From Cloacibacillus evryensis DSM 19522 (GTDB lineage: Bacteria > Synergistota > Synergistia > Synergistales > Synergistaceae), in NCBI RefSeq assembly GCF_000585335.1, contig NZ_KK073872.1, forward strand, positions 2,595,283-2,659,282: a stretch of 64,000 nucleotides of DNA. The letters are read 5' to 3'. Positions within the stretch are counted from its first letter, which is position 1. Each line of letters opens with the position of its first letter. Below, piece after piece: positions 1 to 64,000 of this stretch. The notes beneath the pieces are model-generated. The model saw only the letters and a list, made by a program, of their open reading frames with translations. It was not told where the DNA came from and did no database searches. A program made the translations under genes and the position numbers.

Positions 1-513
1 GAAGTCGGCTTTCTTAAGGTCCTTGTAGGTAAGTCCGGCCAGCTTGAAGATAGCCTGAACGTCGCCCTCAACGCCTGATCCGGGAGCGCCAACGCCTACG
101 CGCTTGCCCTTAAGGTCAGCGATGTTCTTGATTCCAGCACCTTTCGCGACGACGACCTGGACGTGCTCGGGATAGAGCGAAGCTACCGTACGGATGTTCT
201 TAAGGGGCTTGCCCTGGAACATGAGTTCGCCATTGTAGGCCCAGTAGGTGATGTCGTTCTGTACGAACGCGATCTCGATACCCTTTGTCGCGATAAGGTT
301 CGCATTCGCTACGGAGGCGTTGCCGGTCTCAGCCGTGCACTGGATCTTTCCGCCCTTCGTTACCGCGGCCGCGAGAGCTCCGCCCACCGCGTAATAGGTG
401 CCGGACGTGCCGCCTGTCGCTACCGACATGTACGTCGGAGCCGCGGTGGCTACTGTTGTGAGGGAAAGTGCTGCAAGAAGTGCTACAACTGTTACGATGA
501 TGCCTTTCTTCAT
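1..513 (-). CDS. TAXI family TRAP transporter solute-binding protein (3' end outside window)
   Basis: The reading frame starts with ATG at 513 behind a GGAGG-type ribosome site and runs without a stop off the left edge, giving 171 N-terminal residues of a family that is usually about 320 long. A signal peptide covers residues 1-24, followed by the TAXI hallmark GGTSGTYY (34-41). These periplasmic proteins capture organic acids or amino acids and hand them to a fused TRAP permease. The gene lies 135 bp downstream of the permease at 649-2619 on the same strand, so the two probably form one operon and one Na+-driven uptake system. The substrate cannot be told from sequence. Confidence 0.93.
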   Translation of the reverse strand, partial: MKKGIIVTVVALLAALSLTTVATAAPTYMSVATGGTSGTYYAVGGALAAAVTKGGKIQCTAETGNASVANANLIATKGIEIAFVQNDITYWAYNGELMFQGKPLKNIRTVASLYPEHVQVVVAKGAGIKNIADLKGKRVGVGAPGSGVEGDVQAIFKLAGLTYKDLKKADF

Positions 514-648
514 TTTGTTTCCTCCCCGAATTTTGTTTTTGAAACATGGGCTCTTTAACCTCAAGCCCGCTCTACGCCTCTTATAATACTCTTTTTTGCC
601 CAAATACTCAATGCACAATTTCGCTCAAAGCGGCTTATCACTGATATA

Positions 649-2619
649 TTACGCAGCGGCATTCGCCGCCAGCTTCTTCGCTTTGGCCACCTGCACCGCA
701 TAGATGACGACGAGCACGGCAAGTCCGGCGAGGTCGGAGGCAGTCCCCGGTATGAGCAGCCCCAGGGCTCCGGCGAAGGCAAGTATCCTCATATACCACG
801 CCATTGGCGCTTTAAAGAATCCTATCGTGAACATCGCGAGCAGGAATACGCCGATCAGCGCCGTGCAGATCGCCTGGACCATCTCCAAAGGCACGACGTC
901 GATAAATAGCAGCATCGGGCTATAGACGTAAATATATGGGACGAGGAATCCCGCCAGCGCGAGTTTAAAAGCCGTCATCCCCGTCTTCATCGGATCTGAC
1001 CCCGCGATGCCGGAACCCGCGTAAGCCGCGAGCGCGACTGGCGGCGTCAGGTCAGCCGCGATGCCGAAGTAGAAGACAAACATATAGGCCGCCTTAGCGG
1101 GAACGCCGAGCTGGAAGAGCGCCGGAGCCGCCATCGTACTGGTGACGATGAAGTTTGCCGTCGTCGGCAATCCCGTTCCGAGAAGGATGCTCGCGCACAT
1201 CGTAAAGACGAGGGTCAGTATCTTGCTGCCGCCCGCGGCTGACACTATCGCGCCGGCGATGCGCAGGGCAAGTCCCGTAAGCGTTCCCATACCGACGACC
1301 ATACCGACCGTGGCGCAGGCGCAGGCCACGCCGATCGCTCCGCGCGCGCCGCTCTGGAAGGCTTCAAAAATCCGTGCCGGGGTCAGGCGCGTCTCCTTAT
1401 TGAGCCAGGAGAGCACGAAGCTGACGAGGATGCCGTTGAAAGCCGCCATAAGCGGCGTGTAGCCGGCGAGCAGGAAGTAGATGATCGCGATAAGCGGGAT
1501 GAGCAGGAAGCCCTTCGACCTGAGCAGCGGCCAGATAGGCGGCAGCTGCGCCCAGGGGATTCCCTTGAGTCCGAGACGGCAGGCCTCAAAGTGTACCTGC
1601 ACCATGACGGCGAAGTAGTAAAGAAGGGCGGGGACGACGGCGGCGATCGCCACCTCGATGTACGGCACGCCGAGGAACTGCGCCATGATGAAGGCTCCCG
1701 CTCCCATGACCGGCGGCATTATCTGCCCGCCAGTGGAGGCGACGGCCTCGACCGCGCCCGCGAAATGAGGTTCATAGCCGACGCTCTTCATGAGCGGGAT
1801 CGTGAACATACCCGTCGTGCAGACGTTGGCGACCGAGGAACCGGATACCGTGCCCATCAGGCCGGAACTCACGATGGCTACCTTCGCGGGACCGCCTGTC
1901 GACCACCCTGCGAGGGCCATCGAGAGGTCGATGATGAAGCGTCCGAGCCCCGTCTTCTCAAGCACCGAGCCAAAGAGGATGAACATGAAGACGAAGGTCG
2001 ACGACACCTCGAGAGGCGTTCCGAAGATACCTTCCGTCCCGAGATACATATGGTTTACGATACGCGCGACGGAGAATCCCCTGTGCGCGAGCATCTGCGG
2101 CATATACCTTCCAAAGTAGCAGTAAAGCAAAGCCACGACCGCCAGACATGGCAGGACGGGGTTAGATATTCGCCGCGTGGCCTCAAGCAGCGTAGCGATC
2201 AGGACGAACCCCATTACAAGATCGACGGTCGTCGGCAGTCCGGCCCTGGTCACAAGGTCGTTAAAGAAGACAACCAGATACATCGCGCTGGCGACGCCAA
2301 GTCCAGCAAGAATAAAATCATAGAAGGGGATGCCGCTCGTCTTCGACTGTTTCGACGAGGCCGGATAAAGAAGAAATACCAGCGCCAGCGTGAAAGCCAG
2401 ATGGACCGCGCCCTGTTTCTGTGCCAGCAGCAGCCCGAACCCCGAAGTGTAGAAGTGGAAGCAGGACATTGCCACGGCGAGCAGAGCCACCATCTTGCCC
2501 TGCCAGCCGGTAAGCGCCCTGAAACGCGCCTCCGTGTCGTACTTGCGCATCAGATCGTCAAGGTCGATCTGCGCGTTTTCCTCCACCTGATCAATTACCT
2601 TTGCTTCTGTTTCGCTCAC
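649..2619 (-). CDS. TRAP transporter fused permease (4TM+12TM), copy 1
   Basis: A 656-residue integral membrane protein starting with GTG at 2619 behind a strong GGAGGA site. A DctQ-like four-helix part lies at roughly residues 40-180 and is fused to a DctM-like domain (about 190-620) with glycine-rich segments such as VMGAGAF and GLPTTANF. This one-chain architecture is typical of permeases that work with TAXI binding proteins, and the binding protein follows immediately downstream. The protein is nearly identical along its whole length to the permease at 5544-7514, which points to recent duplication. It should drive secondary import of a small carboxylate or amino-acid-type solute across the inner membrane. 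Confidence 0.95.
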   Translation of the reverse strand: MSETEAKVIDQVEENAQIDLDDLMRKYDTEARFRALTGWQGKMVALLAVAMSCFHFYTSGFGLLLAQKQGAVHLAFTLALVFLLYPASSKQSKTSGIPFYDFILAGLGVASAMYLVVFFNDLVTRAGLPTTVDLVMGFVLIATLLEATRRISNPVLPCLAVVALLYCYFGRYMPQMLAHRGFSVARIVNHMYLGTEGIFGTPLEVSSTFVFMFILFGSVLEKTGLGRFIIDLSMALAGWSTGGPAKVAIVSSGLMGTVSGSSVANVCTTGMFTIPLMKSVGYEPHFAGAVEAVASTGGQIMPPVMGAGAFIMAQFLGVPYIEVAIAAVVPALLYYFAVMVQVHFEACRLGLKGIPWAQLPPIWPLLRSKGFLLIPLIAIIYFLLAGYTPLMAAFNGILVSFVLSWLNKETRLTPARIFEAFQSGARGAIGVACACATVGMVVGMGTLTGLALRIAGAIVSAAGGSKILTLVFTMCASILLGTGLPTTANFIVTSTMAAPALFQLGVPAKAAYMFVFYFGIAADLTPPVALAAYAGSGIAGSDPMKTGMTAFKLALAGFLVPYIYVYSPMLLFIDVVPLEMVQAICTALIGVFLLAMFTIGFFKAPMAWYMRILAFAGALGLLIPGTASDLAGLAVLVVIYAVQVAKAKKLAANAAA

Positions 2620-2951
2620 AAAAAATTCCTCCTCCGTGGAGAGTTTGAGACATAAAAAATAATTTCACGGGAACGGGGGGTTTTCACACACCCCACAATA
2701 AAATAAATTCCTGATTGCTCAAGATTCCATACTTTTTTATGCAAAACGCTGTCGTTCCGGTAAATTATCAAAAGTCTCGTTAATTATTATATACTTCTAT
2801 CAAGCAAGTATCAACTGTCAGCTCCTTAAAATACAGCCATGCGGACGTGTTTACAGTTATGCATATAAATGGAACAAGGTTTTCGTATCACAATTACAAG
2901 CGCTCTAAAGAATATGATACACCGCCGGCAAACCGCCGCGGCATTATCAGT

Positions 2952-3230
2952 ATGGAGATAAAAGAATTCGGCAGAAGGTTAAGAAAATACAGGGGAAAAA
3001 TCCCCCAAGAAAAACTTAGCGAGCTGTTGGGATGCGGCCAGACCTATATCAGCAGTTTGGAAAAGAGGATATCTGTTCTCGATATGGAACTTGATTCGCT
3101 GTCATCATTTTTCCGCGATCGTGTAAAGTATGAAATCGAGGACGCGAAAGATTCGACTCTGAAACGCGTGCAGGAAGATATCGAGGAACTGTGTCTTTTT
3201 CTAAAAAAATATCGGAGAGACGCTACGTAA
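2952..3230 (+). CDS. small XRE-family helix-turn-helix regulator
   Basis: A 92-residue protein if started at the ATG at 2952; the frame is open from 2847 and no start has a convincing ribosome site. The N-terminal half has an XRE-type helix-turn-helix (PQEKLSELLGCGQTYISSLE). The rest is charged and probably helical, with no sensor domain. It lies between two paralogous TRAP permeases on the opposite strand, divergent from copy 1, so it may regulate one or both. Its last 191 bp are repeated exactly beyond the transposon at 5285-5475. The intact copy is this one. Confidence 0.7.
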   Translation: MEIKEFGRRLRKYRGKIPQEKLSELLGCGQTYISSLEKRISVLDMELDSLSSFFRDRVKYEIEDAKDSTLKRVQEDIEELCLFLKKYRRDAT

Positions 3231-3327
3231 AATATATCTGCGTAAAAAGCGGGCTTCTTTTCAGAAAGCCCGCTTTTTTATGCCGGTATTAAGGGGCGTT
3301 ATGCCGCCGCGTTTGCCGACAGTTTTT
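3040..3327. repeat. left copy of 288-bp direct repeat flanking the IS1634-type element
   Basis: This segment reappears at 5285-5572 at a constant offset of 2245 bp. It holds the 3' part of the XRE gene, its terminator hairpin and the last 29 bp of the downstream permease reading frame. The two copies end exactly at the termini of the insertion sequence, as expected of a target-site duplication. Confidence 0.9.
3244..3280. terminator. bidirectional intrinsic terminator (left repeat copy)
   Basis: An AAGCGGGCTT...AAGCCCGCTT hairpin has A-runs on one side and T-runs on the other. It can end transcription of the XRE gene on the plus strand and, in the copy at 5489-5525, of permease copy 2 on the minus strand. 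Confidence 0.8.
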
Positions 3328-5284
3328 CCTGACTTTGTCAAAAAAATGGGTAAAAAAGAGAGCCCGCCCCGCTAATACCAAGAGTTAAGCTCTCTTTATC
3401 AAGTGTAAATCAGCGTGGTGTACAGATTACCGAATAATTTTATGATGAAGCGCTTTTTCCAGTTCTACCCTCATACTGTATGTATGAAGCGGTTCCATAC
3501 CAAGCATGCCCGATATCTGCTCATATAACTCGCCTGTCTCGTTCTTTATGTATATCGTCTTCGACTGTACCGTTATCGCCGTAACGTTAGCCTCGCGTAT
3601 AGCCTCATGGATCATCTGCGTCCCAGCTTGGATACCGGCACGTTTCAGTTTCAGTTCAAGCAGCCTCTGAAGCACAAATGCCAGATAACAGGAAACAAAA
3701 TGGCCTTGTATTCTCCGAGGGGTCCAGACGAAACAGGGACGAACCTCTAAATCGGTCTTCATCACGCGGAAGCTCTCTTCTATCTTCCAAAGCCTGTGAT
3801 GAATAGCCGTAACAGCTTCTGCAGAAAGATTTATGTCACTGCTTATAATCCCATAATAACCGTCAAATATACTCTGAGACGCTATCTTTTCTTCATCAAG
3901 CCGGAGAGTTCCTCCTCCAATATCCGCCACTACAAAGCTCTTGCCTCCCTTTTTAAGCTCAGCTTTAAACTGAGCAGGATTACCTACAAGCTTCACCGCC
4001 TTCTTCACAAGCCTCTCCCTGTCACGGCGGTCCTTTTCCGCTCTCCTGGCGGAGTAACTTATCACAAGGCTGTCACTTAAAACCACTTTTTTCTTATCTT
4101 CCGTTATCACCTGAATATGAGGCATCGCCTTATAGCGATATGAAAGTTCGCCGTCTTCACCGGCAACGCTGCAGTAACCCTCATCTGACAAAATGGCTTC
4201 CTTCACATCTGACGGCGCGGAACGGACCTTAAACGCAAGGATATACTCAAAACCCAACTTCTTTATCATCGACAAATTACTCTTGGAATTTAACCCGCGG
4301 TCCGCTACCACAATGACCTTCTTTATCTTATATGAACTCTTCAACTTCTTAAGAGCTGATGCAAGCGTCTTAAACTCGGACGTATTGCCAGGGTACAAAT
4401 CATAGCCGAGCGGAATGCCGTCTCCGTCAATCAAAAGGCCCATCACCACCTGGACCTCGTTTACACGGTGATCCTTTGAAAAACCAAAACCCTTAAAACC
4501 ATCTGCGGCGACACTCTCGAAATAATATGTGGTCACATCATAAAAAGCGACCGAAACCTCCTCGTCACGACCATGAAAAAGACGTTTGAAAAGATGAGAC
4601 TCCAACCTCTCCTTATAATCCGCCAAAAGATCCAAAGACTTATACATATCACACTCGCGGACATCTGAAAAACCATACAGATAATCACCCCGTCTGCGAA
4701 AAGTCGCCGCTTTGGAACATGGCTCCATATTCCTCAGAGCCGCCAACAAAAAAGCCGTACGCGGCAAATGAACGGGCGAACCGGCGGAATCGGAAATACG
4801 ACGCAAAACATCATCCAGGCGCAGCTCATCCCAAAGCGCACGATAACAGAAAATGCCATAATTCAGAACTGGCATCCCAGCAAAAGAAACCTTAGCTGGC
4901 TCCTTCTTGACGAACTCCGCCAAAAGTTCATCAACACCGCGTACGGGGACGGCGTTGGTATCCTTCAGTTCCGCCTCAAGCTTGAGCAGCGCGTCGGGAT
5001 CTGCCTTGAGTAAATCATCCAAACGTCCAAACGACCTTACAATACGGTTTCTTGACTGTTTAGAGACAGGATCCCTGTAACTCTCCATGAAATACACATA
5101 ATCGCCGCAGCGCGCATGTTTAATATAAAGCCTCATGAGGACACCCCCCTGTGAGGTATTATATCACAACAAAACAAAATACGCCACTAATACACCACAT
5201 AATTTGCGCAGAAAATATCGGCATGGATCCGGTAGTTCCATGCCTTTTTGATGACTTTTTTGCGGCTTTTTTGACAAAGTCGGG
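3328..5284 (-). mobile_element. IS1634/IS1549-type insertion sequence (1957 bp)
   Basis: The element is bounded by near-perfect terminal inverted repeats built on GACTTTGTCAAAAAA (left after 3328; right, inverted, ending at 5284) and contains a single transposase gene on the minus strand. Directly outside both ends lies a 288-bp direct repeat. Very long, variable target duplications are known for this IS4-related family. Because of the long duplication, neither neighbouring gene was destroyed by the insertion. The transposase frame is complete, so the element may still be active. Confidence 0.9.
3427..5136 (-). CDS. IS1634 family DDE transposase
   Basis: A 569-residue transposase of the IS4-related IS1634 group. 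Candidate catalytic residues are D200 (FYDVTTYY), D279 (VVADRG) and E453/E454 in the W-KIEESFR motif that carries the family's YREK-like glutamate. The length is normal for the family and there is no internal stop or frameshift. It is the only gene in the element and its codon use is less GC-rich than that of the neighbours, as expected of a mobile gene. It would cut and rejoin the ends at 3328 and 5284. Confidence 0.93.
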   Translation of the reverse strand: MRLYIKHARCGDYVYFMESYRDPVSKQSRNRIVRSFGRLDDLLKADPDALLKLEAELKDTNAVPVRGVDELLAEFVKKEPAKVSFAGMPVLNYGIFCYRALWDELRLDDVLRRISDSAGSPVHLPRTAFLLAALRNMEPCSKAATFRRRGDYLYGFSDVRECDMYKSLDLLADYKERLESHLFKRLFHGRDEEVSVAFYDVTTYYFESVAADGFKGFGFSKDHRVNEVQVVMGLLIDGDGIPLGYDLYPGNTSEFKTLASALKKLKSSYKIKKVIVVADRGLNSKSNLSMIKKLGFEYILAFKVRSAPSDVKEAILSDEGYCSVAGEDGELSYRYKAMPHIQVITEDKKKVVLSDSLVISYSARRAEKDRRDRERLVKKAVKLVGNPAQFKAELKKGGKSFVVADIGGGTLRLDEEKIASQSIFDGYYGIISSDINLSAEAVTAIHHRLWKIEESFRVMKTDLEVRPCFVWTPRRIQGHFVSCYLAFVLQRLLELKLKRAGIQAGTQMIHEAIREANVTAITVQSKTIYIKNETGELYEQISGMLGMEPLHTYSMRVELEKALHHKIIR

Positions 5285-5475
5285 AGACCTATATCAGCAG
5301 TTTGGAAAAGAGGATATCTGTTCTCGATATGGAACTTGATTCGCTGTCATCATTTTTCCGCGATCGTGTAAAGTATGAAATCGAGGACGCGAAAGATTCG
5401 ACTCTGAAACGCGTGCAGGAAGATATCGAGGAACTGTGTCTTTTTCTAAAAAAATATCGGAGAGACGCTACGTAA
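5285..5475 (+). pseudogene. 3' fragment of the XRE regulator created by the transposon duplication
   Basis: This is the last 191 bp of the XRE gene, identical to 3040-3230. It lacks the 5' half with the helix-turn-helix start and has no start signal of its own. It is a by-product of the long target duplication rather than an independent gene decay. Confidence 0.88.
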
Positions 5476-5572
5476 AATATATCTGCGTAAAAAGCGGGCT
5501 TCTTTTCAGAAAGCCCGCTTTTTTATGCCGGTATTAAGGGGCGTTATGCCGCCGCGTTTGCCGACAGTTTTT
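5285..5572. repeat. right copy of 288-bp direct repeat (long target duplication)
   Basis: Same sequence as 3040-3327. The boundary is sharp: the base before each copy and the base after each copy differ, and each inner boundary coincides with an IS terminus. Confidence 0.9.
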
Positions 5573-7514
5573 TCTCTTTAGCCTTCTGGACAAAGTAGAT
5601 CAGCGCGAGAATCGCCAGCCCGCAAAGGTCGGAGATCGTGCCGGGGATCATGAGTCCGAGGGCTCCGGCGAAGGCAAGTATCCTCATATACCAGGCCAGC
5701 TGCGCCTTGAAGTACCCCACCGTAAACATCGCGAGCAGGAATACGCCGATCAGCGCCGTGCAGATCGCCTGGACCATCTCCAAGGGCACCGCGTCGATGA
5801 AGAGCAGCATCGGATTGTAGACGTAAATGTATGGCACGAGGAAGCCGGCAAGAGCCAGCTTGAAGGCCGTACAGCCCGTCTTCATCGGGTCCGCGCCCGC
5901 GATGCCGGCGCCGGCGTAGGCCGCGAGCGCGACGGGCGGCGTCAGGTCGGCCGCGATGCCGAAGTAGAAGACGAACATGTAGGCCGCCATCGGCGGAACG
6001 CCGAGCTGGAAGAGCGCCGGAGCCGCCATCGTGCTGGTGACGATGAAGTTTGCCGTCGTCGGAAGCCCGGTTCCCAGTACGATGCTTGCGCACATCGTGA
6101 AGATGAGCGTCAGTATCTTGCTGCCGCCGGCCGCCGCGACGATCGCTCCGGCGATGCGCAGGGCGAGGCCCGTAAGCGTACCCATACCGACGACCATGCC
6201 GACCGTGGCGCAGGCGCAGGCCACGCCGATCGCTCCGCGTGCGCCCGCTTCAAATGCCTGGAATATCCTGTCGGGCGTCAGTCGCGTATCTTTGTTGAGC
6301 CAGGAGAGCACGAAGCTGACGAGGATGCCGTTGAAGGCCGCCTTGAGCGGCGTGTAGCCGGCGAGCAGGAAGTAGATGATCGCGATAAGCGGGATGAGCA
6401 GGAATCCCTTCGACTTCATCAGCGGGAGGAGCGGGGGCAGCTGTGACCAGGGAATGCCCTTGAGTCCGAGACGGCTGGCCTCAAAGTGCACCTGCACCAT
6501 GACCGCGAAGTAGTAAAGAAGGGCGGGGACGACGGCGGCGATCGCCACCTCGATGTACGGCACGCCGAGGAACTGCGCCATGATGAAGGCGCCCGCTCCC
6601 ATGACCGGCGGCATTATCTGCCCGCCAGTGGAGGCGACGGCCTCGACCGCGCCCGCGAAGTAGGGCTGATAACCTACGCTCTTCATGAGCGGGATCGTGA
6701 ACATACCCGTCGTGCAGACGTTGGCGACCGATGAGCCGGATACCGTTCCCATCAGGCCGGAGCTGACTACCGCGACTTTCGCGGGGCCGCCTGTCGACCA
6801 GCCGGCAAGAGCCATCGAGAGGTCGATGATGAACCGTCCGAGCCCAGTCTTCTCAAGCACCGCTCCGAAGAGGATGAACATGTAGACGAAGGTCGAGGAT
6901 ACTTCGAGAGGCGTGCCGAAGATGCCTTCCGTTCCGAGGTACATGTGGTTTATGATGCGCGGAATGGAAAAGCCCCTGTGCGCAAGCATCTCCGGAAGGT
7001 ATCTTCCGAAGTAGCAGTAGAGCAGCGCGGCTACGGCGAGGCAGGGCAGGACGGGGTTAGATATTCGCCGCGTCGCCTCAAGCAGCGTAGCGATGAGGAT
7101 GAACCCCATGACGAGGTCCGCCGTCGTCGGCAGCCCGGCTCTGGTCACCAGGTCGTTGAAGAAAAAGACCAGATACAGCGCGCTGGCGACACCGAGCCCC
7201 GCGAGGATGAAATCGTAGAAGGGGATGCCGCTGGTCTTAGATTGTTTCGACGTGGCCGGGTAAAGAAGAAAGACCAGCGCCAGCGTGAAGGCCAGATGGA
7301 CCGCGCCCTGCATCTGGGCGAGCAGCAGCCCAAATCCCGAAGTATAGAAGTGGAAACAGGACATGGCGACGGCAAGCAGCGCCACCATCTTGCCCTGCCA
7401 GCCGGCAAGTATTCTAAAACGCGATTCCGTATCATATTTGCGCATAAGATCGTCAAGATCGATCCTCGCGCTCTCTTCCATTGCTGCCGCGGTTTTTACC
7501 TCTGTTTCGTTCAC
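5544..7514 (-). CDS. TRAP transporter fused permease (4TM+12TM), copy 2
   Basis: A 656-residue fused DctQ-DctM permease starting with GTG at 7514 behind AAAGGAGGAG. It is the same length as copy 1, aligns without gaps, and differs only by scattered, mostly conservative changes, with clusters near the N-terminus (residues 5-35) and C-terminus. Unlike copy 1 it has no binding-protein gene behind it: transcription runs into a terminator, then the XRE fragment and the insertion sequence. It may share the binding protein encoded at 1-513 or use one elsewhere. Confidence 0.95.
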   Translation of the reverse strand: MNETEVKTAAAMEESARIDLDDLMRKYDTESRFRILAGWQGKMVALLAVAMSCFHFYTSGFGLLLAQMQGAVHLAFTLALVFLLYPATSKQSKTSGIPFYDFILAGLGVASALYLVFFFNDLVTRAGLPTTADLVMGFILIATLLEATRRISNPVLPCLAVAALLYCYFGRYLPEMLAHRGFSIPRIINHMYLGTEGIFGTPLEVSSTFVYMFILFGAVLEKTGLGRFIIDLSMALAGWSTGGPAKVAVVSSGLMGTVSGSSVANVCTTGMFTIPLMKSVGYQPYFAGAVEAVASTGGQIMPPVMGAGAFIMAQFLGVPYIEVAIAAVVPALLYYFAVMVQVHFEASRLGLKGIPWSQLPPLLPLMKSKGFLLIPLIAIIYFLLAGYTPLKAAFNGILVSFVLSWLNKDTRLTPDRIFQAFEAGARGAIGVACACATVGMVVGMGTLTGLALRIAGAIVAAAGGSKILTLIFTMCASIVLGTGLPTTANFIVTSTMAAPALFQLGVPPMAAYMFVFYFGIAADLTPPVALAAYAGAGIAGADPMKTGCTAFKLALAGFLVPYIYVYNPMLLFIDAVPLEMVQAICTALIGVFLLAMFTVGYFKAQLAWYMRILAFAGALGLMIPGTISDLCGLAILALIYFVQKAKEKKLSANAAA

Positions 7515-7824
7515 AGTAACTCCTCCTTTATAGTGGAGACTTTAAAGGTACAGTATTTAGATACATTCGCGCGGGCCGGGGGCCGTGGATTATATACCTC
7601 TGCCTGGGGCGGAAAAGCGGACTACTCCGTCTGTTTGTTTTTGCCAGTCTTACGAAAAAGCAAACATAGGAATAAAAATCCGATCCCGCCGGCAGTACCA
7701 CAACAGCAAGCCGCGCTGCAACAGATGCGGGGCGCCGTAAAAATTAAGTTTTGTTCCCGCCGCGTCCTTGGGGACCCGGCAAGCGCGTGGCTATGTCAGT
7801 ACGTCAGCGCGCGGAGATCGCTCA
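7515..7824. other. intergenic region upstream of TRAP permease copy 2
   Basis: This 310-bp stretch holds the ribosome site of permease copy 2 and presumably its promoter. No small gene, strong hairpin or known riboswitch was recognised. Confidence 0.5.
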
Positions 7825-8481
7825 CTACAGGCAAGAGCTCCCCGCTCCGCAGATTTCGACCGATTTGGAGGCCCCTATGCGGTCCGCTCCCGCCATGATG
7901 AGGCGCGCGGCAAAATCCGCGTCGCGGATGCCGCCGGCAGCCTTGACCTTCATGGCCGTTCCCACCGTTTCCCTCATCAACCTGACGTCTTCCTCGGTCG
8001 CCCCCGCCGTTGAGAAGCCGGTGGAGGTTTTTACGAAGTGCGCGCCAGCCGCCATCGCGGCATGACAGGCGCGTATTTTCTCCTCTTTCGTGAGGAGGCA
8101 TGTCTCGATTATCACCTTTACGATACATCCGGGGGCGGCGTCGACGACGGCCCTTATATCTTTGGCGGCCTCTTCGTCGGTGCCGTCCTTTATGAACCCT
8201 ATATTGATCACCATATCGATCTCCGACGCGCCGTCTTCCGCGGCTTTTTTCGCCTCAAATGCCTTGGCGGCGCTGGACGCCGCTCCCAGCGGGAAACCGA
8301 CGACGGCGCAGACTGCCACGCTTGAACCCTTAAGGAGTTCCGCCGCAAGAGCCGCGCGCGAAGAATTTACGCACACGGAGGCGAAACCGCATCTGAGAGC
8401 TTCCTCGCAGAGCTTTTTTATATCTTCGGCTGCGGCCTCTGGTTTAAGATTCGTATGGTCGATATAGGGTGCCAGATTCAT
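7825..8481 (-). CDS. deoC: deoxyribose-phosphate aldolase
   Basis: A 218-residue class I aldolase that splits 2-deoxyribose 5-phosphate into glyceraldehyde 3-phosphate and acetaldehyde. The Schiff-base lysine is K151 in VKTSTGFS; the catalytic partners are D89 (EIDMVINIG) and K180 (VKAAGGIR), which match the family. It starts with ATG at 8481, 3 bp after the stop of the LysR gene, so the two are co-transcribed. The length is normal for bacterial short-form DeoC. Location is cytosolic. Confidence 0.95.
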
Positions 8482-8484
8482 ATA

Positions 8485-9393
8485 TTATTTCTCCTTTTCC
8501 TTGCCGGTCAGTTCGGCGATCCGCTGTTTCAGGACCTCGTCAAATATCGCGAGACCGGGTATCGAGCTCGATTTCGGATATCTGTGAGTCAGCTTATAAT
8601 ATACGATATCAGGCGGAGAATCGTAAATTTTCTGGAATACCGCCTTCGGGGATTCCTTCCTGAACTGCTCCGCGGCAGATTCAGGGATCATGCACCACTG
8701 TCCTGGATGTTTCATCAGGGACGTTACGAGGTTGACCGAATCAAGTTTTACCTTGAAGGATTTCAGCGGGTCCCAGATATGGTCATGCCATAACCGGTAT
8801 CCGCCGCTCCATTCAATGTAGAACTCCCCGTCCTGCTTCAGTTCCGCGGGTTTTATGAATTCTCCGGGGATCTCGCCGGGATAGGGAATGCGCGCCGTGA
8901 CAAAACCCTCTCTGTAAAAAGGTTCTATCTGGACATAGCGCGTATTTTCCTCGTGTAAGGTGATCGCGACGTCTAGAGCGCGGCTTTCCACCGCCTGGTA
9001 CATCTGATCGGAGGGGTCGGTCATGATGCGCAGGTATACGGGCGGCTCGTGCTCCAGCAGTATGTTGTATATCTCAGGAAGCAGGCGGCAGTTGACACTC
9101 TCTGAGCCTCCTATGGTGAGAGAATAGGCCGAACCGGGACTGCGTGCGTTTCCGATCTCTCTGCTGACTTCCTGCCATTTGAGCGCGAGCGGAAGAAAGC
9201 CCTCGCCGGACGGCGTCAGCCGGATCGATTTCATGCCCTTCTGGCGGTCGACTAGGATCATGCCCATTTCACTCTCGAGTTCGCTGAGGTTATAACTTAT
9301 CGTCGACTGTGTGACATTGAGAAGCTCAGCCGCTTTCCCGAGGGTACGCGACATGGCGACGGCAAGAAAGGTCTCTATTCCCTTTTCGTGCAT
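8485..9393 (-). CDS. LysR family transcriptional regulator
   Basis: A 302-residue regulator with an N-terminal winged helix-turn-helix (about residues 3-60, AELLNVTQSTISYNLSELE) and a C-terminal periplasmic-binding-like effector domain. The ATG at 9393 lies 8 nt from AAGGAGG, which makes it a better start than the ATG at 9402 that abuts the ribosome site. It sits between the decarboxylase membrane genes upstream and deoC downstream, all on the same strand. That order suggests it controls this group, but its effector is unknown. Confidence 0.9.
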   Translation of the reverse strand: MHEKGIETFLAVAMSRTLGKAAELLNVTQSTISYNLSELESEMGMILVDRQKGMKSIRLTPSGEGFLPLALKWQEVSREIGNARSPGSAYSLTIGGSESVNCRLLPEIYNILLEHEPPVYLRIMTDPSDQMYQAVESRALDVAITLHEENTRYVQIEPFYREGFVTARIPYPGEIPGEFIKPAELKQDGEFYIEWSGGYRLWHDHIWDPLKSFKVKLDSVNLVTSLMKHPGQWCMIPESAAEQFRKESPKAVFQKIYDSPPDIVYYKLTHRYPKSSSIPGLAIFDEVLKQRIAELTGKEKEK

Positions 9394-9443
9394 TCTCATC
9401 ACCTCCTTAAAGTATTTTATTCTATTTCTATCTTTTTATCAGC

Positions 9444-10565
9444 CTATTTCAACAGGGTGAGCATCGCTCCCGCGGCAACCGCCGTGCCGATGACGCCGGC
9501 GACGTTAGGTCCCATGGCGTGCATCAGAACATACTGGCCGGGGAACTCCTTTGATACTACCTTCTGGCAGACACGCGCCGCCATCGGGACCGCCGACACT
9601 CCGGCAGCGCCGATAATGGGATTGATCTTGCCGCCCGAGAGGACCTTCATGAGCTGGCCGAAGACGACTCCGCCAGCCGTGCTGAATATGAAAGCTATGA
9701 GCCCCAGGCAGATTATCTTGATCGTCGCGAGCGTAAGGAAGGTCTCGGCGTTCATCGTCGCGCCGACGGAGATGCCGAGGAATATCGTCGTGGCGTTGAG
9801 CACTTCGTTCTGCGCGGCGAGCGATAGGCGCTCGGTGCAGCCGCATTCACGCATGAGGTTCCCGAACATCAGCATTCCGATGAGCGGGACGGCGGCCGGA
9901 AGCACGAGTCCGCAGGCCAGCGTCGATATGATCGGGAAGAGGATGCGTTCGGTACGGGAGACCGGGCGAAGCTGTTCCATCTTTATCGAGCGGTCGGCCT
10001 TGGTCGTCAGCAGTTTGATGACTGGCGGCTGGATCAGCGGAACGAGCGACATATAGCTATAGGCCGCCACCGCCACCGCCGGCAGGATCGCGGGGGCCAG
10101 CTTCGCACAGAGATAGATCGCGGTCGGACCGTCAGCTCCGCCGATGATGCCGATGCCGGCGGCCTCCTGGATCGTGAAGCCCATCAGCATCGCGCCGATG
10201 ACGGCTACGAAAACGCCAAGCTGGGCGGCGGCCCCGAGCAGGAATGTCACGGGGTTCGCAAGCAGCGGGCCGAAGTCCGTCAGCGCTCCGATGCCCATAA
10301 ATATTATGATCGGATAGAGTTCATGGTTGATCCCGAACATAACATAGTAAAGAAAGCCTCCCTCGTCTATGATCCCGGAAAGCGGGAGGTTCACCAGCAG
10401 GCAGCCGAAGGCTATCGGCATCAGGAGCAGCGGCTCAAAGTCCTTCCCTATTGCAAGATAGAGCAGGATAAACGAGATGAACAGCATCAGAAGGTTGCCG
10501 GTCGTGAGAGCGATAAACCCGGACTGATCAACAACGCCTTTAAGAGCGGTCATGTAAAGTTCCAT
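9444..10565 (-). CDS. oadB: Na+-translocating decarboxylase beta subunit
   Basis: A 373-residue polytopic protein of the OadB/GcdB/MmdB family. It couples decarboxylation of a carboxybiotin to Na+ export. The conserved GGADGPTAIY segment (142-151) holds the Asp used in Na+ binding, and the C-terminal GPNVAGVIGTA motif is also present. It starts 2 bp after the stop of the oadG-like gene. The carboxyltransferase (alpha) and biotin-carrier genes are not nearby, so the substrate (oxaloacetate, methylmalonyl-CoA or glutaconyl-CoA) cannot be assigned. Confidence 0.93.
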   Translation of the reverse strand: MELYMTALKGVVDQSGFIALTTGNLLMLFISFILLYLAIGKDFEPLLLMPIAFGCLLVNLPLSGIIDEGGFLYYVMFGINHELYPIIIFMGIGALTDFGPLLANPVTFLLGAAAQLGVFVAVIGAMLMGFTIQEAAGIGIIGGADGPTAIYLCAKLAPAILPAVAVAAYSYMSLVPLIQPPVIKLLTTKADRSIKMEQLRPVSRTERILFPIISTLACGLVLPAAVPLIGMLMFGNLMRECGCTERLSLAAQNEVLNATTIFLGISVGATMNAETFLTLATIKIICLGLIAFIFSTAGGVVFGQLMKVLSGGKINPIIGAAGVSAVPMAARVCQKVVSKEFPGQYVLMHAMGPNVAGVIGTAVAAGAMLTLLK

Positions 10566-10567
10566 TG

Positions 10568-10741
10568 TTATTTACCCTCCGGAGCCTTTTTGTCGAGCAT
10601 AGCGGCAACTTTGCCGGTAACTGTCATTACCAGCATAAGCCCGATTATCACGAGAAAAACAATACTCATCGAGATGAAGGACATAATAAGCGCCCCCATA
10701 GGCCCAACAAAATAGGAACTGAGTGAAGCCGTAACAGGCAT
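10568..10741 (-). CDS. OadG-like small decarboxylase subunit
   Basis: A 57-residue peptide with one transmembrane helix (about residues 16-42) and a short charged tail, starting with ATG at 10741 behind GGAGG. Size, topology and position directly in front of oadB fit the gamma/delta subunit that holds the Na+ pump complex together. Sequence conservation in this family is low, so the call rests mainly on context. Confidence 0.75.
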   Translation of the reverse strand: MPVTASLSSYFVGPMGALIMSFISMSIVFLVIIGLMLVMTVTGKVAAMLDKKAPEGK

Positions 10742-10852
10742 ATCAATTGCCTCCTAATATTTTGATGTGGAATGCGTTTCCACTACACAGAATAAATATT
10801 GAACAGCACTATCAGTATATAAAAATATGAGGTGGGTATTTCTCCGGGGGTT

Positions 10853-11239
10853 TTATTCTCGTTTTTGGACAGTTTTAGGATCGCTGATGCCGCAGTAATG
10901 GGCATTAGCCATATAGACGTCTGCAAACAGGCAGGCGGCGGAGACCGGTCCCGTTCCAATTTCCGTCAGGACGGGAAGGCTGACGCGGAGCGTATCGAAC
11001 GAACTGTCGTCACGTATCCGCAGGCTCTTTTCCACCGTGACCGGAACCGAATTCACAGGCACGCAGATGGTGCCGAAGGGGATATCGGTATTGGCTGAAA
11101 GGTGCGCGATATCGGAATCGGCCTTTGCATACCCAGGCGAGACGAAGGAAAGCGGAGAACCCGCCACGAAGAGCATGGCGATGAGTACGAACAGAGCAAG
11201 CGCCGTCTTTTCTTTAGACTGTGTAGAAGCGATCGTCAT
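10853..11239 (-). CDS. hypothetical secreted protein
   Basis: A 128-residue protein with a hydrophobic N-terminal segment (about 12-32) that could be a signal peptide or anchor, followed by a polar domain with two cysteines. It was not recognised as any family. It is preceded by AAGGAAGGAG and sits between the OadG-like gene at 10568-10741 and a second OadG-like peptide at 11334-11504, all on the minus strand. It may therefore belong to the decarboxylase operon as an accessory protein, but that is inference. Confidence 0.55.
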   Translation of the reverse strand: MTIASTQSKEKTALALFVLIAMLFVAGSPLSFVSPGYAKADSDIAHLSANTDIPFGTICVPVNSVPVTVEKSLRIRDDSSFDTLRVSLPVLTEIGTGPVSAACLFADVYMANAHYCGISDPKTVQKRE

Positions 11240-11333
11240 CCACCATGCACTCCTTCCTTGTTAAATCAAAAATCCCGTATAGATTAAATACCATTTTACT
11301 TAATATTTCAACTGCGTATTCTTGCCTAAATAT

Positions 11334-11504
11334 TTAACCCATGAATTTTTTCATGAGATACGTGCAAATTATCACCACCACGCACATCACTACGATCCCG
11401 ATGGTACCGGAACCGCTGATTATTTCAGCCGACGCCTCAGCGGGAAGCGCGGCAAAGGCAAAGATGGTGAGCAGCAGAAGGAGCAGAAAAGTTTTATTTT
11501 TCAT
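11334..11504 (-). CDS. second OadG-related small membrane peptide
   Basis: A 56-residue peptide starting with ATG at 11504. Residues 4-26 look like a signal peptide or first helix, and residues 33-50 (IGIVVMCVVVIICTYL) form a transmembrane helix followed by a basic end (MKKFMG). Length and topology resemble the small subunits of Na+-pumping decarboxylases. It is the first gene of the group leading to oadB. Confidence 0.6.
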   Translation of the reverse strand: MKNKTFLLLLLLTIFAFAALPAEASAEIISGSGTIGIVVMCVVVIICTYLMKKFMG

Positions 11505-11692
11505 TGAACAGCCGCCTTTCTAAGGGCACAAAAAAGGACCTACCAGAATAACGCCTCTGATAAGTGCCGTTCATTTATTTTTATATCATAAAATCGCAGG
11601 AAGTCAATAATAAAAGGAGAAAAATTTATCGAAAAAAAGACTACTTCCGGGGATTCTCTTCCAAATTATCACAAAATTTGCATTATTCTAGT

Positions 11693-11729
11693 ACAAGCGC
11701 GGCCGCCCTCACGGCGGCCGCGCTTGTAA
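11693..11729. terminator. GC-rich hairpin after the amine dehydrogenase operon
   Basis: The arms AAGCGCGGCCGCC and GGCGGCCGCGCTT close on a 5-nt loop just behind the stop of the gene at 11742. The stem is very strong, but T-runs are short on both sides. Confidence 0.6.
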
Positions 11730-11741
11730 AGAGAGAGTTTA

Positions 11742-12890
11742 TTAAATGAACGCAGGTTCGAAGAAGAGGTCGTTTTCCGCAAATCTTGAAAGGCGGAATC
11801 TGTGCAGATCGACAAATGGCGCCTCTCCCATGAGAAGTTCCTTGCAGACACGCCCGCCGGAAGGACCGAACTGGAGCCCGTGGCCGCTCCAGCCACAGTT
11901 GACGAGAAGTCCCTCCACGGGAGTCCAGTCTATGATCGCATTGTGGTCCGGCGTGTTGTCATAGGCCCCCGACCACTGGCGCACGACGCGGATTCCGCGA
12001 AGCGCCGGTATCCTCTTAAGGATGCTGGTGGTAACTCCTTCGAGGAATTTGGCGCTGTTGCCGGCCTCTACCGTATGCGGCTCGCCTGGGTCGTCGCGTC
12101 CGAACATGAATGTGCCGTTCGGGCACTGCTTGAAATACGCCCCGTCGTCAAGGCAGAGGACCATCGGGCAGTTAAAGATCTCGACCGCCTCCGTGATAAG
12201 TATATTGTGGCGTTCGGGGTAGACCGGAAGCTCCACGCCCACAGTCGCCGCAAGCGGCGTAGACCAGGGGCCGGCGGTAAGGAGCACCTTCGGCGCGTGC
12301 CATTCTTCCCCGCTCTCGGTCACGACTCCCTTTATCCTGCCGTTCTCCGCAAGCAGCTTCGTGACCGGCGTGTATGTCTTTATCTCAGCGCCGAGGCGGC
12401 GCGCGGCGTGCCCGTAAGCCAGCGTCAGCGTCTGCGGGTTGATATGCCCGTCGTCGCCGCAGAAGGCGGCGCCGAGGATGCCGTCAAGGTTCAGATAAGG
12501 CCATCTGTCGTGGATCTCCGCGGGAGTCATCATCACAGACGGTATATCGAGACTTTTCTGAAGCGTGACGTTTTTATTGAGCTGCTCCATGCAGGGGTCC
12601 GAATAGGCGACCCACATGTAGCCCCATTGAGTGAACTCGAGCTTCATGCCCGTGTCCAGCTCCTCTTCAAGCGTCGGGAACACGGAGAGGTTATATTGAG
12701 CCATACGCAGGTTGACCTCGGTCCCGAAATGCTGGCGAAGCCCGGCCGCCGAACGCCCGGAACCGCCGGAGGAGAGGTATTCCTTTTCAAAGAGGACCGT
12801 CTTTACTCCGGCCTTCGCCAGTTCATAGGCGGCAGACGATCCATGCACGCCGCCGCCAACTATGATCACATCAGCAGTTTTTACTGTCAT
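11742..12890 (-). CDS. FAD-dependent amine/D-amino-acid dehydrogenase subunit (DAO/HcnC family)
   Basis: A 382-residue flavoprotein with an N-terminal FAD-binding Rossmann motif (IIVGGGVHGSSAAYELA, about 9-25) and a DAO-type substrate domain with a C-terminal NCGWSGHGLQFGPSGG segment. It is the catalytic subunit of a five-gene set transcribed from 15165 down to 11742. Related complexes oxidise sarcosine, glycine, proline or opines at the flavin and pass electrons through Fe-S centres. The specific substrate is not evident. In this genome a sarcosine- or proline-type role would fit the amino-acid fermentation setting, but that is inference. Confidence 0.9.
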   Translation of the reverse strand: MTVKTADVIIVGGGVHGSSAAYELAKAGVKTVLFEKEYLSSGGSGRSAAGLRQHFGTEVNLRMAQYNLSVFPTLEEELDTGMKLEFTQWGYMWVAYSDPCMEQLNKNVTLQKSLDIPSVMMTPAEIHDRWPYLNLDGILGAAFCGDDGHINPQTLTLAYGHAARRLGAEIKTYTPVTKLLAENGRIKGVVTESGEEWHAPKVLLTAGPWSTPLAATVGVELPVYPERHNILITEAVEIFNCPMVLCLDDGAYFKQCPNGTFMFGRDDPGEPHTVEAGNSAKFLEGVTTSILKRIPALRGIRVVRQWSGAYDNTPDHNAIIDWTPVEGLLVNCGWSGHGLQFGPSGGRVCKELLMGEAPFVDLHRFRLSRFAENDLFFEPAFI

Positions 12891-12904
12891 GGCATACTAC
12901 CTCC

Positions 12905-13171
12905 CTAGTCTTCGTCAGCCAAAAGCATGGCCTTTATCGGCTTCACGGGCGGACGGATGACCCCGGCCCTCACTTCGGCGATCGGTTTTCCGGTGGCGCG
13001 CGCAAGCTCGCGGATGATGATGTCGCGGCATCCGCGTCCCTGGCATGGTCCCATGCCGACGCGCAGGATGCGCTTCAATTCGTCAAATTCGGTGTAGCCC
13101 GCCGCTATCCATTTGCGGATCTCGTCGATCTCTACCTCTTCACAGCGGCATATCACATTCACTTTCGCCAT
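12905..13171 (-). CDS. BFD-like [2Fe-2S] subunit of the dehydrogenase complex
   Basis: An 88-residue protein with the bacterioferritin-associated-ferredoxin arrangement C8-x-C10 ... C43-x4-C48 (CRC...GPCQGRGC). In homologous complexes this domain is often fused to the HcnB-type subunit; here it is a separate gene. It lies 14 bp upstream of the flavoprotein and 1 bp after the ferredoxin gene, which shows tight co-translation. Its role is electron transfer within the complex. Confidence 0.88.
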   Translation of the reverse strand: MAKVNVICRCEEVEIDEIRKWIAAGYTEFDELKRILRVGMGPCQGRGCRDIIIRELARATGKPIAEVRAGVIRPPVKPIKAMLLADED

Positions 13172-13172
13172 T

Positions 13173-13724
13173 TCAGCACTCCTCCTCCGGGCGCAGGCAT
13201 GCGGGCGCGTTCACCGCGACTGCGCGGATTTGATCCGTCAGCTCTTTTGGTATGACTACGCTGACCACATAGGTACGGTCTTTGGAGGGTTCGGTGACGG
13301 CGATCACTTCTCCCTCGGCCACGACTTCCCCGACGCGGTTGAGGCATTTGACCGTCTTGCCCTTTTCCGGCAGCGGCAGCATTTCGTAGGGCAGCTTGAC
13401 GACGGCTTTGTCCGAAGCGTAGGTCATGTCGATCACGAAGCAGGCTAGCCCAGGGCATCTCGATACGCAGATGCCGCAGCCGGTGCATTTGGCGTAGTCT
13501 ATCCGCGGTACGTCGTTTATGTCTTCAAAGGGAAGGACCGCCCCTGTCGGGCAGCTTGTGTAGCAGGGGTTGCAGGGGATGCGTTTGGGGCATTCTATGA
13601 CCGCGTAGCCGCCTTTTTTTGCTTCCCACGCCTCTTTCGGCGGCAGGACGGCTCCCTCCGTGTGTTCCACGAGGACGCCGCTGTTGAACAGTTTTTCTTT
13701 ATCGCATGCGCATGTGCAGCCCAT
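13173..13724 (-). CDS. 2x[4Fe-4S] ferredoxin subunit of the dehydrogenase complex
   Basis: A 183-residue protein with two [4Fe-4S] cysteine sets (C45, C51, C54, C58 and C80, C83, C86, C90) followed by a 90-residue beta-rich tail. The N-terminus has three extra cysteines (CTCAC at 3-7). Multi-subunit proline or sarcosine-type dehydrogenases of anaerobes carry such a subunit. It lies 3 bp after the NAD/FAD subunit. Confidence 0.88.
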   Translation of the reverse strand: MGCTCACDKEKLFNSGVLVEHTEGAVLPPKEAWEAKKGGYAVIECPKRIPCNPCYTSCPTGAVLPFEDINDVPRIDYAKCTGCGICVSRCPGLACFVIDMTYASDKAVVKLPYEMLPLPEKGKTVKCLNRVGEVVAEGEVIAVTEPSKDRTYVVSVVIPKELTDQIRAVAVNAPACLRPEEEC

Positions 13725-13727
13725 TGT

Positions 13728-14828
13728 CTACGCCTCCCATCTTTCTACGAGGACCTGGTCTATTCCCGCGAGGATTTTTTCTCCCACTTCTCCGGCGCGG
13801 AGGTGGTGAAGGCGGGTCCAGTATTCGTCGAATTTCTTGTCGTCTATTTTGTGTCCCAGGGCTTTGGCCGCCGAGTGACCCGCTATCCTTCCCTCCACCA
13901 TGGCGGCGGAGGCCTCTTCTATGCCGGAGGCGTCTCCCGCGACCCAGATGTCGGGGTTGCTGGTCTGCATGGTTTTGTCTCTGAAGGGCACGTAGCCGCA
14001 GAGCTGGGGGACGAACTGCATTTTGCAGCCCGACTGCCAGAAGAGTTCCGTCGTAGGCGTGAGGCCGACTGCCATGCAGATGATGTCGCAGTCGATTTTC
14101 TTCGGTTCGCCGATGAGCTGGAATTTATCGTCAAGCTCCTGAATGACCGCCCCTTCGAGGATTTTATCGCCGACGGCTTCTACGATGGTGTGTCTGAGAA
14201 GGATGGGGATGCCGAGGCGTCTTATCTTTGCCGCATGGACCCAGTAGCCGCCGATTTTCGGCATGGCTTCCACGACCGCCGCCACTTCGACTCCCGCCTG
14301 GGTGAGCTGGTAGCTGACGATAAGGCCGATGTTGCCCGCCCCCACCATGACGACTTTTTTGCCCGGCACGACGCCGTAGACGTTCATAAGTGTCTGGACC
14401 GCTCCCGCGCCGTAGACTCCGGGAAGGTCGTTGTTGGGGAAGGGGATCATTCTTTCCTGGGCGCCGGTCGCCACAACGGCTTTTTTGGCTTTGACGCGGT
14501 AGTAGTTTTCTTCGCCCGCCATTACGGTGTAGACGCCGTCCTCGGGGTAACAGCCGGTGACGGTGGAGTTGCAGTTGATTTTTACTTTGTCTCCGAGAGA
14601 AGCTATTTCGTCCAGGAGGATGTCGGCGATCTTATAGCCTCTGGTGCCGGCGTATTCGTCCTTGGAACCGAAAAATTTGTGGGTCTGCTTTACGAGCTGC
14701 CCTCCCGGGTGGAGATCGCTCTCTATCACCGTGACTTTAGCTCCCGCCGCCGCGGCTTCGGCCGCCGCGCAGAGGCCCGCCGCTCCGCCGCCGATCACGA
14801 GGAGGTCTGTCTCATGTACTTTTTTCAT
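13728..14828 (-). CDS. FAD/NAD(P)-binding oxidoreductase subunit (HcnB-like)
   Basis: A 366-residue two-dinucleotide-binding flavoprotein of the pyridine nucleotide-disulfide reductase fold. The FAD motif is LVIGGGAAGLCAAAEA (about 10-25); a second nucleotide motif is VVMVGAGNIGLIVSY (about 159-173); a C-terminal FAD motif VWVAGDASGIEEA follows. It matches the alpha subunit of HcnABC, octopine-oxidase and proline-dehydrogenase complexes and probably links the flavin/Fe-S chain to NAD(P)H or ferredoxin. Confidence 0.9.
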   Translation of the reverse strand: MKKVHETDLLVIGGGAAGLCAAAEAAAAGAKVTVIESDLHPGGQLVKQTHKFFGSKDEYAGTRGYKIADILLDEIASLGDKVKINCNSTVTGCYPEDGVYTVMAGEENYYRVKAKKAVVATGAQERMIPFPNNDLPGVYGAGAVQTLMNVYGVVPGKKVVMVGAGNIGLIVSYQLTQAGVEVAAVVEAMPKIGGYWVHAAKIRRLGIPILLRHTIVEAVGDKILEGAVIQELDDKFQLIGEPKKIDCDIICMAVGLTPTTELFWQSGCKMQFVPQLCGYVPFRDKTMQTSNPDIWVAGDASGIEEASAAMVEGRIAGHSAAKALGHKIDDKKFDEYWTRLHHLRAGEVGEKILAGIDQVLVERWEA

Positions 14829-14844
14829 CTTAATATACCCCTCC

Positions 14845-15165
14845 TTAGCAGGCGTCCATGGGGACGCGGCCCTTGTCCCTTTGCGTCTCGACTTTCATCC
14901 CCGCCAAAAGCGGAGTGACGCAGGTACGGACGTTGGGGACTCCGTCTACCACCATGAAGCATGAGCTGCATTTGCCGATCGCGCAGAAGAAGCCGCGCGT
15001 CCTTTTCATCTCCGGCGTGACACGGTAGATGAGAACCCCGTTGGCGTGCAGCGCCATCGCTATCGGCTCTCCCTCGTATCCCTTGAACTCCTGCCCGTCG
15101 AAGGTGAATGTCACTTCCCTACCGTGCTTGTAGTCCAGTATCGGGTGTCTCTGGATCAGTTCCAT
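14845..15165 (-). CDS. [2Fe-2S] subunit of the dehydrogenase complex (HcnA-like)
   Basis: A 106-residue ferredoxin-fold protein with cluster cysteines C61-x4-C66-x2-C69 ... C82. The ATG at 15165 is preceded by GGAGGGAGAG; the open frame extends to 15219, but those codons have no start signal. It is the first gene of the five-gene operon. HcnA and the N-terminus of SoxA-type subunits have the same motif. Confidence 0.88.
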   Translation of the reverse strand: MELIQRHPILDYKHGREVTFTFDGQEFKGYEGEPIAMALHANGVLIYRVTPEMKRTRGFFCAIGKCSSCFMVVDGVPNVRTCVTPLLAGMKVETQRDKGRVPMDAC

Positions 15166-15552
15166 GCCCTCTCTCCCTCCTTGGTCTTGATAATAATGTA
15201 ATCCATAAAACAATCTCATTAAAATAACTAAACAATAACATAATACATCGCTTCATATTGTTTGAAAAATGATGTTTATGGCTATATATTATCGATTTTT
15301 TCAATATTTAATTGCCGCGTTTTTGCAGCATTTATCTTATTTATTTAATATAAAATCAACTAAAATTATTTTTTAGGAATTTTGAGCGCGAATAGCACTT
15401 TTATACAAATAAAAACAGTTGATAACTCTTTTATATTCTTTTTGCTCACTTTCTTGTTCATTATTAATTATCGAAAACATGTGAATTAACTCGCAAAATA
15501 ACTTCTTTGATATTTTGATATAATGAGCGTTGACACAAGAGGGGGAATTTGT
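15166..15552. other. AT-rich divergent regulatory region
   Basis: About 390 bp that are strikingly A+T rich compared with the flanks. The region separates the dehydrogenase operon (minus strand) from the cupin gene (plus strand) and must hold both promoters. A TATAAT-like box lies at about 15517. No coding potential or known riboswitch was recognised. Confidence 0.5.
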
Positions 15553-15885
15553 TTGAAGATCGAGGGCGTGCCTTATCAGACAGTGGACTGGAATAAAATT
15601 GAGCCCGTCGCGCACGGCGGCGAGAGCGGGGAGGCCCTGTGGAGGACCTTTGAAAAGGGCAACGTCCGCGCGCGCGTCGTGGAATACGGGGCCGGCTATC
15701 TTGCGGACCACTGGTGTCCGCGCGGTCATGTGCTCTTCGTGCTTGAGGGATCGGTGATCTCCGAGCTGGAGGACGGTACGAAAGAGGAGCTCACCCCGGG
15801 GATGGGCTACGTGGCGGAGGACGACGGGAAAAACCGTCATCGTTCATTTTCGCCGAACGGCGTGAAACTTTTCATCGTAGACTAG
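15553..15885 (+). CDS. DHCW-motif cupin protein
   Basis: A small single-domain beta-barrel protein. It is read as 110 residues from the TTG at 15553, which has an AGAGGGGG site at good distance; the ATG at 15523 has none. The motif DHWCPRGHVLFVLEG is characteristic of DHCW-type cupins, with histidines that could bind a metal. Function is unknown. It stands alone between a divergent operon and a convergent helicase gene. Confidence 0.75.
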   Translation: MKIEGVPYQTVDWNKIEPVAHGGESGEALWRTFEKGNVRARVVEYGAGYLADHWCPRGHVLFVLEGSVISELEDGTKEELTPGMGYVAEDDGKNRHRSFSPNGVKLFIVD

Positions 15886-15919
15886 AAGAGGGCGGCTCCG
15901 CCGCCCCTTTCCGTCTCTT

Positions 15920-17494
15920 TTATTCTTCTTCCGAATTGTCTTCGGTTATCTTGATCTGCCGTATCTTGTCTTCGAATCCGAAGACGGAGGCGTCTATTTT
16001 GTTGACCGCGATATCTATCTGATCCATATTCGAAAAGCGGTAGCCCTCCGGCAGGCGGTTGGCAAAACGTTTTATCTTCAGCAGCGCCTGCAGGTAGTTC
16101 CTCTCCGTCTTTCGCAGCAGGTCGGCGCACTCCATCGCGTCGGGCATCTCGTACTTCGCGAAGAGGCGCGCGATCGCGATGTTCACCTCGTGCTCCATCT
16201 CGTCGCTCCAGATGTCGCCGAGTATTTTTCTGACGCGCTTCCTTTCGTCCTGATCCTTTATCAGAGCCAGCATCTGCGTTATTTCGCGCAGCGCCGCTTC
16301 GACCTCCTTCGTTACGGAACGGACGCCGCGGCGGGGCATCGAACATTCGGCGATCGTCTGCGCCTCGGTTTCGACGGTTATCTCTTTTTTCAGCAGTCTG
16401 CCGATCGCCGGAAGCAGCTTTATCTTCGCCTCTTCGCGGGGCTTGTCAAGCGTCTCAAGGTAAAGTATCGCCGTATCGTAGTCGAAGTTCTCGCATTTGC
16501 TGCGCGGGATATAAGAGACGTATCCCGTGTCGAAATATCCCTTGCGTCCGGCGCGGCCGGCCATCTGCATGAATTCGTTCTTCGTCAGCGGCCCGTCGAT
16601 GAATTTCGCCATCTGGCCGAAGACGACCGTCTCCGCCGGCAGGTTCACGCCGAGCGAGAGCGCGTCGGTCCCAGCGACAACGTCTATTATCCGCTCGCGA
16701 AAGGCCATCTCCACCAGCAGCTTTTCTTTAGGCAGCATCGAGCCGAAGTACATGCCGACGCCGCGCAGCATCGTGTCCGGGACCTTTTCGACCTCCAGGA
16801 TCTGCGACATCTCGCGCAGGCGGTCGCGTTTGTCGCGGTCCACCTTGCGGCGGGTCCTGGCGATCTGCGCCGCGATCCATTCGACGCCTTTTTTGGAAAA
16901 GGCGAAGACAAGCGCGTCGCGGATCTGGGCGAAGCGCAGCCCGCGCTGTTTGTAAACGAGCTTCGTGACGCGTTTTTCCGTCTCAAAGAGGGCAAAATCG
17001 CGCCGCGCCATCTCCTCAAGGTAGCCGCGCACCTTATCCGGGTTGCCGAAGGTGGCGGACATCACGAGGATGCCGCTCTCGTCAGAGGTGCGGCGCAGGC
17101 CGTCTATGTAGGCGCGGGCGCGCTCCGGGTCGTTGAAGATGAAATGGAACTCGTCGATTATGACCTTTTGTCCGGGGATGTGGGCATATTTGAGGGTGTA
17201 TATCTCCTGCGTGCAGCAGAGCACCTCGGCACCGGCGTTTTTCTTGAAATCGCCGGTCTCGAGCCCCACGTCGAAGCCCATCGATTTAAGTTCAAGGTAG
17301 CGTTCGTTGGAGAGGGCCTTGATCGGCGCGGTAAAGATCACGCGCCCTTCCGGCATCTGAGGCGTGCCGTCGCGGCTCATGAGTCCGGCCCATATATAGG
17401 CGACCCAGGTTTTGCCGCTGCCTGTCGGAGCGGAGAGGATCGCGTCCTTCCCCGCTATTGTCTCAAGCGCTTTTTCCTGCCATTGATATAGCAT
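15920..17494 (-). CDS. DEAD/DEAH box helicase, Ski2-like
   Basis: A 524-residue superfamily 2 helicase. Motifs in order: Walker A APTGSGKT (about 21-28), TAPIKAL (Ia), DEFH (motif II), SAT (motif III) and a C-terminal domain with FMQMAGRAGRKG (motif VI). The DEFH box and the AGRAGR form indicate the Ski2/Mtr4-like group, which unwinds RNA or DNA with ATP. It lacks the extra C-terminal domains of eukaryotic Ski2. The stop lies about 35 bp from the convergent cupin gene; the GNAT gene upstream abuts its start. Confidence 0.88.
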   Translation of the reverse strand: MLYQWQEKALETIAGKDAILSAPTGSGKTWVAYIWAGLMSRDGTPQMPEGRVIFTAPIKALSNERYLELKSMGFDVGLETGDFKKNAGAEVLCCTQEIYTLKYAHIPGQKVIIDEFHFIFNDPERARAYIDGLRRTSDESGILVMSATFGNPDKVRGYLEEMARRDFALFETEKRVTKLVYKQRGLRFAQIRDALVFAFSKKGVEWIAAQIARTRRKVDRDKRDRLREMSQILEVEKVPDTMLRGVGMYFGSMLPKEKLLVEMAFRERIIDVVAGTDALSLGVNLPAETVVFGQMAKFIDGPLTKNEFMQMAGRAGRKGYFDTGYVSYIPRSKCENFDYDTAILYLETLDKPREEAKIKLLPAIGRLLKKEITVETEAQTIAECSMPRRGVRSVTKEVEAALREITQMLALIKDQDERKRVRKILGDIWSDEMEHEVNIAIARLFAKYEMPDAMECADLLRKTERNYLQALLKIKRFANRLPEGYRFSNMDQIDIAVNKIDASVFGFEDKIRQIKITEDNSEEE

Positions 17495-17495
17495 A

Positions 17496-17966
17496 TTATA
17501 GTTTTATGCGCATCACGGGAAGGAGCCGTTCCGGCAATCCCTCCGTCCGCTCTTCTCCTATCTTCTCCGCTCCCATGTGCCGGTAGAATTCCTCGGCGTT
17601 CGGGTCGGATACTATGTAAAGTTCCTCGGCTCCCATCGTCTCGGCGATCTCGCAGGCGTGAAGGAAGAGCTTTCCGCCCAGCCCGGTGCCAATTTCATCG
17701 GGAAGCACCCATAGATGTTCGAGCCATAATTTCCCGTCCTTTTTCTCAAGCGCATAAAAACCGACCTTTTCGTCTGTCTCCTCGTGCTCTATGAGATAAG
17801 AGGGATTGTTTTCGATAAAATCCTGCTCGATGTTGAGCATCTCCCGAAAGATGTTCATCACATCCACGGGGTAATCCCAGTAAGATTTGGATCTCCAGGC
17901 TATGTCTGTCAGTTCTTCCGCCTCTTCTGGCCTGGCCGGACGTATTCGAACGTCGTCATCGTACAT
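17496..17966 (-). CDS. GNAT family N-acetyltransferase
   Basis: A 156-residue acetyltransferase starting with the ATG at 17966; the upstream extension to 18017 lacks a ribosome site. The acetyl-CoA loop is LPDEIGTGLGGKLFLHA, with the Q/R-x-x-G-x-G/A pattern slightly altered to E-I-G-T-G-L-G. The C-terminal segment LYIVSDPNAEEFYRHMGAEKIGE is typical for the family. It ends 1 bp before the helicase start, so the pair is co-transcribed. The substrate is unknown. Confidence 0.85.
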   Translation of the reverse strand: MYDDDVRIRPARPEEAEELTDIAWRSKSYWDYPVDVMNIFREMLNIEQDFIENNPSYLIEHEETDEKVGFYALEKKDGKLWLEHLWVLPDEIGTGLGGKLFLHACEIAETMGAEELYIVSDPNAEEFYRHMGAEKIGEERTEGLPERLLPVMRIKL

Positions 17967-18085
17967 TTTGTTTATCGTGCTCCCCTTATATAAGATATGC
18001 GAGGTACATTGTACCACAACACTAATAAATAAGTTCAGCGTATTGCGCGCAGCTCTCCCAGCGGTCCGCGCCGGCCGGCCTGTTA

Positions 18086-19693
18086 TTAAGAGTTTCTTTT
18101 CGATATCTCTCTGACCGCCCTCTTGAGCAGCTCCGGCAGCACGTCGAGCGAGTAGCTCAGGTGCAGGCGTTCGTCTCTTTTATGGGGGGCCTCGCCGCTC
18201 GGGCCGAGGTTCATCACGGGAAGGCCTAGCCCCTGCATCTCCGCGAGCGGGATATTATAAATGCCGCCCCAGCCGGGCATATTCTCGCTGAGCGCACGCA
18301 CGTCGTCGTCGGAAACCTTCGCCCCTACGTAGCTGAGGTCGCAGAGTCCGGCGAAAAGCTCTGTCTCCGTCATTTTAAGCCCGTATTTTGCGGCGCACTC
18401 CTCCGCGACTGCGCGCGCAGCCGCGACCGCCGCCCTGTCGCGCGGGTCGTCCGTAATGTCGGTGCGCACCGCCAGCCACGGCGGCAAGAAGAAGCAGACG
18501 ATATAGGGCCCCTCCGCGCCGGAACGGTCGGCGATGAAATCGACGGCCTTTATGCCGCGAGCGCGCATATCGCCGGGGGGCAGCGTCTCTATATAGCGGC
18601 TCAGCTCATCGTCGAACGAAGCGCCGTGACGCCCGCGCGCAAGCTCTTTTAGCTCCTCCAGCGTATAGACTGCCGGTTCCGCCGGTTCAAACTCCGCCCC
18701 CTCATAGCCCAGCGCGAGAAGCGCGCGATAGGAGGCGGTGAGCTGCTCCGAGCTCTGGCGCAGCGCGTAGGCCGCGATGCCGCGCATCTGCTCCATCACC
18801 AGCGCGGGGGTGTTGTTCGTCGTGAAGCAATTGAAGTAGGCGTAAGCCTTATCGGGGACGGTAACGCTGTAAAAGTCGCGCAGCGCCTTCATGTCGAGAC
18901 AGATCCACGAGGGCTGGCAGACGCCGTGCAGCGGGTCCGCGAGGTAGGGGTTGCCCTCCGCGTACGCGACGAGCCGCGAGGCTGCTAGCAGCGCGGAGAA
19001 ACCGTTGTAACAGCTGCCGACATGGGCGTCGCGCCCGCGGATGTAGAAGCCCGGCATCAGCTTGCCGAGCGTGCCGAGGAATACCATCGGGCCGACAACG
19101 CCGGACTGCCCCGCCTCCCCCGGCTCGGTGTTCAGCGCCGCGAGAAAGTCAAGCCCCTCCGCCTGCATCGCCGCGATGGCCGGCAGCACGCCGCGCATAC
19201 CGGCCGAGGCGTTCTCCTCGTCCCCGACGAGGGCCATCACGAGGTTTACGTCAAAGAGGCCGCGGTCCTTCGCGAACTCCTCAATGAGCGCCGTTTCGAC
19301 CGCGACGCCGCACTTCATGTCCATCACGCCGCGCCCGTAGAGGATGTCTCCGCCGGCCCCGAATATCTCCGCGAGCCGGTCGGGAGCAAAGGCGTGTTCG
19401 GCGATATCGCCGTAGCATTTTATATCGACGACGTCGTAATGGCCGATGAGCAGCACCGTGCGCGCCGTCTTTTTGGCGGCGTCGACGCGGGCTACCAGCG
19501 ATTTCAACTTATAAAGCGAGCCCTCCAGCGGCGTTTCGGCCAGCTTAAGGTGAGCTCGATGTTCCTGGAAATAGGGAAGCTTTGAGAGCCTTTCAAAGAG
19601 CCATTCGCCGGGAGCGCTCTCCGCGGCGCTCTCCGTAACGCTCGGTATCGCAACAAGTTCTTTTATCATCGATAATAGATATTCTCTGTCCAC
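18086..19693 (-). CDS. M20 family peptidase, RocB-like
   Basis: A 535-residue metallopeptidase of the M20/RocB group. Metal-site motifs are GHYDVVD (about 83-89), GRGVMDMKCG, and the EE of the DEEN segment. The length exceeds simple M20 enzymes and matches the RocB-type proteins associated with arginine utilisation. It would hydrolyse an N-acyl or peptide bond in the cytosol. It is divergent from the CoA-transferase pair and shares a short promoter region with it. The substrate is not evident. Confidence 0.85.
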   Translation of the reverse strand: MDREYLLSMIKELVAIPSVTESAAESAPGEWLFERLSKLPYFQEHRAHLKLAETPLEGSLYKLKSLVARVDAAKKTARTVLLIGHYDVVDIKCYGDIAEHAFAPDRLAEIFGAGGDILYGRGVMDMKCGVAVETALIEEFAKDRGLFDVNLVMALVGDEENASAGMRGVLPAIAAMQAEGLDFLAALNTEPGEAGQSGVVGPMVFLGTLGKLMPGFYIRGRDAHVGSCYNGFSALLAASRLVAYAEGNPYLADPLHGVCQPSWICLDMKALRDFYSVTVPDKAYAYFNCFTTNNTPALVMEQMRGIAAYALRQSSEQLTASYRALLALGYEGAEFEPAEPAVYTLEELKELARGRHGASFDDELSRYIETLPPGDMRARGIKAVDFIADRSGAEGPYIVCFFLPPWLAVRTDITDDPRDRAAVAAARAVAEECAAKYGLKMTETELFAGLCDLSYVGAKVSDDDVRALSENMPGWGGIYNIPLAEMQGLGLPVMNLGPSGEAPHKRDERLHLSYSLDVLPELLKRAVREISKRNS

Positions 19694-19766
19694 AGCTACC
19701 GCCTCCTAGGTCGATTAAATGATATCACAATAGGCGGCCTGCCAGCGCGCAGGGAGAAACTTCTCC

Positions 19767-19794
19767 TTGACATTCGCCGCCGCGGCTGTAAAAC
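19767..19794 (+). promoter_or_regulatory. candidate sigma-70 promoter of the CoA-transferase genes
   Basis: TTGACA at 19767-19772 is followed after 16 bp by TAAAAC at 19789-19794, 35 bp before the start codon at 19829. The -35 box is perfect and the -10 box is weak. Confidence 0.35.
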
Positions 19795-19828
19795 TTGTGG
19801 CAGAACGCTTGAGAGGATGTTTTACTGA

Positions 19829-20536
19829 ATGGCGAAACCATTTATCAAGCCCGTCATCACCGCCGGCGAGGCCGCGGCGTACATATCGCCGGGGAGCTCG
19901 CTGATGATCGGCGGCTTCAATTACGGCGGCGCGCCCTATACGATCATAGAGGCGCTTTGTGAGAGCGGCGTGAGAGATATCGACCTCATCTGCGTCGACA
20001 CCAGCTACTTCCAGACTAAAGTACCGGGCCCGGTCGGCGTGGCGCGGCTCGTGACGAACGGGCAGCTCCGCTCGCTCGTCGCCTCACACATCGGCCTCAA
20101 TAAAAAGACACAGGAGCTGTATACGAGCGGGGAGCTGAAGATAGAGCTTATCCCGATGGGCACCTTCGTCGAGCGCATCCGCGCGGGCGGCGCCGGGCTC
20201 GGCGGCATCCTCACGCCGACCGGCGTGGACACCGTCTATGAGGAGGGGCGCGACAGCGTCGAGCTCGACGGGCGGCGCTACATCATCGAACGCCCGCTAA
20301 AGGCCGACGTCGCCCTCATCCGCGCATACAGGGCGGACGCGGCGGGAAATCTCATCTACTACGGAACGAACCGGAATTTCAATCCGACGATGGCGACCGC
20401 CGCGGCAAAGGTCGTGGCCGAAGTGGACGAAGTCGTGCCAATCGGCGGGATAGCCCCGGACGACGTCGTAACGCCGGGCATCTTCATCGACGCGCTGGTA
20501 TTGAAGGGAGAGGGCGAATATGCTTCCAGAACTTAG
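19829..20536 (+). CDS. CoA-transferase family I, alpha subunit
   Basis: A 235-residue subunit of a 3-oxoacid/acetate-type CoA-transferase. It shows the glycine-rich loop SSLMIGGFNYGG and the MGTFVERIRAGGAGLGGILTPTGVDT segment typical of alpha subunits. It overlaps the beta subunit by 17 bp, so the two are translationally coupled. The enzyme would move CoA between acyl-CoA and an acid during amino-acid fermentation. The acid cannot be identified. Confidence 0.92.
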   Translation: MAKPFIKPVITAGEAAAYISPGSSLMIGGFNYGGAPYTIIEALCESGVRDIDLICVDTSYFQTKVPGPVGVARLVTNGQLRSLVASHIGLNKKTQELYTSGELKIELIPMGTFVERIRAGGAGLGGILTPTGVDTVYEEGRDSVELDGRRYIIERPLKADVALIRAYRADAAGNLIYYGTNRNFNPTMATAAAKVVAEVDEVVPIGGIAPDDVVTPGIFIDALVLKGEGEYASRT

Positions 20537-21188
20537 CGAGAACGAGGCGCGCGCGCGTATAGCGAGGAGGATAGCGGCGGAGCTCGAGGACGGCGCGCTG
20601 GTAAACCTCGGCATCGGCATCCCGCAGCTCGTGCCCGACTATGTGCCGAAAAACGTGCGGCTCATACTGCAGACGGAAAACGGCGTCATCAACGCCGGCC
20701 CGGGCAGGGACAAAGACGATCTGCGCGTCATCGACGCCGGCGGAACGCCGGTCTCGGTGCTGCCCGGCGGCGCGCTGATCTCCTCCGAGCTGAGTTTCGC
20801 GATCATGCGCGGCGGCCACATCGACGTCACCATTCTCGGCGCGCTTGAGGTCGACCGCGAGGGCAGCCTCGCGAACTGGATGATCCCGCAGGTACGCGTA
20901 CCCGGCATGGGCGGCGCGATGGACATCGTTGCGGGAGCGAAGAAGGTCTACGTCGCGACGCGCCACTTCGACAGGGATGGACGCAGCAAACTCGTGCAGA
21001 AATGCTCGCTGCCGCTGACCGGCCATGGCGTGGTGGACGTGATCGTCACCGAATACTGCGTCGTGCGTAATATTTACGGACGCATGGTGATGACCGAAAT
21101 AGCCGAGGACGCGAGCCTCCAGCTCCTGCTCGACCGGACGGAGATGCGGCTCGACGTCAGCTCCGGACTGAAGCGGAGCCGGTTTTAA
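20520..21188 (+). CDS. CoA-transferase family I, beta subunit
   Basis: A 222-residue subunit with the active-site glutamate E53 in the TENG motif. That residue forms the glutamyl-CoA thioester in family I enzymes. GIGIPQLVPDY and MGGAMDIVAGAKKV are further conserved segments. The ATG at 20520 lies inside the alpha gene. No third gene follows, so the pair forms the complete enzyme. Confidence 0.92.
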   Translation: MLPELSENEARARIARRIAAELEDGALVNLGIGIPQLVPDYVPKNVRLILQTENGVINAGPGRDKDDLRVIDAGGTPVSVLPGGALISSELSFAIMRGGHIDVTILGALEVDREGSLANWMIPQVRVPGMGGAMDIVAGAKKVYVATRHFDRDGRSKLVQKCSLPLTGHGVVDVIVTEYCVVRNIYGRMVMTEIAEDASLQLLLDRTEMRLDVSSGLKRSRF

Positions 21189-21274
21189 GGGACGCGTGGA
21201 GTCCGGCGGCAGGCGGCGCAGACCTTTCAGCGCCGCGCCGCCTTTCCGGGCGGCCCATTCATACCGGCGTCCGT

Positions 21275-22210
21275 TTAAAAAGATTCTTCCATCGCCCGGA
21301 TCTGCCGCAGGTAGGTACGGTTGACGGGGACGGCGAGCCCGTGCCTGTCAGCGATATCGACCACGGTCCCCGCGAAGGCCTCGACCTCTGTCAAACGCCT
21401 TGCTTCGATATCCTGCAGCATCGAGGTCTTTCCCTCGGCGCCAAGCATATCCATTATCCTGAAACAGTCATCTATCTCCCTCGTCCCCAGGGAGATCCCC
21501 TCGGCGCCGGCCGCGGCCGCGGCCTCCTCCATCGCCGAACGCATGAGGGCGCGCGCGCTCGGGGAGCGCTGCATCATTCCGTACGTGAAGCCCAGTATCG
21601 CGGAGGTCTGGTTAAGCCCCGTATTCATCATGAACTTTTTCCACAGGCTCGTTATCATGTCTTCGGGAATCTCATATTCGATGCCGGTGCGCAGAAAAAA
21701 ATCCTCCACCGCCGCGACATTCTCCGAATAACGGCCCGGCTCGTTGCGCGCCTCCCCGAAGGGGATGAAGCCGGTATTCCCGCAGAACGTGCTGTCGCCG
21801 ACACGCGTCGCGTCTATCTTCATCGCGTAGGAGTAGAGGACCCTCTCCGCGCCATAACGCGACATCAGCAGCCGTTCGCTCGTGACTCCGTTCAGCGGCG
21901 CGATGATCACCGTCCTGGGGCCGACAAAATCCCGAATGTCATCTATCGCCCCGGCAAGCTGGGTGTTCTTCACGGATACGAATACCAGATCGGCCGGCGG
22001 TTCGCCGGTGCCGGGTTCCGCGACGTTGAAGCGGCAGCGCCTTCCATTATAGTTCATCCCATTTTGGCGGCAGCGCTCGGCGCGCTCCCCCGCGGCAATG
22101 ACACGTATCTTCTCCATGGGCAGGCGCTCCGCCATCGTCGTCAGATAGGCGCATCCGACCGCGCCAAGCCCGATAAGGGCCACGTCCTCTATCTTTTTCA
22201 TTTTCATCAT
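21275..22210 (-). CDS. ketopantoate reductase-like (ApbA/PanE family) oxidoreductase
   Basis: About 311 residues with the N-terminal NAD(P) motif ALIGLGAVGCAYL and a C-terminal 6-phosphogluconate-dehydrogenase-like helical domain (LWKKFMMNTGLNQTSA). Starts at 22210, 22207 and 22201 are all possible; none has a strong ribosome site. The family reduces 2-dehydropantoate, but many members act on other 2-oxo acids, and no pan genes are adjacent. It is convergent with the CoA-transferase genes. Confidence 0.8.
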   Translation of the reverse strand: MMKMKKIEDVALIGLGAVGCAYLTTMAERLPMEKIRVIAAGERAERCRQNGMNYNGRRCRFNVAEPGTGEPPADLVFVSVKNTQLAGAIDDIRDFVGPRTVIIAPLNGVTSERLLMSRYGAERVLYSYAMKIDATRVGDSTFCGNTGFIPFGEARNEPGRYSENVAAVEDFFLRTGIEYEIPEDMITSLWKKFMMNTGLNQTSAILGFTYGMMQRSPSARALMRSAMEEAAAAAGAEGISLGTREIDDCFRIMDMLGAEGKTSMLQDIEARRLTEVEAFAGTVVDIADRHGLAVPVNRTYLRQIRAMEESF

Positions 22211-22437
22211 CCGTTTCGTTAAAGGTTTGTCTTCTCCGTTCCTTAAACGCCGGCGCCGCGCGATCCTCAAAACGCCCTATCGGCCCTTCGGCATATGCGG
22301 GTATATTATATACGTTCGCACGCTGCGAAAGGCGTTTGCCGGCCGCCGCGCGGTGTATAATTTGAAATATCCCGATCCATATTATGGCCGGCGTATATAA
22401 AGAAACGTATATTTCATACAAGATTGGAGGAACAGGC

Positions 22438-23829
22438 ATGGGAATTGAAGCTGGAATAATGGTCCCGCACCCTCCGCTCATAATACCGGAGGTCGGCAAA
22501 GGCGGGGAAAAAACCATCTCAAAGACCGCCGCGGCGTACGAAAGGGCCGCTTCGTTCATCGCCGGCGCCGCGCCGGAGACGCTGATCGTCATCTCGCCGC
22601 ACGCCGCCGTCTACCGCGATTATTTCCACATCTCTCCCGGCGCACGCGCGTCTGGAAGTTTCGCGAACTTCGGCGCTCCGCGGGCCGCCGTCTCCGTAGA
22701 TTACGACGCGGAATTTGTAAGCGGGCTCGAGACATTGGCGGAGGCCGGCGGCCTGCCCGCGGGAACGCTTGGGGAGCGTCTCGGAGAGCTTGACCACGCG
22801 ACGCTCGTGCCGCTCTATTTCCTTGAAAAGACTTGCGGCGCGATAAAAGCAAAGGTCGTGCGCGTCGCGATCTCCGGACTTCCGCTCACAGAGCACTACC
22901 GCCTCGGAATGCTCATCAGGGAGACAGCCGAGCGGCTCCGCCGGAGGACGGCGATAATCGCCAGCGGCGATCTCTCGCACCGCCTCAAGGAGGACGGCCC
23001 TTACGGTTTCAATCCGGAGGGTCCTCGCTACGACGCGCTCGTCATGGATGTGATGGGACGCGGAGCCTTCGGCGAGCTTTTTGACTTTTCAGAGGGATTC
23101 TGCGAAAGCGCCGGAGAGTGTGGGCACCGCTCATTCGTCGTCATGGCCGGGGCCTTCGACGGCACGGCGGTCAAGGCCGAACCTCTGTCATACGAGGGCC
23201 CCTTCGGCGTCGGCTACGGGACATGCCTCTTCCGCGCGGCGGGGCCGGATGAAAACCGGCGCTTCCTCACGGAATTCGCGGATAGAGAGCGCGCGCGGCT
23301 TGCCGCGCTGAAGGAAAAGGAGGACGCCTATGTCCGCCTCGCGCGCGCCGCCGTCGAGACATACGTCACCAGCGGCAAAAAGATCGCCGTACCGGCCGGA
23401 CTGCCGGCGGAGATGCTTTCGCGCCGCGCCGGCACCTTCGTCTCGCTCAAAAAAGATGGAAGACTGCGGGGCTGCATCGGAACCATCGCTGCCGCCTCGC
23501 CCTCGGTGGCGGCGGAGATAATCAACAACGCCATAAGCGCGGCGTCGAGCGACCCGCGCTTCGACCCGGTCGAAAGAAAAGAGCTGCCCCAGCTCGTCTA
23601 CAGCGTGGACGTCCTCGGCGAAACTGAAAAGATCGGCTCCGCCGCCGAACTCGACGTAAAAAGATACGGCGTGATCGTAACCAGGGGCGGGCGGCGCGGC
23701 CTGCTGCTGCCAAACCTTGAGGGCGTCGACAGCGTCGAAGAGCAGATCTCCATCGCGAAGGAAAAGGCCGGCATCGGCAAGGGCGAGAAAGCGGAGCTTG
23801 AAAGATTCGAGGTGGTGCGCCATCACTAG
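22438..23829 (+). CDS. AmmeMemoRadiSam system Memo-AMMECR1 fusion protein
   Basis: A 463-residue two-domain protein starting at the ATG at 22438 behind TTGGAGGAAC. Residues 1-275 are Memo-like, related to class III extradiol dioxygenases (MVPHPPLIIPEVG, ISPHAAVYRD, ASGDLSHRLKEDGPYG, with metal-type histidines). Residues about 290-463 form an AMMECR1 domain (GTFVSLKKDGRLRGCIGT). Genomes often carry the two domains with a radical SAM gene, as here, where it overlaps the 3' end. The chemistry of this three-part system is not established. Confidence 0.92.
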   Translation: MGIEAGIMVPHPPLIIPEVGKGGEKTISKTAAAYERAASFIAGAAPETLIVISPHAAVYRDYFHISPGARASGSFANFGAPRAAVSVDYDAEFVSGLETLAEAGGLPAGTLGERLGELDHATLVPLYFLEKTCGAIKAKVVRVAISGLPLTEHYRLGMLIRETAERLRRRTAIIASGDLSHRLKEDGPYGFNPEGPRYDALVMDVMGRGAFGELFDFSEGFCESAGECGHRSFVVMAGAFDGTAVKAEPLSYEGPFGVGYGTCLFRAAGPDENRRFLTEFADRERARLAALKEKEDAYVRLARAAVETYVTSGKKIAVPAGLPAEMLSRRAGTFVSLKKDGRLRGCIGTIAAASPSVAAEIINNAISAASSDPRFDPVERKELPQLVYSVDVLGETEKIGSAAELDVKRYGVIVTRGGRRGLLLPNLEGVDSVEEQISIAKEKAGIGKGEKAELERFEVVRHH

Positions 23830-24652
23830 CATCAACTGCCCCGTATGCTTCCGGCACTGCCGGCTCGCGGAGGGCGAGACAGGCTTCTGCCGCGCGCGGC
23901 TGAACGCCGGCGGCAGAAGCGTCAGCGCGAGCTATGGGAAGATAACCTCCGCGGCGCTCGACCCGGTGGAGAAAAAACCCTTCGTGAATTTTTACCCCGG
24001 CAGCTTCATCCTCTCCGTCGGCACCTTCGGATGCAATATGGACTGTCCCTTCTGCCAGAATTACGAGATCGCCGGCGCCGGAGCGGGGGAGGTCCCGACG
24101 CGCGGCATATCCCCCGCCGAGCTCGCCGCGCTCGCCGTCGAGCTGCGGGAACGCGGCAGCATCGGCGTCGCCTATACCTACAACGAGCCGCTGATCGGCT
24201 GGGAATTCGTGCGCGACAGCGCCGCCGAGGTGAAAAAACGCGGGATGAAAAATGCCGCCGTCACCAACGGCTCCGTCACGCAGGAGATACTCCGAGAGCT
24301 GCTGCCCTACATTGACGCATACAATATCGACCTTAAAGGCTTCACGCGCGAATACTACCGGAAACTTGGAGGCGACCTCGACACGGTAAAGGGTTTTATA
24401 AAGACCGCCGCCGCTCACGCCCACGTAGAACTGACGACACTCATCGTACCGGGAGAGAACGACGGCGCGGATGAGATGGCGGCGCTCGCCGCCTGGGTCG
24501 CTTCCGTCGACAGAAAGATCCCCCTCCACATCACGCGATTTTTCCCGCGCAGGCTCATGAAAGATAGAGAGGCCACTGATACGGGGCTGCTTCGCCGGCT
24601 GGCGGAGGCAGCGAAAAAAGAACTCGAAACCGTCGTACTGGGCAATATATAG
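23798..24652 (+). CDS. AmmeMemoRadiSam system radical SAM enzyme
   Basis: A 284-residue radical SAM protein if started at the TTG at 23798; no ATG lies in a sensible place, and the true start must lie before the N-terminal cysteines (C14, C17, C21, C31). The SAM-cluster motif is C79-x3-C83-x2-C86 (CNMDCPFC). It resembles pyruvate-formate-lyase-activating-type enzymes. The gene overlaps the Memo-AMMECR1 gene by 32 bp, indicating coupled translation and shared function. Confidence 0.9.
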   Translation: MKDSRWCAITSINCPVCFRHCRLAEGETGFCRARLNAGGRSVSASYGKITSAALDPVEKKPFVNFYPGSFILSVGTFGCNMDCPFCQNYEIAGAGAGEVPTRGISPAELAALAVELRERGSIGVAYTYNEPLIGWEFVRDSAAEVKKRGMKNAAVTNGSVTQEILRELLPYIDAYNIDLKGFTREYYRKLGGDLDTVKGFIKTAAAHAHVELTTLIVPGENDGADEMAALAAWVASVDRKIPLHITRFFPRRLMKDREATDTGLLRRLAEAAKKELETVVLGNI

Positions 24653-24675
24653 CCGCCGGAAACGGAGAAAAAAGG

Positions 24676-24700
24676 AACTCCAGACTTAGCCGGGAGTTTT
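24676..24700 (+). terminator. weak terminator after the radical SAM gene
   Basis: The stem AACTCC/GGAGTT is followed by TTTT, 24 bp behind the stop codon. Confidence 0.4.
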
Positions 24701-24711
24701 CTTCAGAGAAC

Positions 24712-24740
24712 AAAAAGTGCGGCAGATAAACCTGCCGCAC
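24712..24740 (-). terminator. intrinsic terminator of the microprotein gene at 24811
   Basis: The hairpin GTGCGGCAG/CTGCCGCAC is followed on the minus strand by TTTTT. Confidence 0.75.
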
Positions 24741-24810
24741 CGGTCTGAAGGAAGTGACATAGTCTGTGAGTGGGGGACAGACTTTGTCTCTGAACAAGTC
24801 GTTTGGGCTT

Positions 24811-24963
24811 TTACATCGCCCTAGCGGCAGTTTTCGCGTGCCCTTTATCATCCTTAGCGCAGTCGCGCCATACCTCGCCGATCACCATCACGAGCGCGAA
24901 AACCAGGCTGCCGGCCGCTGTAAAGGCTGTGGCTCCAACCATGATCATTTCTCCGTACGTCAT
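24811..24963 (-). CDS. 50-residue single-pass membrane microprotein A
   Basis: A short gene with ATG at 24963, a TTGAGGAGG site at proper distance, its own terminator and a candidate promoter at 25030-25058. The peptide begins MTYGEMIMVGATA, has one hydrophobic helix (about residues 8-28) and a charged tail ending in AARAM. A second gene of exactly the same length and the same N-terminal GEM pattern lies 190 bp upstream (25156-25308). No known family was recognised. Size and topology are reminiscent of small subunits of secondary transporters, but no transporter is adjacent. Confidence 0.65.
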   Translation of the reverse strand: MTYGEMIMVGATAFTAAGSLVFALVMVIGEVWRDCAKDDKGHAKTAARAM

Positions 24964-25029
24964 TGTGACAACCTCCTCAAGCAGTGCTGAATTTTTAATT
25001 CCCTGGAACGGCCGCTCCTGATGGCATTA

Positions 25030-25058
25030 ATAATAACAGCCGCGTATCAATTAGTAAA
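25030..25058 (-). promoter_or_regulatory. candidate promoter of microprotein A
   Basis: Minus-strand TTTACT (25053-25058), a 17-bp spacer and TATTAT (25030-25035). The box before microprotein B is similar. Confidence 0.35.
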
Positions 25059-25103
25059 ACGACGACTTTGAATGAGAGCCATGCGATAATTTCATGTAAA
25101 AAG

Positions 25104-25138
25104 ACAAAAAAAAGAGCGGCCATAAAGGCCGCACCTCT
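25104..25138 (-). terminator. intrinsic terminator of microprotein B
   Basis: The hairpin GCGGCC-ATAAA-GGCCGC with an extended AGAG/CTCT base is followed on the minus strand by eight T residues. Confidence 0.8.
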
Positions 25139-25155
25139 TCCTAGGGAGGAATATA

Positions 25156-25308
25156 TTAGCAACCGGCTCTTTTTACCTCTGTCTGAGGTATCTTTGATTC
25201 GAGCGGCTCACTCCAAATTGTTATCTTCAGCATGTACAGCGTGAATACGGTCGAAACCAACGCCGTAATTCCCATTACGCTCATCAGGACCATTTCTCCT
25301 ATCGCCAT
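25156..25308 (-). CDS. 50-residue single-pass membrane microprotein B
   Basis: ATG at 25308 with an AAGGGGG site. The peptide begins MAIGEMVLMSVMG, has one transmembrane stretch (about residues 7-32) and a polar tail ending in VKRAGC. It shares the G-E-M start, the length and the helix position with microprotein A, so the two are paralogs. It has its own terminator and a matching candidate promoter. Function is unknown. Confidence 0.65.
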   Translation of the reverse strand: MAIGEMVLMSVMGITALVSTVFTLYMLKITIWSEPLESKIPQTEVKRAGC

Positions 25309-25345
25309 CCTTATTACCCCCTTCGCGTCTCTTCGTTATGCGTTG

Positions 25346-25375
25346 AGTATAGCCAAGCGGCAATAAATAAGTAAA
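25346..25375 (-). promoter_or_regulatory. candidate promoter of microprotein B
   Basis: Minus-strand TTTACT (25370-25375), an 18-bp spacer and TATACT (25346-25351). Confidence 0.35.
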
Positions 25376-25580
25376 TCAAAACATTTCTCTATTTTGTCTC
25401 CGGTGCGTAGATTTGCTTAGACGAAAAAAGCCTGTCCCCACGCGGCTTTATCGGCATTTTTAAAAACACCCGCCGGCAATATATGGTACAAGCCAATATC
25501 AAAGCCGATTACCGGCGCAAAAACCGATAATAGGGTTCTTATAGTTATCTTCCTTATGATTTTATATATATTATTGATTC

Positions 25581-25633
25581 AAAAAAAGAGGCTGACGCGC
25601 CCTGACACAGGGGTTTCACGCGCCTAAAGCCTC
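25581..25633 (-). terminator. terminator of the proline racemase-family gene
   Basis: An outer stem GAGGC/GCCTC and an inner GCGC pairing with bulges are followed on the minus strand by seven T residues, about 40 bp behind the stop. Confidence 0.55.
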
Positions 25634-25671
25634 CTTAAACGGAGAAACTGCGTAGTATTGCCGATCCGTCT

Positions 25672-26676
25672 TCAGTGAAGGAGAAAACCAGGAAGCAGCG
25701 GATCGTTCTCGTGGCTGATGAGCCAGTTAAAGCCGACGATGTTCGCGCTGCCTTTGATAAAGGGAATGATCGAATGATAATCTCCGATCATCGGCCCCTC
25801 TTCATAACGGCCCTCAAAGAGAGTGCCGAGTATGCTCTCGTGAAGAAAAGGTTCATTTGGCGCAAGGTCGCCGCGGTCGGCCAGCAGCGCCATCTTCGCG
25901 CATGTTCCCGTGCCGCAGGGCGAGCGGTCCACATTACAGGCCCCGAAGATCACGCAGTTGCGGGCATGTTCGCCGTCGCGGTGCAGACCGAATTCCGCGA
26001 GCAATATTTTATTGTTCATCGGGATCTGCGGATGGTGTACCGTATACTGCCTGTTGGCCTCCTCTATAACCTCGACGCCAAGCCTGATGAGGCGGGGCGC
26101 CTCCTGCGGCACGAGGTCAAGGCCGAAATCCGCGGCGTCCATGATCGCGAAAAAACTGCCGCCGAAGCAGATATCGAACTTCACAGTCCGCCCCAGCGAT
26201 GGAAGATGGAGGTCGAGGCCGCGCGCATATACGAAAGAGGGGACATTCTGCAGCGTCGCACTGACGGCCTCGCCATGTACGACCTCGACCTTAAGCGTAA
26301 CGAGGCCCGCGGGAGTATCGAGCTTCACATAGGTGTAGGGCTCATAGACCTGGACCATATGCAGGTTCACCATCGCCGACGCGAGGCCGATGGAGCCGTG
26401 GCCGCACATCGAGACGCTGCCGCCGGAGTCGCAGAAGATGACGCCGGTGTCGGCCTCCTCGTTGACGGGAGGCACCATGATCGCGCCGAACATGTCGGCG
26501 TGGCCGCGCGGCTCCGTCATGATAAAGCGGCGGAAGTCGTTGTGGTTATGGCGGAAGTCCACCCACTTCTCCGCCATCGAGGCGCCGCGAAATATCGGCG
26601 CTCCTCCAATAACGATACGTGTCGGTTCTCCGCATGTGTGCGAATCAACGACGGCGACCATCTTGCCGATCTTCAT
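25672..26676 (-). CDS. proline racemase / hydroxyproline epimerase family enzyme
   Basis: A 334-residue cytosolic enzyme with both catalytic cysteines of the family: C91 in MCGHGSIG and C254 in DRSPCGTGTC. Members that have lost the second Cys are dehydratases, so this one should racemise or epimerise. In proline-fermenting anaerobes it makes D-proline from L-proline; alternatively it is a 4-hydroxyproline epimerase. No proline reductase gene is in the window to decide. It is a single-gene unit with its own terminator. Confidence 0.88.
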   Translation of the reverse strand: MKIGKMVAVVDSHTCGEPTRIVIGGAPIFRGASMAEKWVDFRHNHNDFRRFIMTEPRGHADMFGAIMVPPVNEEADTGVIFCDSGGSVSMCGHGSIGLASAMVNLHMVQVYEPYTYVKLDTPAGLVTLKVEVVHGEAVSATLQNVPSFVYARGLDLHLPSLGRTVKFDICFGGSFFAIMDAADFGLDLVPQEAPRLIRLGVEVIEEANRQYTVHHPQIPMNNKILLAEFGLHRDGEHARNCVIFGACNVDRSPCGTGTCAKMALLADRGDLAPNEPFLHESILGTLFEGRYEEGPMIGDYHSIIPFIKGSANIVGFNWLISHENDPLLPGFLLH

Positions 26677-26838
26677 GCTGCCATCTCCTTCCGTCTACGG
26701 TGGGCGAAACCTTTTTTATAATATCAGAAAAGGGAATATATGGCAACTATAGGTTAGTTTTATAACAAATAAAAATTTATTTATACAACATGGTTTGAAA
26801 TATTCAGACAACACATTCAAAAGGCCCGGCTTTTCTTA

Positions 26839-29043
26839 TTATTTCCCGTCCTTATTCCGGGCGTCGCTCCTGTCGTCGTCTTTGATTTTGACCTCCGTCT
26901 GCGGGAAGGGTATTTCGATATTATGCTCGCGGAAGACGTCAAGGATGCTCATGCGCACCGCACTCTGCACGTTGGACTCAAAGACCTTGCTCAGGTCGAC
27001 AAAGAAAAAAGCGGTGAACTTTATCGCGCTGTCCTCAAATTCCGAGAGGATGATGCGAAAGGGCGGCGTTTTGAGAACGTTGGGGTTTTCGCTGAGAACG
27101 GTGCGTATCAGCCCCATCGCGAGGCTGACGTCGCTGTCATAGGCGATGGAAATATTTATCTCCGTGCGGGAGAGAGAATTATTGAGCGTAAGGTTCAGCA
27201 CCGGGCTGTCCAGCACCTTGCTGTTGGGGATTATCAGATGACGCGACTGCTGGCACACCAGCACCGTATTCTGCAGCGTTATCTCGCTGACGATGCCGTG
27301 GGTGTTTCCGATGATCACCTCGTCGCCGATACGCAGCTTTTTCTGGAAGAGCAGCAGGATGCCGGAGAGGGTGTCCCCCATTATCTTCTGCGTGCCGAGG
27401 CCTATCGCGATGGCCGCGGCGCCTCCCATAAAGGCGAAGGCCGTCAGCGGTATGTGCAGCATCCACAGCGTGATCAGGAATGAAACGATCAGGCCGAGAT
27501 AAAAGACGAAATTCTGGATGAGCAGAGAGCTGTGGCGGCTCACATGCTCGGCCCTCTTTTCAAAGTGGCGTCTTGTGAGCACCACGGCGTAATGAGTGAC
27601 CATCAGGCCGAAGAGGAAGATCACCATCGCCAGGCTGAGTTTCTTCGCCGTTATCGGGTAGTCGTCGATGCTCCAGACTTCCGTGTCCAGGAGGCCGCCG
27701 ATATTGTCGCGCCAGATACTCTCGATCCTATCGTCGGCATTTGCCTCCCCTATCAGGCGGTCTGTCTCAGCGATCAGTATCTCGAACTGTCCCGACATCT
27801 CGCCGAGCATCACTATGTAGGAAAGGTAACGATTCTTCCGCGCGTCGATGTTCATGCGGAACTCGTCGCGCATCGCGATTTCGTCCTTCGTCTTGAGCCA
27901 GCTGTCATCGCCGAAGCGGCGCGACACCTCCTGATTTACTCTCCGCAGGCTCTGCAGGTCATCGTTGACGACTTTCAGGTCGACTCGGCACTGTTCAAAG
28001 ATCGCCTTCGTCCTTGCCTGCAGCTCACGACGCTGTTTCAGCGTGAATTTGCCGGAGAGCAGGTCGTCCATAGAACGCCAGGTCAGGCGCGTGGCCGACC
28101 ACAGCTCGACAAGGTCCAGTACGAGCAGCGTTTCGTCTTCCACCAGATTCTGTTCCGTCGGGATCCAATACTTTGTAAAATCAGTCTGATACTCGGTACT
28201 GCGGCGCGCCGCGCCGAGACTGTTGAACTTGTCGTTCAGCATGACGACGGTATTTTCCAGCAGCCGTACCTTCGCGTTGACGGTAGCGTCGAGAAAGGCG
28301 AAATCGTCCGCCGAGAAGTCGATATTCGCGCGCACGTTTCTGATTATGGGCTCCAGCGTGTCAAGCTTCTCCTTCAGCTCGGAGGATTCCTGCATCGCGA
28401 TCTTAAGATTAGTCTCGTAGAAGGTGTAATCGGCGTAACAGTGTTCAAGTTTAGCCTTGATGATCAGCAGCTCGAAGTTGTATTTGAGGCGGTTTTCCGT
28501 CGAAAGCGAGCTTTTCTCACGGCAGAGGCGGTAATCCCTCTCTATGTCGTTCTTCCGCCCGCTGAGGTTCTGAAGCGCATCCCTGTAACGCGCGATGCTT
28601 TCCTGAAAGCCCAGAAAGGACTGGCGGCAGTTGTCGATATCCTCGATAACGTCCAGATAAAAGACGAACGGGTAGGGCGGCTTCGCGGCGGCCAGCTCCT
28701 TTATGCGGTTGTCGTCAAGAATGAAGGTGCTGTCGGCGTCAGTGCGTTTCTGAAGAAAGTAGATGCTGTAGTAGGTGTTTATTATCCCTTCAAGCTCATA
28801 TTCGTAATTGAGCACCTCGGAGACGGGGATGTCATACTGCCGCGCGAGGCCTCCCTCGATATCCCTCACCTTGCGGAGGTCTTTCGCGATCTGAGCGGCG
28901 CGCGCGGCCGGCTCCGTCTGGTAACGGACAAGTTCCTCGCGCAGGTCGGCGAGGGTGGAGGCCTGCGCCATACCGCCGGACAGCGAAAAAAGAAGCGCGA
29001 TCAGGAGAAGATAAAGACCTTTCTTATGGAAATCCATGCGCAT
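26839..29043 (-). CDS. MscS-family mechanosensitive channel with long periplasmic N-terminus
   Basis: A 734-residue protein. A signal peptide (about 1-28) is followed by about 450 residues of charged, helical, probably coiled-coil periplasmic sequence, then transmembrane helices (about 485-565) and an MscS core with LRIGDEVIIGNTHGIV (about 595-610) and a C-terminal alpha/beta domain. The extended N-terminus resembles MscK/YnaI-type large members. It would release solutes upon osmotic down-shock. It is transcribed alone and is divergent from a LysR gene. Confidence 0.88.
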   Translation of the reverse strand: MRMDFHKKGLYLLLIALLFSLSGGMAQASTLADLREELVRYQTEPAARAAQIAKDLRKVRDIEGGLARQYDIPVSEVLNYEYELEGIINTYYSIYFLQKRTDADSTFILDDNRIKELAAAKPPYPFVFYLDVIEDIDNCRQSFLGFQESIARYRDALQNLSGRKNDIERDYRLCREKSSLSTENRLKYNFELLIIKAKLEHCYADYTFYETNLKIAMQESSELKEKLDTLEPIIRNVRANIDFSADDFAFLDATVNAKVRLLENTVVMLNDKFNSLGAARRSTEYQTDFTKYWIPTEQNLVEDETLLVLDLVELWSATRLTWRSMDDLLSGKFTLKQRRELQARTKAIFEQCRVDLKVVNDDLQSLRRVNQEVSRRFGDDSWLKTKDEIAMRDEFRMNIDARKNRYLSYIVMLGEMSGQFEILIAETDRLIGEANADDRIESIWRDNIGGLLDTEVWSIDDYPITAKKLSLAMVIFLFGLMVTHYAVVLTRRHFEKRAEHVSRHSSLLIQNFVFYLGLIVSFLITLWMLHIPLTAFAFMGGAAAIAIGLGTQKIMGDTLSGILLLFQKKLRIGDEVIIGNTHGIVSEITLQNTVLVCQQSRHLIIPNSKVLDSPVLNLTLNNSLSRTEINISIAYDSDVSLAMGLIRTVLSENPNVLKTPPFRIILSEFEDSAIKFTAFFFVDLSKVFESNVQSAVRMSILDVFREHNIEIPFPQTEVKIKDDDRSDARNKDGK

Positions 29044-29123
29044 TGCCCCCTGCCTTCCTTTTATAACTTGGTATATTATATAGGCAAAAGCTTAAAAAGA
29101 TAAACGACAGAGGGAGGCGTCCC

Positions 29124-30014
29124 GTGGATATCAGAAAATATGAAGTGATCATCAAAGCCGCAGAATGCGGGAATTTGACCAAGGCGGGAGAGAGCTTCGG
29201 TTATACGCAGTCCGGCGTCAGCCACATGATAAAGAGCGTGGAGGAGGATTTCGGCTTCCGCATCTTTCTGCGCGGGCGCGACGGCGTAAGCCTCACCCCA
29301 GACGGAGAGCGCGTGATCCCTGCCCTGCGCGAGATCGTGAAGTGGAACGAAAGCCTCGGGCAGACCGTCAGCGCCATCAACGGCCTCATACGCGGACAAC
29401 TGCGCATCGGCTCCTTCACCAGTATCGCCATCCACTGGCTGCCGAAGATAATCAGACGCTTCCAGGAGGATTACCCCAACATCAGCATAGACATAACCGA
29501 GGGCGGCATCAGCGCGCTCGAGAGCGCGCTCGAAGAGGGAGCCGTCGACCTTACCTTTATGAGCGTGCAGCCGGGGCGCAGCTTCGACCGCATCTTGCTG
29601 AGAAAGGACCCTTTTCTCGCGATCCTGCCTAAAGGACACCCGATGGCGGGCGAGAAAAAATTCCCGCTGGAAGCCTTCAACGGAGTTGATTTCATCCTCG
29701 TAACGCATGGTTTCGACTACGATACGAACAGGATCTTGAAAAAGCACTCCCTGACTCCCAATATAAAATTCACGTCGCACGACGACCATACCGTCTTTTC
29801 AATGGTGGAAAACGGCCTCGGCGTGAGCATCCTGCCCGAGCTCGTCATGCGCAGCTACAGCGGGCGCGGCGTCACGCTGCCGCTGGTCCCCGAGGTGAGC
29901 AGGGACCTCGCCCTCTGCGTCCCCTCCTTCGCCGACGCCTCCCCCGCCTGCCGGCGCTTCATTGAGTACGTCAAAAAGATGATCTCCGCCGACGGCAGCG
30001 TCCGCGAAACCTGA
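29124..30014 (+). CDS. LysR family transcriptional regulator
   Basis: A 296-residue regulator starting with GTG at 29124 behind GAGGGAGG. The N-terminal winged helix-turn-helix (about 3-60, KAGESFGYTQSGVSHMIKSVE) and a LysR substrate-binding domain (from about 92) are both complete. It is divergent from the mscS-type gene, and its downstream neighbour is a repeat-rich, IS-containing region. The target is unknown. Confidence 0.9.
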   Translation: MDIRKYEVIIKAAECGNLTKAGESFGYTQSGVSHMIKSVEEDFGFRIFLRGRDGVSLTPDGERVIPALREIVKWNESLGQTVSAINGLIRGQLRIGSFTSIAIHWLPKIIRRFQEDYPNISIDITEGGISALESALEEGAVDLTFMSVQPGRSFDRILLRKDPFLAILPKGHPMAGEKKFPLEAFNGVDFILVTHGFDYDTNRILKKHSLTPNIKFTSHDDHTVFSMVENGLGVSILPELVMRSYSGRGVTLPLVPEVSRDLALCVPSFADASPACRRFIEYVKKMISADGSVRET

Positions 30015-30020
30015 TAAATA

Positions 30021-30060
30021 GCGTTTTATGCGATAGGAAGTGAACGATAAACTGCGATTT
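30021..30060 (-). repeat. dispersed 40-45 bp repeat, copy 1 (inverted)
   Basis: Read on the minus strand, this segment carries AATCGCAGTTTATCGTTC and matches copies at 31845-31890 and 63553-63597. Together with copy 2 it brackets the IS3 element as an inverted pair. Confidence 0.65.
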
Positions 30061-30203
30061 ACCGCTCTGCCCTCCCGTCGCTCCGGCCTCCGAGCCGGAG
30101 CCTATGATTGTTGGCTTGGTTTATCTTTTTAAAAGGCTCCCTCGGATGAACAGAGTCCCGCAAACCGGACAACGCTATAAAAGCTCCCAAGGGTATCAAA
30201 AAT

Positions 30204-31075
30204 TTATTCAATAAAGAGACTTCGATATTGCATCGGAGCCTTTTTCAATTTTATCTGTATCCTGTCGTTATTATAATACCTTATATATTCGTCTATAGCA
30301 TCTTTGGCCTCCTCGTAGTTCTCCCATTTTACTCGGTTGACGAGTTCTGATTTAATGTGACTAAAGAAGTTTTCTGCACAGGCATTATCCAAACAATTTC
30401 CTTTCCTTGACATCGAGACCTTGAGTCCGTATCTTTGTGTCAGGTTGAAATATGCATGGCTTGTATATTGAAACCCCTGGTCGCTGTGGAGGATTGGTCC
30501 ATCAGCGACCACCTTATTATTATTTTCAAATGCTTTCTTCAATGTATCGCTTACTAACTTAATATTATTATTACGACTGATTTGATATCCCTGTATGGAA
30601 TTATCAAAGAGATCTTTTATCATGGAGAGGAATATATTACCCTTTTTTGTTCGTATATATGTGATATCAGTAACCAGTTTCTGGTTTGGTCTGTCGGAAC
30701 GAAATTCTCTGTTCAGGATATTCTCATAGCTGTGGATATTTCCTGACATCACTTTAAACTTTTTCTTTTTTCTTATTTCCGCTTGAAGTCCCGCTTTTTT
30801 CATAACACGCCTTCCCTCTTATTGTTTACATGAATGCCAATGAAGTTGTTGAGCCACAGAGTCATTCGCCTGTACCCATAAGTGTTTTTGTTGATATTCT
30901 GTCCCGTTCTTATTGCTTCTATGAGAGGACCGTCTTTATCTTCCATTCCACGCCGCTTTAGCCAACTGTAGTATGTCGAACGAGATACGGACAAAAATCT
31001 ACACATTACACAGACAGAATGTTTTGTTGAAAATTCAAAAATGATTCTGTATTTAATATTTCTTTCTATCACCAC
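30204..31075 (-). pseudogene. IS3 OrfB transposase, frameshifted
   Basis: Two frames together encode a normal-length OrfB of about 290 residues. The 91-residue N-terminal part (30800-31075, with the HTH_21 region) runs out of frame near 30800-30830, and the 199-residue catalytic part starts at 30803 in another frame. The catalytic part has the complete DDE set: D in TDITYI, D in HSDQGFQY and E in AENFFSHIK. The break is not at the orfA/orfB junction where IS3 elements normally shift frame. It is therefore probably a disabling mutation. Confidence 0.85.
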
Positions 31076-31512
31076 CTTTGCAGCTCTAAGGCTTTTTTTA
31101 ATACATCGACCTGCATTTCCAGCTCTTTAATCTTTTCTATGCTATTTGTAACTTCCAATTTCTTATCTGGACAGTCTTGTTTTGAACTAGAAATATCCCC
31201 TTGTTCGATAAATTCCTTACACCATCGTCTTAAAAGAGAGGGACTTGAAATGTTAAAAGATGAGGTAACATCTACCATAGTACGTCCCTCTTCTAAATGA
31301 GCCGAAACAGCTTCAAGTTTTACAGCCTTGCTGTAGGTTCTTTTTTTCCTTGTATCATCCAGTAAGTCCTTCTGTCCGCTCTTATATAAAGATATCCATG
31401 TTTTAACAGAATCATGACTAACACCAAGTTCTTCAGCAATCCGCCTTCGTGGAATTCCCTGTTTGTGCATCTCAATTGCTTTTATTCTTTCTTCTGTTTT
31501 ACGTTTACGCAT
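31069..31512 (-). CDS. IS3 family transposase OrfA
   Basis: A 147-residue DNA-binding subunit with two helix-turn-helix segments: RRRIAEELGVSHDSVKTW near the N-terminus and a second around residues 65-100. A C-terminal leucine-zipper-like stretch (IEKIKELEMQVDVLKKAL) follows. It overlaps orfB by 7 bp, the normal arrangement for programmed frameshifting to OrfAB. Confidence 0.9.
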   Translation of the reverse strand: MRKRKTEERIKAIEMHKQGIPRRRIAEELGVSHDSVKTWISLYKSGQKDLLDDTRKKRTYSKAVKLEAVSAHLEEGRTMVDVTSSFNISSPSLLRRWCKEFIEQGDISSSKQDCPDKKLEVTNSIEKIKELEMQVDVLKKALELQRW

Positions 31513-31594
31513 AGAAGAGCCCCCTTTATATGTATTTAGTTTTATTATAATCCAGGGGCTTTATTTGGCTGTCCTATTTTCGGGACTCTGTTCA

Positions 31595-31790
31595 GCCGAG
31601 GGAGCTCCCCGCGAAGCGGGGTGAGGGAGAGTTGACCTTGGGTTTTGTTTTTGTTCTGGCCTTATCTTCTCCCACTGAAGAGGCGAAAGAAGATAAGATC
31701 AAGAGCAACACAAAACCCAAGGTCAAAACTCCTCCAGTCTCGGCGGAAAAACACCGCCGAGCCAGCCCCCTCGGAGAGGGAGCCTTTAAG
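31595..31790. repeat. intergenic palindromic repeat unit (MITE-like)
   Basis: A non-coding block of nested hairpins: perfect 16-bp arms at 31632-31647 and 31711-31726 enclose perfect 10-bp arms at 31661-31670 and 31688-31697. Smaller GC-rich hairpins (CCCCGC/GCGGGG and CTCGGCGG/CCGCCGAG) lie on either side, and the unit ends in GAGGGAGCC-type sequence. It has no gene. Confidence 0.65.
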
Positions 31791-31844
31791 AGCAAACACT
31801 AAAAATCGCTGAATATCGACAAATTGTTTTTGTGGATGCCCGCT

Positions 31845-31890
31845 AAATCGCAGTTTATCGTTCCCTCCCAATCGAGTAAATCGGCGTTTA
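31845..31890 (+). repeat. dispersed 40-45 bp repeat, copy 2
   Basis: It aligns without gaps over 45 bp with 63553-63597 (7 differences) and, inverted, with 30021-30060. Confidence 0.65.
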
Positions 31891-32005
31891 GACGTGCGAA
31901 TAACGAAATAACCGAGGGCCTGCCAAGCGGAGGCGCACTAGTGTGCGGTGAGCATTGGCAGGCCCTCGGTTATGAAGTTAGTCGTGCGTATAAACGCCGA
32001 TTTAC
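31876..32005. repeat. 130-bp imperfect palindrome with 51-bp arms
   Basis: Arm 31876-31926 pairs with arm 31955-32005. The first 15 and last 17 or so bases of each arm match perfectly, with a few mismatches between. The 28-bp centre contains its own small palindrome around ACTAGT. It lies just behind the stop of the aldolase gene and could act as its terminator structure or be a mobile palindromic unit. Confidence 0.8.
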
Positions 32006-32025
32006 GCCGATTTACGCCGATTTAC
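31996..32025. repeat. three tandem copies of a 10-bp unit
   Basis: GCCGATTTAC occurs three times without gaps, directly at the end of the large palindrome whose right arm supplies the first copy. The last copy overlaps the stop region of the aldolase gene. Confidence 0.8.
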
Positions 32026-32894
32026 AGCAGGGAGAGGAAAAGATCGTAACCCTCCGCCGCCGTCGCCTTTTCGTGCACTACGGCCCGCACCGCCTGCAGC
32101 ATCGCCGCCGGGTTCTCCGACTGGAAGATGTTGCGCCCCATATCGACGCCCGCTGCGCCATCACGGATGGCGTTGTAGGCCATCTCCAGCGCCTCCTTTT
32201 CGGGGGTCTTTTTGCCGCCCGCGATGACGATCGGCACAGGACAGGCCGCGGTAACCTCCTCGAAGCCATCGCAGTAGTAGGTCTTGATTATCTGCGCGCC
32301 GAGTTCGGCCAGGATGCGCGTCGCGAGCTGGAAGTAGCGCTTTGTGCGCTCCATCTCTTTGCCGACTGCCGTCACGCCCATCACGGGGATGCCGTAGCGG
32401 TTTCCGGCGTTGATCATATCGCTGAGGTTTTTGAAGCTCCCCACTTCGTTTTTTGAGCCGACGAAGGTCTGGACGACGATGCAGGAGGCGTTGAGGCGGA
32501 TGGCGTCCTCAACGTCCACGCCTATGCGCCCGAAGCTCAGATCCTCGTGCAGCACGCTGGTGTCGGTGGTGCTGCGCAGCGCGATCGCCTTATTGAAGGT
32601 GGGGGGCACGCAGGTTTTTATCGCCCCGCGCGTCGCCATCAGCACGTCGGCGTAGGGCGCGAGCGGAGGGATCGCAAGGTCAAGGCGTTCAAGCCCCGCC
32701 GTCGGCCCCATGATGTATCCGTGGTCGAAGGCGAGCATGACGGTGCGCCCGCTCTTGGGGTCGAAGATACGCGACAGGCGGTCCTTCATGCCCCAGTCGC
32801 AGTGTTCGGCGCCTTTGACGTAGAAGCTCTTCTGTTCCACCGGCCTGTCGAGGCCGTAGTCTTTCGCCAATATATTTCCTATCTTGTCTGCCAT
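32022..32894 (-). CDS. class I aldolase/thiolase of the LsrF/DeoC-FbaB family
   Basis: A 290-residue protein closely resembling LsrF along its whole length: DWGMKDRLSRIF, TVMLAFDHGYIMGPT, GAQIIKTYYC (active-site lysine) and PVPIVIAGGKKTP. LsrF acts on phosphorylated autoinducer-2 products, but no lsr genes are here. Instead it follows dhaL and dhaK at 12 bp, so the likely substrate is a phosphorylated ketose made by the kinase. This is inference. The C-terminus ends next to a large palindrome. Confidence 0.85.
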   Translation of the reverse strand: MADKIGNILAKDYGLDRPVEQKSFYVKGAEHCDWGMKDRLSRIFDPKSGRTVMLAFDHGYIMGPTAGLERLDLAIPPLAPYADVLMATRGAIKTCVPPTFNKAIALRSTTDTSVLHEDLSFGRIGVDVEDAIRLNASCIVVQTFVGSKNEVGSFKNLSDMINAGNRYGIPVMGVTAVGKEMERTKRYFQLATRILAELGAQIIKTYYCDGFEEVTAACPVPIVIAGGKKTPEKEALEMAYNAIRDGAAGVDMGRNIFQSENPAAMLQAVRAVVHEKATAAEGYDLFLSLL

Positions 32895-32906
32895 CTTAAA
32901 TTCTCC

Positions 32907-33545
32907 TTAGTTCTCCGCCGCCGTTTTCGCGAAAGCCTTGAATATGATCGAGACGGAGACCGCGCCGGGGTCGGGGACGCCGAGAGCGCGTTCGCCGAGA
33001 TTCTTGGCGCGGCCAAAGTGCGCCACGTAGTCTTTGGTCTTCATACAGCCCTCGTGTGCCGCGAGCCGTGCCGCCTCGAGCGACGCCGCGATATCGCCGC
33101 CGCACTCCGCGAAGGCCGCGACCGCTGGTGTCAGCGCGTCTACCATTGTCTTAGCTCCGAGGGGGGCTTTGGAGAATTTCAGCAGCCGCGCTTCGCCGCT
33201 CTTGAGGGCCTCCGCAAGCTGCTCTTTCGTCAGTTCGCTCACGCCTTCGGGTATCGCGCGCGCCATGCCCGAGAAGAGGGAACCGAAGAGCGGCACGGTG
33301 GCTCCGCCGCCCATATTGAGCACGGCCATGCCGACTGCCGAGAGCATTCCTTTGAAATCGCCGCCCCCATAGCTTTCGGCGGTCTCCCGCACCTTCTCCA
33401 TCACTTTTACCATCGTCGTGCCGTGGTCGCCGTCGCCTATCTGCGAATCAAGCTCCGTAAGCTCGTCCTTCGCCGCCGCGATCGCCGACGCGGCGCTGCC
33501 GAGCATCTCTACGAAACGGCTGTATTCAAGTTTTTCCATTGTCAC
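32907..33545 (-). CDS. dhaL: dihydroxyacetone kinase subunit DhaL
   Basis: A 212-residue nucleotide-binding subunit. The Mg2+-ADP aspartates D33, D38 and D40 lie in LDSQIGDGDHGTTM. It phosphorylates the ketone bound to DhaK. No DhaM or other phosphotransferase component is nearby, so the donor could be ATP or a PTS protein encoded elsewhere. It lies 10 bp after dhaK. Confidence 0.92.
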   Translation of the reverse strand: MTMEKLEYSRFVEMLGSAASAIAAAKDELTELDSQIGDGDHGTTMVKVMEKVRETAESYGGGDFKGMLSAVGMAVLNMGGGATVPLFGSLFSGMARAIPEGVSELTKEQLAEALKSGEARLLKFSKAPLGAKTMVDALTPAVAAFAECGGDIAASLEAARLAAHEGCMKTKDYVAHFGRAKNLGERALGVPDPGAVSVSIIFKAFAKTAAEN

Positions 33546-33555
33546 GCCTGCCGCT

Positions 33556-34557
33556 CTATTTCACCGTGTAGTAGGGCGTGTCGCAGGGAGCCTTCCAGTA
33601 TTTCATCATTTCGTCGTCCATGCGCGCCATGAAGAGCTGGAAGCCGGCCGCCTCCTGCACCGTCAGCAGCTCGCCGACATGTGAGGCAGCGACTTTGACG
33701 CCCTTGTCTTTAAGATATTCGACGCAGTCTTTGAAGACGATGAGCTGTTCCATAAGCGTCGTCGCCCCCGAGCCGTTGACGATGAGCATGACTTCCTCGC
33801 CCTTTTCGATGGAGAGGTCGTCAAGCAGGGCCTGGGTCATGATCGCCGCGGTCTCCCGCGCGCTCTTCATCGTCATGCGCCCGCCGCCGCCCTCGCCGTG
33901 CTGTCCCATGCCGATCTCCATGTCCTTGTCGTCAAAGTGGGATATTTCGGCTCCGTTTGCCGGGTGAGTGGCGCCGCGGCAGGCGACGGCGATCGTCGCC
34001 ATGTTGTCGGCGAATTTCTGCGCGACGGCGCGCACCGCTTCAAGGTCCCTGCCCATAGCGGCGGCTCCGCCGGCGATCTTCGCGAGGGGGATGCAGCCTA
34101 CGAGCCCGCGGCGGTTGCCGCCGTCGGAGCGCGGCGCGTTCGAGATATCCTCCTGCGTCGTGACGCGCGCCACTTTGATCCCCGCGTCCTCCACCTGTTC
34201 CATCGTCATTTCGGCGGTCATCATGTCTCCCGCGTGGTTCAGCACGACGAAGAGCGCCCCTTTAGGCGCGGCGGCGAGGGAAAGCGCCTCAAAGCAGGCG
34301 GCCGGTCCGGGGGCGGCGAAGACGTCGCCGACGACCGATATATCGAACATGCCGTCGCCGACGAAGCCGGAGAGCGCCGGCTCATGGCCCGCGCCGCCAA
34401 GGGTGACGATATGGACGCGGTCGGCCTTTTCTATATTTTTGTTGATGACAAGATTGTTCCCGCGCACTTCGATCTTATCCGGGAAGGCAAGCGCCATGCC
34501 CTTGAGCAGTTCCTTCGTGAGTGTCTCCGAGTCGTTGATAAATTTTTTCATCGCCAT
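33556..34557 (-). CDS. dhaK: dihydroxyacetone kinase subunit DhaK
   Basis: A 333-residue substrate-binding subunit with GGAGHEPA near residues 53-60 and the histidine that binds the ketone as a hemiaminal in GMGQHGEGG (about 216). Substrates of such DhaK proteins include dihydroxyacetone and, in some systems, longer ketoses. The operon VOC protein-dhaK-dhaL-LsrF-type aldolase suggests phosphorylation followed by cleavage of a four- or five-carbon keto sugar. Confidence 0.92.
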   Translation of the reverse strand: MAMKKFINDSETLTKELLKGMALAFPDKIEVRGNNLVINKNIEKADRVHIVTLGGAGHEPALSGFVGDGMFDISVVGDVFAAPGPAACFEALSLAAAPKGALFVVLNHAGDMMTAEMTMEQVEDAGIKVARVTTQEDISNAPRSDGGNRRGLVGCIPLAKIAGGAAAMGRDLEAVRAVAQKFADNMATIAVACRGATHPANGAEISHFDDKDMEIGMGQHGEGGGGRMTMKSARETAAIMTQALLDDLSIEKGEEVMLIVNGSGATTLMEQLIVFKDCVEYLKDKGVKVAASHVGELLTVQEAAGFQLFMARMDDEMMKYWKAPCDTPYYTVK

Positions 34558-34576
34558 TTTATTATCCTCCTCCGAT

Positions 34577-34897
34577 TTATTCCTTGCATTCCATTAACTC
34601 AAAGAGCACCCCGTCGCGCCAGGCGAAGGCGATCTTTGTCTTTTCGTCGACCGGCGTTGCGGGGAGGACGATTTTTTCACATTTTGCGAGCTCTCCCTCA
34701 AGATCCTCCACCTTATAGGCCACGTGAGGGTAATTCTTTAGATCTTCGGGCATCTGCGAATCGGGCTCGAAGCGCAGGCATTCATACTGATACGGGTGGT
34801 CCTTCGGATCGGTAAGAAAGAGTTTCATCTCCGGAGAATAGACTTCGTTGGGCTGCGGCGTTTTCACCGGTACGCCTAGGTGCATGTACTGTGCCAT
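34577..34897 (-). CDS. VOC (glyoxalase-fold) family protein
   Basis: A 106-residue single-domain protein of the vicinal oxygen chelate type. Candidate metal ligands are H7, E39, H58 and an E near residue 101 in LFELMECKE. It is the first gene of the dhaKL operon, 19 bp upstream of dhaK. It may isomerise or epimerise the sugar before phosphorylation. The function is inferred from context only. Confidence 0.7.
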   Translation of the reverse strand: MAQYMHLGVPVKTPQPNEVYSPEMKLFLTDPKDHPYQYECLRFEPDSQMPEDLKNYPHVAYKVEDLEGELAKCEKIVLPATPVDEKTKIAFAWRDGVLFELMECKE

Positions 34898-35058
34898 TTG
34901 TATAGTCCTCCTTCATTATTTTTACTCTGCTGCCGCCGTCTTGCTGTACCTATATTTTAACATAGCGGTATTATTACGGGCTTTATTTTTTTGCCGGTCG
35001 CGGCCACTTTCCCTCTGTTTTGTATATAATGAGGGTGAAATCAATGAGAAGGAGAGCG

Positions 35059-35571
35059 ATGGATATGACGTCCGCAATCATGAAACGCCGGAGTATAAGA
35101 AAGTTTACGGCGGAAAAGGTCCCCGCCGACAGTGCGATGAGGATAGTCGAGGCCGGAGCCGCCGCGCCCAGCGCCATGAATAAGCGCCCCGTGCGCTTCA
35201 TTCTGCTTGATAAGGCGGCGATGGCTGCCCTCGCGGAAAGGATAGACCAAAAAGGCCCCTTCCTTGAAGGGCAATGGGCTATCGCCGTCTGCGGCGACCG
35301 CCGGGGCTACGGCCCGGGAAGCGGCTGGCTCGAAGACTGCGCCGCGGCGATGGAAAATATGCTGATCGCGGCGACGGAGCTGGGACTCGGCTCCCTCTGG
35401 TACGGCGTATACGCGCGCGCCGCTAAAGAACCTCCGGTGAGGGAATTCCTCAAGCTGCCGGATGAGGTGGAAGTCTGCGGCATCGCCGTCATCGGACACG
35501 CCGCCGAGGAGAAGGAGCCGCACCGGGGAGTAGATTCTTCCATTCTTCATATCGGCTGCTGGAAGGAATAG
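35059..35571 (+). CDS. nitroreductase family protein
   Basis: About 170 residues starting with the ATG at 35059 or 35065 behind GAAGGAGAG. The N-terminal MKRRSIRKFTAEKVP segment binds FMN phosphate, and AGAAAPSAMNKRPVRF and LGLGSLWYGVY are typical of the compact nitroreductase/malonic-semialdehyde-reductase group. It would catalyse FMN-dependent NAD(P)H oxidoreduction in the cytosol. It is followed at 28 bp by a secreted-protein gene. Confidence 0.9.
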   Translation: MDMTSAIMKRRSIRKFTAEKVPADSAMRIVEAGAAAPSAMNKRPVRFILLDKAAMAALAERIDQKGPFLEGQWAIAVCGDRRGYGPGSGWLEDCAAAMENMLIAATELGLGSLWYGVYARAAKEPPVREFLKLPDEVEVCGIAVIGHAAEEKEPHRGVDSSILHIGCWKE

Positions 35572-35599
35572 GACGGATGCCGGGCGAGGTGAAAAAGCG

Positions 35600-36025
35600 G
35601 TGAAAAAAATCATTATGCTCGCGGCCATAACGCTGCTCATTTTCTCGGCAGGCGATGCCTGGGCGGCGCGGCGTTATATCACGGAGAGGCCGCTGCCGAC
35701 GACGGCGAGCACCGACGTCCGGGAGATCAACGTCGATGCGGCGCTCGACGGAGATTTTTCCGTCACGCTTGACGCCCCAGTTATGCCTGGATATTCGTGG
35801 AGCCTCTATAATTCCCTGCCGCCGGGAATATCGCCCGTATCGACATCGAGCGCGCAGCGGCCGGCCGTCTCGCCCAACGTGACGCCGACGGCAGCCGAGA
35901 CCCGCAGGTATCACGCCTCCGCCACGGGGCGCAACCGCATCATCTTCCAATACGCGCGGCCCGGAGACGAAGCGCCGCTGATCTATGTAATATGCAGCCT
36001 GAATGTGAGGCTGCCCAATCAATAG
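35600..36025 (+). CDS. secreted protein, possible chagasin-like (I42) protease inhibitor
   Basis: A 141-residue protein starting with GTG at 35600. Residues 1-22 are a signal peptide ending in AWA. The mature part has the layout of chagasin-type inhibitors: a PGYSW motif early (about residue 62), then a central loop, then RNRIIFQYARPGDE near the C-terminus in place of the usual RPW loop. The family blocks papain-like cysteine proteases. Similarity is by motif only. It overlaps the convergent LysR gene by 7 bp. Confidence 0.5.
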   Translation: MKKIIMLAAITLLIFSAGDAWAARRYITERPLPTTASTDVREINVDAALDGDFSVTLDAPVMPGYSWSLYNSLPPGISPVSTSSAQRPAVSPNVTPTAAETRRYHASATGRNRIIFQYARPGDEAPLIYVICSLNVRLPNQ

Positions 36026-36900
36026 CGGCGGCCTTTTTCCTTGAAGTAGGCGAGGGCCTCTTCGACAAAGCCCTCCACGGAGGCGTCTCCGTTGTCCTTG
36101 CCGCAGACGAGATAGCAGCGGTGGACAGGCGGCGTTACCGCCAGCGCGAAGGACACGAATCCGTCCAGCTCCATCTTCACCGCAACGGAATCCGGGACGA
36201 TGATCCAGTCCTCGGGGTCTGAAAAATAACGCTCCGCGGTCGGCGTCGTGTTTACGCGGATCTTCGCGCCGGACGGACGCCACCAGTAATCATGCCAGTG
36301 CTGGAACTCGCTGTCGAATGCCTCAAATATCTCATGCTCCGCGGGCAGCTGCTCCGGATGGACCGCCCCTGCGTGCAGGCCGGTGCCGGAGGGACGCATA
36401 ACGACGCGGTAGCCCTCCTGAAAGAGAAGGAGCGAACGCAGGTCGGGAAATGGCGCAGGGGCCTGCGTGATGCCGATGTCCACCATCTTCTTTTCCAGCA
36501 AAGGGAATATTTCCACCGAATGGTGATCCTCTATTGTCACGCACAAATTTCGATCCTTCCGCTGAATCTCGGTGATGAAGGGCGGCAGGATATAATCCTG
36601 GACGCTGTTGATACAGGCGATCGTCAGCGTCCGCCGTTCCGCGCCGCACTTCAGCGACAGAGCCTGCCGGTGGAGCAGCAGGATGCGCTCGGCGATCTCC
36701 GCAAATGACTCCCCCGCCGGCGTGATCACCGCGCGGGATCTGCCTTTGCCGCGCTGAAAGAGCTGGACGCCAAGTTCCGCCTCAAGCATCGAGAGCCTTT
36801 TGCTCACGGCGGACTGCGTTACATAAAAGGCATTGGCCGTGTTGGTGATATTGCCGGAATTTCGCACCTCTATAAAGAATTTCAAAGATTCAATATCCAT
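36019..36900 (-). CDS. LysR family transcriptional regulator
   Basis: A 293-residue LysR regulator with a complete N-terminal helix-turn-helix (FYVTQSAVSKRLSMLEAELG) and effector domain. It is divergent from the threonine dehydratase gene with about 110 bp between starts. An AT-rich perfect palindrome of LysR type lies in that gap, next to this gene. It probably controls the dehydratase gene and itself in response to an amino acid or oxo acid. Confidence 0.9.
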   Translation of the reverse strand: MDIESLKFFIEVRNSGNITNTANAFYVTQSAVSKRLSMLEAELGVQLFQRGKGRSRAVITPAGESFAEIAERILLLHRQALSLKCGAERRTLTIACINSVQDYILPPFITEIQRKDRNLCVTIEDHHSVEIFPLLEKKMVDIGITQAPAPFPDLRSLLLFQEGYRVVMRPSGTGLHAGAVHPEQLPAEHEIFEAFDSEFQHWHDYWWRPSGAKIRVNTTPTAERYFSDPEDWIIVPDSVAVKMELDGFVSFALAVTPPVHRCYLVCGKDNGDASVEGFVEEALAYFKEKGRRY

Positions 36901-36912
36901 GACACACCTCCT

Positions 36913-36935
36913 AAATATTCCTGCAAGGAATATTT
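36913..36935. promoter_or_regulatory. LysR-type operator palindrome
   Basis: The perfect 9-bp arms AAATATTCC and GGAATATTT are separated by TGCAA, and the pattern contains T-N11-A. It lies between the divergent LysR and dehydratase genes. Confidence 0.6.
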
Positions 36936-37011
36936 TATAGCTTAAAATATCGTTTTACAATTATTTATCGGTTCAGTATGATATATGAAAATCAAACAGG
37001 GAGGGCTTCAC

Positions 37012-37974
37012 ATGCCGTTGACAATCACTGAGATCGAAGAAGCAAAAAAGCGTATCGCACCATATATCGTGGAAACGCCTTTGATCAGGCTGCAAAATCT
37101 GGACTCCTATCTTGGCTGCAAGGTCTACGCAAAGCTTGAATCGCTGCAAAAGACCGGCTCCTTCAAACTGCGCGGGGCGGTCAACAAGCTGCTGACGCTT
37201 TCGCGCGAGCAGCTTGACCGCGGGATCGTCGCCGCCTCATCCGGCAACCACGGCAAGGCGCTCTCCTACGCGGCGGGGCTGCTCGGCGTGAAGTGCACCA
37301 TCGTCATGCCGCGCACGGCGCCGCAAAATAAAATCGACGCGATCGGAAAGCTGGGGGCGGAGGTCGTCCTCTGCGAAACTTCCGAACGTTTTAAAATCGC
37401 CGGCGAAATATGCCGCGAACGCGGCTGCACGATGGCGCCGCCCTTTGACGATTATGAGATAATGGCCGGACAGGGAACCGCCGGCCTTGAGATATTTGCA
37501 CAATGTCCGGAGCTCGACTGCGTGATCTCACCCGTAAGCGGCGGCGGACTGCTCGGCGGCGTCTCCGCGGCTCTGAAGGCCCGTTCCGGCGGAAGGATAC
37601 GCGTCGTGGGCGCGGAGCCGGAATTGCTGCCGCACTACAGGCAAAGCCTCGCCGCGGGTGAGCGCGTCACCGTCCCGCAGCGGCTCACCGTGGCCGACGC
37701 GCTCGTCTCGCAGACGCCGGGCGTTAAAAACTTCCCCGTCGTCGCGGCCAATACGGACGAAGTCGTCTGCGTTTCGGAAGAATATATCAAGAAAGGTATG
37801 AAGCTGATGCTGACGGAGGGCAAGCTGCTCGCGGAACCGGCCTCCTGCATCGGCGCGGGAGCTCTGCTCGAGGGGCGCGTCAAAGTGAGGGAGGACGAAA
37901 AGGTCTGCCTGCTCATCTCCGGCGGCAACGTGAGCTTTGAACGGCTCGAAATATTGAAGGATGTAAATATATAG
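37012..37974 (+). CDS. threonine/serine dehydratase (catabolic, no ACT domain)
   Basis: A 320-residue PLP enzyme started at the ATG at 37012 behind GGGAGGG. The PLP lysine is K52 in TGSFKLRGA and the phosphate loop is SGGGLLGG (about 175-182). It deaminates threonine or serine to 2-oxobutyrate or pyruvate. The absence of a C-terminal ACT or regulatory domain marks a catabolic type. A LysR gene is divergent upstream and a strong terminator follows. Confidence 0.9.
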   Translation: MPLTITEIEEAKKRIAPYIVETPLIRLQNLDSYLGCKVYAKLESLQKTGSFKLRGAVNKLLTLSREQLDRGIVAASSGNHGKALSYAAGLLGVKCTIVMPRTAPQNKIDAIGKLGAEVVLCETSERFKIAGEICRERGCTMAPPFDDYEIMAGQGTAGLEIFAQCPELDCVISPVSGGGLLGGVSAALKARSGGRIRVVGAEPELLPHYRQSLAAGERVTVPQRLTVADALVSQTPGVKNFPVVAANTDEVVCVSEEYIKKGMKLMLTEGKLLAEPASCIGAGALLEGRVKVREDEKVCLLISGGNVSFERLEILKDVNI

Positions 37975-38036
37975 CGGCCCGCAGGATAAGGCCCGGCGCG
38001 GCAACATCGCCGCGCATACATATACGCAGAAGAAGA

Positions 38037-38073
38037 GAGGCCCGAACGAAATATACGCGCGGGCCTCTTTTTA
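38037..38073 (+). terminator. intrinsic terminator after the threonine dehydratase gene
   Basis: The hairpin GAGGCCCG/CGGGCCTC is followed by TTTTT. It also separates the dehydratase from convergent grdD. Confidence 0.75.
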
Positions 38074-38104
38074 TGGGAAGTTTTTTAGTAAGCTGTCGGT
38101 ATTA

Positions 38105-39268
38105 TTAGAGATAGTTCGCGGCAGTAAGAACTCCCTTGACCTTCTCCTCGTTCTTCTTCGCAAACTTGATGACGGGTCCGGTGCAGCCCATTGAGGATTC
38201 TGCGTAGATGCCCGCCTTCCAGAGCGCCTTGACGGCGTTCTCTATCTCAAGGACGTCGACGCCGTGGATCTCTTCGTCGGTCGGCTCGGCGGCAGGCGCT
38301 TTGACATCTTCCTCAGCCGCCGCCTGTTTGGGCTGCATAGCCTCGATCAGCTCGTCTAGTCCGGCGGCCTTGGCCGCGGCCAGCTCCTTCGCCACGATCG
38401 CGGGAAGACCGTTCTTCGCGGCGCTCGCGTTGAGCGAAAGCGCGGAGGCGATCACGGGAGCGCCCGAGGCGCGGGATATGATCGAGATGACTTTGTTCCA
38501 GCCCTCTCCCGCGGAGGGACCGTAACCCCAGCCCATCGCCTCATAGTTGCCGCCGGTCGTCCAGGCTCCGAAGAGCTTCATGAGGACGTTGCCGGTGAGG
38601 GTGTCCGTTACGCAGACGTCGGCCGCGCCGGCGAGCAGGTCGTTGCCGCGGAAGATCGCGCCGCCGTCTTTTCTGATGCTGTCGGCAAAGTTGATCCCGT
38701 AGCCGTTGTCCTTAAGCTTCTGGAGCGCGCGGAGCACCGTCTGCGCGCCGTCGAGGTTGAGGATGCCGACTGTCGGCTCGGCCACTCCGGCGGACTTTGC
38801 CACCGCGATGCCGTAGATGGCGTTGCGGAGCATCGCCTCGGTCCTGACCGGGGACGACGTGCCCGTAGAGGAGGCTACGAAACACGGCTTTCCTTTGCCG
38901 GGCGTGAAAACTTTTCCTATTGTGGTTACACCGACCGGGAACGGGTAGTGGAGGGCTACCGCGCCTTCGATGACCCCGTCGCCGAGCGCCTTTTCCATGG
39001 CCGCGGATATCTCGTGCTCGTCCGCCGCCGTCTCGATCCAGTTGAGGTCGTCAAAACCCGCGAGCTTCGGCCCGATGCAAAAAACTTTAACGCCGGGATC
39101 GTTCTGCATCGCGAGCCGCGCGCCGAGGCAAAGTTCTTCCTGCCCCAGCTCGCTGCCGTACGCCATAAGGCCGACTTTGGTCTTTTTGCCGCCGCCCTCT
39201 CTGGCCTCTTCTATTATCTCGCCCAGTATATCGCCTATCAAGGCCTTTACGGATGCGTTATCTGTCAT
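38105..39268 (-). CDS. grdD: glycine reductase component C, GrdD subunit
   Basis: A 387-residue PlsX-like subunit of the shared component C of glycine, sarcosine and betaine reductases. With GrdC it releases acetyl phosphate from the Se-carboxymethyl group on selenoprotein A. The conserved cysteine C362 in SSMGCTGP corresponds to the thioester-forming residue of the family. An acidic linker with PAAEPTDEE lies near residue 330. The gene lies 11 bp behind grdC. Confidence 0.95.
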   Translation of the reverse strand: MTDNASVKALIGDILGEIIEEAREGGGKKTKVGLMAYGSELGQEELCLGARLAMQNDPGVKVFCIGPKLAGFDDLNWIETAADEHEISAAMEKALGDGVIEGAVALHYPFPVGVTTIGKVFTPGKGKPCFVASSTGTSSPVRTEAMLRNAIYGIAVAKSAGVAEPTVGILNLDGAQTVLRALQKLKDNGYGINFADSIRKDGGAIFRGNDLLAGAADVCVTDTLTGNVLMKLFGAWTTGGNYEAMGWGYGPSAGEGWNKVISIISRASGAPVIASALSLNASAAKNGLPAIVAKELAAAKAAGLDELIEAMQPKQAAAEEDVKAPAAEPTDEEIHGVDVLEIENAVKALWKAGIYAESSMGCTGPVIKFAKKNEEKVKGVLTAANYL

Positions 39269-39279
39269 TGTCTTTCCCC

Positions 39280-40812
39280 TTACTTCTTAAGGCTGGCGGC
39301 AAGTTCTCCGAGGCTCTCAAGAATGAGTTCGCGGATCTCTTCTTTGCTGACCGTGGCTTCCGCCTGCTTGGGCTGCGGCTTCTCGATGAGGAACGAGGCA
39401 CCGTCCGCCAGGTTGGTAAGGCGGCCAAGGAAGAGGCTGCCCTTGCCGATGATCATCGCGCGGGTCATCTTGCCGGCGTTGATGGCGTCGGCGGCGTGTC
39501 CCATGAAGGGCACGCCCGAAGGGATATGCCCCTGCGTGTGGACGAAGCCGGTCATGCCGTGCTCCTTAGTAAACTTCACCATGTCGGCCTTCTCGATCGC
39601 CTTCTTCATCACCGCGAGGGCCGCGATCATCTTGAAGTTCGCCGTCGGCACGTCACCCGCGCCTGCGGGAAGCGTTATCTCGGGGTTATGGAGCTCGGGC
39701 GAGAACTTGTCTACGTCGGCAAATGTAAGTCCGACCTTCTGGAGAGGCTCGTAGGTGAGGACGGAGGTGACCGTCTGCGGCGAAGCGCCCGCGCCGACCG
39801 TATGTTTTCCGATCGCGTCAAGGCGGATCACGGGCAGCGTGCCGTCGTCGGGAACGATGAGTATCCCGAAGGAGCCGATGCAGTTTTCAAGAGCGGGAAG
39901 CTCCTTTTTGACGTGGTCGCGCGCGTTCATATAAAGCTTGGGGATCGCGCCGCCGGCGATGACCGCGACATTTTTGCGGGTACCGGCAGCAACCATCGAC
40001 GCGCCGGCAAGCACCGCGTTGACGGGACCGGCGCAGAAGCCGCGCACGTCGCAGCCGGAGGCGTTCGCGCAGCCCGCGATCTCGGCGATGGCCTTCGCGA
40101 AGTTGCCGCCGCCGCGCTGGTTCATGTCGCCGGCAGCCTCTTCCGAGCACTCGACGACAAAGTCGATATCCTCGGGCTTCATGCCGCTGTTCTGTATCAG
40201 GTGGAGCAGGGAAAGGACGGCGCTCGCCTTGCAGGTGATGTTCACCAGCAGCTCGTAAGCGGTGAGGTTCGGGTCGACCTCATGGCCTCTCCTCGCGCAG
40301 CCGACGACCTTGCCCTCAAAATAGAGCGGCAGCGCGCCGGCAGTCTTGACTTCGTTCTCTATCTCCGCCGCGTCGTGGCCGGCCTCGAGGCGCGCTACGA
40401 TATCCTCGCGCATCAGGGGATGCCTGGCTATCTTTTCTTTGGCGGCGGCGGCGAAGTCCTTCTCAAGCCAAATAAGGTCAAAGACGTCGCAGATGTCGAT
40501 AAAAGCGAGGCTTTCATCCTCCGGCATGATCTCGCCATATTTCCCGAAGCGGATCTCTTTCGGTTCAAGGTTTTTGTACCAGGGCTGGGGGCGCGTCTCA
40601 AAATCCTCTATCTCCATGGCGCCGATGTATGTAAGGTTCGGGGCGTAGCTGGCCGCCTCGTGATAGTTCTGCTGATACTTGGGAAGCTCTTTGAGGAATT
40701 CTGAATCGGGGTGCGTCTCCCTTTCTACAAAGGGGGTGTTGCCATACCAGAGTCCGAGCTCGGGTGTATGGTTTAGTGAATAGGCTGCCGCTTTGATCGC
40801 CGCGTTTGGCAT
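39280..40812 (-). CDS. grdC: glycine reductase component C, GrdC subunit
   Basis: A 510-residue subunit with a thiolase/KAS III-like fold. The start is the ATG at 40812 behind GGAGGAATAA; the frame extends to 40842 without a site. Conserved segments include ECSEEAAGDMNQRGGGNFAKAI and GHIPSGVPFMGHA. It partners GrdD to form acetyl phosphate, giving ATP by acetate kinase. The pair forms its own operon, more than 10 kb from the component B genes. Confidence 0.95.
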   Translation of the reverse strand: MPNAAIKAAAYSLNHTPELGLWYGNTPFVERETHPDSEFLKELPKYQQNYHEAASYAPNLTYIGAMEIEDFETRPQPWYKNLEPKEIRFGKYGEIMPEDESLAFIDICDVFDLIWLEKDFAAAAKEKIARHPLMREDIVARLEAGHDAAEIENEVKTAGALPLYFEGKVVGCARRGHEVDPNLTAYELLVNITCKASAVLSLLHLIQNSGMKPEDIDFVVECSEEAAGDMNQRGGGNFAKAIAEIAGCANASGCDVRGFCAGPVNAVLAGASMVAAGTRKNVAVIAGGAIPKLYMNARDHVKKELPALENCIGSFGILIVPDDGTLPVIRLDAIGKHTVGAGASPQTVTSVLTYEPLQKVGLTFADVDKFSPELHNPEITLPAGAGDVPTANFKMIAALAVMKKAIEKADMVKFTKEHGMTGFVHTQGHIPSGVPFMGHAADAINAGKMTRAMIIGKGSLFLGRLTNLADGASFLIEKPQPKQAEATVSKEEIRELILESLGELAASLKK

Positions 40813-41175
40813 TTTAATTATTCCTCCTGTTGGTTTGATCATATGTTCTATCTTCGTCGATTACATAAAACTTTACAACAAGCTTTATGCTAGTATGCCT
40901 TCTGTATTAGTATATTTTATTTCCCGCGATATGTCTTTATGCTTATGCATAATAATTCACATACTGCGTCCTTTTTTGGATGTGTAAAAAGTCACCTTGA
41001 ATAAAATAGCATCTCCATGAGCCATTCGCAAAGGGTCGATAAAAAATGAAGGGAACGGAAAAACGCCGGTCAATTCTCCTCGCAGGATTTCATGACCGGC
41101 GTCCGCTCTATTTGCTGTGATCGCCGCGCGGATCTCTTCATCAAAGAATGTGATATACAGATAAGGTTTTCGATC
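40813..41175. other. intergenic region upstream of grdC
   Basis: It holds the grdC ribosome site, an AT-rich promoter-like part, and at 41058-41102 the terminator of the upstream gene. No riboswitch was recognised here, unlike at the grdX operon. Confidence 0.5.
41058..41102 (-). terminator. intrinsic terminator of the gene at 41176
   Basis: The 10-bp arms ACGCCGGTCA/TGACCGGCGT with a 20-nt loop are followed on the minus strand by TTTTT. Confidence 0.7.
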
Positions 41176-42327
41176 TCATGGCAACGAGACATAAGGCCCC
41201 TGCGAAGGATACGCCGGGAGCCCCACAAATTCGCCGCCGCGAAAACCGGTCTCTCTCCGCGTCCTCCCGCGCCTCAATTCTCTCTTGCAGGCACGGGTTT
41301 TGTCGCTCGCCCGGCATCTCACGAGATCGACGCTTCGTTCGCAGAACCAGTCATAAACGGTATCCTCCGGCATCTCCTGTTTACGGAGCCGTTCAACGCT
41401 CGTACCGGCGATGAATAACGGGCCGGCCGGCTCGACCAGGTTCTCGCCGTCCGACAGACAGCGTTTGCGAAGCGATGCCAGCTCTTCCTCGCTATCTGCC
41501 GTCAATACGAGCATCGTTCTATTCTCCTGCCCGCACGAACCGCTGTCCATATAACCGGGAAGATAGACATGACGTTGTCCCAGCAGGAACAGATGCAGCC
41601 GCCCGATGGCGTCGTATATCTCCTCATGGCTCTTGCCGGCGGTGCGCAGGAAGAAGAGGCGGTCCGCGTTATTCATGTAGAATATGTCCTCCGGCAAGTG
41701 CGGCGTCTCGTGACAGCGGCGGCTCCTCAGCACCATATTGAAACTTTGGATGCAGAATTTCGCTCCGGCCGCCTCCGCCCAGCGCCACATCGCCGCGTCG
41801 CCCGGCGCGGCGCTCCCTCGCGCGGATGCGCCGCACAGGGGAAATCTCGCCAAAAACGACTTTACCAGCGGATGCGACGGCCAGCGATAGCTGACGCGCC
41901 CGTCGTCGTCATACCGCCACAGGCCGCCTCTTGAAAGCCCCGGAAGTACGGGGATCTTCTCGTCTAAAGAATACCCGTTGAAACCAGGCCGTCCGAGGAC
42001 GGCGCGCCCCATCAGGAGGCGAAGCCTGTTGTTCCAGAGCGCTTCCTTAGGATCGAACGGAGTTTCCGCGGCAAAGGCAGTAAGACGAAGGCGGTCGGCG
42101 CACCGAAGACGCTCCATATCTCCTTCGGGCGTAAGCACATATCCGCCGCCGGCTTTTCTAAGCAGCCCTTTTGCCGTAAGTTCATGCAGTAAATGAGGGG
42201 CTTTGCCGGCGAGAAGGAACGTTTCTTCGTCCCAGCAGGGAGAGCTCTCTCTAAACAGCAACAGCGAGCGCGTCATATCATCGGCGCGCGTATTTTCCAT
42301 TTCAGATATGCTCTCTATGCCATTCAT
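41176..42327 (-). CDS. hypothetical protein, possible winged-helix N-terminus
   Basis: A 383-residue protein of unknown family. Residues about 15-75 look like a winged helix (ETFLLAGKAPHLLHELTAKGLL, then a wing GGGYVLTPEGD). The middle part is rich in Trp, Arg and Cys with no recognised motif, and the C-terminus is strongly basic (about 345-365). It lies 27 bp behind the aminotransferase gene and is therefore co-transcribed with it. It may be a DNA-binding or redox-sensing protein; nothing firmer can be said. Confidence 0.6.
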   Translation of the reverse strand: MNGIESISEMENTRADDMTRSLLLFRESSPCWDEETFLLAGKAPHLLHELTAKGLLRKAGGGYVLTPEGDMERLRCADRLRLTAFAAETPFDPKEALWNNRLRLLMGRAVLGRPGFNGYSLDEKIPVLPGLSRGGLWRYDDDGRVSYRWPSHPLVKSFLARFPLCGASARGSAAPGDAAMWRWAEAAGAKFCIQSFNMVLRSRRCHETPHLPEDIFYMNNADRLFFLRTAGKSHEEIYDAIGRLHLFLLGQRHVYLPGYMDSGSCGQENRTMLVLTADSEEELASLRKRCLSDGENLVEPAGPLFIAGTSVERLRKQEMPEDTVYDWFCERSVDLVRCRASDKTRACKRELRRGRTRRETGFRGGEFVGLPAYPSQGPYVSLP

Positions 42328-42354
42328 CTTTGCTCTCTCCGGCGCTCCCGTAAA

Positions 42355-43599
42355 CTACGCCCTCTCGGCCGCCGCCAACTTCACAGCCGTGGTGAATACC
42401 TCCACAGCCTGCCGGAGCTCCTCCAGCGGCGGATAGGTGGGGGCGATCCTGATTATGCTGTCCTGCGGATCGCTGCCGTGCGGGTATGTCGCGCCGGCCG
42501 GCGTCAGCTTGACTCCAGCTTCTTCACAGAGGCGGATTATTTTTTTCGCGCTGCCCTTCTGCGCCTCAAAACAGATGAAATATCCGCCCTTGGGTTTGCC
42601 CCAACGCGCGATGCCGAGGCCGCCGAGCTCGCGCTCCAGCTCCCGCAGCACCAGCTCAAACTTCGGGCGCACGATATCAGCGTGCTTCCGCATATGCTTT
42701 TCCACGGCTTCCTTATCAGGCAGGAAGCGCGTGTGGCGAAGCTGGTTCACCTTGTCATAACAGACGAGCTGATAGCGGATGAGGTCGCCCGCGCACTGGA
42801 TATTCGCGGGGCTTGCCGCCATCGCGCAGACGCCGCCGCCGGCAAAGGTTATCTTAGATGTGGATGTGAAGAGGAGCACCCTGTCAGCGTTCCCATGCCT
42901 GACGCAGGCGTCGTAGATGTTCGCGAGCGAATCCCGCTCGTCGTCGTACAGATGGTGCATACAATAGGCGTTGTCCCATATCAGGCGGAAATCCGGGACC
43001 GCCGCCATCGCGGCAAGCCGCTCGACGGTCTCGTCGGAATACGTAAAGCCTGTGGGATTTGAATACATCGGGACGCAGATCATCCCGCGCACTTCGGGGT
43101 CCTTAGCCAGCCTCTCGACCTCGTCCATATCGGGGCCGTCCTCGCGAGTCTCCACGGGGAGCATTTCTATCCCGTAAGTGTCGCAGATGTGGAAATGCCA
43201 GTCATAACCGGGAACCGGGCAGATAAATTTAACCTTGCCGAGCTTAGACCAGGGCGTGAACCCAGGCATCGGGCCGTTGATGAAACATCTTTTAAGCGCG
43301 TCTGAGATCATATTGATACTCGAACTTCCGCCTGCCAGGACCTGCTCCGCCGGCACGCCGAGTATTTCGCCAAAAAGGCGGCGCACCTCTGGTATCCCTT
43401 TATATTCGCCGTAATTGCGCACATCCATACCGTTTTCGCTGATAAAATTATTGTCATCCAGCGCGTGAAGCATCGGAATTGAGAGGTCGAGCTGTGCCGT
43501 CTCCGGTTTTCCTCTGGACATGTCGAGCTTCAGTCCAAGTTTTTTCAAACCTTCGTATTTTTTGCGAACTTCATCCAAATTAAGCTTGCTTACCGTCAT
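42355..43599 (-). CDS. MocR-type class I/II aminotransferase
   Basis: A 414-residue PLP enzyme of the bacterial aminotransferase family that lacks a MocR DNA-binding domain (Aminotran_MocR type). The PLP lysine is K249 in TSTSKITFAGGG; SNPTGFTYS (about 180-188) and DNAYCMHHL bind the cofactor. Some members transfer the aspartate amino group. It lies 139 bp behind the hydroxyacid dehydrogenase gene and 27 bp before the unknown protein. Confidence 0.9.
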   Translation of the reverse strand: MTVSKLNLDEVRKKYEGLKKLGLKLDMSRGKPETAQLDLSIPMLHALDDNNFISENGMDVRNYGEYKGIPEVRRLFGEILGVPAEQVLAGGSSSINMISDALKRCFINGPMPGFTPWSKLGKVKFICPVPGYDWHFHICDTYGIEMLPVETREDGPDMDEVERLAKDPEVRGMICVPMYSNPTGFTYSDETVERLAAMAAVPDFRLIWDNAYCMHHLYDDERDSLANIYDACVRHGNADRVLLFTSTSKITFAGGGVCAMAASPANIQCAGDLIRYQLVCYDKVNQLRHTRFLPDKEAVEKHMRKHADIVRPKFELVLRELERELGGLGIARWGKPKGGYFICFEAQKGSAKKIIRLCEEAGVKLTPAGATYPHGSDPQDSIIRIAPTYPPLEELRQAVEVFTTAVKLAAAERA

Positions 43600-43737
43600 T
43601 TCAGTTTCCCCCTTGAGCCGCAGGCCGCGATCTTCTTCACGGCCTGCACATATTTACGCTATTTTATACAATATACTTACCACAATGGGAGGGAGGGCGC
43701 AACTTTGGAGGATGCGATTATGGTAAAGTATGAGAAC

Positions 43738-44715
43738 TTATTTATTGACGATGTTGATGCATTTGCCGGCGATATATGCCTTGGCATTGGCCACGGCGCA
43801 ATCGATGATCCTTTGCCGGCATTCTTTGGAAGCCCAGGAAATATGCGGCGTGATAATGCAGTTCTTGGCGTGAAGAAGGGGGTTATCGCCTGTTATCGGC
43901 TCGGATGAGACTACGTCGACAGCCGCCGCGGCGACCTTGCCTGAGTTCAGCGCGTCCGCCAGATCCTGTTCAACCACTATCTGTCCGCGGCTGTTGTTGA
44001 CGATGATCACGCCGTCCTTCATTTTCTCGATATTGCTCTTGTTGATAAGCCCTTTACTGAATGAGTTGAGCGGCATATGCATCGCGATAATATCGGCGGA
44101 GGCAAGCAACGTTTCAAAATCAACGTAGTCTGCCACCGCGCGCCCGGCATTCGTGGGATAAGGGTCATAGGCCAGCACCTTCATGCCGAGAGCGCCGGCT
44201 GTAGCGGCGGTATGGACGCCGATCTTGCCGAGGCCTAAAATCCCCAGGGTTTTTCCCTCCAGTTCGATCAGCGGATAATCCCAATAGCACCAGTCGACGT
44301 TATTTTCCCACTTTCCCTCATGTACCGTCGCGCTGTGATGGCCTACATGGAGGCAGGCTTCCAGCATCAGCGCGATCGCATACTGGCTCACAGCGGCGGT
44401 GCCATAAGTCGGGATGTTGGCGACGGGGATGCCTTTCTCTTTCGCGTAGGCGACATCGATTATGTTGTAGCCCGTCGCCAGCATATTAATGAATTTTACG
44501 CTCGGGCAGGCGTCGATAATATTTTTCGTGATCGGCACCTTTTTCGTATAAACCAATTCGGCGTCGCCAATGCGGTCTATCACCTCTTGCTCGTCCGTCT
44601 GCGACGTGCGGTCATACACGGTCAGGTCTCCCAAAGCGCCTAATTCTTTCCAGCTTAAATCATCCGAATGTACTGTGTAGCCATCCAAAACAACGATCTT
44701 CTTCTTGTCCTGCAT
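43738..44715 (-). CDS. D-2-hydroxyacid dehydrogenase (hydroxypyruvate/glycerate type)
   Basis: A 325-residue NAD-dependent oxidoreductase. The nucleotide motif is GILGLGKIGVHTA (about 157-169). The catalytic Arg is in NNSRGQIVVE, the Glu in VVSSEPI and the His in TPHISWAS. It reduces a 2-oxo acid such as hydroxypyruvate or glyoxylate. Together with the following aminotransferase it could convert serine- or alanine-type amino acids to hydroxy acids. The exact substrate is uncertain. Confidence 0.9.
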   Translation of the reverse strand: MQDKKKIVVLDGYTVHSDDLSWKELGALGDLTVYDRTSQTDEQEVIDRIGDAELVYTKKVPITKNIIDACPSVKFINMLATGYNIIDVAYAKEKGIPVANIPTYGTAAVSQYAIALMLEACLHVGHHSATVHEGKWENNVDWCYWDYPLIELEGKTLGILGLGKIGVHTAATAGALGMKVLAYDPYPTNAGRAVADYVDFETLLASADIIAMHMPLNSFSKGLINKSNIEKMKDGVIIVNNSRGQIVVEQDLADALNSGKVAAAAVDVVSSEPITGDNPLLHAKNCIITPHISWASKECRQRIIDCAVANAKAYIAGKCINIVNK

Positions 44716-45165
44716 AACTTAGCCACCTTTAAATTATTTTTTGTTGACATATTACTCAATCGCGCGCTCCTGCGCGGCCAATCCGGACAACTGCAGCCTT
44801 CCGCAATACGCCGCATGCCGCTTGTTATTACTTGTAAAAATCTTTTCTCCGCCAGCCAAGTCAATTTTACAAGTAAAGATAAAAACCATGTTTTAGTTTT
44901 TTGCTCTTAAAATACCTCTATTAGCTCAAAACAATCGTCAGATGGAGCCGCATATTCTGCGCTTTACAAAAACGACCGCCATGCCAAACAAAATTCATCC
45001 GTCGGCAGATACGGCTATAGGACGGTACAAAAACTGCACCGTCCTATAGCCGAGAGAACGAATCCTGATGAGATCGGGAGAAAAGCCCGGCGTTCTTATC
45101 TATACTTTATCTTTGCCCGACTAATACCCTCGTGAAGATACGGGCTCATAAAACTGACATCATAC
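44716..45165. other. 450-bp intergenic region with a long hairpin
   Basis: It carries the promoter region of the hydroxyacid dehydrogenase gene and a 15-bp perfect hairpin at 45012-45052. No small gene or known riboswitch was recognised. Confidence 0.5.
45012..45052. terminator. 15-bp perfect hairpin downstream of alr
   Basis: The arms CGGCTATAGGACGGT and ACCGTCCTATAGCCG close on an 11-nt loop. There is no T-run on either side, so it is either a terminator without tail or a processing or regulatory structure. Confidence 0.4.
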
Positions 45166-46287
45166 TCATTTATAGACTATCGGCATCCTCCTGCCAAGCT
45201 GACAGAGAACTTCGATAGAGACGCTGCCGCAGCTCTCGGCGAATTCCTCCGCGGAAATGTATTCGCCCTCCTGTCTGCCGATTATCACAACCTCGTCGTT
45301 TTCGCGCGGATCGTCCAAGTCAGTAATGTCTATCATGAATTGATCCATGCAGACCTTACCGACGATAGGGCAGCGCCTGCCGTGCAGCAGCACCGCCCCC
45401 TTGTTTCCGAGGCTGCGGCGCACGCCGTCCACGTAGCCCATGGGTACCACGCCTATCAATGACTCCCGCTTTGTCTCAAAAGTCCCGTCGTAACCGATCT
45501 TCGTCCCGCTCGGTACTCTCTTTACGGAGGCAAGTTTCGCCTTTATTTCCATCGCGGGATATACCTCAACTCCCGGCAATCCCATAAACTCGGGGCCGGC
45601 ATAGAGGCCGTAGACCGCCATTCCCGGGCGCACCATGTCAAGCTGCATCTCCGGGTAGAGGATCGCAGCGGCGCTGTTGCTGATGTGTTTTAGCGGGATC
45701 TTTATCCCCGCTGCCTCAAGCTCGTCGGTAAAACTCGTGAACTTAGCAAACTGACCGCGGCAATAGCTGTCGTCGCGGACGCTGGAAGCAGTCGCAAAAT
45801 GCGAGAATATCCCTTCGATCCTGATGTTGGGCATCGCCGCTATGCGCGCTATCTCTTCCATCGCCTCCGGTCCGGGGACAAAGCCAAGGCGAGCCATGCC
45901 GGTGTCTATTTTGATGTGAACCGACGCGATCTTGCCGGCTTTAGCCGCGCCCTCGTTCAGCACGCGTGCCTGCTCAGCCGAGAAGATCGCCGGCATCAGG
46001 TCGTATTCCAGCACCAAAGGATAGTCCTCGTCAAAGGAACGTCCAAGTATGAGTATCGGCTCCCTGAAGCCCGCATCGCGAAGTTCTATGCCCTCCTGCG
46101 GGATAGCCACCGCAAAATAACTTGCCCCCTCCGCCTCGAGGACCCGCGCCACGGGAATGACTCCATGACCGTAACCGTTGGCCTTTACGACCCCCATCAA
46201 TTTAGTCGGAGGTGTCGTGCGCCCCATGAGGTATCTCACATTTTTCCGGATCTGGTCCAGGCTGACCTCCGCCCACGCTGCGCGCAT
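45166..46287 (-). CDS. alr: alanine racemase
   Basis: A 373-residue PLP enzyme started at the ATG at 46287, which follows the larA-like stop by 1 bp. The PLP lysine is K35 in VVKANGYGHG, and the catalytic tyrosine is in GTKIGYDGTF near residue 262. It interconverts L- and D-alanine. Its tight coupling with a LarA-like racemase behind an AraC regulator suggests a catabolic rather than a cell-wall role. Confidence 0.92.
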   Translation of the reverse strand: MRAAWAEVSLDQIRKNVRYLMGRTTPPTKLMGVVKANGYGHGVIPVARVLEAEGASYFAVAIPQEGIELRDAGFREPILILGRSFDEDYPLVLEYDLMPAIFSAEQARVLNEGAAKAGKIASVHIKIDTGMARLGFVPGPEAMEEIARIAAMPNIRIEGIFSHFATASSVRDDSYCRGQFAKFTSFTDELEAAGIKIPLKHISNSAAAILYPEMQLDMVRPGMAVYGLYAGPEFMGLPGVEVYPAMEIKAKLASVKRVPSGTKIGYDGTFETKRESLIGVVPMGYVDGVRRSLGNKGAVLLHGRRCPIVGKVCMDQFMIDITDLDDPRENDEVVIIGRQEGEYISAEEFAESCGSVSIEVLCQLGRRMPIVYK

Positions 46288-46288
46288 A

Positions 46289-47530
46289 TTACGACACCGG
46301 ATCAACAAGCGTCAGTCTTTCATGAGAGGCCACATGATCGAGCAGCGCGTCGGAGACCTCTATTATTCCAAGTTCCAGCGTGTTTTTGATTTTCACGATT
46401 TTCAGCCTGTCCCTGTCGGCTCCCCTGGCCAATTGAATGGCGAAGCGCAGCGCCTCTTCTTCCGATTCGGCGGTGATCGGGATCTTCGAGCCTTCCGGCG
46501 ATTTGACGGCCAGCGCGTTGGCGTACATCAGGGGAAGATCCAGCTTATTCCGAACCTTACGTGTTATCACGTCAAAAATGCCCACGCCGACGGCGTTGCC
46601 GTGAGATTCATCAGTGACGTCAAAGAGGACCATGCGCTTGATGTTCGGCACCGGCAGGACGAATTTTTTGAGCAGGAAGCTTTTGCCGAGAATGTTGGGG
46701 TCAAAACCGGAGCCGGAGATGTTTTTGCCGATCTCTTCGACTATCAGGACGTCTATGTCGGGAATCATCAGCGTAGGCATATTGCCTTTCGCGATTTTTA
46801 CCAGCTCTTTTTCCCGTTCGACGATCCTTTCGGCTGGGATAGCCTCGATCATCGCGGTTTCGTCATAGGCGTTTTCAAGTATCGCCACGCCGAATCCGAC
46901 GTGGGCGCGTCCCATGATCATCTGCGCGGCCTCGATCAGAATATCGGCGAAATTGTCAAAATCCGCCTCGTGCACCGAGGTGCAGCCGACTTGGTTGCCA
47001 AGTCCGATAACCAGCATCTTGCAGATGCCGCTCTGTATCTCCCCGACGAAATCAGTGTGCAATTTTACCCTGTTGATGGGAACGACCAGATCAGCGCCCA
47101 GCGCGACGGAGTCAAAGTATACGTTGATACCGCCGGACGTTTTTCCTATGTGGGTCACATCCACCGAGGTGACCACCTCGACCCCCATATTCTTTTCCGT
47201 GATCCCGTACGCGGCGAGAACTTCCCGCTGTCCCTCCGGCGTACCTCCGCCATGGCTGCCCATGGCGGAGACGATGAACGGTTCGCCGCCAAGTTTTTTG
47301 ATTTGTACGATTACCTCTTTCACGATCTTTTCAAGGTTCTTGATGCCCCGGCTGCCTACCGCCACGGCGACCTTCGCGCCGGGCTTGATTTTCCCGGCAA
47401 TTTCTTTTTTCGTAATCTCTTGTTCTATTTGCGCCTTGATATCGTCAAGCCTCGGCCTGGCAAAACTCTGCCGGACTTTGTGCATTGCCGGAAGAGGGTA
47501 ATTCAGTTGTTCTTCAAGTAATATCGGCAT
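46289..47530 (-). CDS. LarA-like nickel-pincer racemase family protein (DUF2088)
   Basis: A 413-residue protein started at the ATG at 47530 behind AGGAGGATG; the frame continues upstream to 47680 without a site. Typical segments are SAMGSHGGGTPEGQREVL, VVPINRVKLHTDF and GICKMLVIGLGNQVG. LarA uses a nickel-pincer nucleotide to racemise lactate, and relatives act on other 2-hydroxy acids. The maturation genes larBCE are not in the window. It is coupled to alr, so it may racemise the hydroxy-acid counterpart of a neighbouring substrate. Confidence 0.8.
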   Translation of the reverse strand: MPILLEEQLNYPLPAMHKVRQSFARPRLDDIKAQIEQEITKKEIAGKIKPGAKVAVAVGSRGIKNLEKIVKEVIVQIKKLGGEPFIVSAMGSHGGGTPEGQREVLAAYGITEKNMGVEVVTSVDVTHIGKTSGGINVYFDSVALGADLVVPINRVKLHTDFVGEIQSGICKMLVIGLGNQVGCTSVHEADFDNFADILIEAAQMIMGRAHVGFGVAILENAYDETAMIEAIPAERIVEREKELVKIAKGNMPTLMIPDIDVLIVEEIGKNISGSGFDPNILGKSFLLKKFVLPVPNIKRMVLFDVTDESHGNAVGVGIFDVITRKVRNKLDLPLMYANALAVKSPEGSKIPITAESEEEALRFAIQLARGADRDRLKIVKIKNTLELGIIEVSDALLDHVASHERLTLVDPVS

Positions 47531-47719
47531 TTTTTCATCCTCCTCATAAAATAAATATGCAGTAATTCCGTCTAAAGCGGCGCAAAGCATCACAGAAAAA
47601 GGGTTGGCCGAAAAAGTTCGCGCCAATCCCTTATCGTTTAATTTCGAGCCGCTCGGCCATCCGGCATAAACCTGATACAAACTTAGGGTGAATGAGGACC
47701 AGGATGTCGAATATATGCG

Positions 47720-48571
47720 TTATGATTTTGCCGTACGCCAGCTGAACTCCGTCGAGGAAGTCAGGAGTTTTGAATATCGTTTAGGTGATATTCCCTCTAT
47801 TTTGGTAAAGGTGCTGATAAAGTAGCTTATGCTTTTGAAGCCCACCATCTCGCCCACAATGTTCACGCTGTAGCCTTCCCGCAGAAGTCCCTTGGCCTTG
47901 AACACCCTCACGTAGGTGATGTATGTTCTTAACGTGATGCCCGTCACGCTTTTAAAGGTGCGTCACAGATGCGACTTGCTGATAAAGAACATATCGGCGA
48001 GGCTGTCCAGAGAAAGATCCTCGGCATAGTGCTCCTGGATATACTGGATGACCGGAGTTATCCTGTCCGGAGATTTCTCGCTGCGCTGAAGCCGGCTCGT
48101 CTTCATGGTAGGCTCATACAGCGAGTTAATATAAATGAGTATTTCGGACAGGCAGATCTTGCTGTAAACTTCCCTGCCGTAAGCGGAGCACTCCGGGTCA
48201 AGGTAGTACGCGAGTCTTTTGATCTGTTTCAGCAAGCCTTCCAACTCGTCTTCGCCGAGCTGGCAGCGGTGGTTGAAATTCCGGTGGTCTCGAAAACAGG
48301 CGGCAAGGTCAAAATTTGCGGTGGAGACTCCCTTTACCTCCTCCGGATCGAAGTGGATCAGGCAGAACTGGTAGGGTACTTCGTTGTCTTTGCCCACGCT
48401 GCGGTGAAAATCCGTATTATTTATGACAAACAGAGAACCGCGCCGAATGGGGTATACCTCGTTGTTAATGTACATTTCACCATCTCCGGAGAGCGTCAGC
48501 AGGATTTCCTGCTCTTCATGAAAATGCAGGTTAAGCTTACTCCACTCCTGAGTGCGAAAAAGAACAAACAT
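47720..48571 (-). CDS. AraC family regulator with in-frame UGA (putative selenocysteine or nonsense mutation)
   Basis: A single frame of 283 codons from the ATG at 48571 is interrupted only by UGA at codon 203 (47963-47965). Residues 1-130 form a cupin-like sensing domain (HFHEEQEILLTLSGDGEM, FVINNTDFHRSV). The C-terminal part is an AraC helix-turn-helix pair: the UGA falls in SKSHL-U-RTFKSVTG, where family members often have Cys or Ser, and the rest (GEMVGFKSISYFISTFTKIEGISPKRY) is intact. An SECIS-like stem-loop follows. Without readthrough the protein would lose its DNA-binding domain. It heads the larA-alr genes. Confidence 0.7.
47931..47950 (-). promoter_or_regulatory. SECIS-like stem-loop after the AraC UGA codon
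   Basis: The minus-strand arms AGCGTGA and TCACGTT (one G-U pair) enclose the 6-nt loop CGGGCA. The loop begins 19 nt after UGA and has G in its second position, both within what bacterial SECIS elements show. Confidence 0.4.
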
Positions 48572-49038
48572 CGAGACACCCCCCTTTCTGTATTAACAAT
48601 TCGCTCTGCGGCAATACGACTACGGCGGCGCGTATTTTTAAGCTGCAAATATTTTATACTTTAATCATAAAAATTGATAGCGTACAATATCAATTTCATT
48701 ATATTTGCAGCTCCTCATTGCTCGCCGTCCCGGGTATGGGCGGAAGGAAAGGGGGCATCCCTGTATATTTTTGTTCCTCCGCCGCCTGCGCCGTGGGGAG
48801 ACGAAGCTGACGGGAACGCCAGCAAGGCGGCAAAACAAAAAGTCCCGCTGGAAAGGGGCGCCCCCGTCGTTGTTTGAAATTTTTCCGGGTACTGTTCGGA
48901 GATCGCCGGAAGTGAAGGCTGAAGCGCTGACTGGTTTAACGCGATGATATTTCCATTGCTTGCCGGCTATTATTTTTTCAAGGTGCGGGAAACACATGCA
49001 GTCATCAACGATAAGCTCAGAACAGCGACGACCGTCCC
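48572..49038. other. 467-bp intergenic region
   Basis: It holds the araC-type promoter and ribosome site (AAGGGGGG) on the left and the 3' region of the small TRAP-associated gene on the right. No small gene, strong terminator or riboswitch was recognised. Confidence 0.45.
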
Positions 49039-49266
49039 CTATTCGAGGCCGACGTCGATCCTCGCCTCCTCGGCGCTGATAGAACCTGCCTTTGCCATAT
49101 TCTTATCACGGAAATAGACCACGCCGAATACGGCGGAATATGAGGCCAGCAGCCAGAGGACGATAAACAGGCCGGGGCGCAAATTCAGTAAACGTGATTC
49201 CCTCATAATCACCGCGAAAATCGCAAAAGCAACCAAGAATGACCACCTAATATATTTTCTTTTCAT
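49039..49266 (-). CDS. small two-helix membrane protein of the TRAP operon
   Basis: A 75-residue protein with two hydrophobic segments (about residues 8-22 and 31-51) and an acidic tail. It starts 10 bp behind the fused TRAP permease, so it is co-transcribed with it. No family was recognised. Because the permease already contains the DctQ-like part, this may be an extra accessory helix pair. Confidence 0.6.
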   Translation of the reverse strand: MKRKYIRWSFLVAFAIFAVIMRESRLLNLRPGLFIVLWLLASYSAVFGVVYFRDKNMAKAGSISAEEARIDVGLE

Positions 49267-49276
49267 AGCTTATCAA

Positions 49277-51235
49277 TTACACCTCCTGTTTTTGGCCCTG
49301 TCCAAAACTAAGATCTTCTTTTTTGGCAGCGAGATAATTGAGCGTCAGGATGATCACGCCCCCCGCCAGCCCCGCAAAGGTCAGATCCCAGCGCGGGCTT
49401 AAGGAGATCAAGGAGCAGACCGCCAACATGGCGCGGAAAAGGATATTGATCTTCGTAAAAGCATATCCTTCGACAACAGCCGCGAAGCAAACTACCGCTA
49501 TCAGGCATCCGACACTGTTAATGACAATATCGGAGACGGTGCCGATCATGATCAGCCCGGGGTTATATACGAAGGTCGCAAAGACCAGAAGCCCCGGAAG
49601 GCCGATGACGAATCCTCTGGCCGCGGTTTTCATCGGGCCGGCCTTGGCTATGCCAGCCGCGGTGAAAGAGGCGATCGCCACAGGCGGAATAATATTTGAG
49701 AGCACGCCCCAGAAGAGCGCGTACATGTGAGCCGCCAGGGCGGGAACGCCCATCTGCATAATGGGAGGGATGACTGTTACGACCATGATTATATACACCG
49801 CGGTAGTGGTCAGTCCCATGCCCAATATAACGGCCAGGACCGCAGCCAGAAGCATGGCCAGCCACAGATGCCCGCCGGAAATGCTCACGATCTGCGTTCC
49901 CAATTTCAGTCCTACGCCGGATAACGTCGAAGAGCTGACGATGATCCCCGCCGCGGCGCAGGCCATGGCGGTCACGACCGTCGCCTTGCCCGCCGCCTCG
50001 CAGACGGAGATGATATTTTCGGCGCCGGGACGGCTGGATTTTTTCAGGAAGCTGACTATGAACAGGCCGACTATCGACCAGAAACAGGCCGTAGTGGCCG
50101 TGTAGCCTGAAACAAGAAAATAGACGAGGAGGCCGATCGGGAGCAGCAGATGCGCGCCATTCTTCAAGACATCTTTCACCACCGGCATCTCCTCTTTGCT
50201 CAAAGGAGGAATCTTCGCCTTTCTGGCGTGGAAGTCCACGGCGGCGAAAAGGGCAAAATAGTAGCACAGCGCGGGAATGGCGGCAGCCAGCGCCACCGTC
50301 GCGTAGGAAAGGCCCAGGTAAGCGGCGACGACGAAGGCGGTCGCTCCCATAATGGGAGGCGTGAACATACCGCCGGTGGAAGCGCAGGCTTCAACGCCGC
50401 CGGCGTATGTGCTCTCATAACCGACCCTTTTCATCAGAGGAATCGTAAATGTGCCGGTGGTGGTGACGTTGGCGCAGGAACTGCCCGAGAGCATGCCGAA
50501 GAAGGCGCTGCCGACCACCGCCGCTTTGGCGGGACCGCCGACTTTTGAGCCAAAGGCTCCCAGGGCCAGATCGGTAAAGGTACGCCCGGTGCCGGTCTCT
50601 TCCATGAAAGCTCCGAATATCAGGAATAGGACGACGAAAGAGGCGATCGTGCCGAGGGGCATGCCAAAAATACCGCCCTCCTGCATGAACATATCGAGAA
50701 CAAGCGACTTAAGTGTAGTGCTCGGCCCATAAAAGATCCAGAACATTTTTTCGCTGTAGAGCGCCTGGAAGGTAAAGAAAACGGCGATAAGCACCATCGG
50801 CACTCCCAGAGCGCGCCGCGTGCCCTCCAGGACCAGAAGCCAGAGGATGACCCCCATGCAGATGTCGGCCGTGTTGGGAGAGGTCACCTGCCGCAATTCA
50901 AAGGCTTCAATGTCCCAGAGATAGTAAACTTCCAGCGCGACGGACAGGATGATGCACGCGATGTCGATCACAGTCCAAATATTTGGCTTATCGCTCCACG
51001 ACTTTCTGTTGAGCGGAAAGAGCGTAAAACATAGCAGCAGCACGCCGGTCAGATGCAGGGACCTGTAAAAATGCGCCTCCGGGTGGCCGAACATCCCAGT
51101 ATAAAGGTGAAAGGTGACAAAAGCAAAAGACAGGCCGACGATGAGAAAAGCCAGCAGCTCTCTTGCCCCAAACCTACGGGCGTTGAACAGGCATCCCCAT
51201 GCGGTCGTTGAGTTAGATTCTTCTGTGTGAGCCAT
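49277..51235 (-). CDS. TRAP transporter fused permease (4TM+12TM), third type
   Basis: A 652-residue fused DctQ-DctM permease of the TAXI-associated type, with SGSSCANVTTTGTFTIPLM and GMGLTTTAVYIIMV segments. It is clearly diverged from the two permeases at 649-7514. The matching TAXI binding protein is encoded about 280 bp upstream on the same strand. The transporter lies between the second Grd component B and the AraC-LarA-Alr group, so it probably imports the compound they use. Confidence 0.94.
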   Translation of the reverse strand: MAHTEESNSTTAWGCLFNARRFGARELLAFLIVGLSFAFVTFHLYTGMFGHPEAHFYRSLHLTGVLLLCFTLFPLNRKSWSDKPNIWTVIDIACIILSVALEVYYLWDIEAFELRQVTSPNTADICMGVILWLLVLEGTRRALGVPMVLIAVFFTFQALYSEKMFWIFYGPSTTLKSLVLDMFMQEGGIFGMPLGTIASFVVLFLIFGAFMEETGTGRTFTDLALGAFGSKVGGPAKAAVVGSAFFGMLSGSSCANVTTTGTFTIPLMKRVGYESTYAGGVEACASTGGMFTPPIMGATAFVVAAYLGLSYATVALAAAIPALCYYFALFAAVDFHARKAKIPPLSKEEMPVVKDVLKNGAHLLLPIGLLVYFLVSGYTATTACFWSIVGLFIVSFLKKSSRPGAENIISVCEAAGKATVVTAMACAAAGIIVSSSTLSGVGLKLGTQIVSISGGHLWLAMLLAAVLAVILGMGLTTTAVYIIMVVTVIPPIMQMGVPALAAHMYALFWGVLSNIIPPVAIASFTAAGIAKAGPMKTAARGFVIGLPGLLVFATFVYNPGLIMIGTVSDIVINSVGCLIAVVCFAAVVEGYAFTKINILFRAMLAVCSLISLSPRWDLTFAGLAGGVIILTLNYLAAKKEDLSFGQGQKQEV

Positions 51236-51518
51236 TATTTCAATTTCTCCTTTTCCTTACATCCTTGTCGGCTTAACTTTCGTATATCATCGGGCCTCAT
51301 GTCCTGAAAACCGTAAACGACGCATGGGAGCGGACGCAAAGGCGCCAGGCATAATCATGGCCGCGTAAAAGCCTTTTATTTACCGGTGATTTATCTCGCG
51401 TGATACGAAAAACATATCCGGCGAGCGGCAGTCAAGCCTTGATAAAAATTCAAACGCGGGAAACAGCCCCGGCAAAAGAGAGCTGTTTCCCACTTGGAAA
51501 AAGTGCCCTCGTATATTT

Positions 51519-52541
51519 TTATTTAACTTTTATGCCCTTCTCTTTAAGATACTTCAACGCGCCGGGGTGAAGAGGGATATTGGCTACCTTGGGAAGGTCC
51601 TGCGGATTACAGATCTTCGGCCAGCCTCTCGCCTCCGTGGCTTTAAAGGAATCTTTATGGTATCCGGATTCATAAATGGTCTTGGTGACGATATAGACGA
51701 AATCTTCCGGAAGGTCGGCGTTGCAGACTATGGTCGTGGGAATGGCGATGGTCTTCACGGGGTAATTCTGACGGTCATATGTGTTAGGCTGCATTGTGGC
51801 TTTTACATAACCGGTCATCGAGGGGTCGGCCAGCACTTTATCGGCGTGGGCGTCGTCTATGCTGAGGAATTTTACGCCGGGCTGCACGATAAGGTTGACG
51901 ATGCTCGGCATAAGGCCGCCGTAGGTGCCGATGAAGTCCATATGTCCGTCCTGCATCATCGTGGAGGCGTCGTCCCATCCGAGGGCCATGACCTCTCCGC
52001 CCGCGGCTTTGATATCGTTAAACGACATGCCATAGGCCTTAAAGAGCGCCTCGATCATCATCCTGTCGGTTGACGCGAGCTTGCCGCCGTTGACCTTCTT
52101 GTTTTTCAGCTGGCTGATGTTTTTGATATCGGATTTTTCCGGGACGATCAGCTGCGCGAGCATCAGTTCCTGGGTTCCGACCACGCGCAGATTTGTCAGC
52201 GGCTTTTCATAGGGAGCCATTCCCTTATAGGCCAGGTACTGGTTCTGCGCGGTGGTCAGCGTAAGCACCATTTCTTTGCCTTCGTGCACGGCGGAGACGT
52301 TGAAAGCGCCGCCGGTCGACTGAACTGAGCAGGGGGCATTTATGCCGGCTTTTTTCAAAGCGGCTTCCAGCTTTGACGCCAGAACGGCAGAAGCGGGATA
52401 CCAGATACCTCCGGGGAACCCTGTGCCGATTTTAACGAATTTAGGATAAACCGGTGCCGCCGCTGCACTGCTGCAGCAAGATAAAACAAGGCTAAGACAA
52501 AAAACGAATGCGGCTACTATACTAATTTTCGAACGGGACAT
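51519..52541 (-). CDS. TAXI family TRAP solute-binding protein
   Basis: A 340-residue periplasmic protein with a signal peptide (about 1-28, with a Cys pair CC that could allow lipid attachment) and the family start FVKIGTGFPGGIWYPASAVLA. The domain is complete. It works with the fused permease downstream. The ligand is not predictable from sequence; the nearby reductase genes suggest an amine or N-methylated amino acid, which is inference. Confidence 0.92.
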   Translation of the reverse strand: MSRSKISIVAAFVFCLSLVLSCCSSAAAAPVYPKFVKIGTGFPGGIWYPASAVLASKLEAALKKAGINAPCSVQSTGGAFNVSAVHEGKEMVLTLTTAQNQYLAYKGMAPYEKPLTNLRVVGTQELMLAQLIVPEKSDIKNISQLKNKKVNGGKLASTDRMMIEALFKAYGMSFNDIKAAGGEVMALGWDDASTMMQDGHMDFIGTYGGLMPSIVNLIVQPGVKFLSIDDAHADKVLADPSMTGYVKATMQPNTYDRQNYPVKTIAIPTTIVCNADLPEDFVYIVTKTIYESGYHKDSFKATEARGWPKICNPQDLPKVANIPLHPGALKYLKEKGIKVK

Positions 52542-52701
52542 AAATTTCTACCTCCTCTAGATTCTTCATAAACAATGCTCTCCAAATTTCATGTTGCCTG
52601 CCTATTTTGCTATGATATATCTTTCTAAAGCCCCCTTTCTCCAAGACCCCATTTTATCCATTGCAATAGAAAATTGTGTGATACTTTTCCCCCAAACCAG
52701 C

Positions 52702-52731
52702 AAAAGCGGGCCTCGCCGCAAGGCAAGGCCC
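52702..52731 (-). terminator. terminator of the second grdE-grdB operon
   Basis: A 10-bp hairpin (GGGCCTTGCC/GGCGAGGCCC on the minus strand, with one G-U pair) is followed by CTTTT, just behind the grdB stop. Confidence 0.65.
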
Positions 52732-52738
52732 ATCTTAC

Positions 52739-54037
52739 TTAGAAAAATGTCTGCTCGGTCACATCCGTGGAGATAGCTTTAAGGGCGCGCTCGACGAGGT
52801 TTTTCTGCATTGCCTTCTGCTCTTCAGGCGTAAGCAGAGGGTCGCTGAAGGGAGACACAAGTCCGTAACCGGGGACTATGCGGTTCGCTCCAGTAACTTT
52901 GGAGACGGAAACAAGGTTGGTAACATGCACGATCGGGAAGCCGGCTCTGTCTATTTCTTTTACCATCGTTGCACCGCAACGAGTGCAGCTTCCTCAGGTG
53001 CTGACGAGGACAACGGCGTCGACCGCTTCCTTTTTGAGCGCCTCGGCGACCTCTTTGCCCATCCTGCGGGCGTCTTTGAGGGTGGCCAGGTTGCCGGTGG
53101 TCGAGTAGAAGGTGTTGCAGAACTTGCCGATCACCCCGTCTTTCTCAAATTCCCTGAATGAAGACAGCGGGAACAGAACTTCGGGATTGGCGTTGACGAA
53201 ATCTGTGTTGATGCCGCAATGTACGCTGTAGAAGTCGCCCTTCACAAGAACATCCTTGCCGGTGACATCGTATGTCGCCCAGATGGAGCAGGTGCCTCCG
53301 GGAATACGGTCTGGGTTGCCGAGGGGAACAAGTCCGCCTGTGCTGACAAAGGCGACCTTGGCTTTGCTGAGATCGCCGACGGCTTTGGAGGGAACGACAT
53401 TGTCGCGCGGCTCGATCTTAAGCTCGGTGACGTAGGGCTGGCCGGCGAGCTTCGTGAGAAGCATGTCGACGGCGCGGTCGCCCGCGGTCTTCTCCGCGAA
53501 TACCTCTTTTCTGATTCCGTGCGAGAAGTAACCTTCGGCGTCTGCCCAGAGGATCTCTTCGCCGGCGGCGAGTTTGTTGGCGAGAGCCGCGATCGCGGTC
53601 GAGTCGTGGCGCATCTTGGCGGCGCTGCGGCTGCCTTTCATAATGTAGAAGGGGTCTTCTCTGAAGAGCGCGACTCCGGGATTCTCTTCATTCATGCTTG
53701 TGACGGCGGTCACGCCGTATGTTTCATGGGCGAATTTGCACATCTCGCCGCAGCTCACGCCGTAACGGCCGGAGCTGAACGCGGGGCCGGCGAGAACGAG
53801 GTCGAATTCTTTGCCTTCCAGGAATCCGGCGATCCGCTTGAGAGATTCTTCTTTATGGCTGGACATGGCATTGTCGCCGCAGATCACGGTGTGCGTGATT
53901 TCCACACCTTTCAGCATCGCCTGCACGCCCTGCGCGGGGCCGACGGCTCCTTCTTTAATGATGGGCTCAAAGTCGGCGTCGCTTTCGCCGCCCACGCCGC
54001 CAAAGAACTGGTTGATGTAATATATCGCTTTTTTCAT
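52739..54037 (-). CDS. Grd component B selenoprotein subunit (GrdB/GrdF/GrdH type), second copy
   Basis: A 432-residue selenoprotein read through UGA at codon 348 (52994-52996). The motif is U-x2-C-x2-C (U-GSC-TRC). It starts with ATG at 54037 behind AGGAGG, 31 bp after its grdE-like partner. The subunit of component B activates an amine substrate and transfers the carboxymethyl group to selenoprotein A. It differs widely from the glycine-specific copy at 55877-57184, and its operon has no glycine riboswitch. A sarcosine, betaine or other specificity is likely. Confidence 0.92.
52967..52981 (-). promoter_or_regulatory. SECIS apical stem-loop of the second grdB
   Basis: CGTTGC-GGT-GCAACG lies 13-27 nt after the UGA codon. 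It is identical in sequence and distance to the element in the other grdB. Confidence 0.8.
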
Positions 54038-54067
54038 GTGGCTATCCTCCTTCTGAATATATTTGGA

Positions 54068-55387
54068 TTAGTAATCCTTCACCGTCTTGGTCGTGAAACC
54101 GGCGCAGTTGGTGCTGTCCACGATCATGCAGCCGTTTACGATCAGGGAACCGTCAGGGCGCAGGCTGGGACCGTATTTCTCGTGAGCGGTCCATGCGGCG
54201 TGATAGAAGTCGCGCGTTACCGACGCGAGATCGCCGATCACGTTCTTCATCGGCGGGAATTCGAAGACGGTACCCGAGTCGCCGGTGGAGACGATGGCGT
54301 CGGCGATAGGATCGAGCATCGATTTGCCGCTGTGCTCAGGCGTGAGGCCGACGGTCTTGATGCCGCGTTTCTCCAGCTCGGCGCACATGAAGAAGAAGTC
54401 TACGTCGTAGTTGCTGCCGCCGGCGACGGAGGCGATGATCGCGCCGTCAAGCTTCAGCATGGAGGCCAGCTCGCCGCCGGCGACCTTTACGGCCTGCTTG
54501 AAGTGGTTGGGGACGTCGACCGCAAAGGGGATCGCGCCGACAAAGTTGATCGTCTTGCCGTGCTCCTCATAAAGGCGCTTGATTATCGGCCAGTTCTGAT
54601 AGGTGTATGTGCAGTAGCCTTCGCCATAAAGACCGCCCTGGTTGGTGATCTGTCCGTCGAACACCGCGTTGGGGTGCATAAGGAAGGGCAGCATATTTTC
54701 GCAGTCGATGCCGAATATCCTCTCGTTGAAGAACTTATCCTTGCCGACCTGCGCCTTGATCTGGAAGAAGAGCGCGACTCTCGGAAGGCCCTTCTTTTCC
54801 GCCTCTTCAGCGCCGGGCTCCAGCTCGTAGCATTCCCAGTCTTCCGGTTCCAGCCCTTTCAGGGAAGTCGCCACATAGTCCGCCAGGTAATGCGCGGCCA
54901 TTTTCAGCGGCGCTTCATTTCTGAAAGGCTGATCCAGCTTTGTCGGGTTGATCATTTCGGCATATACCACCAGGTTTACCATTTTGGCAAATATGGAGTG
55001 CTCCGCGCCGGGGCCGCTCATGTCGAGCATCCCTTCGGCGGCCTGTGAATATTTGCCGCAGGAGATGACGCTGATGCCCTTCATCGCGTAGAGGTCGCCG
55101 TCGCCGCAGCTCTCGATCGTCAGGCCGCCGGTGACGCCGGGGAAGGTGGCGCGTCCGTCGGGGCGGAAGCGCGGCTCCAAACCGACCTTGCACGGCAAAA
55201 TGCGTGTGTCGTCGCCTGGGCGAACAATATATATCTCTATATTCTTCAGTTCATTATCCGGGTCCACAGAGGCGATCGCCTCTTTTTTGTTGATAGTCAG
55301 CACACCGCTTTTGAATGAGGTCTTTTCGCCAAACACTATGTCGTTGACATGAAAGTTCCCTATTCTCAGTTTTTTCGAATGTTCCAA
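54068..55387 (-). CDS. Grd component B proprotein subunit (GrdE/GrdG/GrdI type), second copy
   Basis: About 440 residues. GTG starts at 55405 and 55396 and a TTG at 55387 are possible; the last has the best spacing from GAGGAG. It is homologous to the glycine-specific GrdE along its length (DMSGPGAEHSIFAKMVN, SLRPDGSLIVNG). At the site where GrdE has the Asn-Cys pair that is cleaved to form the pyruvoyl group, this protein has Gly-Gly. It therefore probably stays uncleaved, as in reductases whose substrates need no Schiff base. It partners the selenoprotein downstream. Confidence 0.9.
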   Translation of the reverse strand: MEHSKKLRIGNFHVNDIVFGEKTSFKSGVLTINKKEAIASVDPDNELKNIEIYIVRPGDDTRILPCKVGLEPRFRPDGRATFPGVTGGLTIESCGDGDLYAMKGISVISCGKYSQAAEGMLDMSGPGAEHSIFAKMVNLVVYAEMINPTKLDQPFRNEAPLKMAAHYLADYVATSLKGLEPEDWECYELEPGAEEAEKKGLPRVALFFQIKAQVGKDKFFNERIFGIDCENMLPFLMHPNAVFDGQITNQGGLYGEGYCTYTYQNWPIIKRLYEEHGKTINFVGAIPFAVDVPNHFKQAVKVAGGELASMLKLDGAIIASVAGGSNYDVDFFFMCAELEKRGIKTVGLTPEHSGKSMLDPIADAIVSTGDSGTVFEFPPMKNVIGDLASVTRDFYHAAWTAHEKYGPSLRPDGSLIVNGCMIVDSTNCAGFTTKTVKDY

Positions 55388-55876
55388 ATTCCTCACACTC
55401 CTCACAGTTTACAGAAAAAATACTTTTAATATGCTGATATTAAAATCTGACGCTCCGAGAAACGCTTCTCGCACTTTTAAAGAACAAATATCGGCCGGAA
55501 TAGAAATACTCACGCGCGTCAAGTAATTCTTTTCAAGCTTAGTTTGCTGCGTTATTGATCTATAAAGGTGCGAAAGAACCCTTCTTCTACGAGCTGCGTT
55601 TATTTTACTTAAAAAAAGAAAACCCGTGTTTCAGCTTTTTGCCATAAAAATATCAAAATCGGCTCACAAGAGGCACACGGCGGATCAGAGTGAAGAGTGC
55701 GGGTTTTTTCAACAGGTACCGCGGAGAGTGGACGCCGCCGGCGCGGGCCCGGCGCGAAACTGCTGCGCAGGCGGTCTGTGACCGCTCAGAAAACCCCGCG
55801 GGGATGTTAGGGGATAAAAAATTGAGGAGCGGCTGGCCGCCGTTCCTCAATTTTTTATTGTTGACTTTAAAAACTC
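55388..55876. other. 489-bp intergenic region between the two grd operons
   Basis: The right part holds the terminator of the glycine-specific operon; the rest is AT-rich and must carry the promoter of the second operon. No selenoprotein A (grdA) frame, with or without UGA readthrough, and no riboswitch motif was found here. Confidence 0.5.
55815..55857. terminator. strong bidirectional terminator behind the first grdB
   Basis: The hairpin ATTGAGGAGCGGC/GCCGTTCCTCAAT has A-run and T-run on the two sides. Confidence 0.75.
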
Positions 55877-57184
55877 TTAAAATACTGTCTGCTCTGAAAT
55901 CGGCGTCTGGAGGGCCTTCATGGCCTTGTCCAGGATCGCGCGGCGGATCTGTTTTTCTTCGGCAGCGTTCTTGTTTATGTCTCCGAGGGGATATGGGATG
56001 GCGACCGCCGGGACTATGCGGTTCGCCCCGACCGTCTGCGAGATCGGCACGATCGTGCAGATATGCACCACGGGGATTCCAAACGCTTCTATTGCTTTAA
56101 CCATCGTTGCACCGCAACGAGTACAGGTTCCTCAGGTGGAGGTGAGGATCACGGCGTCAACTCCGTCTTTTTTCAGCTGTTCGCCGATGGCGGTTCCGAA
56201 TTTCTTCGCGTTGGCGATCGACGTCCCGTTGCCGACCGTCGTCGAGAAGTACCGGTAGAGCTTCTTGAAGACGCCCTCTTTTTCCATCTCACGCAGCACG
56301 TCGACGGGAAGGACTCTGTTCGGGTCGCTGTTCGCGTAGGTCGGGTCGTATCCGCCGTGCGCCGTCGCGTAGTGCTCGCTGTCCGCTGTCTGTACGCCCT
56401 CGATGTCGTAGGTGCCGAACTTCATCGCGCTGGAGGATTCGATATGGTCAGGGTTGCCCTTCGGCACGATGCCGCCGGAGGTGACGAGCGCGATCGTCGC
56501 GTTCTTAAGGTCTTTGACCGCCTCTCCCGGAGCCACGCGGTCAAAGCTCGGCATCGGGTATTCCGTGGTGAATTCCTCGCCTTTGAGCTTCTTGACGAGC
56601 ATCTCTACCGCGCGGTCCGCGCCGGGCCTGTCCTGGAAGAAGTTGACGCGAACGCCGCGGGGCATGTAACCAGCCTCTTCCGGTGAGCCGGGCTCGCCGT
56701 TTGTCTCAAGGACTTTGAGGACGAGTTTCGCCATCGCGGGGACGGCCGTCTTGATGCCGCGCGCGTTGTCGGCTGTCGGGACGATAAATACCGTCTTTCT
56801 GAACATGTCGGCTCCGGGGTTTTCCTCATACATGCCGGAGACGGCGGGAATGCCGAGTTTCTTCTGCACCGCGTCGGCGACGCCGCCGGCCGCCGTGCCG
56901 TAACGTCCGGCGTTGAAGGCCGGTCCGGTGACGACCGCGTCGGGCTGGAAGGCGGAGATCAGCTTGAGTATCTCCTCTGTCGCGGAATCGATATTCTCCG
57001 CGTAGTAGCCGTCGCCGCAGATCACCGTGCCGACGACCTCGGCCGCATCGCCGAGTTCTTTGGCAAGCGCCATGCCGGGGCCGACTACGCCGGGGCGTGA
57101 CTCGGGCTTTGTGTCAGCCTTCTCTTCTCCGCCGATACCGGCGAAGAACTGGTTTATGTAGTGTACGATCCTCTTCTTTGTCAT
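55877..57184 (-). CDS. grdB: glycine reductase component B selenoprotein subunit
   Basis: A 435-residue selenoprotein read through UGA at codon 351 (56132-56134), the position known for GrdB. The motif is U-GTC-TRC. The start is the ATG at 57184 behind AGGAGGACG; the frame extends to 57241 without a site. It follows grdE by 14 bp in an operon headed by a glycine riboswitch and grdX. It activates glycine and transfers its carboxymethyl group to selenoprotein A, which is not encoded in this window. Confidence 0.95.
56105..56119 (-). promoter_or_regulatory. SECIS apical stem-loop of grdB
   Basis: CGTTGC-GGT-GCAACG lies 13-27 nt after UGA, with G first in the loop, as expected for recognition by SelB. 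Confidence 0.8.
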
Positions 57185-57198
57185 TGTCTTTCGTCCTC

Positions 57199-58494
57199 CT
57201 ACCAGGTTTTGGCGCTGAGGGGGTTGAAGCCCAGCTCGCATGTCGCGCCTGTGATAGCCTGAAGCTCGACCTCGATCGACCCGTCGGGTCTGAGCGAGCC
57301 GTCGAAACCGCCTGCTATAACATCCGTGTAGTCTGTAAATCCGATGATTTTTTCCTGCGGGGGCAGCACGACGATCATGTTGGCGTTGCCCGCCGTTACC
57401 ACCGCGTCGGCCTCTTTCGTAGCGTCGGCGAGTGACTGGCTCGCTCCGTCGCGGCCCGCGTATTCGTCGGTGATGAGGGCCGTTCTGATGCCGGCCTGCT
57501 CCGCCTTGCGGCAGTTCATGATGAGGTCGGCGTCGGGATTCCCGAAGCCCTCTTCGCTGATGACGACGCCGTCGACGCCGAGCATCGAGGCGAGCTTCAC
57601 CGCGTATGACGAGCTTCTCTGCTTGTCCATCAGCGTGACGTTCTCATTGGTGATGATAACGCCGATGAAGTTGATGTCTTTGCCGTGGCGCTCGTAAAGG
57701 CTGCGGATGACGGGGTTGTTCTGGTGGACGTAGGTGCTGTTCTTGTCGCAGGCGGAGACGCAGTTGCCTGAAACGATCGCGCCGTCCATGGTCTCGTTGG
57801 GATGGATGAGCGAGGGGATGATCTTCTTCGCGTCCACGCCGTAGACGTAGGTATCATGGAGAAGTCCCTGCGTCTGGAGCATGTAGATGTAGGCGACCTT
57901 CGGAAGTTCCGGATAAGCCTTCATCGCCTCCGCGAACGAGGGAAGCTCGTAGGCTTTCGTCTCGTCAACGGCCGCTCCGGCCTTCCACGCGGCCTCCGCG
58001 ACGTAGAGGGCGGCGCGGAATCCGGCAAGGCGGCAGGCCTTCTCGTATTCGTGGGGCTCGATGCCCTCGACAGGCTCAAAGACGAGCACGGCGTTCATCG
58101 TTTTTGAGAAGGGGGTGTACTTCGCTCCCTCGCCGCTCATGTCGACGATGCCCTCCTGGAATCCGACGATGCGCCCGCAGGTGACCACCGCCGCTCCTTC
58201 GAGGACGAAGGTCTTGCCGCTTCCGACGGTGTCTACACCGCCGAGCATGCCGGGGAATATCTGGCCGGCCCCTTCCGTCTTGTAGCGGGGCTGGATGGCG
58301 TCTTTGACGGGGCAGATGCGGACTGATTCGCCGGGACGCGCGAGGTCGGCGTTCAGTGTCTTGAAATGCTCTGTGTCTGCCGCCGCCGCGAGGAACTCTT
58401 CCTTGTTGATCTGAAGGGTGCCGTCGGCAAGGAGGGCGGTCTTATCGCCCCATGTGATGTTCTTGACTTTTGCCTTCTGCAGTTCGAGTTTCAT
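57199..58494 (-). CDS. grdE: glycine reductase component B proprotein, alpha/beta subunits
   Basis: A 431-residue proprotein. The Asn244-Cys245 pair in SGNCVSACDK is the likely self-cleavage site: cleavage gives chains of about 244 and 187 residues, and Cys245 becomes the pyruvoyl group that binds glycine as a Schiff base. This agrees with the 22- and 25-kDa subunits known for the enzyme. The start is the ATG at 58494 behind AAGGAGG. It lies between grdX and grdB. Confidence 0.95.
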   Translation of the reverse strand: MKLELQKAKVKNITWGDKTALLADGTLQINKEEFLAAAADTEHFKTLNADLARPGESVRICPVKDAIQPRYKTEGAGQIFPGMLGGVDTVGSGKTFVLEGAAVVTCGRIVGFQEGIVDMSGEGAKYTPFSKTMNAVLVFEPVEGIEPHEYEKACRLAGFRAALYVAEAAWKAGAAVDETKAYELPSFAEAMKAYPELPKVAYIYMLQTQGLLHDTYVYGVDAKKIIPSLIHPNETMDGAIVSGNCVSACDKNSTYVHQNNPVIRSLYERHGKDINFIGVIITNENVTLMDKQRSSSYAVKLASMLGVDGVVISEEGFGNPDADLIMNCRKAEQAGIRTALITDEYAGRDGASQSLADATKEADAVVTAGNANMIVVLPPQEKIIGFTDYTDVIAGGFDGSLRPDGSIEVELQAITGATCELGFNPLSAKTW

Positions 58495-58543
58495 AATGAT
58501 CCTCCTTGAATGATTTTTGAGGGAAATAGCGCGCTGTAGATGT

Positions 58544-58981
58544 CTATCTGTTAACCGCTTCCGGATACCGTCGCTCCGGAGGCGTCAAGACCGAATACTG
58601 GTGGAACGTCTCTTCCAGCAGGATGAAATCAAGATAACGGAAGTCGTTATCTATCCTTTCCGTAAGCTCGCCGGGGCGCATAAGCTTCGGGGAACTTTCA
58701 AAGACCCTGATCGCGTTTTCGATGAGGTCAAGCGACTGGAGGTCGATAGCGCCGCCCCTGGAACAATCCTTTTTGAGGATAAGAGAGCGGTAAGGCTGCT
58801 GATTTGGCTTGAAATTCCCATAGAGGGGATTGGCAAGCAGCTCCCAGCCTAAGTGGATAAGATCGCGGCCGGCGTATAGAACGTCCAGCGCGCCTCCGTC
58901 CAGATAGTCGAGCGACTGTACATGACCTTTGAGATTAGGGTTGTTTGAGATGCACACATAAGAATACGAGAACAAACCCAT
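58544..58981 (-). CDS. grdX: GrdX family protein
   Basis: A 145-residue protein typical of the gene that often begins glycine reductase operons (CISNNPN near the N-terminus, DVLYAGRDLIHLGWELLANPLYG in the first half). Its biochemical role is not established. It starts with the ATG at 58981 behind AAAGGCGGTG, 74 bp behind the glycine riboswitch aptamer, and leads into grdE at 49 bp. Confidence 0.88.
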   Translation of the reverse strand: MGLFSYSYVCISNNPNLKGHVQSLDYLDGGALDVLYAGRDLIHLGWELLANPLYGNFKPNQQPYRSLILKKDCSRGGAIDLQSLDLIENAIRVFESSPKLMRPGELTERIDNDFRYLDFILLEETFHQYSVLTPPERRYPEAVNR

Positions 58982-59033
58982 AGGACACCGCCTTTCTGGC
59001 TAATATCCTCTGTTTTCGTCCTCGCCTGTTTTG

Positions 59034-59150
59034 ACGTGTCCAGAGTGCTGTCCGGCGGCAATCCTTATGCCTGAGAGTTTCAACCTTCGCGGTTTTGCCC
59101 CTTCGGCGCCCATGATGTTATAACGTGGACGGGTCTCTCTTGCCGCTTTC
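59034..59150 (-). ncRNA. glycine riboswitch (single aptamer with ghost helix)
   Basis: The P1 arms GCGGCAA (59140-59146) and TTGCCGC (59055-59061) enclose the conserved aptamer parts AGAGACC, GCCGAAGGGGCAA and CTCTCAGGCA. The tail GGACAGCACTCTGGA matches the linker that follows type I aptamers. Only one aptamer is present, followed by the grdX start, so it should switch glycine reductase expression on when glycine is abundant. Confidence 0.93.
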
Positions 59151-59256
59151 ATTCAGCTTGGCCTTAGTATATCAAGAGCGATTTTCTTGTCAACAGCTTT
59201 CGGAAGCATTTGTGATATTTTACACCAACTTTTTGTGTTTTTTTATACTAGGGCAT

Positions 59257-59298
59257 AAAAAAAGCGCCTCTTTTCCGATAAAAGAGACGCTTTTTTAT
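59257..59298 (-). terminator. terminator of the NSS transporter gene
   Basis: A hairpin AAAGCGCCTCTTTT/AAAAGAGACGCTTT with one mismatch is followed on the minus strand by a T-run. It isolates the transporter gene from the riboswitch region. Confidence 0.75.
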
Positions 59299-59324
59299 TT
59301 TTCAGAACAACGGGACCACAGTTT

Positions 59325-60668
59325 TTACCATTTAAGCCCTGTGATGAAGATCAGCCCGATGCATACAGGCGCGACCACGCGGCATACCCACAGCCATACA
59401 GTATAAAACGGGAAATCATGCTCGCCGAAGTTGGTAACTTCGTCTTTCGCGCCTTTCGTCCACAGCCAGCCGACGAAGAAAGAGGTGAGCATCCCGCCGA
59501 TCGGCATGACGGCGTTGTTGGTGATGAAGTCCATCGCGTCGAGGAAATCTTTGCCGCATATCTTCGGGAAGTGCCCGCCGACGGAGAGCGCCGAGGGGAT
59601 GCCGAGAACGGCGATGGCGATCCCCATGACGATCGCCGACTTCGCGCGGGACCAGCCGAGCTCGTCTATCGCGAAGGTCACGACGACCTCAAGAAGCGAG
59701 AAGGCGGAGGTGATGGCGGCGATGAAGAGCAGCGCGAAGAAGGCGAATGAGAAGAAGGCCCCCATCGGCATCTTCGCGAAGACGATCGGCAGCGTGACGA
59801 ACGTAAGTCCGGGACCGGCTCCGGCGTCGACGCCGAAGGCGAAGACCGCCGGGAAGATGACAAGCCCCGCCATGATCGCGACGGCGGTATCCAGCATGAC
59901 GATCGTGCCCGTCATCTTAGGCATATACTCATGTTTTCCAAGGTAGCTCCCGTAGGTGATGATGATGCCCATAGCCAGGGAGAGCGAATAGAAGCCCTGT
60001 CCGACCGCGGCGAGGAACGCCTCGCTGGAGAGCTTCGAGAAGTCGGGCAGCAGGTAGAAGCGCAGTCCCGCCTCCGCCCCCGGCAGGGTAAGCGAACGGA
60101 TGATAAGCAGCACAAGTATCAGGAAGAGCGCCGGCATAAGGATCTTGCAGCTCTTTTCAATGCCGCCGCTGATGCCGCGGTAGACGACTCCGATGACGAT
60201 CGCCATGGCGACGCCGTGGTAGGCGATCGCCTGTACGGGGTCGGATACAAAGGCGCCGAAGACGTCTCCGGCCTTGCCCGCGGCGGCGGCCTCCATCAGG
60301 CCGCCGAACGACTTGAACATGTAGGCCAGCGTCCAGCCGGCAATGACCGCGTAGTATGAAAGAATGACAAAGCCGCAGAAGAAGCCCATCCAGCCGACTA
60401 TCGGCCAGGCGCCTCCGCCGAGTTTCCTGAAGGTCCCCACGGAGTCAAGTTTGGCCCGGCGTCCCATAGCGAACTCGGCGAGCATAAGCGACGAGCCGAG
60501 GACGATGACGACGGCAAGGTATACGAGAACGAACGCGCCCCCTCCGTATTTACCCGTGATGTATGGAAAACGCCAGATATTTCCAAGCCCCACGGCGGAA
60601 CCGGCGGCGGCCATGATAAAGCCGAATCTGCTCCCCCACTGTTCTCTGTTTCCTGAATTCCCTTCCAC
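59325..60668 (-). CDS. NSS family Na+-dependent amino-acid transporter
   Basis: About 447 residues with the neurotransmitter:sodium symporter fold. The signature AAAGSAVGLGNIWRFPY in TM1 binds Na+ and the substrate amino acid. The most likely start is the GTG at 60668, 9 nt behind AAGGGGAG; the TTG at 60677 abuts that site. It lies directly upstream of the riboswitch-grd operon but has its own terminator. It probably imports glycine or a related amino acid for the reductase. Confidence 0.92.
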   Translation of the reverse strand: MEGNSGNREQWGSRFGFIMAAAGSAVGLGNIWRFPYITGKYGGGAFVLVYLAVVIVLGSSLMLAEFAMGRRAKLDSVGTFRKLGGGAWPIVGWMGFFCGFVILSYYAVIAGWTLAYMFKSFGGLMEAAAAGKAGDVFGAFVSDPVQAIAYHGVAMAIVIGVVYRGISGGIEKSCKILMPALFLILVLLIIRSLTLPGAEAGLRFYLLPDFSKLSSEAFLAAVGQGFYSLSLAMGIIITYGSYLGKHEYMPKMTGTIVMLDTAVAIMAGLVIFPAVFAFGVDAGAGPGLTFVTLPIVFAKMPMGAFFSFAFFALLFIAAITSAFSLLEVVVTFAIDELGWSRAKSAIVMGIAIAVLGIPSALSVGGHFPKICGKDFLDAMDFITNNAVMPIGGMLTSFFVGWLWTKGAKDEVTNFGEHDFPFYTVWLWVCRVVAPVCIGLIFITGLKW

Positions 60669-60890
60669 TAAAACCAACTCCCCTTAAAAGTTAGCCGACT
60701 TTTGAATTAAATTTATGAGTCCCTTTTTCATTCGGCTTTACCTATATATCACAAATATCTTTTCAAAACAAATGTCAGATAAATTTATTTAATGTCTTTC
60801 TTTTGTTTATTTACACCATCTTGCAAAAGCCTTTATGTTTATGCGCTTTGATATTTACCAGGAAAATCCGTTTTGCCCGTAACGAAAGAC

Positions 60891-60940
60891 AAAAAAATAA
60901 ACCACGCGCATCCCATACTGTGCGCGTGGTTTATTTTTAT
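60891..60940 (-). terminator. terminator of the ymdB-type gene
   Basis: The 14-bp arms ATAAACCACGCGCA/TGCGCGTGGTTTAT are followed on the minus strand by T-rich sequence. Confidence 0.8.
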
Positions 60941-61719
60941 TATCGGATTACCGCCCTGTTTATCCTTCGTATATCCAGGGAACGTCCCGTCTCCGAATCT
61001 ATCTCGATGACGGCCCCCTGAAATTTTACGTTCTCGTCGGATATCTCAAATTTACAGGGCGTCCCCGTGAGGAATTTAGGAAGCACCGATTCCGCCGTCA
61101 TCCCGATTATCCCCCCGTGGCCGCCGGTCATGCCGGCGTCGGAGAGAAAGGCGGTGCCGCCCGGGAGTATCTCCTCGTCAGCGGTCTGAACGTGTGTGTG
61201 CGTACCGACCACGGCGGATACTTTCCCGTCAAGATATATGCCGAGCGCCCTCTTTTCGGAGGTGGCCTCCGCGTGGATGTCGACGAATATCGCCGGCACC
61301 GGGCATTCGGCGATCACCCGGTCGGCGGTCTGGAAGGGGCAGTCGAGCGGCGGCATGAAGGTGCGTCCCTGAAGGCAGAGGACGGCGAGCCTTTCGCCAT
61401 TCCTCTCGTAGACGGCATAGCCGCGCCCGCGTGTGCCCTGCGGATGGTTGGCGGGGCGCAGGACGGCCTTTTCGCTGTCCAGCAGCGGGATAAAATCCTT
61501 CTTGTCCCAGACGTGGTTGCCGTTTGTAAGTATGTCGACGCCGGCCGCAAAAAGCTCTTTCATGACCTTCTCGGTGAGGCCGAACCCGCCGGCGCTGTTT
61601 TCCCCGTTGGCGATAATGAAGTCAAAACCGCCGCATTCTTCACGAAGTTTGGGGATCTCCGCGGCCGCCGCCTCACGGCCGGGACGTCCCATGATGTCGC
61701 CGATAAAAAGTATGCGCAT
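60940..61719 (-). CDS. ymdB: YmdB-family metallophosphoesterase
   Basis: A 259-residue phosphoesterase of the TIGR00282 family. Metal-site motifs are FIGDIMGRPGR (D8 of the dinuclear site), NGENSAGGFG, NGNHVWDKK and GTHTHVQTADE. YmdB hydrolyses cyclic nucleotides in Bacillus and works with RNase Y there. It follows rny at 10 bp, the common arrangement. Confidence 0.92.
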   Translation of the reverse strand: MRILFIGDIMGRPGREAAAAEIPKLREECGGFDFIIANGENSAGGFGLTEKVMKELFAAGVDILTNGNHVWDKKDFIPLLDSEKAVLRPANHPQGTRGRGYAVYERNGERLAVLCLQGRTFMPPLDCPFQTADRVIAECPVPAIFVDIHAEATSEKRALGIYLDGKVSAVVGTHTHVQTADEEILPGGTAFLSDAGMTGGHGGIIGMTAESVLPKFLTGTPCKFEISDENVKFQGAVIEIDSETGRSLDIRRINRAVIR

Positions 61720-61729
61720 GGCTCAGTGT

Positions 61730-63271
61730 TTATTTCGCATATTCGACGGCGCGGGTCTCTTTGATCAAAGTGACCTTTATCTGCCCGGGGTATCTGAGTT
61801 CTTCCTCGATCTTGCGCGCGATGTCGTAGGCGAGTTTCTGCATCTCGCCGTCGTCGGTCACCGATGGGGCCACCGCCACGCGCACTTCGCGTCCCGCCTG
61901 GATCGCGAAAGCTTTGCTGACGCCGGAGAAGGTCTTGGCGACCTCTTCCAGCTTTTCAAGACGCTTGACGTAGGCGTCAAGGCTCTCCCTGCGCGCTCCG
62001 GGGCGCGAGGCGCTTACGGCGTCGGCCGCCGCCACGAGCACGGCGTAGATCGTCAATGGTTCTTCGTCTTCATGGTGAGAGGCTATCGCGTTGACGATGT
62101 CGGGGCTCTCTCCGTAGCGTTTCGCCAGGTCGGCGCCGATCTTCGCGTGCGTACCCTCTATCTGGTGGTCAACGGCTTTGCCTATATCATGTAAAAGCCC
62201 TGCTCTGCGGGCCTTCAATTCATCGAGTCCCAGCTCCGCCGCCATCACGCCCGCAAGATGCGCCACTTCAAGGCTGTGGCCGAGGGCGTTTTGTCCGTAG
62301 CTGGTGCGGTAACGCAGTTGTCCGATTATCTTTGCAAGCTCACCATTCATGTTTTTGATGCCCGTTTCGAGAAGCGCCTCTTCGGCGGTCTCGAGGATCT
62401 GGACCTGAACGTCCTTCTCCGCCCGTTCTATTATTTCCTCTATGCGGGCCGGATGGATCCTGCCGTCCACGACCAGCCTCTCCAGCGAGAGCCTGGCCAC
62501 TTCGCGGCGCACGGGATCAAAGCTGCTCAGCGTGACGGCCTCCGGTGTGTCGTCGACGATGAGATCAACTCCGGTGAGTGTTTCAAAAGTCCTGATGTTG
62601 CGGCCCTCGCGCCCGATGATACGTCCCTTCATCTCATCGGAGGGAAGGTTTACGACGCTGACGACCACGTCGGAGGCAAATTCAACGCTGCAGCGCTGGA
62701 TGGCTGTCGCGATGACCTCCTGAGCCTTGCGGTCCGCCTCGCGTTTCGCGCGTTCTTCAAGCTCTTTGAGGCGCAGCCCTATAATATGGTTCGCGTCGGA
62801 CTCAACCTCGGCAAGAAGCTGTTCGCGGGCCTCCTCGCGCGTCAGCTGGGCGATCTGCTCCAGTTTCGCGATGAGTTCCTGCTCCTGTGCGGAGAGCCTG
62901 TTCAGCTTTTCCTGTACATGTTCATTGCGGTTCTTGAGTTCTTCTTCTTTGCGGCTGATGTTCTCGATCTTTTTGTCGAGATTTTCTTCTTTTTGTTCCA
63001 GCCTGCGCTCGGAACGCTGGAGCTCCCCGCGGCGCTCTTTCGTGTCGCGGTCGAGTTCCTGCCTCAGTCTGTGTATCTCTTCTTTGCCCTCGGCGAGAAT
63101 ATCGCGCTTCGCGATTTCGGCCTTTTTAGCAGCCTCCTGTATGATGCGCTCTGATTCTGAAAGGGCTCCTCTGAATTTTTTTTCTTCACTTTTTTTGTGA
63201 TATGTAAAACCGACCAGGGCCCCGACTGCAAGCCCGGTGATTATACATAGTACAGCTGTGGTAAATTCCAT
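61730..63271 (-). CDS. rny: ribonuclease Y
   Basis: A 513-residue endoribonuclease. Domains in order: an N-terminal membrane anchor (about 3-22), a long charged coiled coil (about 30-200), a KH domain with IIGREGRNIRTFE (about 220-232), and an HD domain with LLHDIGKAVDH near residue 360. It starts RNA decay at the membrane. Length and domain order are normal. Confidence 0.95.
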   Translation of the reverse strand: MEFTTAVLCIITGLAVGALVGFTYHKKSEEKKFRGALSESERIIQEAAKKAEIAKRDILAEGKEEIHRLRQELDRDTKERRGELQRSERRLEQKEENLDKKIENISRKEEELKNRNEHVQEKLNRLSAQEQELIAKLEQIAQLTREEAREQLLAEVESDANHIIGLRLKELEERAKREADRKAQEVIATAIQRCSVEFASDVVVSVVNLPSDEMKGRIIGREGRNIRTFETLTGVDLIVDDTPEAVTLSSFDPVRREVARLSLERLVVDGRIHPARIEEIIERAEKDVQVQILETAEEALLETGIKNMNGELAKIIGQLRYRTSYGQNALGHSLEVAHLAGVMAAELGLDELKARRAGLLHDIGKAVDHQIEGTHAKIGADLAKRYGESPDIVNAIASHHEDEEPLTIYAVLVAAADAVSASRPGARRESLDAYVKRLEKLEEVAKTFSGVSKAFAIQAGREVRVAVAPSVTDDGEMQKLAYDIARKIEEELRYPGQIKVTLIKETRAVEYAK

Positions 63272-63618
63272 TTTCCTTTCACCTCGTTATTCTTTTGTCA
63301 TGGTCCGTATTAAGTGTTATTGTCAGACGTAAAATTGTATCAGATGAAATCAATAATGAATTTTATGCCAACGTCAGGTATTGTACATAAAAAACGCCGC
63401 TTTCACAAGAGGTAGGTTCAAAGACCGCGCCGCAAATACCGGTCATGGGGGCCGCGCCGAAGGATCAGGAGCGGCTCTCCTGATACCCGGACAAACGCCG
63501 GCCCCAGGGGCAAGCCCGGGACGACGGGGTGCCGGGCCCGGCATGACAGGATAAATCGCGGTTTACCGTTCGCTTTCAATCGCGTAAATTGGCGTTTGCC
63601 CTGATCAGGGCGGCGTTT
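63272..63618. other. 347-bp intergenic region with dispersed repeat
   Basis: It contains the rny promoter side, GC-rich small palindromes at 63440-63530, the third copy of the dispersed repeat (63553-63597) and the perfect palindrome GCCCTGATCAGGGC (63598-63611) behind recG. No gene was recognised. Confidence 0.5.
63553..63597 (+). repeat. dispersed 45-bp repeat, copy 3
   Basis: It aligns without gaps with 31845-31889 at 38 of 45 positions. Both lie just outside 3' ends of minus-strand genes. Confidence 0.65.
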
Positions 63619-64000
63619 TTACGACAGGTTTTCGGGAGAGGCCCCTTCGATCTTTGCCCGCAGGCCGGCGGTCAGGGCCGCGGTTCCCTCTTTTTCAAGG
63701 AATTCACGCGCGTCGTCTCTCGCCCTCTCCGCGAGAAGGCAGTCCCTTTGCAGGTCGGCGACCCGGAAACGCGCAAGGCCGTGCTGCACCGTACCCGCGA
63801 TCTCCCCGGCGCCGCGCAGCTCGAGGTCGGCCCTGGCGATCTCAAAACCGTCGTTGGTGGAGGCGAATATCCGCAATCTCTCAGTATCCTCAGGCTTCAT
63901 GGAAAGCAGCACGCAGAGGCCGCGCCGCGCTCCGCGCCCGACCCTGCCTCGCATCTGGTGCAGCTGCGAAAGCCCGTAACGTTCGGGGGATTCGATCACG
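63619..64000 (-). CDS. recG: ATP-dependent DNA helicase RecG, C-terminal part (5' end outside window)
   Basis: 127 codons of the C-terminal end are visible. Helicase motif VI (QLHQMRGRVGRG) and the following ELRGAGEIAGTVQHG segment are characteristic of RecG, which rescues stalled replication forks. The frame runs off the right edge. Confidence 0.92.
   Translation of the reverse strand, partial: VIESPERYGLSQLHQMRGRVGRGARRGLCVLLSMKPEDTERLRIFASTNDGFEIARADLELRGAGEIAGTVQHGLARFRVADLQRDCLLAERARDDAREFLEKEGTAALTAGLRAKIEGASPENLS

Follow-up and report, generated by a model that had tools for sequence, protein, structure and literature searches.

The AraC-type regulator gene and its neighbourhood

The window analysed here (the whole 64,000-nt stretch of DNA), which comes from a selenium-dependent gut bacterium, carries on its minus strand a regulator gene of the AraC/XylS family, which we call araC-U (47720..48571). 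The gene consists of 283 codons followed by TAA and contains a single internal TGA, at codon 203 (47963..47965, minus strand; context SKSHL-U-RTFK), which is predicted to encode selenocysteine (Sec). The first-pass annotation had described such a frame, and it is present, running from 48571 to 47720. A strong ribosome-binding sequence, AAGGGGGG, precedes the ATG start codon. The family assignment rests on Pfam matches (HTH_AraC, 3.5e-18; HTH_18, 4.4e-18; AraC_binding, 1.1e-10) and on orthologs (L002, L003). In the Pfam layout an AraC ligand-binding cupin domain (residues 6–121) is followed by two helix-turn-helix motifs (residues ∼178–268). The fold of the C-terminal double helix-turn-helix matches structures 6swi, 3oio and 1bl0, and the N-terminal cupin-type ligand domain matches the RhaR regulatory domain 5u93 with Z 15.5. 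If the UGA is left undecoded, the product, delimited from the ORF list and the domain ranges, has 202 codons (47963..48571, minus strand) and includes, beyond the cupin ligand domain, no more than a part of the first helix-turn-helix. An antisense ORF on the plus strand (47969–48664) was considered as the true gene and dismissed, because the Pfam domains lie in the minus frame and because, in the genome G001 (see below), a stop interrupts the plus frame.

The gene order around araC-U is common to the window and the genomes G001 and G004. It runs, all on the minus strand, from the GrdE/GrdG-type partner subunit GrdE2 (54068..55405) and the GrdB-type reductase selenoprotein GrdB2 (52739..54037; TIGR01918) through a TAXI-type TRAP solute-binding protein (51519..52541) and a TRAP transporter fused permease (49277..51235) to araC-U, and then to a nickel-pincer cofactor-dependent isomerase of group 22 (46289..47680; NF052515, 495 bits against a cut-off of 400), a D-2-hydroxyacid dehydrogenase (43738..44715) and an aspartate aminotransferase of type Ic (42355..43599). 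The regulator thus sits among genes of selenium-dependent enzymes that it may control. The few hundred bases ahead of araC-U are mostly not conserved and should contain its promoter. The isomerase gene follows closely, after 39 nt in the window and with an overlap of the two genes in G004, so araC-U and the genes from it onward, the isomerase included, probably form one operon.

Several other features of this region can be mentioned. A 75-residue membrane-type ORF located right after the TRAP permease (49039–49266, minus strand) is kept in G001 and G004 and is possibly an accessory transporter subunit. An alanine-racemase-like gene between the isomerase and the dehydrogenase (45166–46308, minus strand) is missing from that place in G001 and G004. 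A 383-residue ORF (41176–42327, minus strand) has no Pfam or NCBIfam match; a relative with 36% identity is situated at the cluster end in G004, and none was found in the G001 region. A glycine riboswitch (RF00504, 65.7 bits; 59049–59152, minus strand) lies ahead of GrdX, GrdE1 and GrdB1, so this first reductase operon is probably controlled by glycine, unlike the araC-U cluster. Elsewhere in both Cloacibacillus genomes, AraC genes (L070, L071, L072 and L073) directly follow grdB, with Met or Thr at the column occupied by Sec in araC-U; in Cloacibacillus, grdB seems to be accompanied regularly by an AraC regulator.

Conservation of the TGA codon among relatives

In a protein comparison across 53 genomes of the family, close matches to araC-U were found in four, including the genome of the window itself (G000). 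The only other Cloacibacillus genome compared, G001, is likely to be that of Cloacibacillus porcorum CL-84. Its ortholog has 71% protein identity at a dS of about 1.3, and its sole TGA occupies the same codon. The G004 ortholog (52%) has TGC at the position of codon 203; TGC or TGT stands there in G015 and in four genomes from a second family (35–42%). In this close group of eight the column is always Cys or TGA, and all six members lacking TGA have TGC or TGT. Selenoprotein families are usually marked by a Cys/Sec pair; because Cys or TGA occurs without exception among the eight relatives, we regard the codon 203 column as such a pair. Both kinds of support named in the first-pass annotation were observed, namely a TGA conserved together with a hairpin in a near relative (G001) and an exchange between TGA and TGC (TGC or TGT in six others).

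Among AraC proteins at large the same column is variable (Ser, Cys, Ile, Leu, Met, Thr and others). A family-wide conserved Cys at the Sec position was considered and rejected, since the column varies broadly and Cys is invariant only near the araC-U subfamily. The TGA carriers found belong to two species of one genus. Contigs of GTDB genomes yielded nine distant relatives and no additional TGA member, and viral contigs yielded no further members of araC-U. None of the HTH_18 matches listed for 188 genomes of the phylum, in which high scores were favoured, had an internal stop; other AraC genes that had appeared to carry one (TGA, TAG or TAA, in G036, G001 and G000) proved to have ordinary C-terminal stops. 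On a tree of the eight relatives the TGA label is consistent with one origin, the fork with G004 having no resolution. In Cloacibacillus, Sec has probably taken the place of a Cys that was ancestrally present in the first helix-turn-helix, within its recognition helix.

Selection on both sides of the TGA codon

Between the window genome and G001, ω amounts to 0.141 for the 202 codons preceding the TGA and to 0.117 for the 77 codons following it. Differences at first and second codon positions after the TGA number 22; when neutral change at the third-position rate was simulated in 5000 runs, the mean was 78 and the minimum 57. Both frames remained open in 26 of the 5000 neutral runs. Judging by ω and by the simulation, the stretch beyond the TGA is both translated and under selection, which contradicts the nonsense mutation that the first-pass annotation had offered as its alternative.

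A candidate bSECIS hairpin downstream of the UGA

The hairpin that the first-pass annotation described is likewise present: a stem of 7 bp (AGCGUGA/UCACGUU) closes the loop CGGGCA (47931..47950, minus strand), whose start is 19 nt past the UGA and whose second position is G. The published geometry of bacterial SECIS (bSECIS) elements has a loop of 3–9 nt, a stem of 4–16 bp, a distance of 16–37 nt from the UGA and a G within the first two loop positions (PMC13188914). The araC-U hairpin fits this geometry in both species (loop of 6 nt beginning with CG, stem of 7 bp, 19 nt). Its stem-loop energy is −6.4 kcal/mol, and the grdB controls range from −4.3 to −8.0 kcal/mol. Folding of the 45–55 nt after the UGA gave −7.4 kcal/mol in the window genome and −15.1 kcal/mol in G001; of the published limit, an energy of at most −7.5 kcal/mol, the window genome falls short by 0.1, and G001 passes it. 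No Rfam family was matched by the hairpin.

Taken alone, the hairpin is weak evidence for Sec and proves nothing, because 678 of 6513 coding positions of the window (10%) bear an equally or more stable hairpin at an allowed spacing. When the two peptides were recoded synonymously 5000 times, such a hairpin arose in 79 and 33 cases (0.7–1.6%). The 18 nt of the hairpin form the longest identical DNA run in araC-U between the window genome and G001, and the best conserved 14-codon segments of DNA in this comparison (280 codons) start at codons 200–202. One pair of the stem is G-U in one species and A-U in the other, so that pairing is preserved. Given the codon conservation of the gene, the five consecutive identical degenerate codons in the hairpin have a probability of about 0.04, so we count this conservation as supporting and not as overwhelming. 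We place the hairpin above chance because it is conserved together with the TGA in a second species and because purifying selection continues past the TGA. The conserved TGA with selection downstream of it appears to be the main evidence for Sec, hairpin conservation being secondary.

A hairpin at the araC-U spacing was seen in none of the six Cys-bearing close relatives. Orthologs having Cys and no hairpin, which had been named in advance as evidence against Sec, occur only at the greater distances in this group (35–52% identity), as is usual for Cys/Sec pairs.

Selenium machinery and grdB controls

Genes for tRNA-Sec, selB and selA were found in G000, G001 and G004, as was selD, which has one TGA of its own in each of the three. 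In the same genomes 17 grdB genes served as controls; in these the matched part ends at the UGA and a hairpin lies 17–18 nt downstream. The first-pass annotation had stated that UGA is decoded as Sec in two grdB genes close by, and both window copies indeed match Rfam SECIS_4 (at 52956–52993 in the case of GrdB2, the positive control with its in-frame UGA). Three grdB hairpins (L065, L066 and L067) have the loop CGGGU, near the CGGGCA of araC-U. An absolute selenium requirement was reported for C. porcorum MFA1, a sister strain (PMC10838667).

Two of the GrdB proteins (L065 and L066) are divergent, with the motif STUGTSSRGG versus STUGTCTRCG and without the UxxCxxC cysteines. In both genomes the divergent GrdB adjoins a second, partial GrdB match.

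Location of residue 203 in the DNA-binding domain

The profile alignment places codon 203 opposite Gln45 of MarA (SKWHLQRMFK in MarA, SKSHLURTFK in araC-U). In an AlphaFold2 model computed with Cys substituted for Sec (mean pLDDT 76.9), residue 203 is within a helix formed by residues 199–210, and residues 167–272 of the model align with residues 9–115 of MarA in its DNA complex 1bl0 (Z 14.3, 105 residues, rmsd 2.2). MarA contacts bases through Trp42, Gln45 and Arg46 (PMC3315485). The location in a recognition helix, as initially claimed, thus holds, the aligned MarA residue being one that contacts bases. Homology to MarA leads us to predict that Sec203 faces the DNA.

Interpretation of the in-frame UGA

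From the UGA shared by two species, the selection downstream of it, the hairpin, the Cys-bearing relatives and the complete Sec machinery, we conclude that UGA 203 is most probably read as selenocysteine (with a probability of about 0.9), and it is nearly as probable that Sec is incorporated in a working AraC regulator. The hairpin just past UGA 203 would act as the bacterial SECIS element.

A nonsense mutation, with a Cys codon turned into TGA in a dying gene, or a sequencing error, would need only one substitution from TGC or TGT, exactly the codons borne by the relatives. Such an origin appears extremely improbable given that the identical TGA is present in two separate genomes, that neither an additional stop nor a frameshift is observed and that ω past the TGA is as low as 0.117 at a dS of about 1.3. 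The UGA might instead be a true stop with the 202-residue fragment conserved, or SelB-independent readthrough might place an ordinary amino acid there. A C after UGA makes for a leaky context, both species have UGAC, and the fragment could in principle work by dimerisation. Against these readings, which we consider quite improbable, selection over the 77 codons after the UGA is as strong as before it, a separate downstream product would be without the first helix-turn-helix, the relatives carry Cys, for which Sec substitutes, and the hairpin is conserved at SECIS spacing.

Other alternatives accept Sec and concern its role. In a selenium-rich organism, Sec could be a near-neutral swap for a structural or DNA-contacting Cys, having no part in sensing. 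The column is variable in the family and therefore needs no catalytic thiol, araC-U has neither a CxxU nor a UxxC motif, and G004 manages with Cys. Still, Cys is invariant in the close relatives despite the variable family column, the costly Sec has been retained over a dS of about 1.3, and araC-U adjoins genes of selenium-dependent enzymes; we think such a swap possible, though less likely than not. A redox switch, in which the DNA is released once the recognition-helix selenol becomes oxidised or enters a selenenyl-sulfide, would suit a position equivalent to the base-contacting Gln45 of MarA, and selenols oxidise faster than thiols. The motif contains no adjacent partner Cys, however, and the organism is anaerobic; we rate a redox switch about as likely as the near-neutral swap.

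The reading that we tentatively prefer for the role of Sec, though we would give it somewhat less than even odds, is that decoding of the UGA gates the cluster by selenium, with the regulator itself as the selenium sensor and Sec at a base-contacting position. The full-length DNA-binding regulator would be made only when Sec-tRNA is available; because the full-length form would depend on Sec-tRNA, the amount of regulator would report selenium status. With the UGA read as a stop, the 202-residue fragment would retain the ligand domain and be without the DNA-reading parts; about 285 bases ahead of the isomerase start would then stay untranslated, and isomerase expression could fall as a result. 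Only if its selenoenzyme can be made would the cluster (GrdB2/GrdE2, TRAP transporter, isomerase, dehydrogenase and aminotransferase) be activated or released. Oxidation of the selenol could modulate DNA binding as well, as a compatible second function; the gating and redox readings are not mutually exclusive. The gene context makes it plausible that araC-U couples selenium supply to gene control. G004 has Cys in the regulator though the adjoining grdB2 retains its UGA, and because of this pairing we regard a Sec-containing regulator as an option and not a requirement for the cluster.

Significance and comparison with known systems

To our knowledge, the known selenoproteins are nearly all redox enzymes or thiol-handling proteins. 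Sec in a DNA-reading helix, if true, would extend the use of selenium to the control of transcription. A table published in 2026 with 119 prokaryotic selenoprotein families and subfamilies contains no AraC or helix-turn-helix member (PMC13188914), and no Sec-containing transcription factor was found in the open-licence literature; an AraC-type selenoprotein seems to be of a kind absent from the latest published list. For C. porcorum CL-84, the deep-Sep screen reported 18 known selenoproteins and no new candidates. New candidates are retained in that screen only when Cys occurs in two or more of their ten best hits (PMC12013277), and the variable AraC column could fail this filter. The absence of a new candidate from the published C. 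porcorum list would mean that current selenoprotein screens can miss such genes. A regulator completed only with Sec-tRNA would, if true, be a direct answer to the question of how selenium is sensed in bacteria and archaea, which is posed for HrsM as well (PMC11097638).

Four known systems can be compared with araC-U. HrsM/LysR_Se is similarly a transcription regulator linked to selenium status and selenoprotein genes; it differs in belonging to the LysR family, with archaeal and bacterial members, and in not being described as a selenoprotein (PMC11097638, PMC5322559). The FmdB-family protein is the only putative regulator named in the 2026 selenoprotein table and in this respect resembles araC-U, but its entry (TIGR02605, motif UxxU) is not of the AraC or helix-turn-helix type (PMC13188914). 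GrdB-type reductases (component B of glycine, sarcosine or betaine reductase) have, like araC-U and in the same genomes, a UGA for Sec served by a short downstream hairpin. They are, however, enzymes with UxxCxxC near the C-terminus and not regulators, and their hairpin belongs to Rfam SECIS_4 whereas that of araC-U matches none of the Rfam families. The HTH_18 proteins of the MarA, Rob and AraC type have the domain and the fold in common with araC-U, but they use standard amino acids only, and MarA has no ligand domain.
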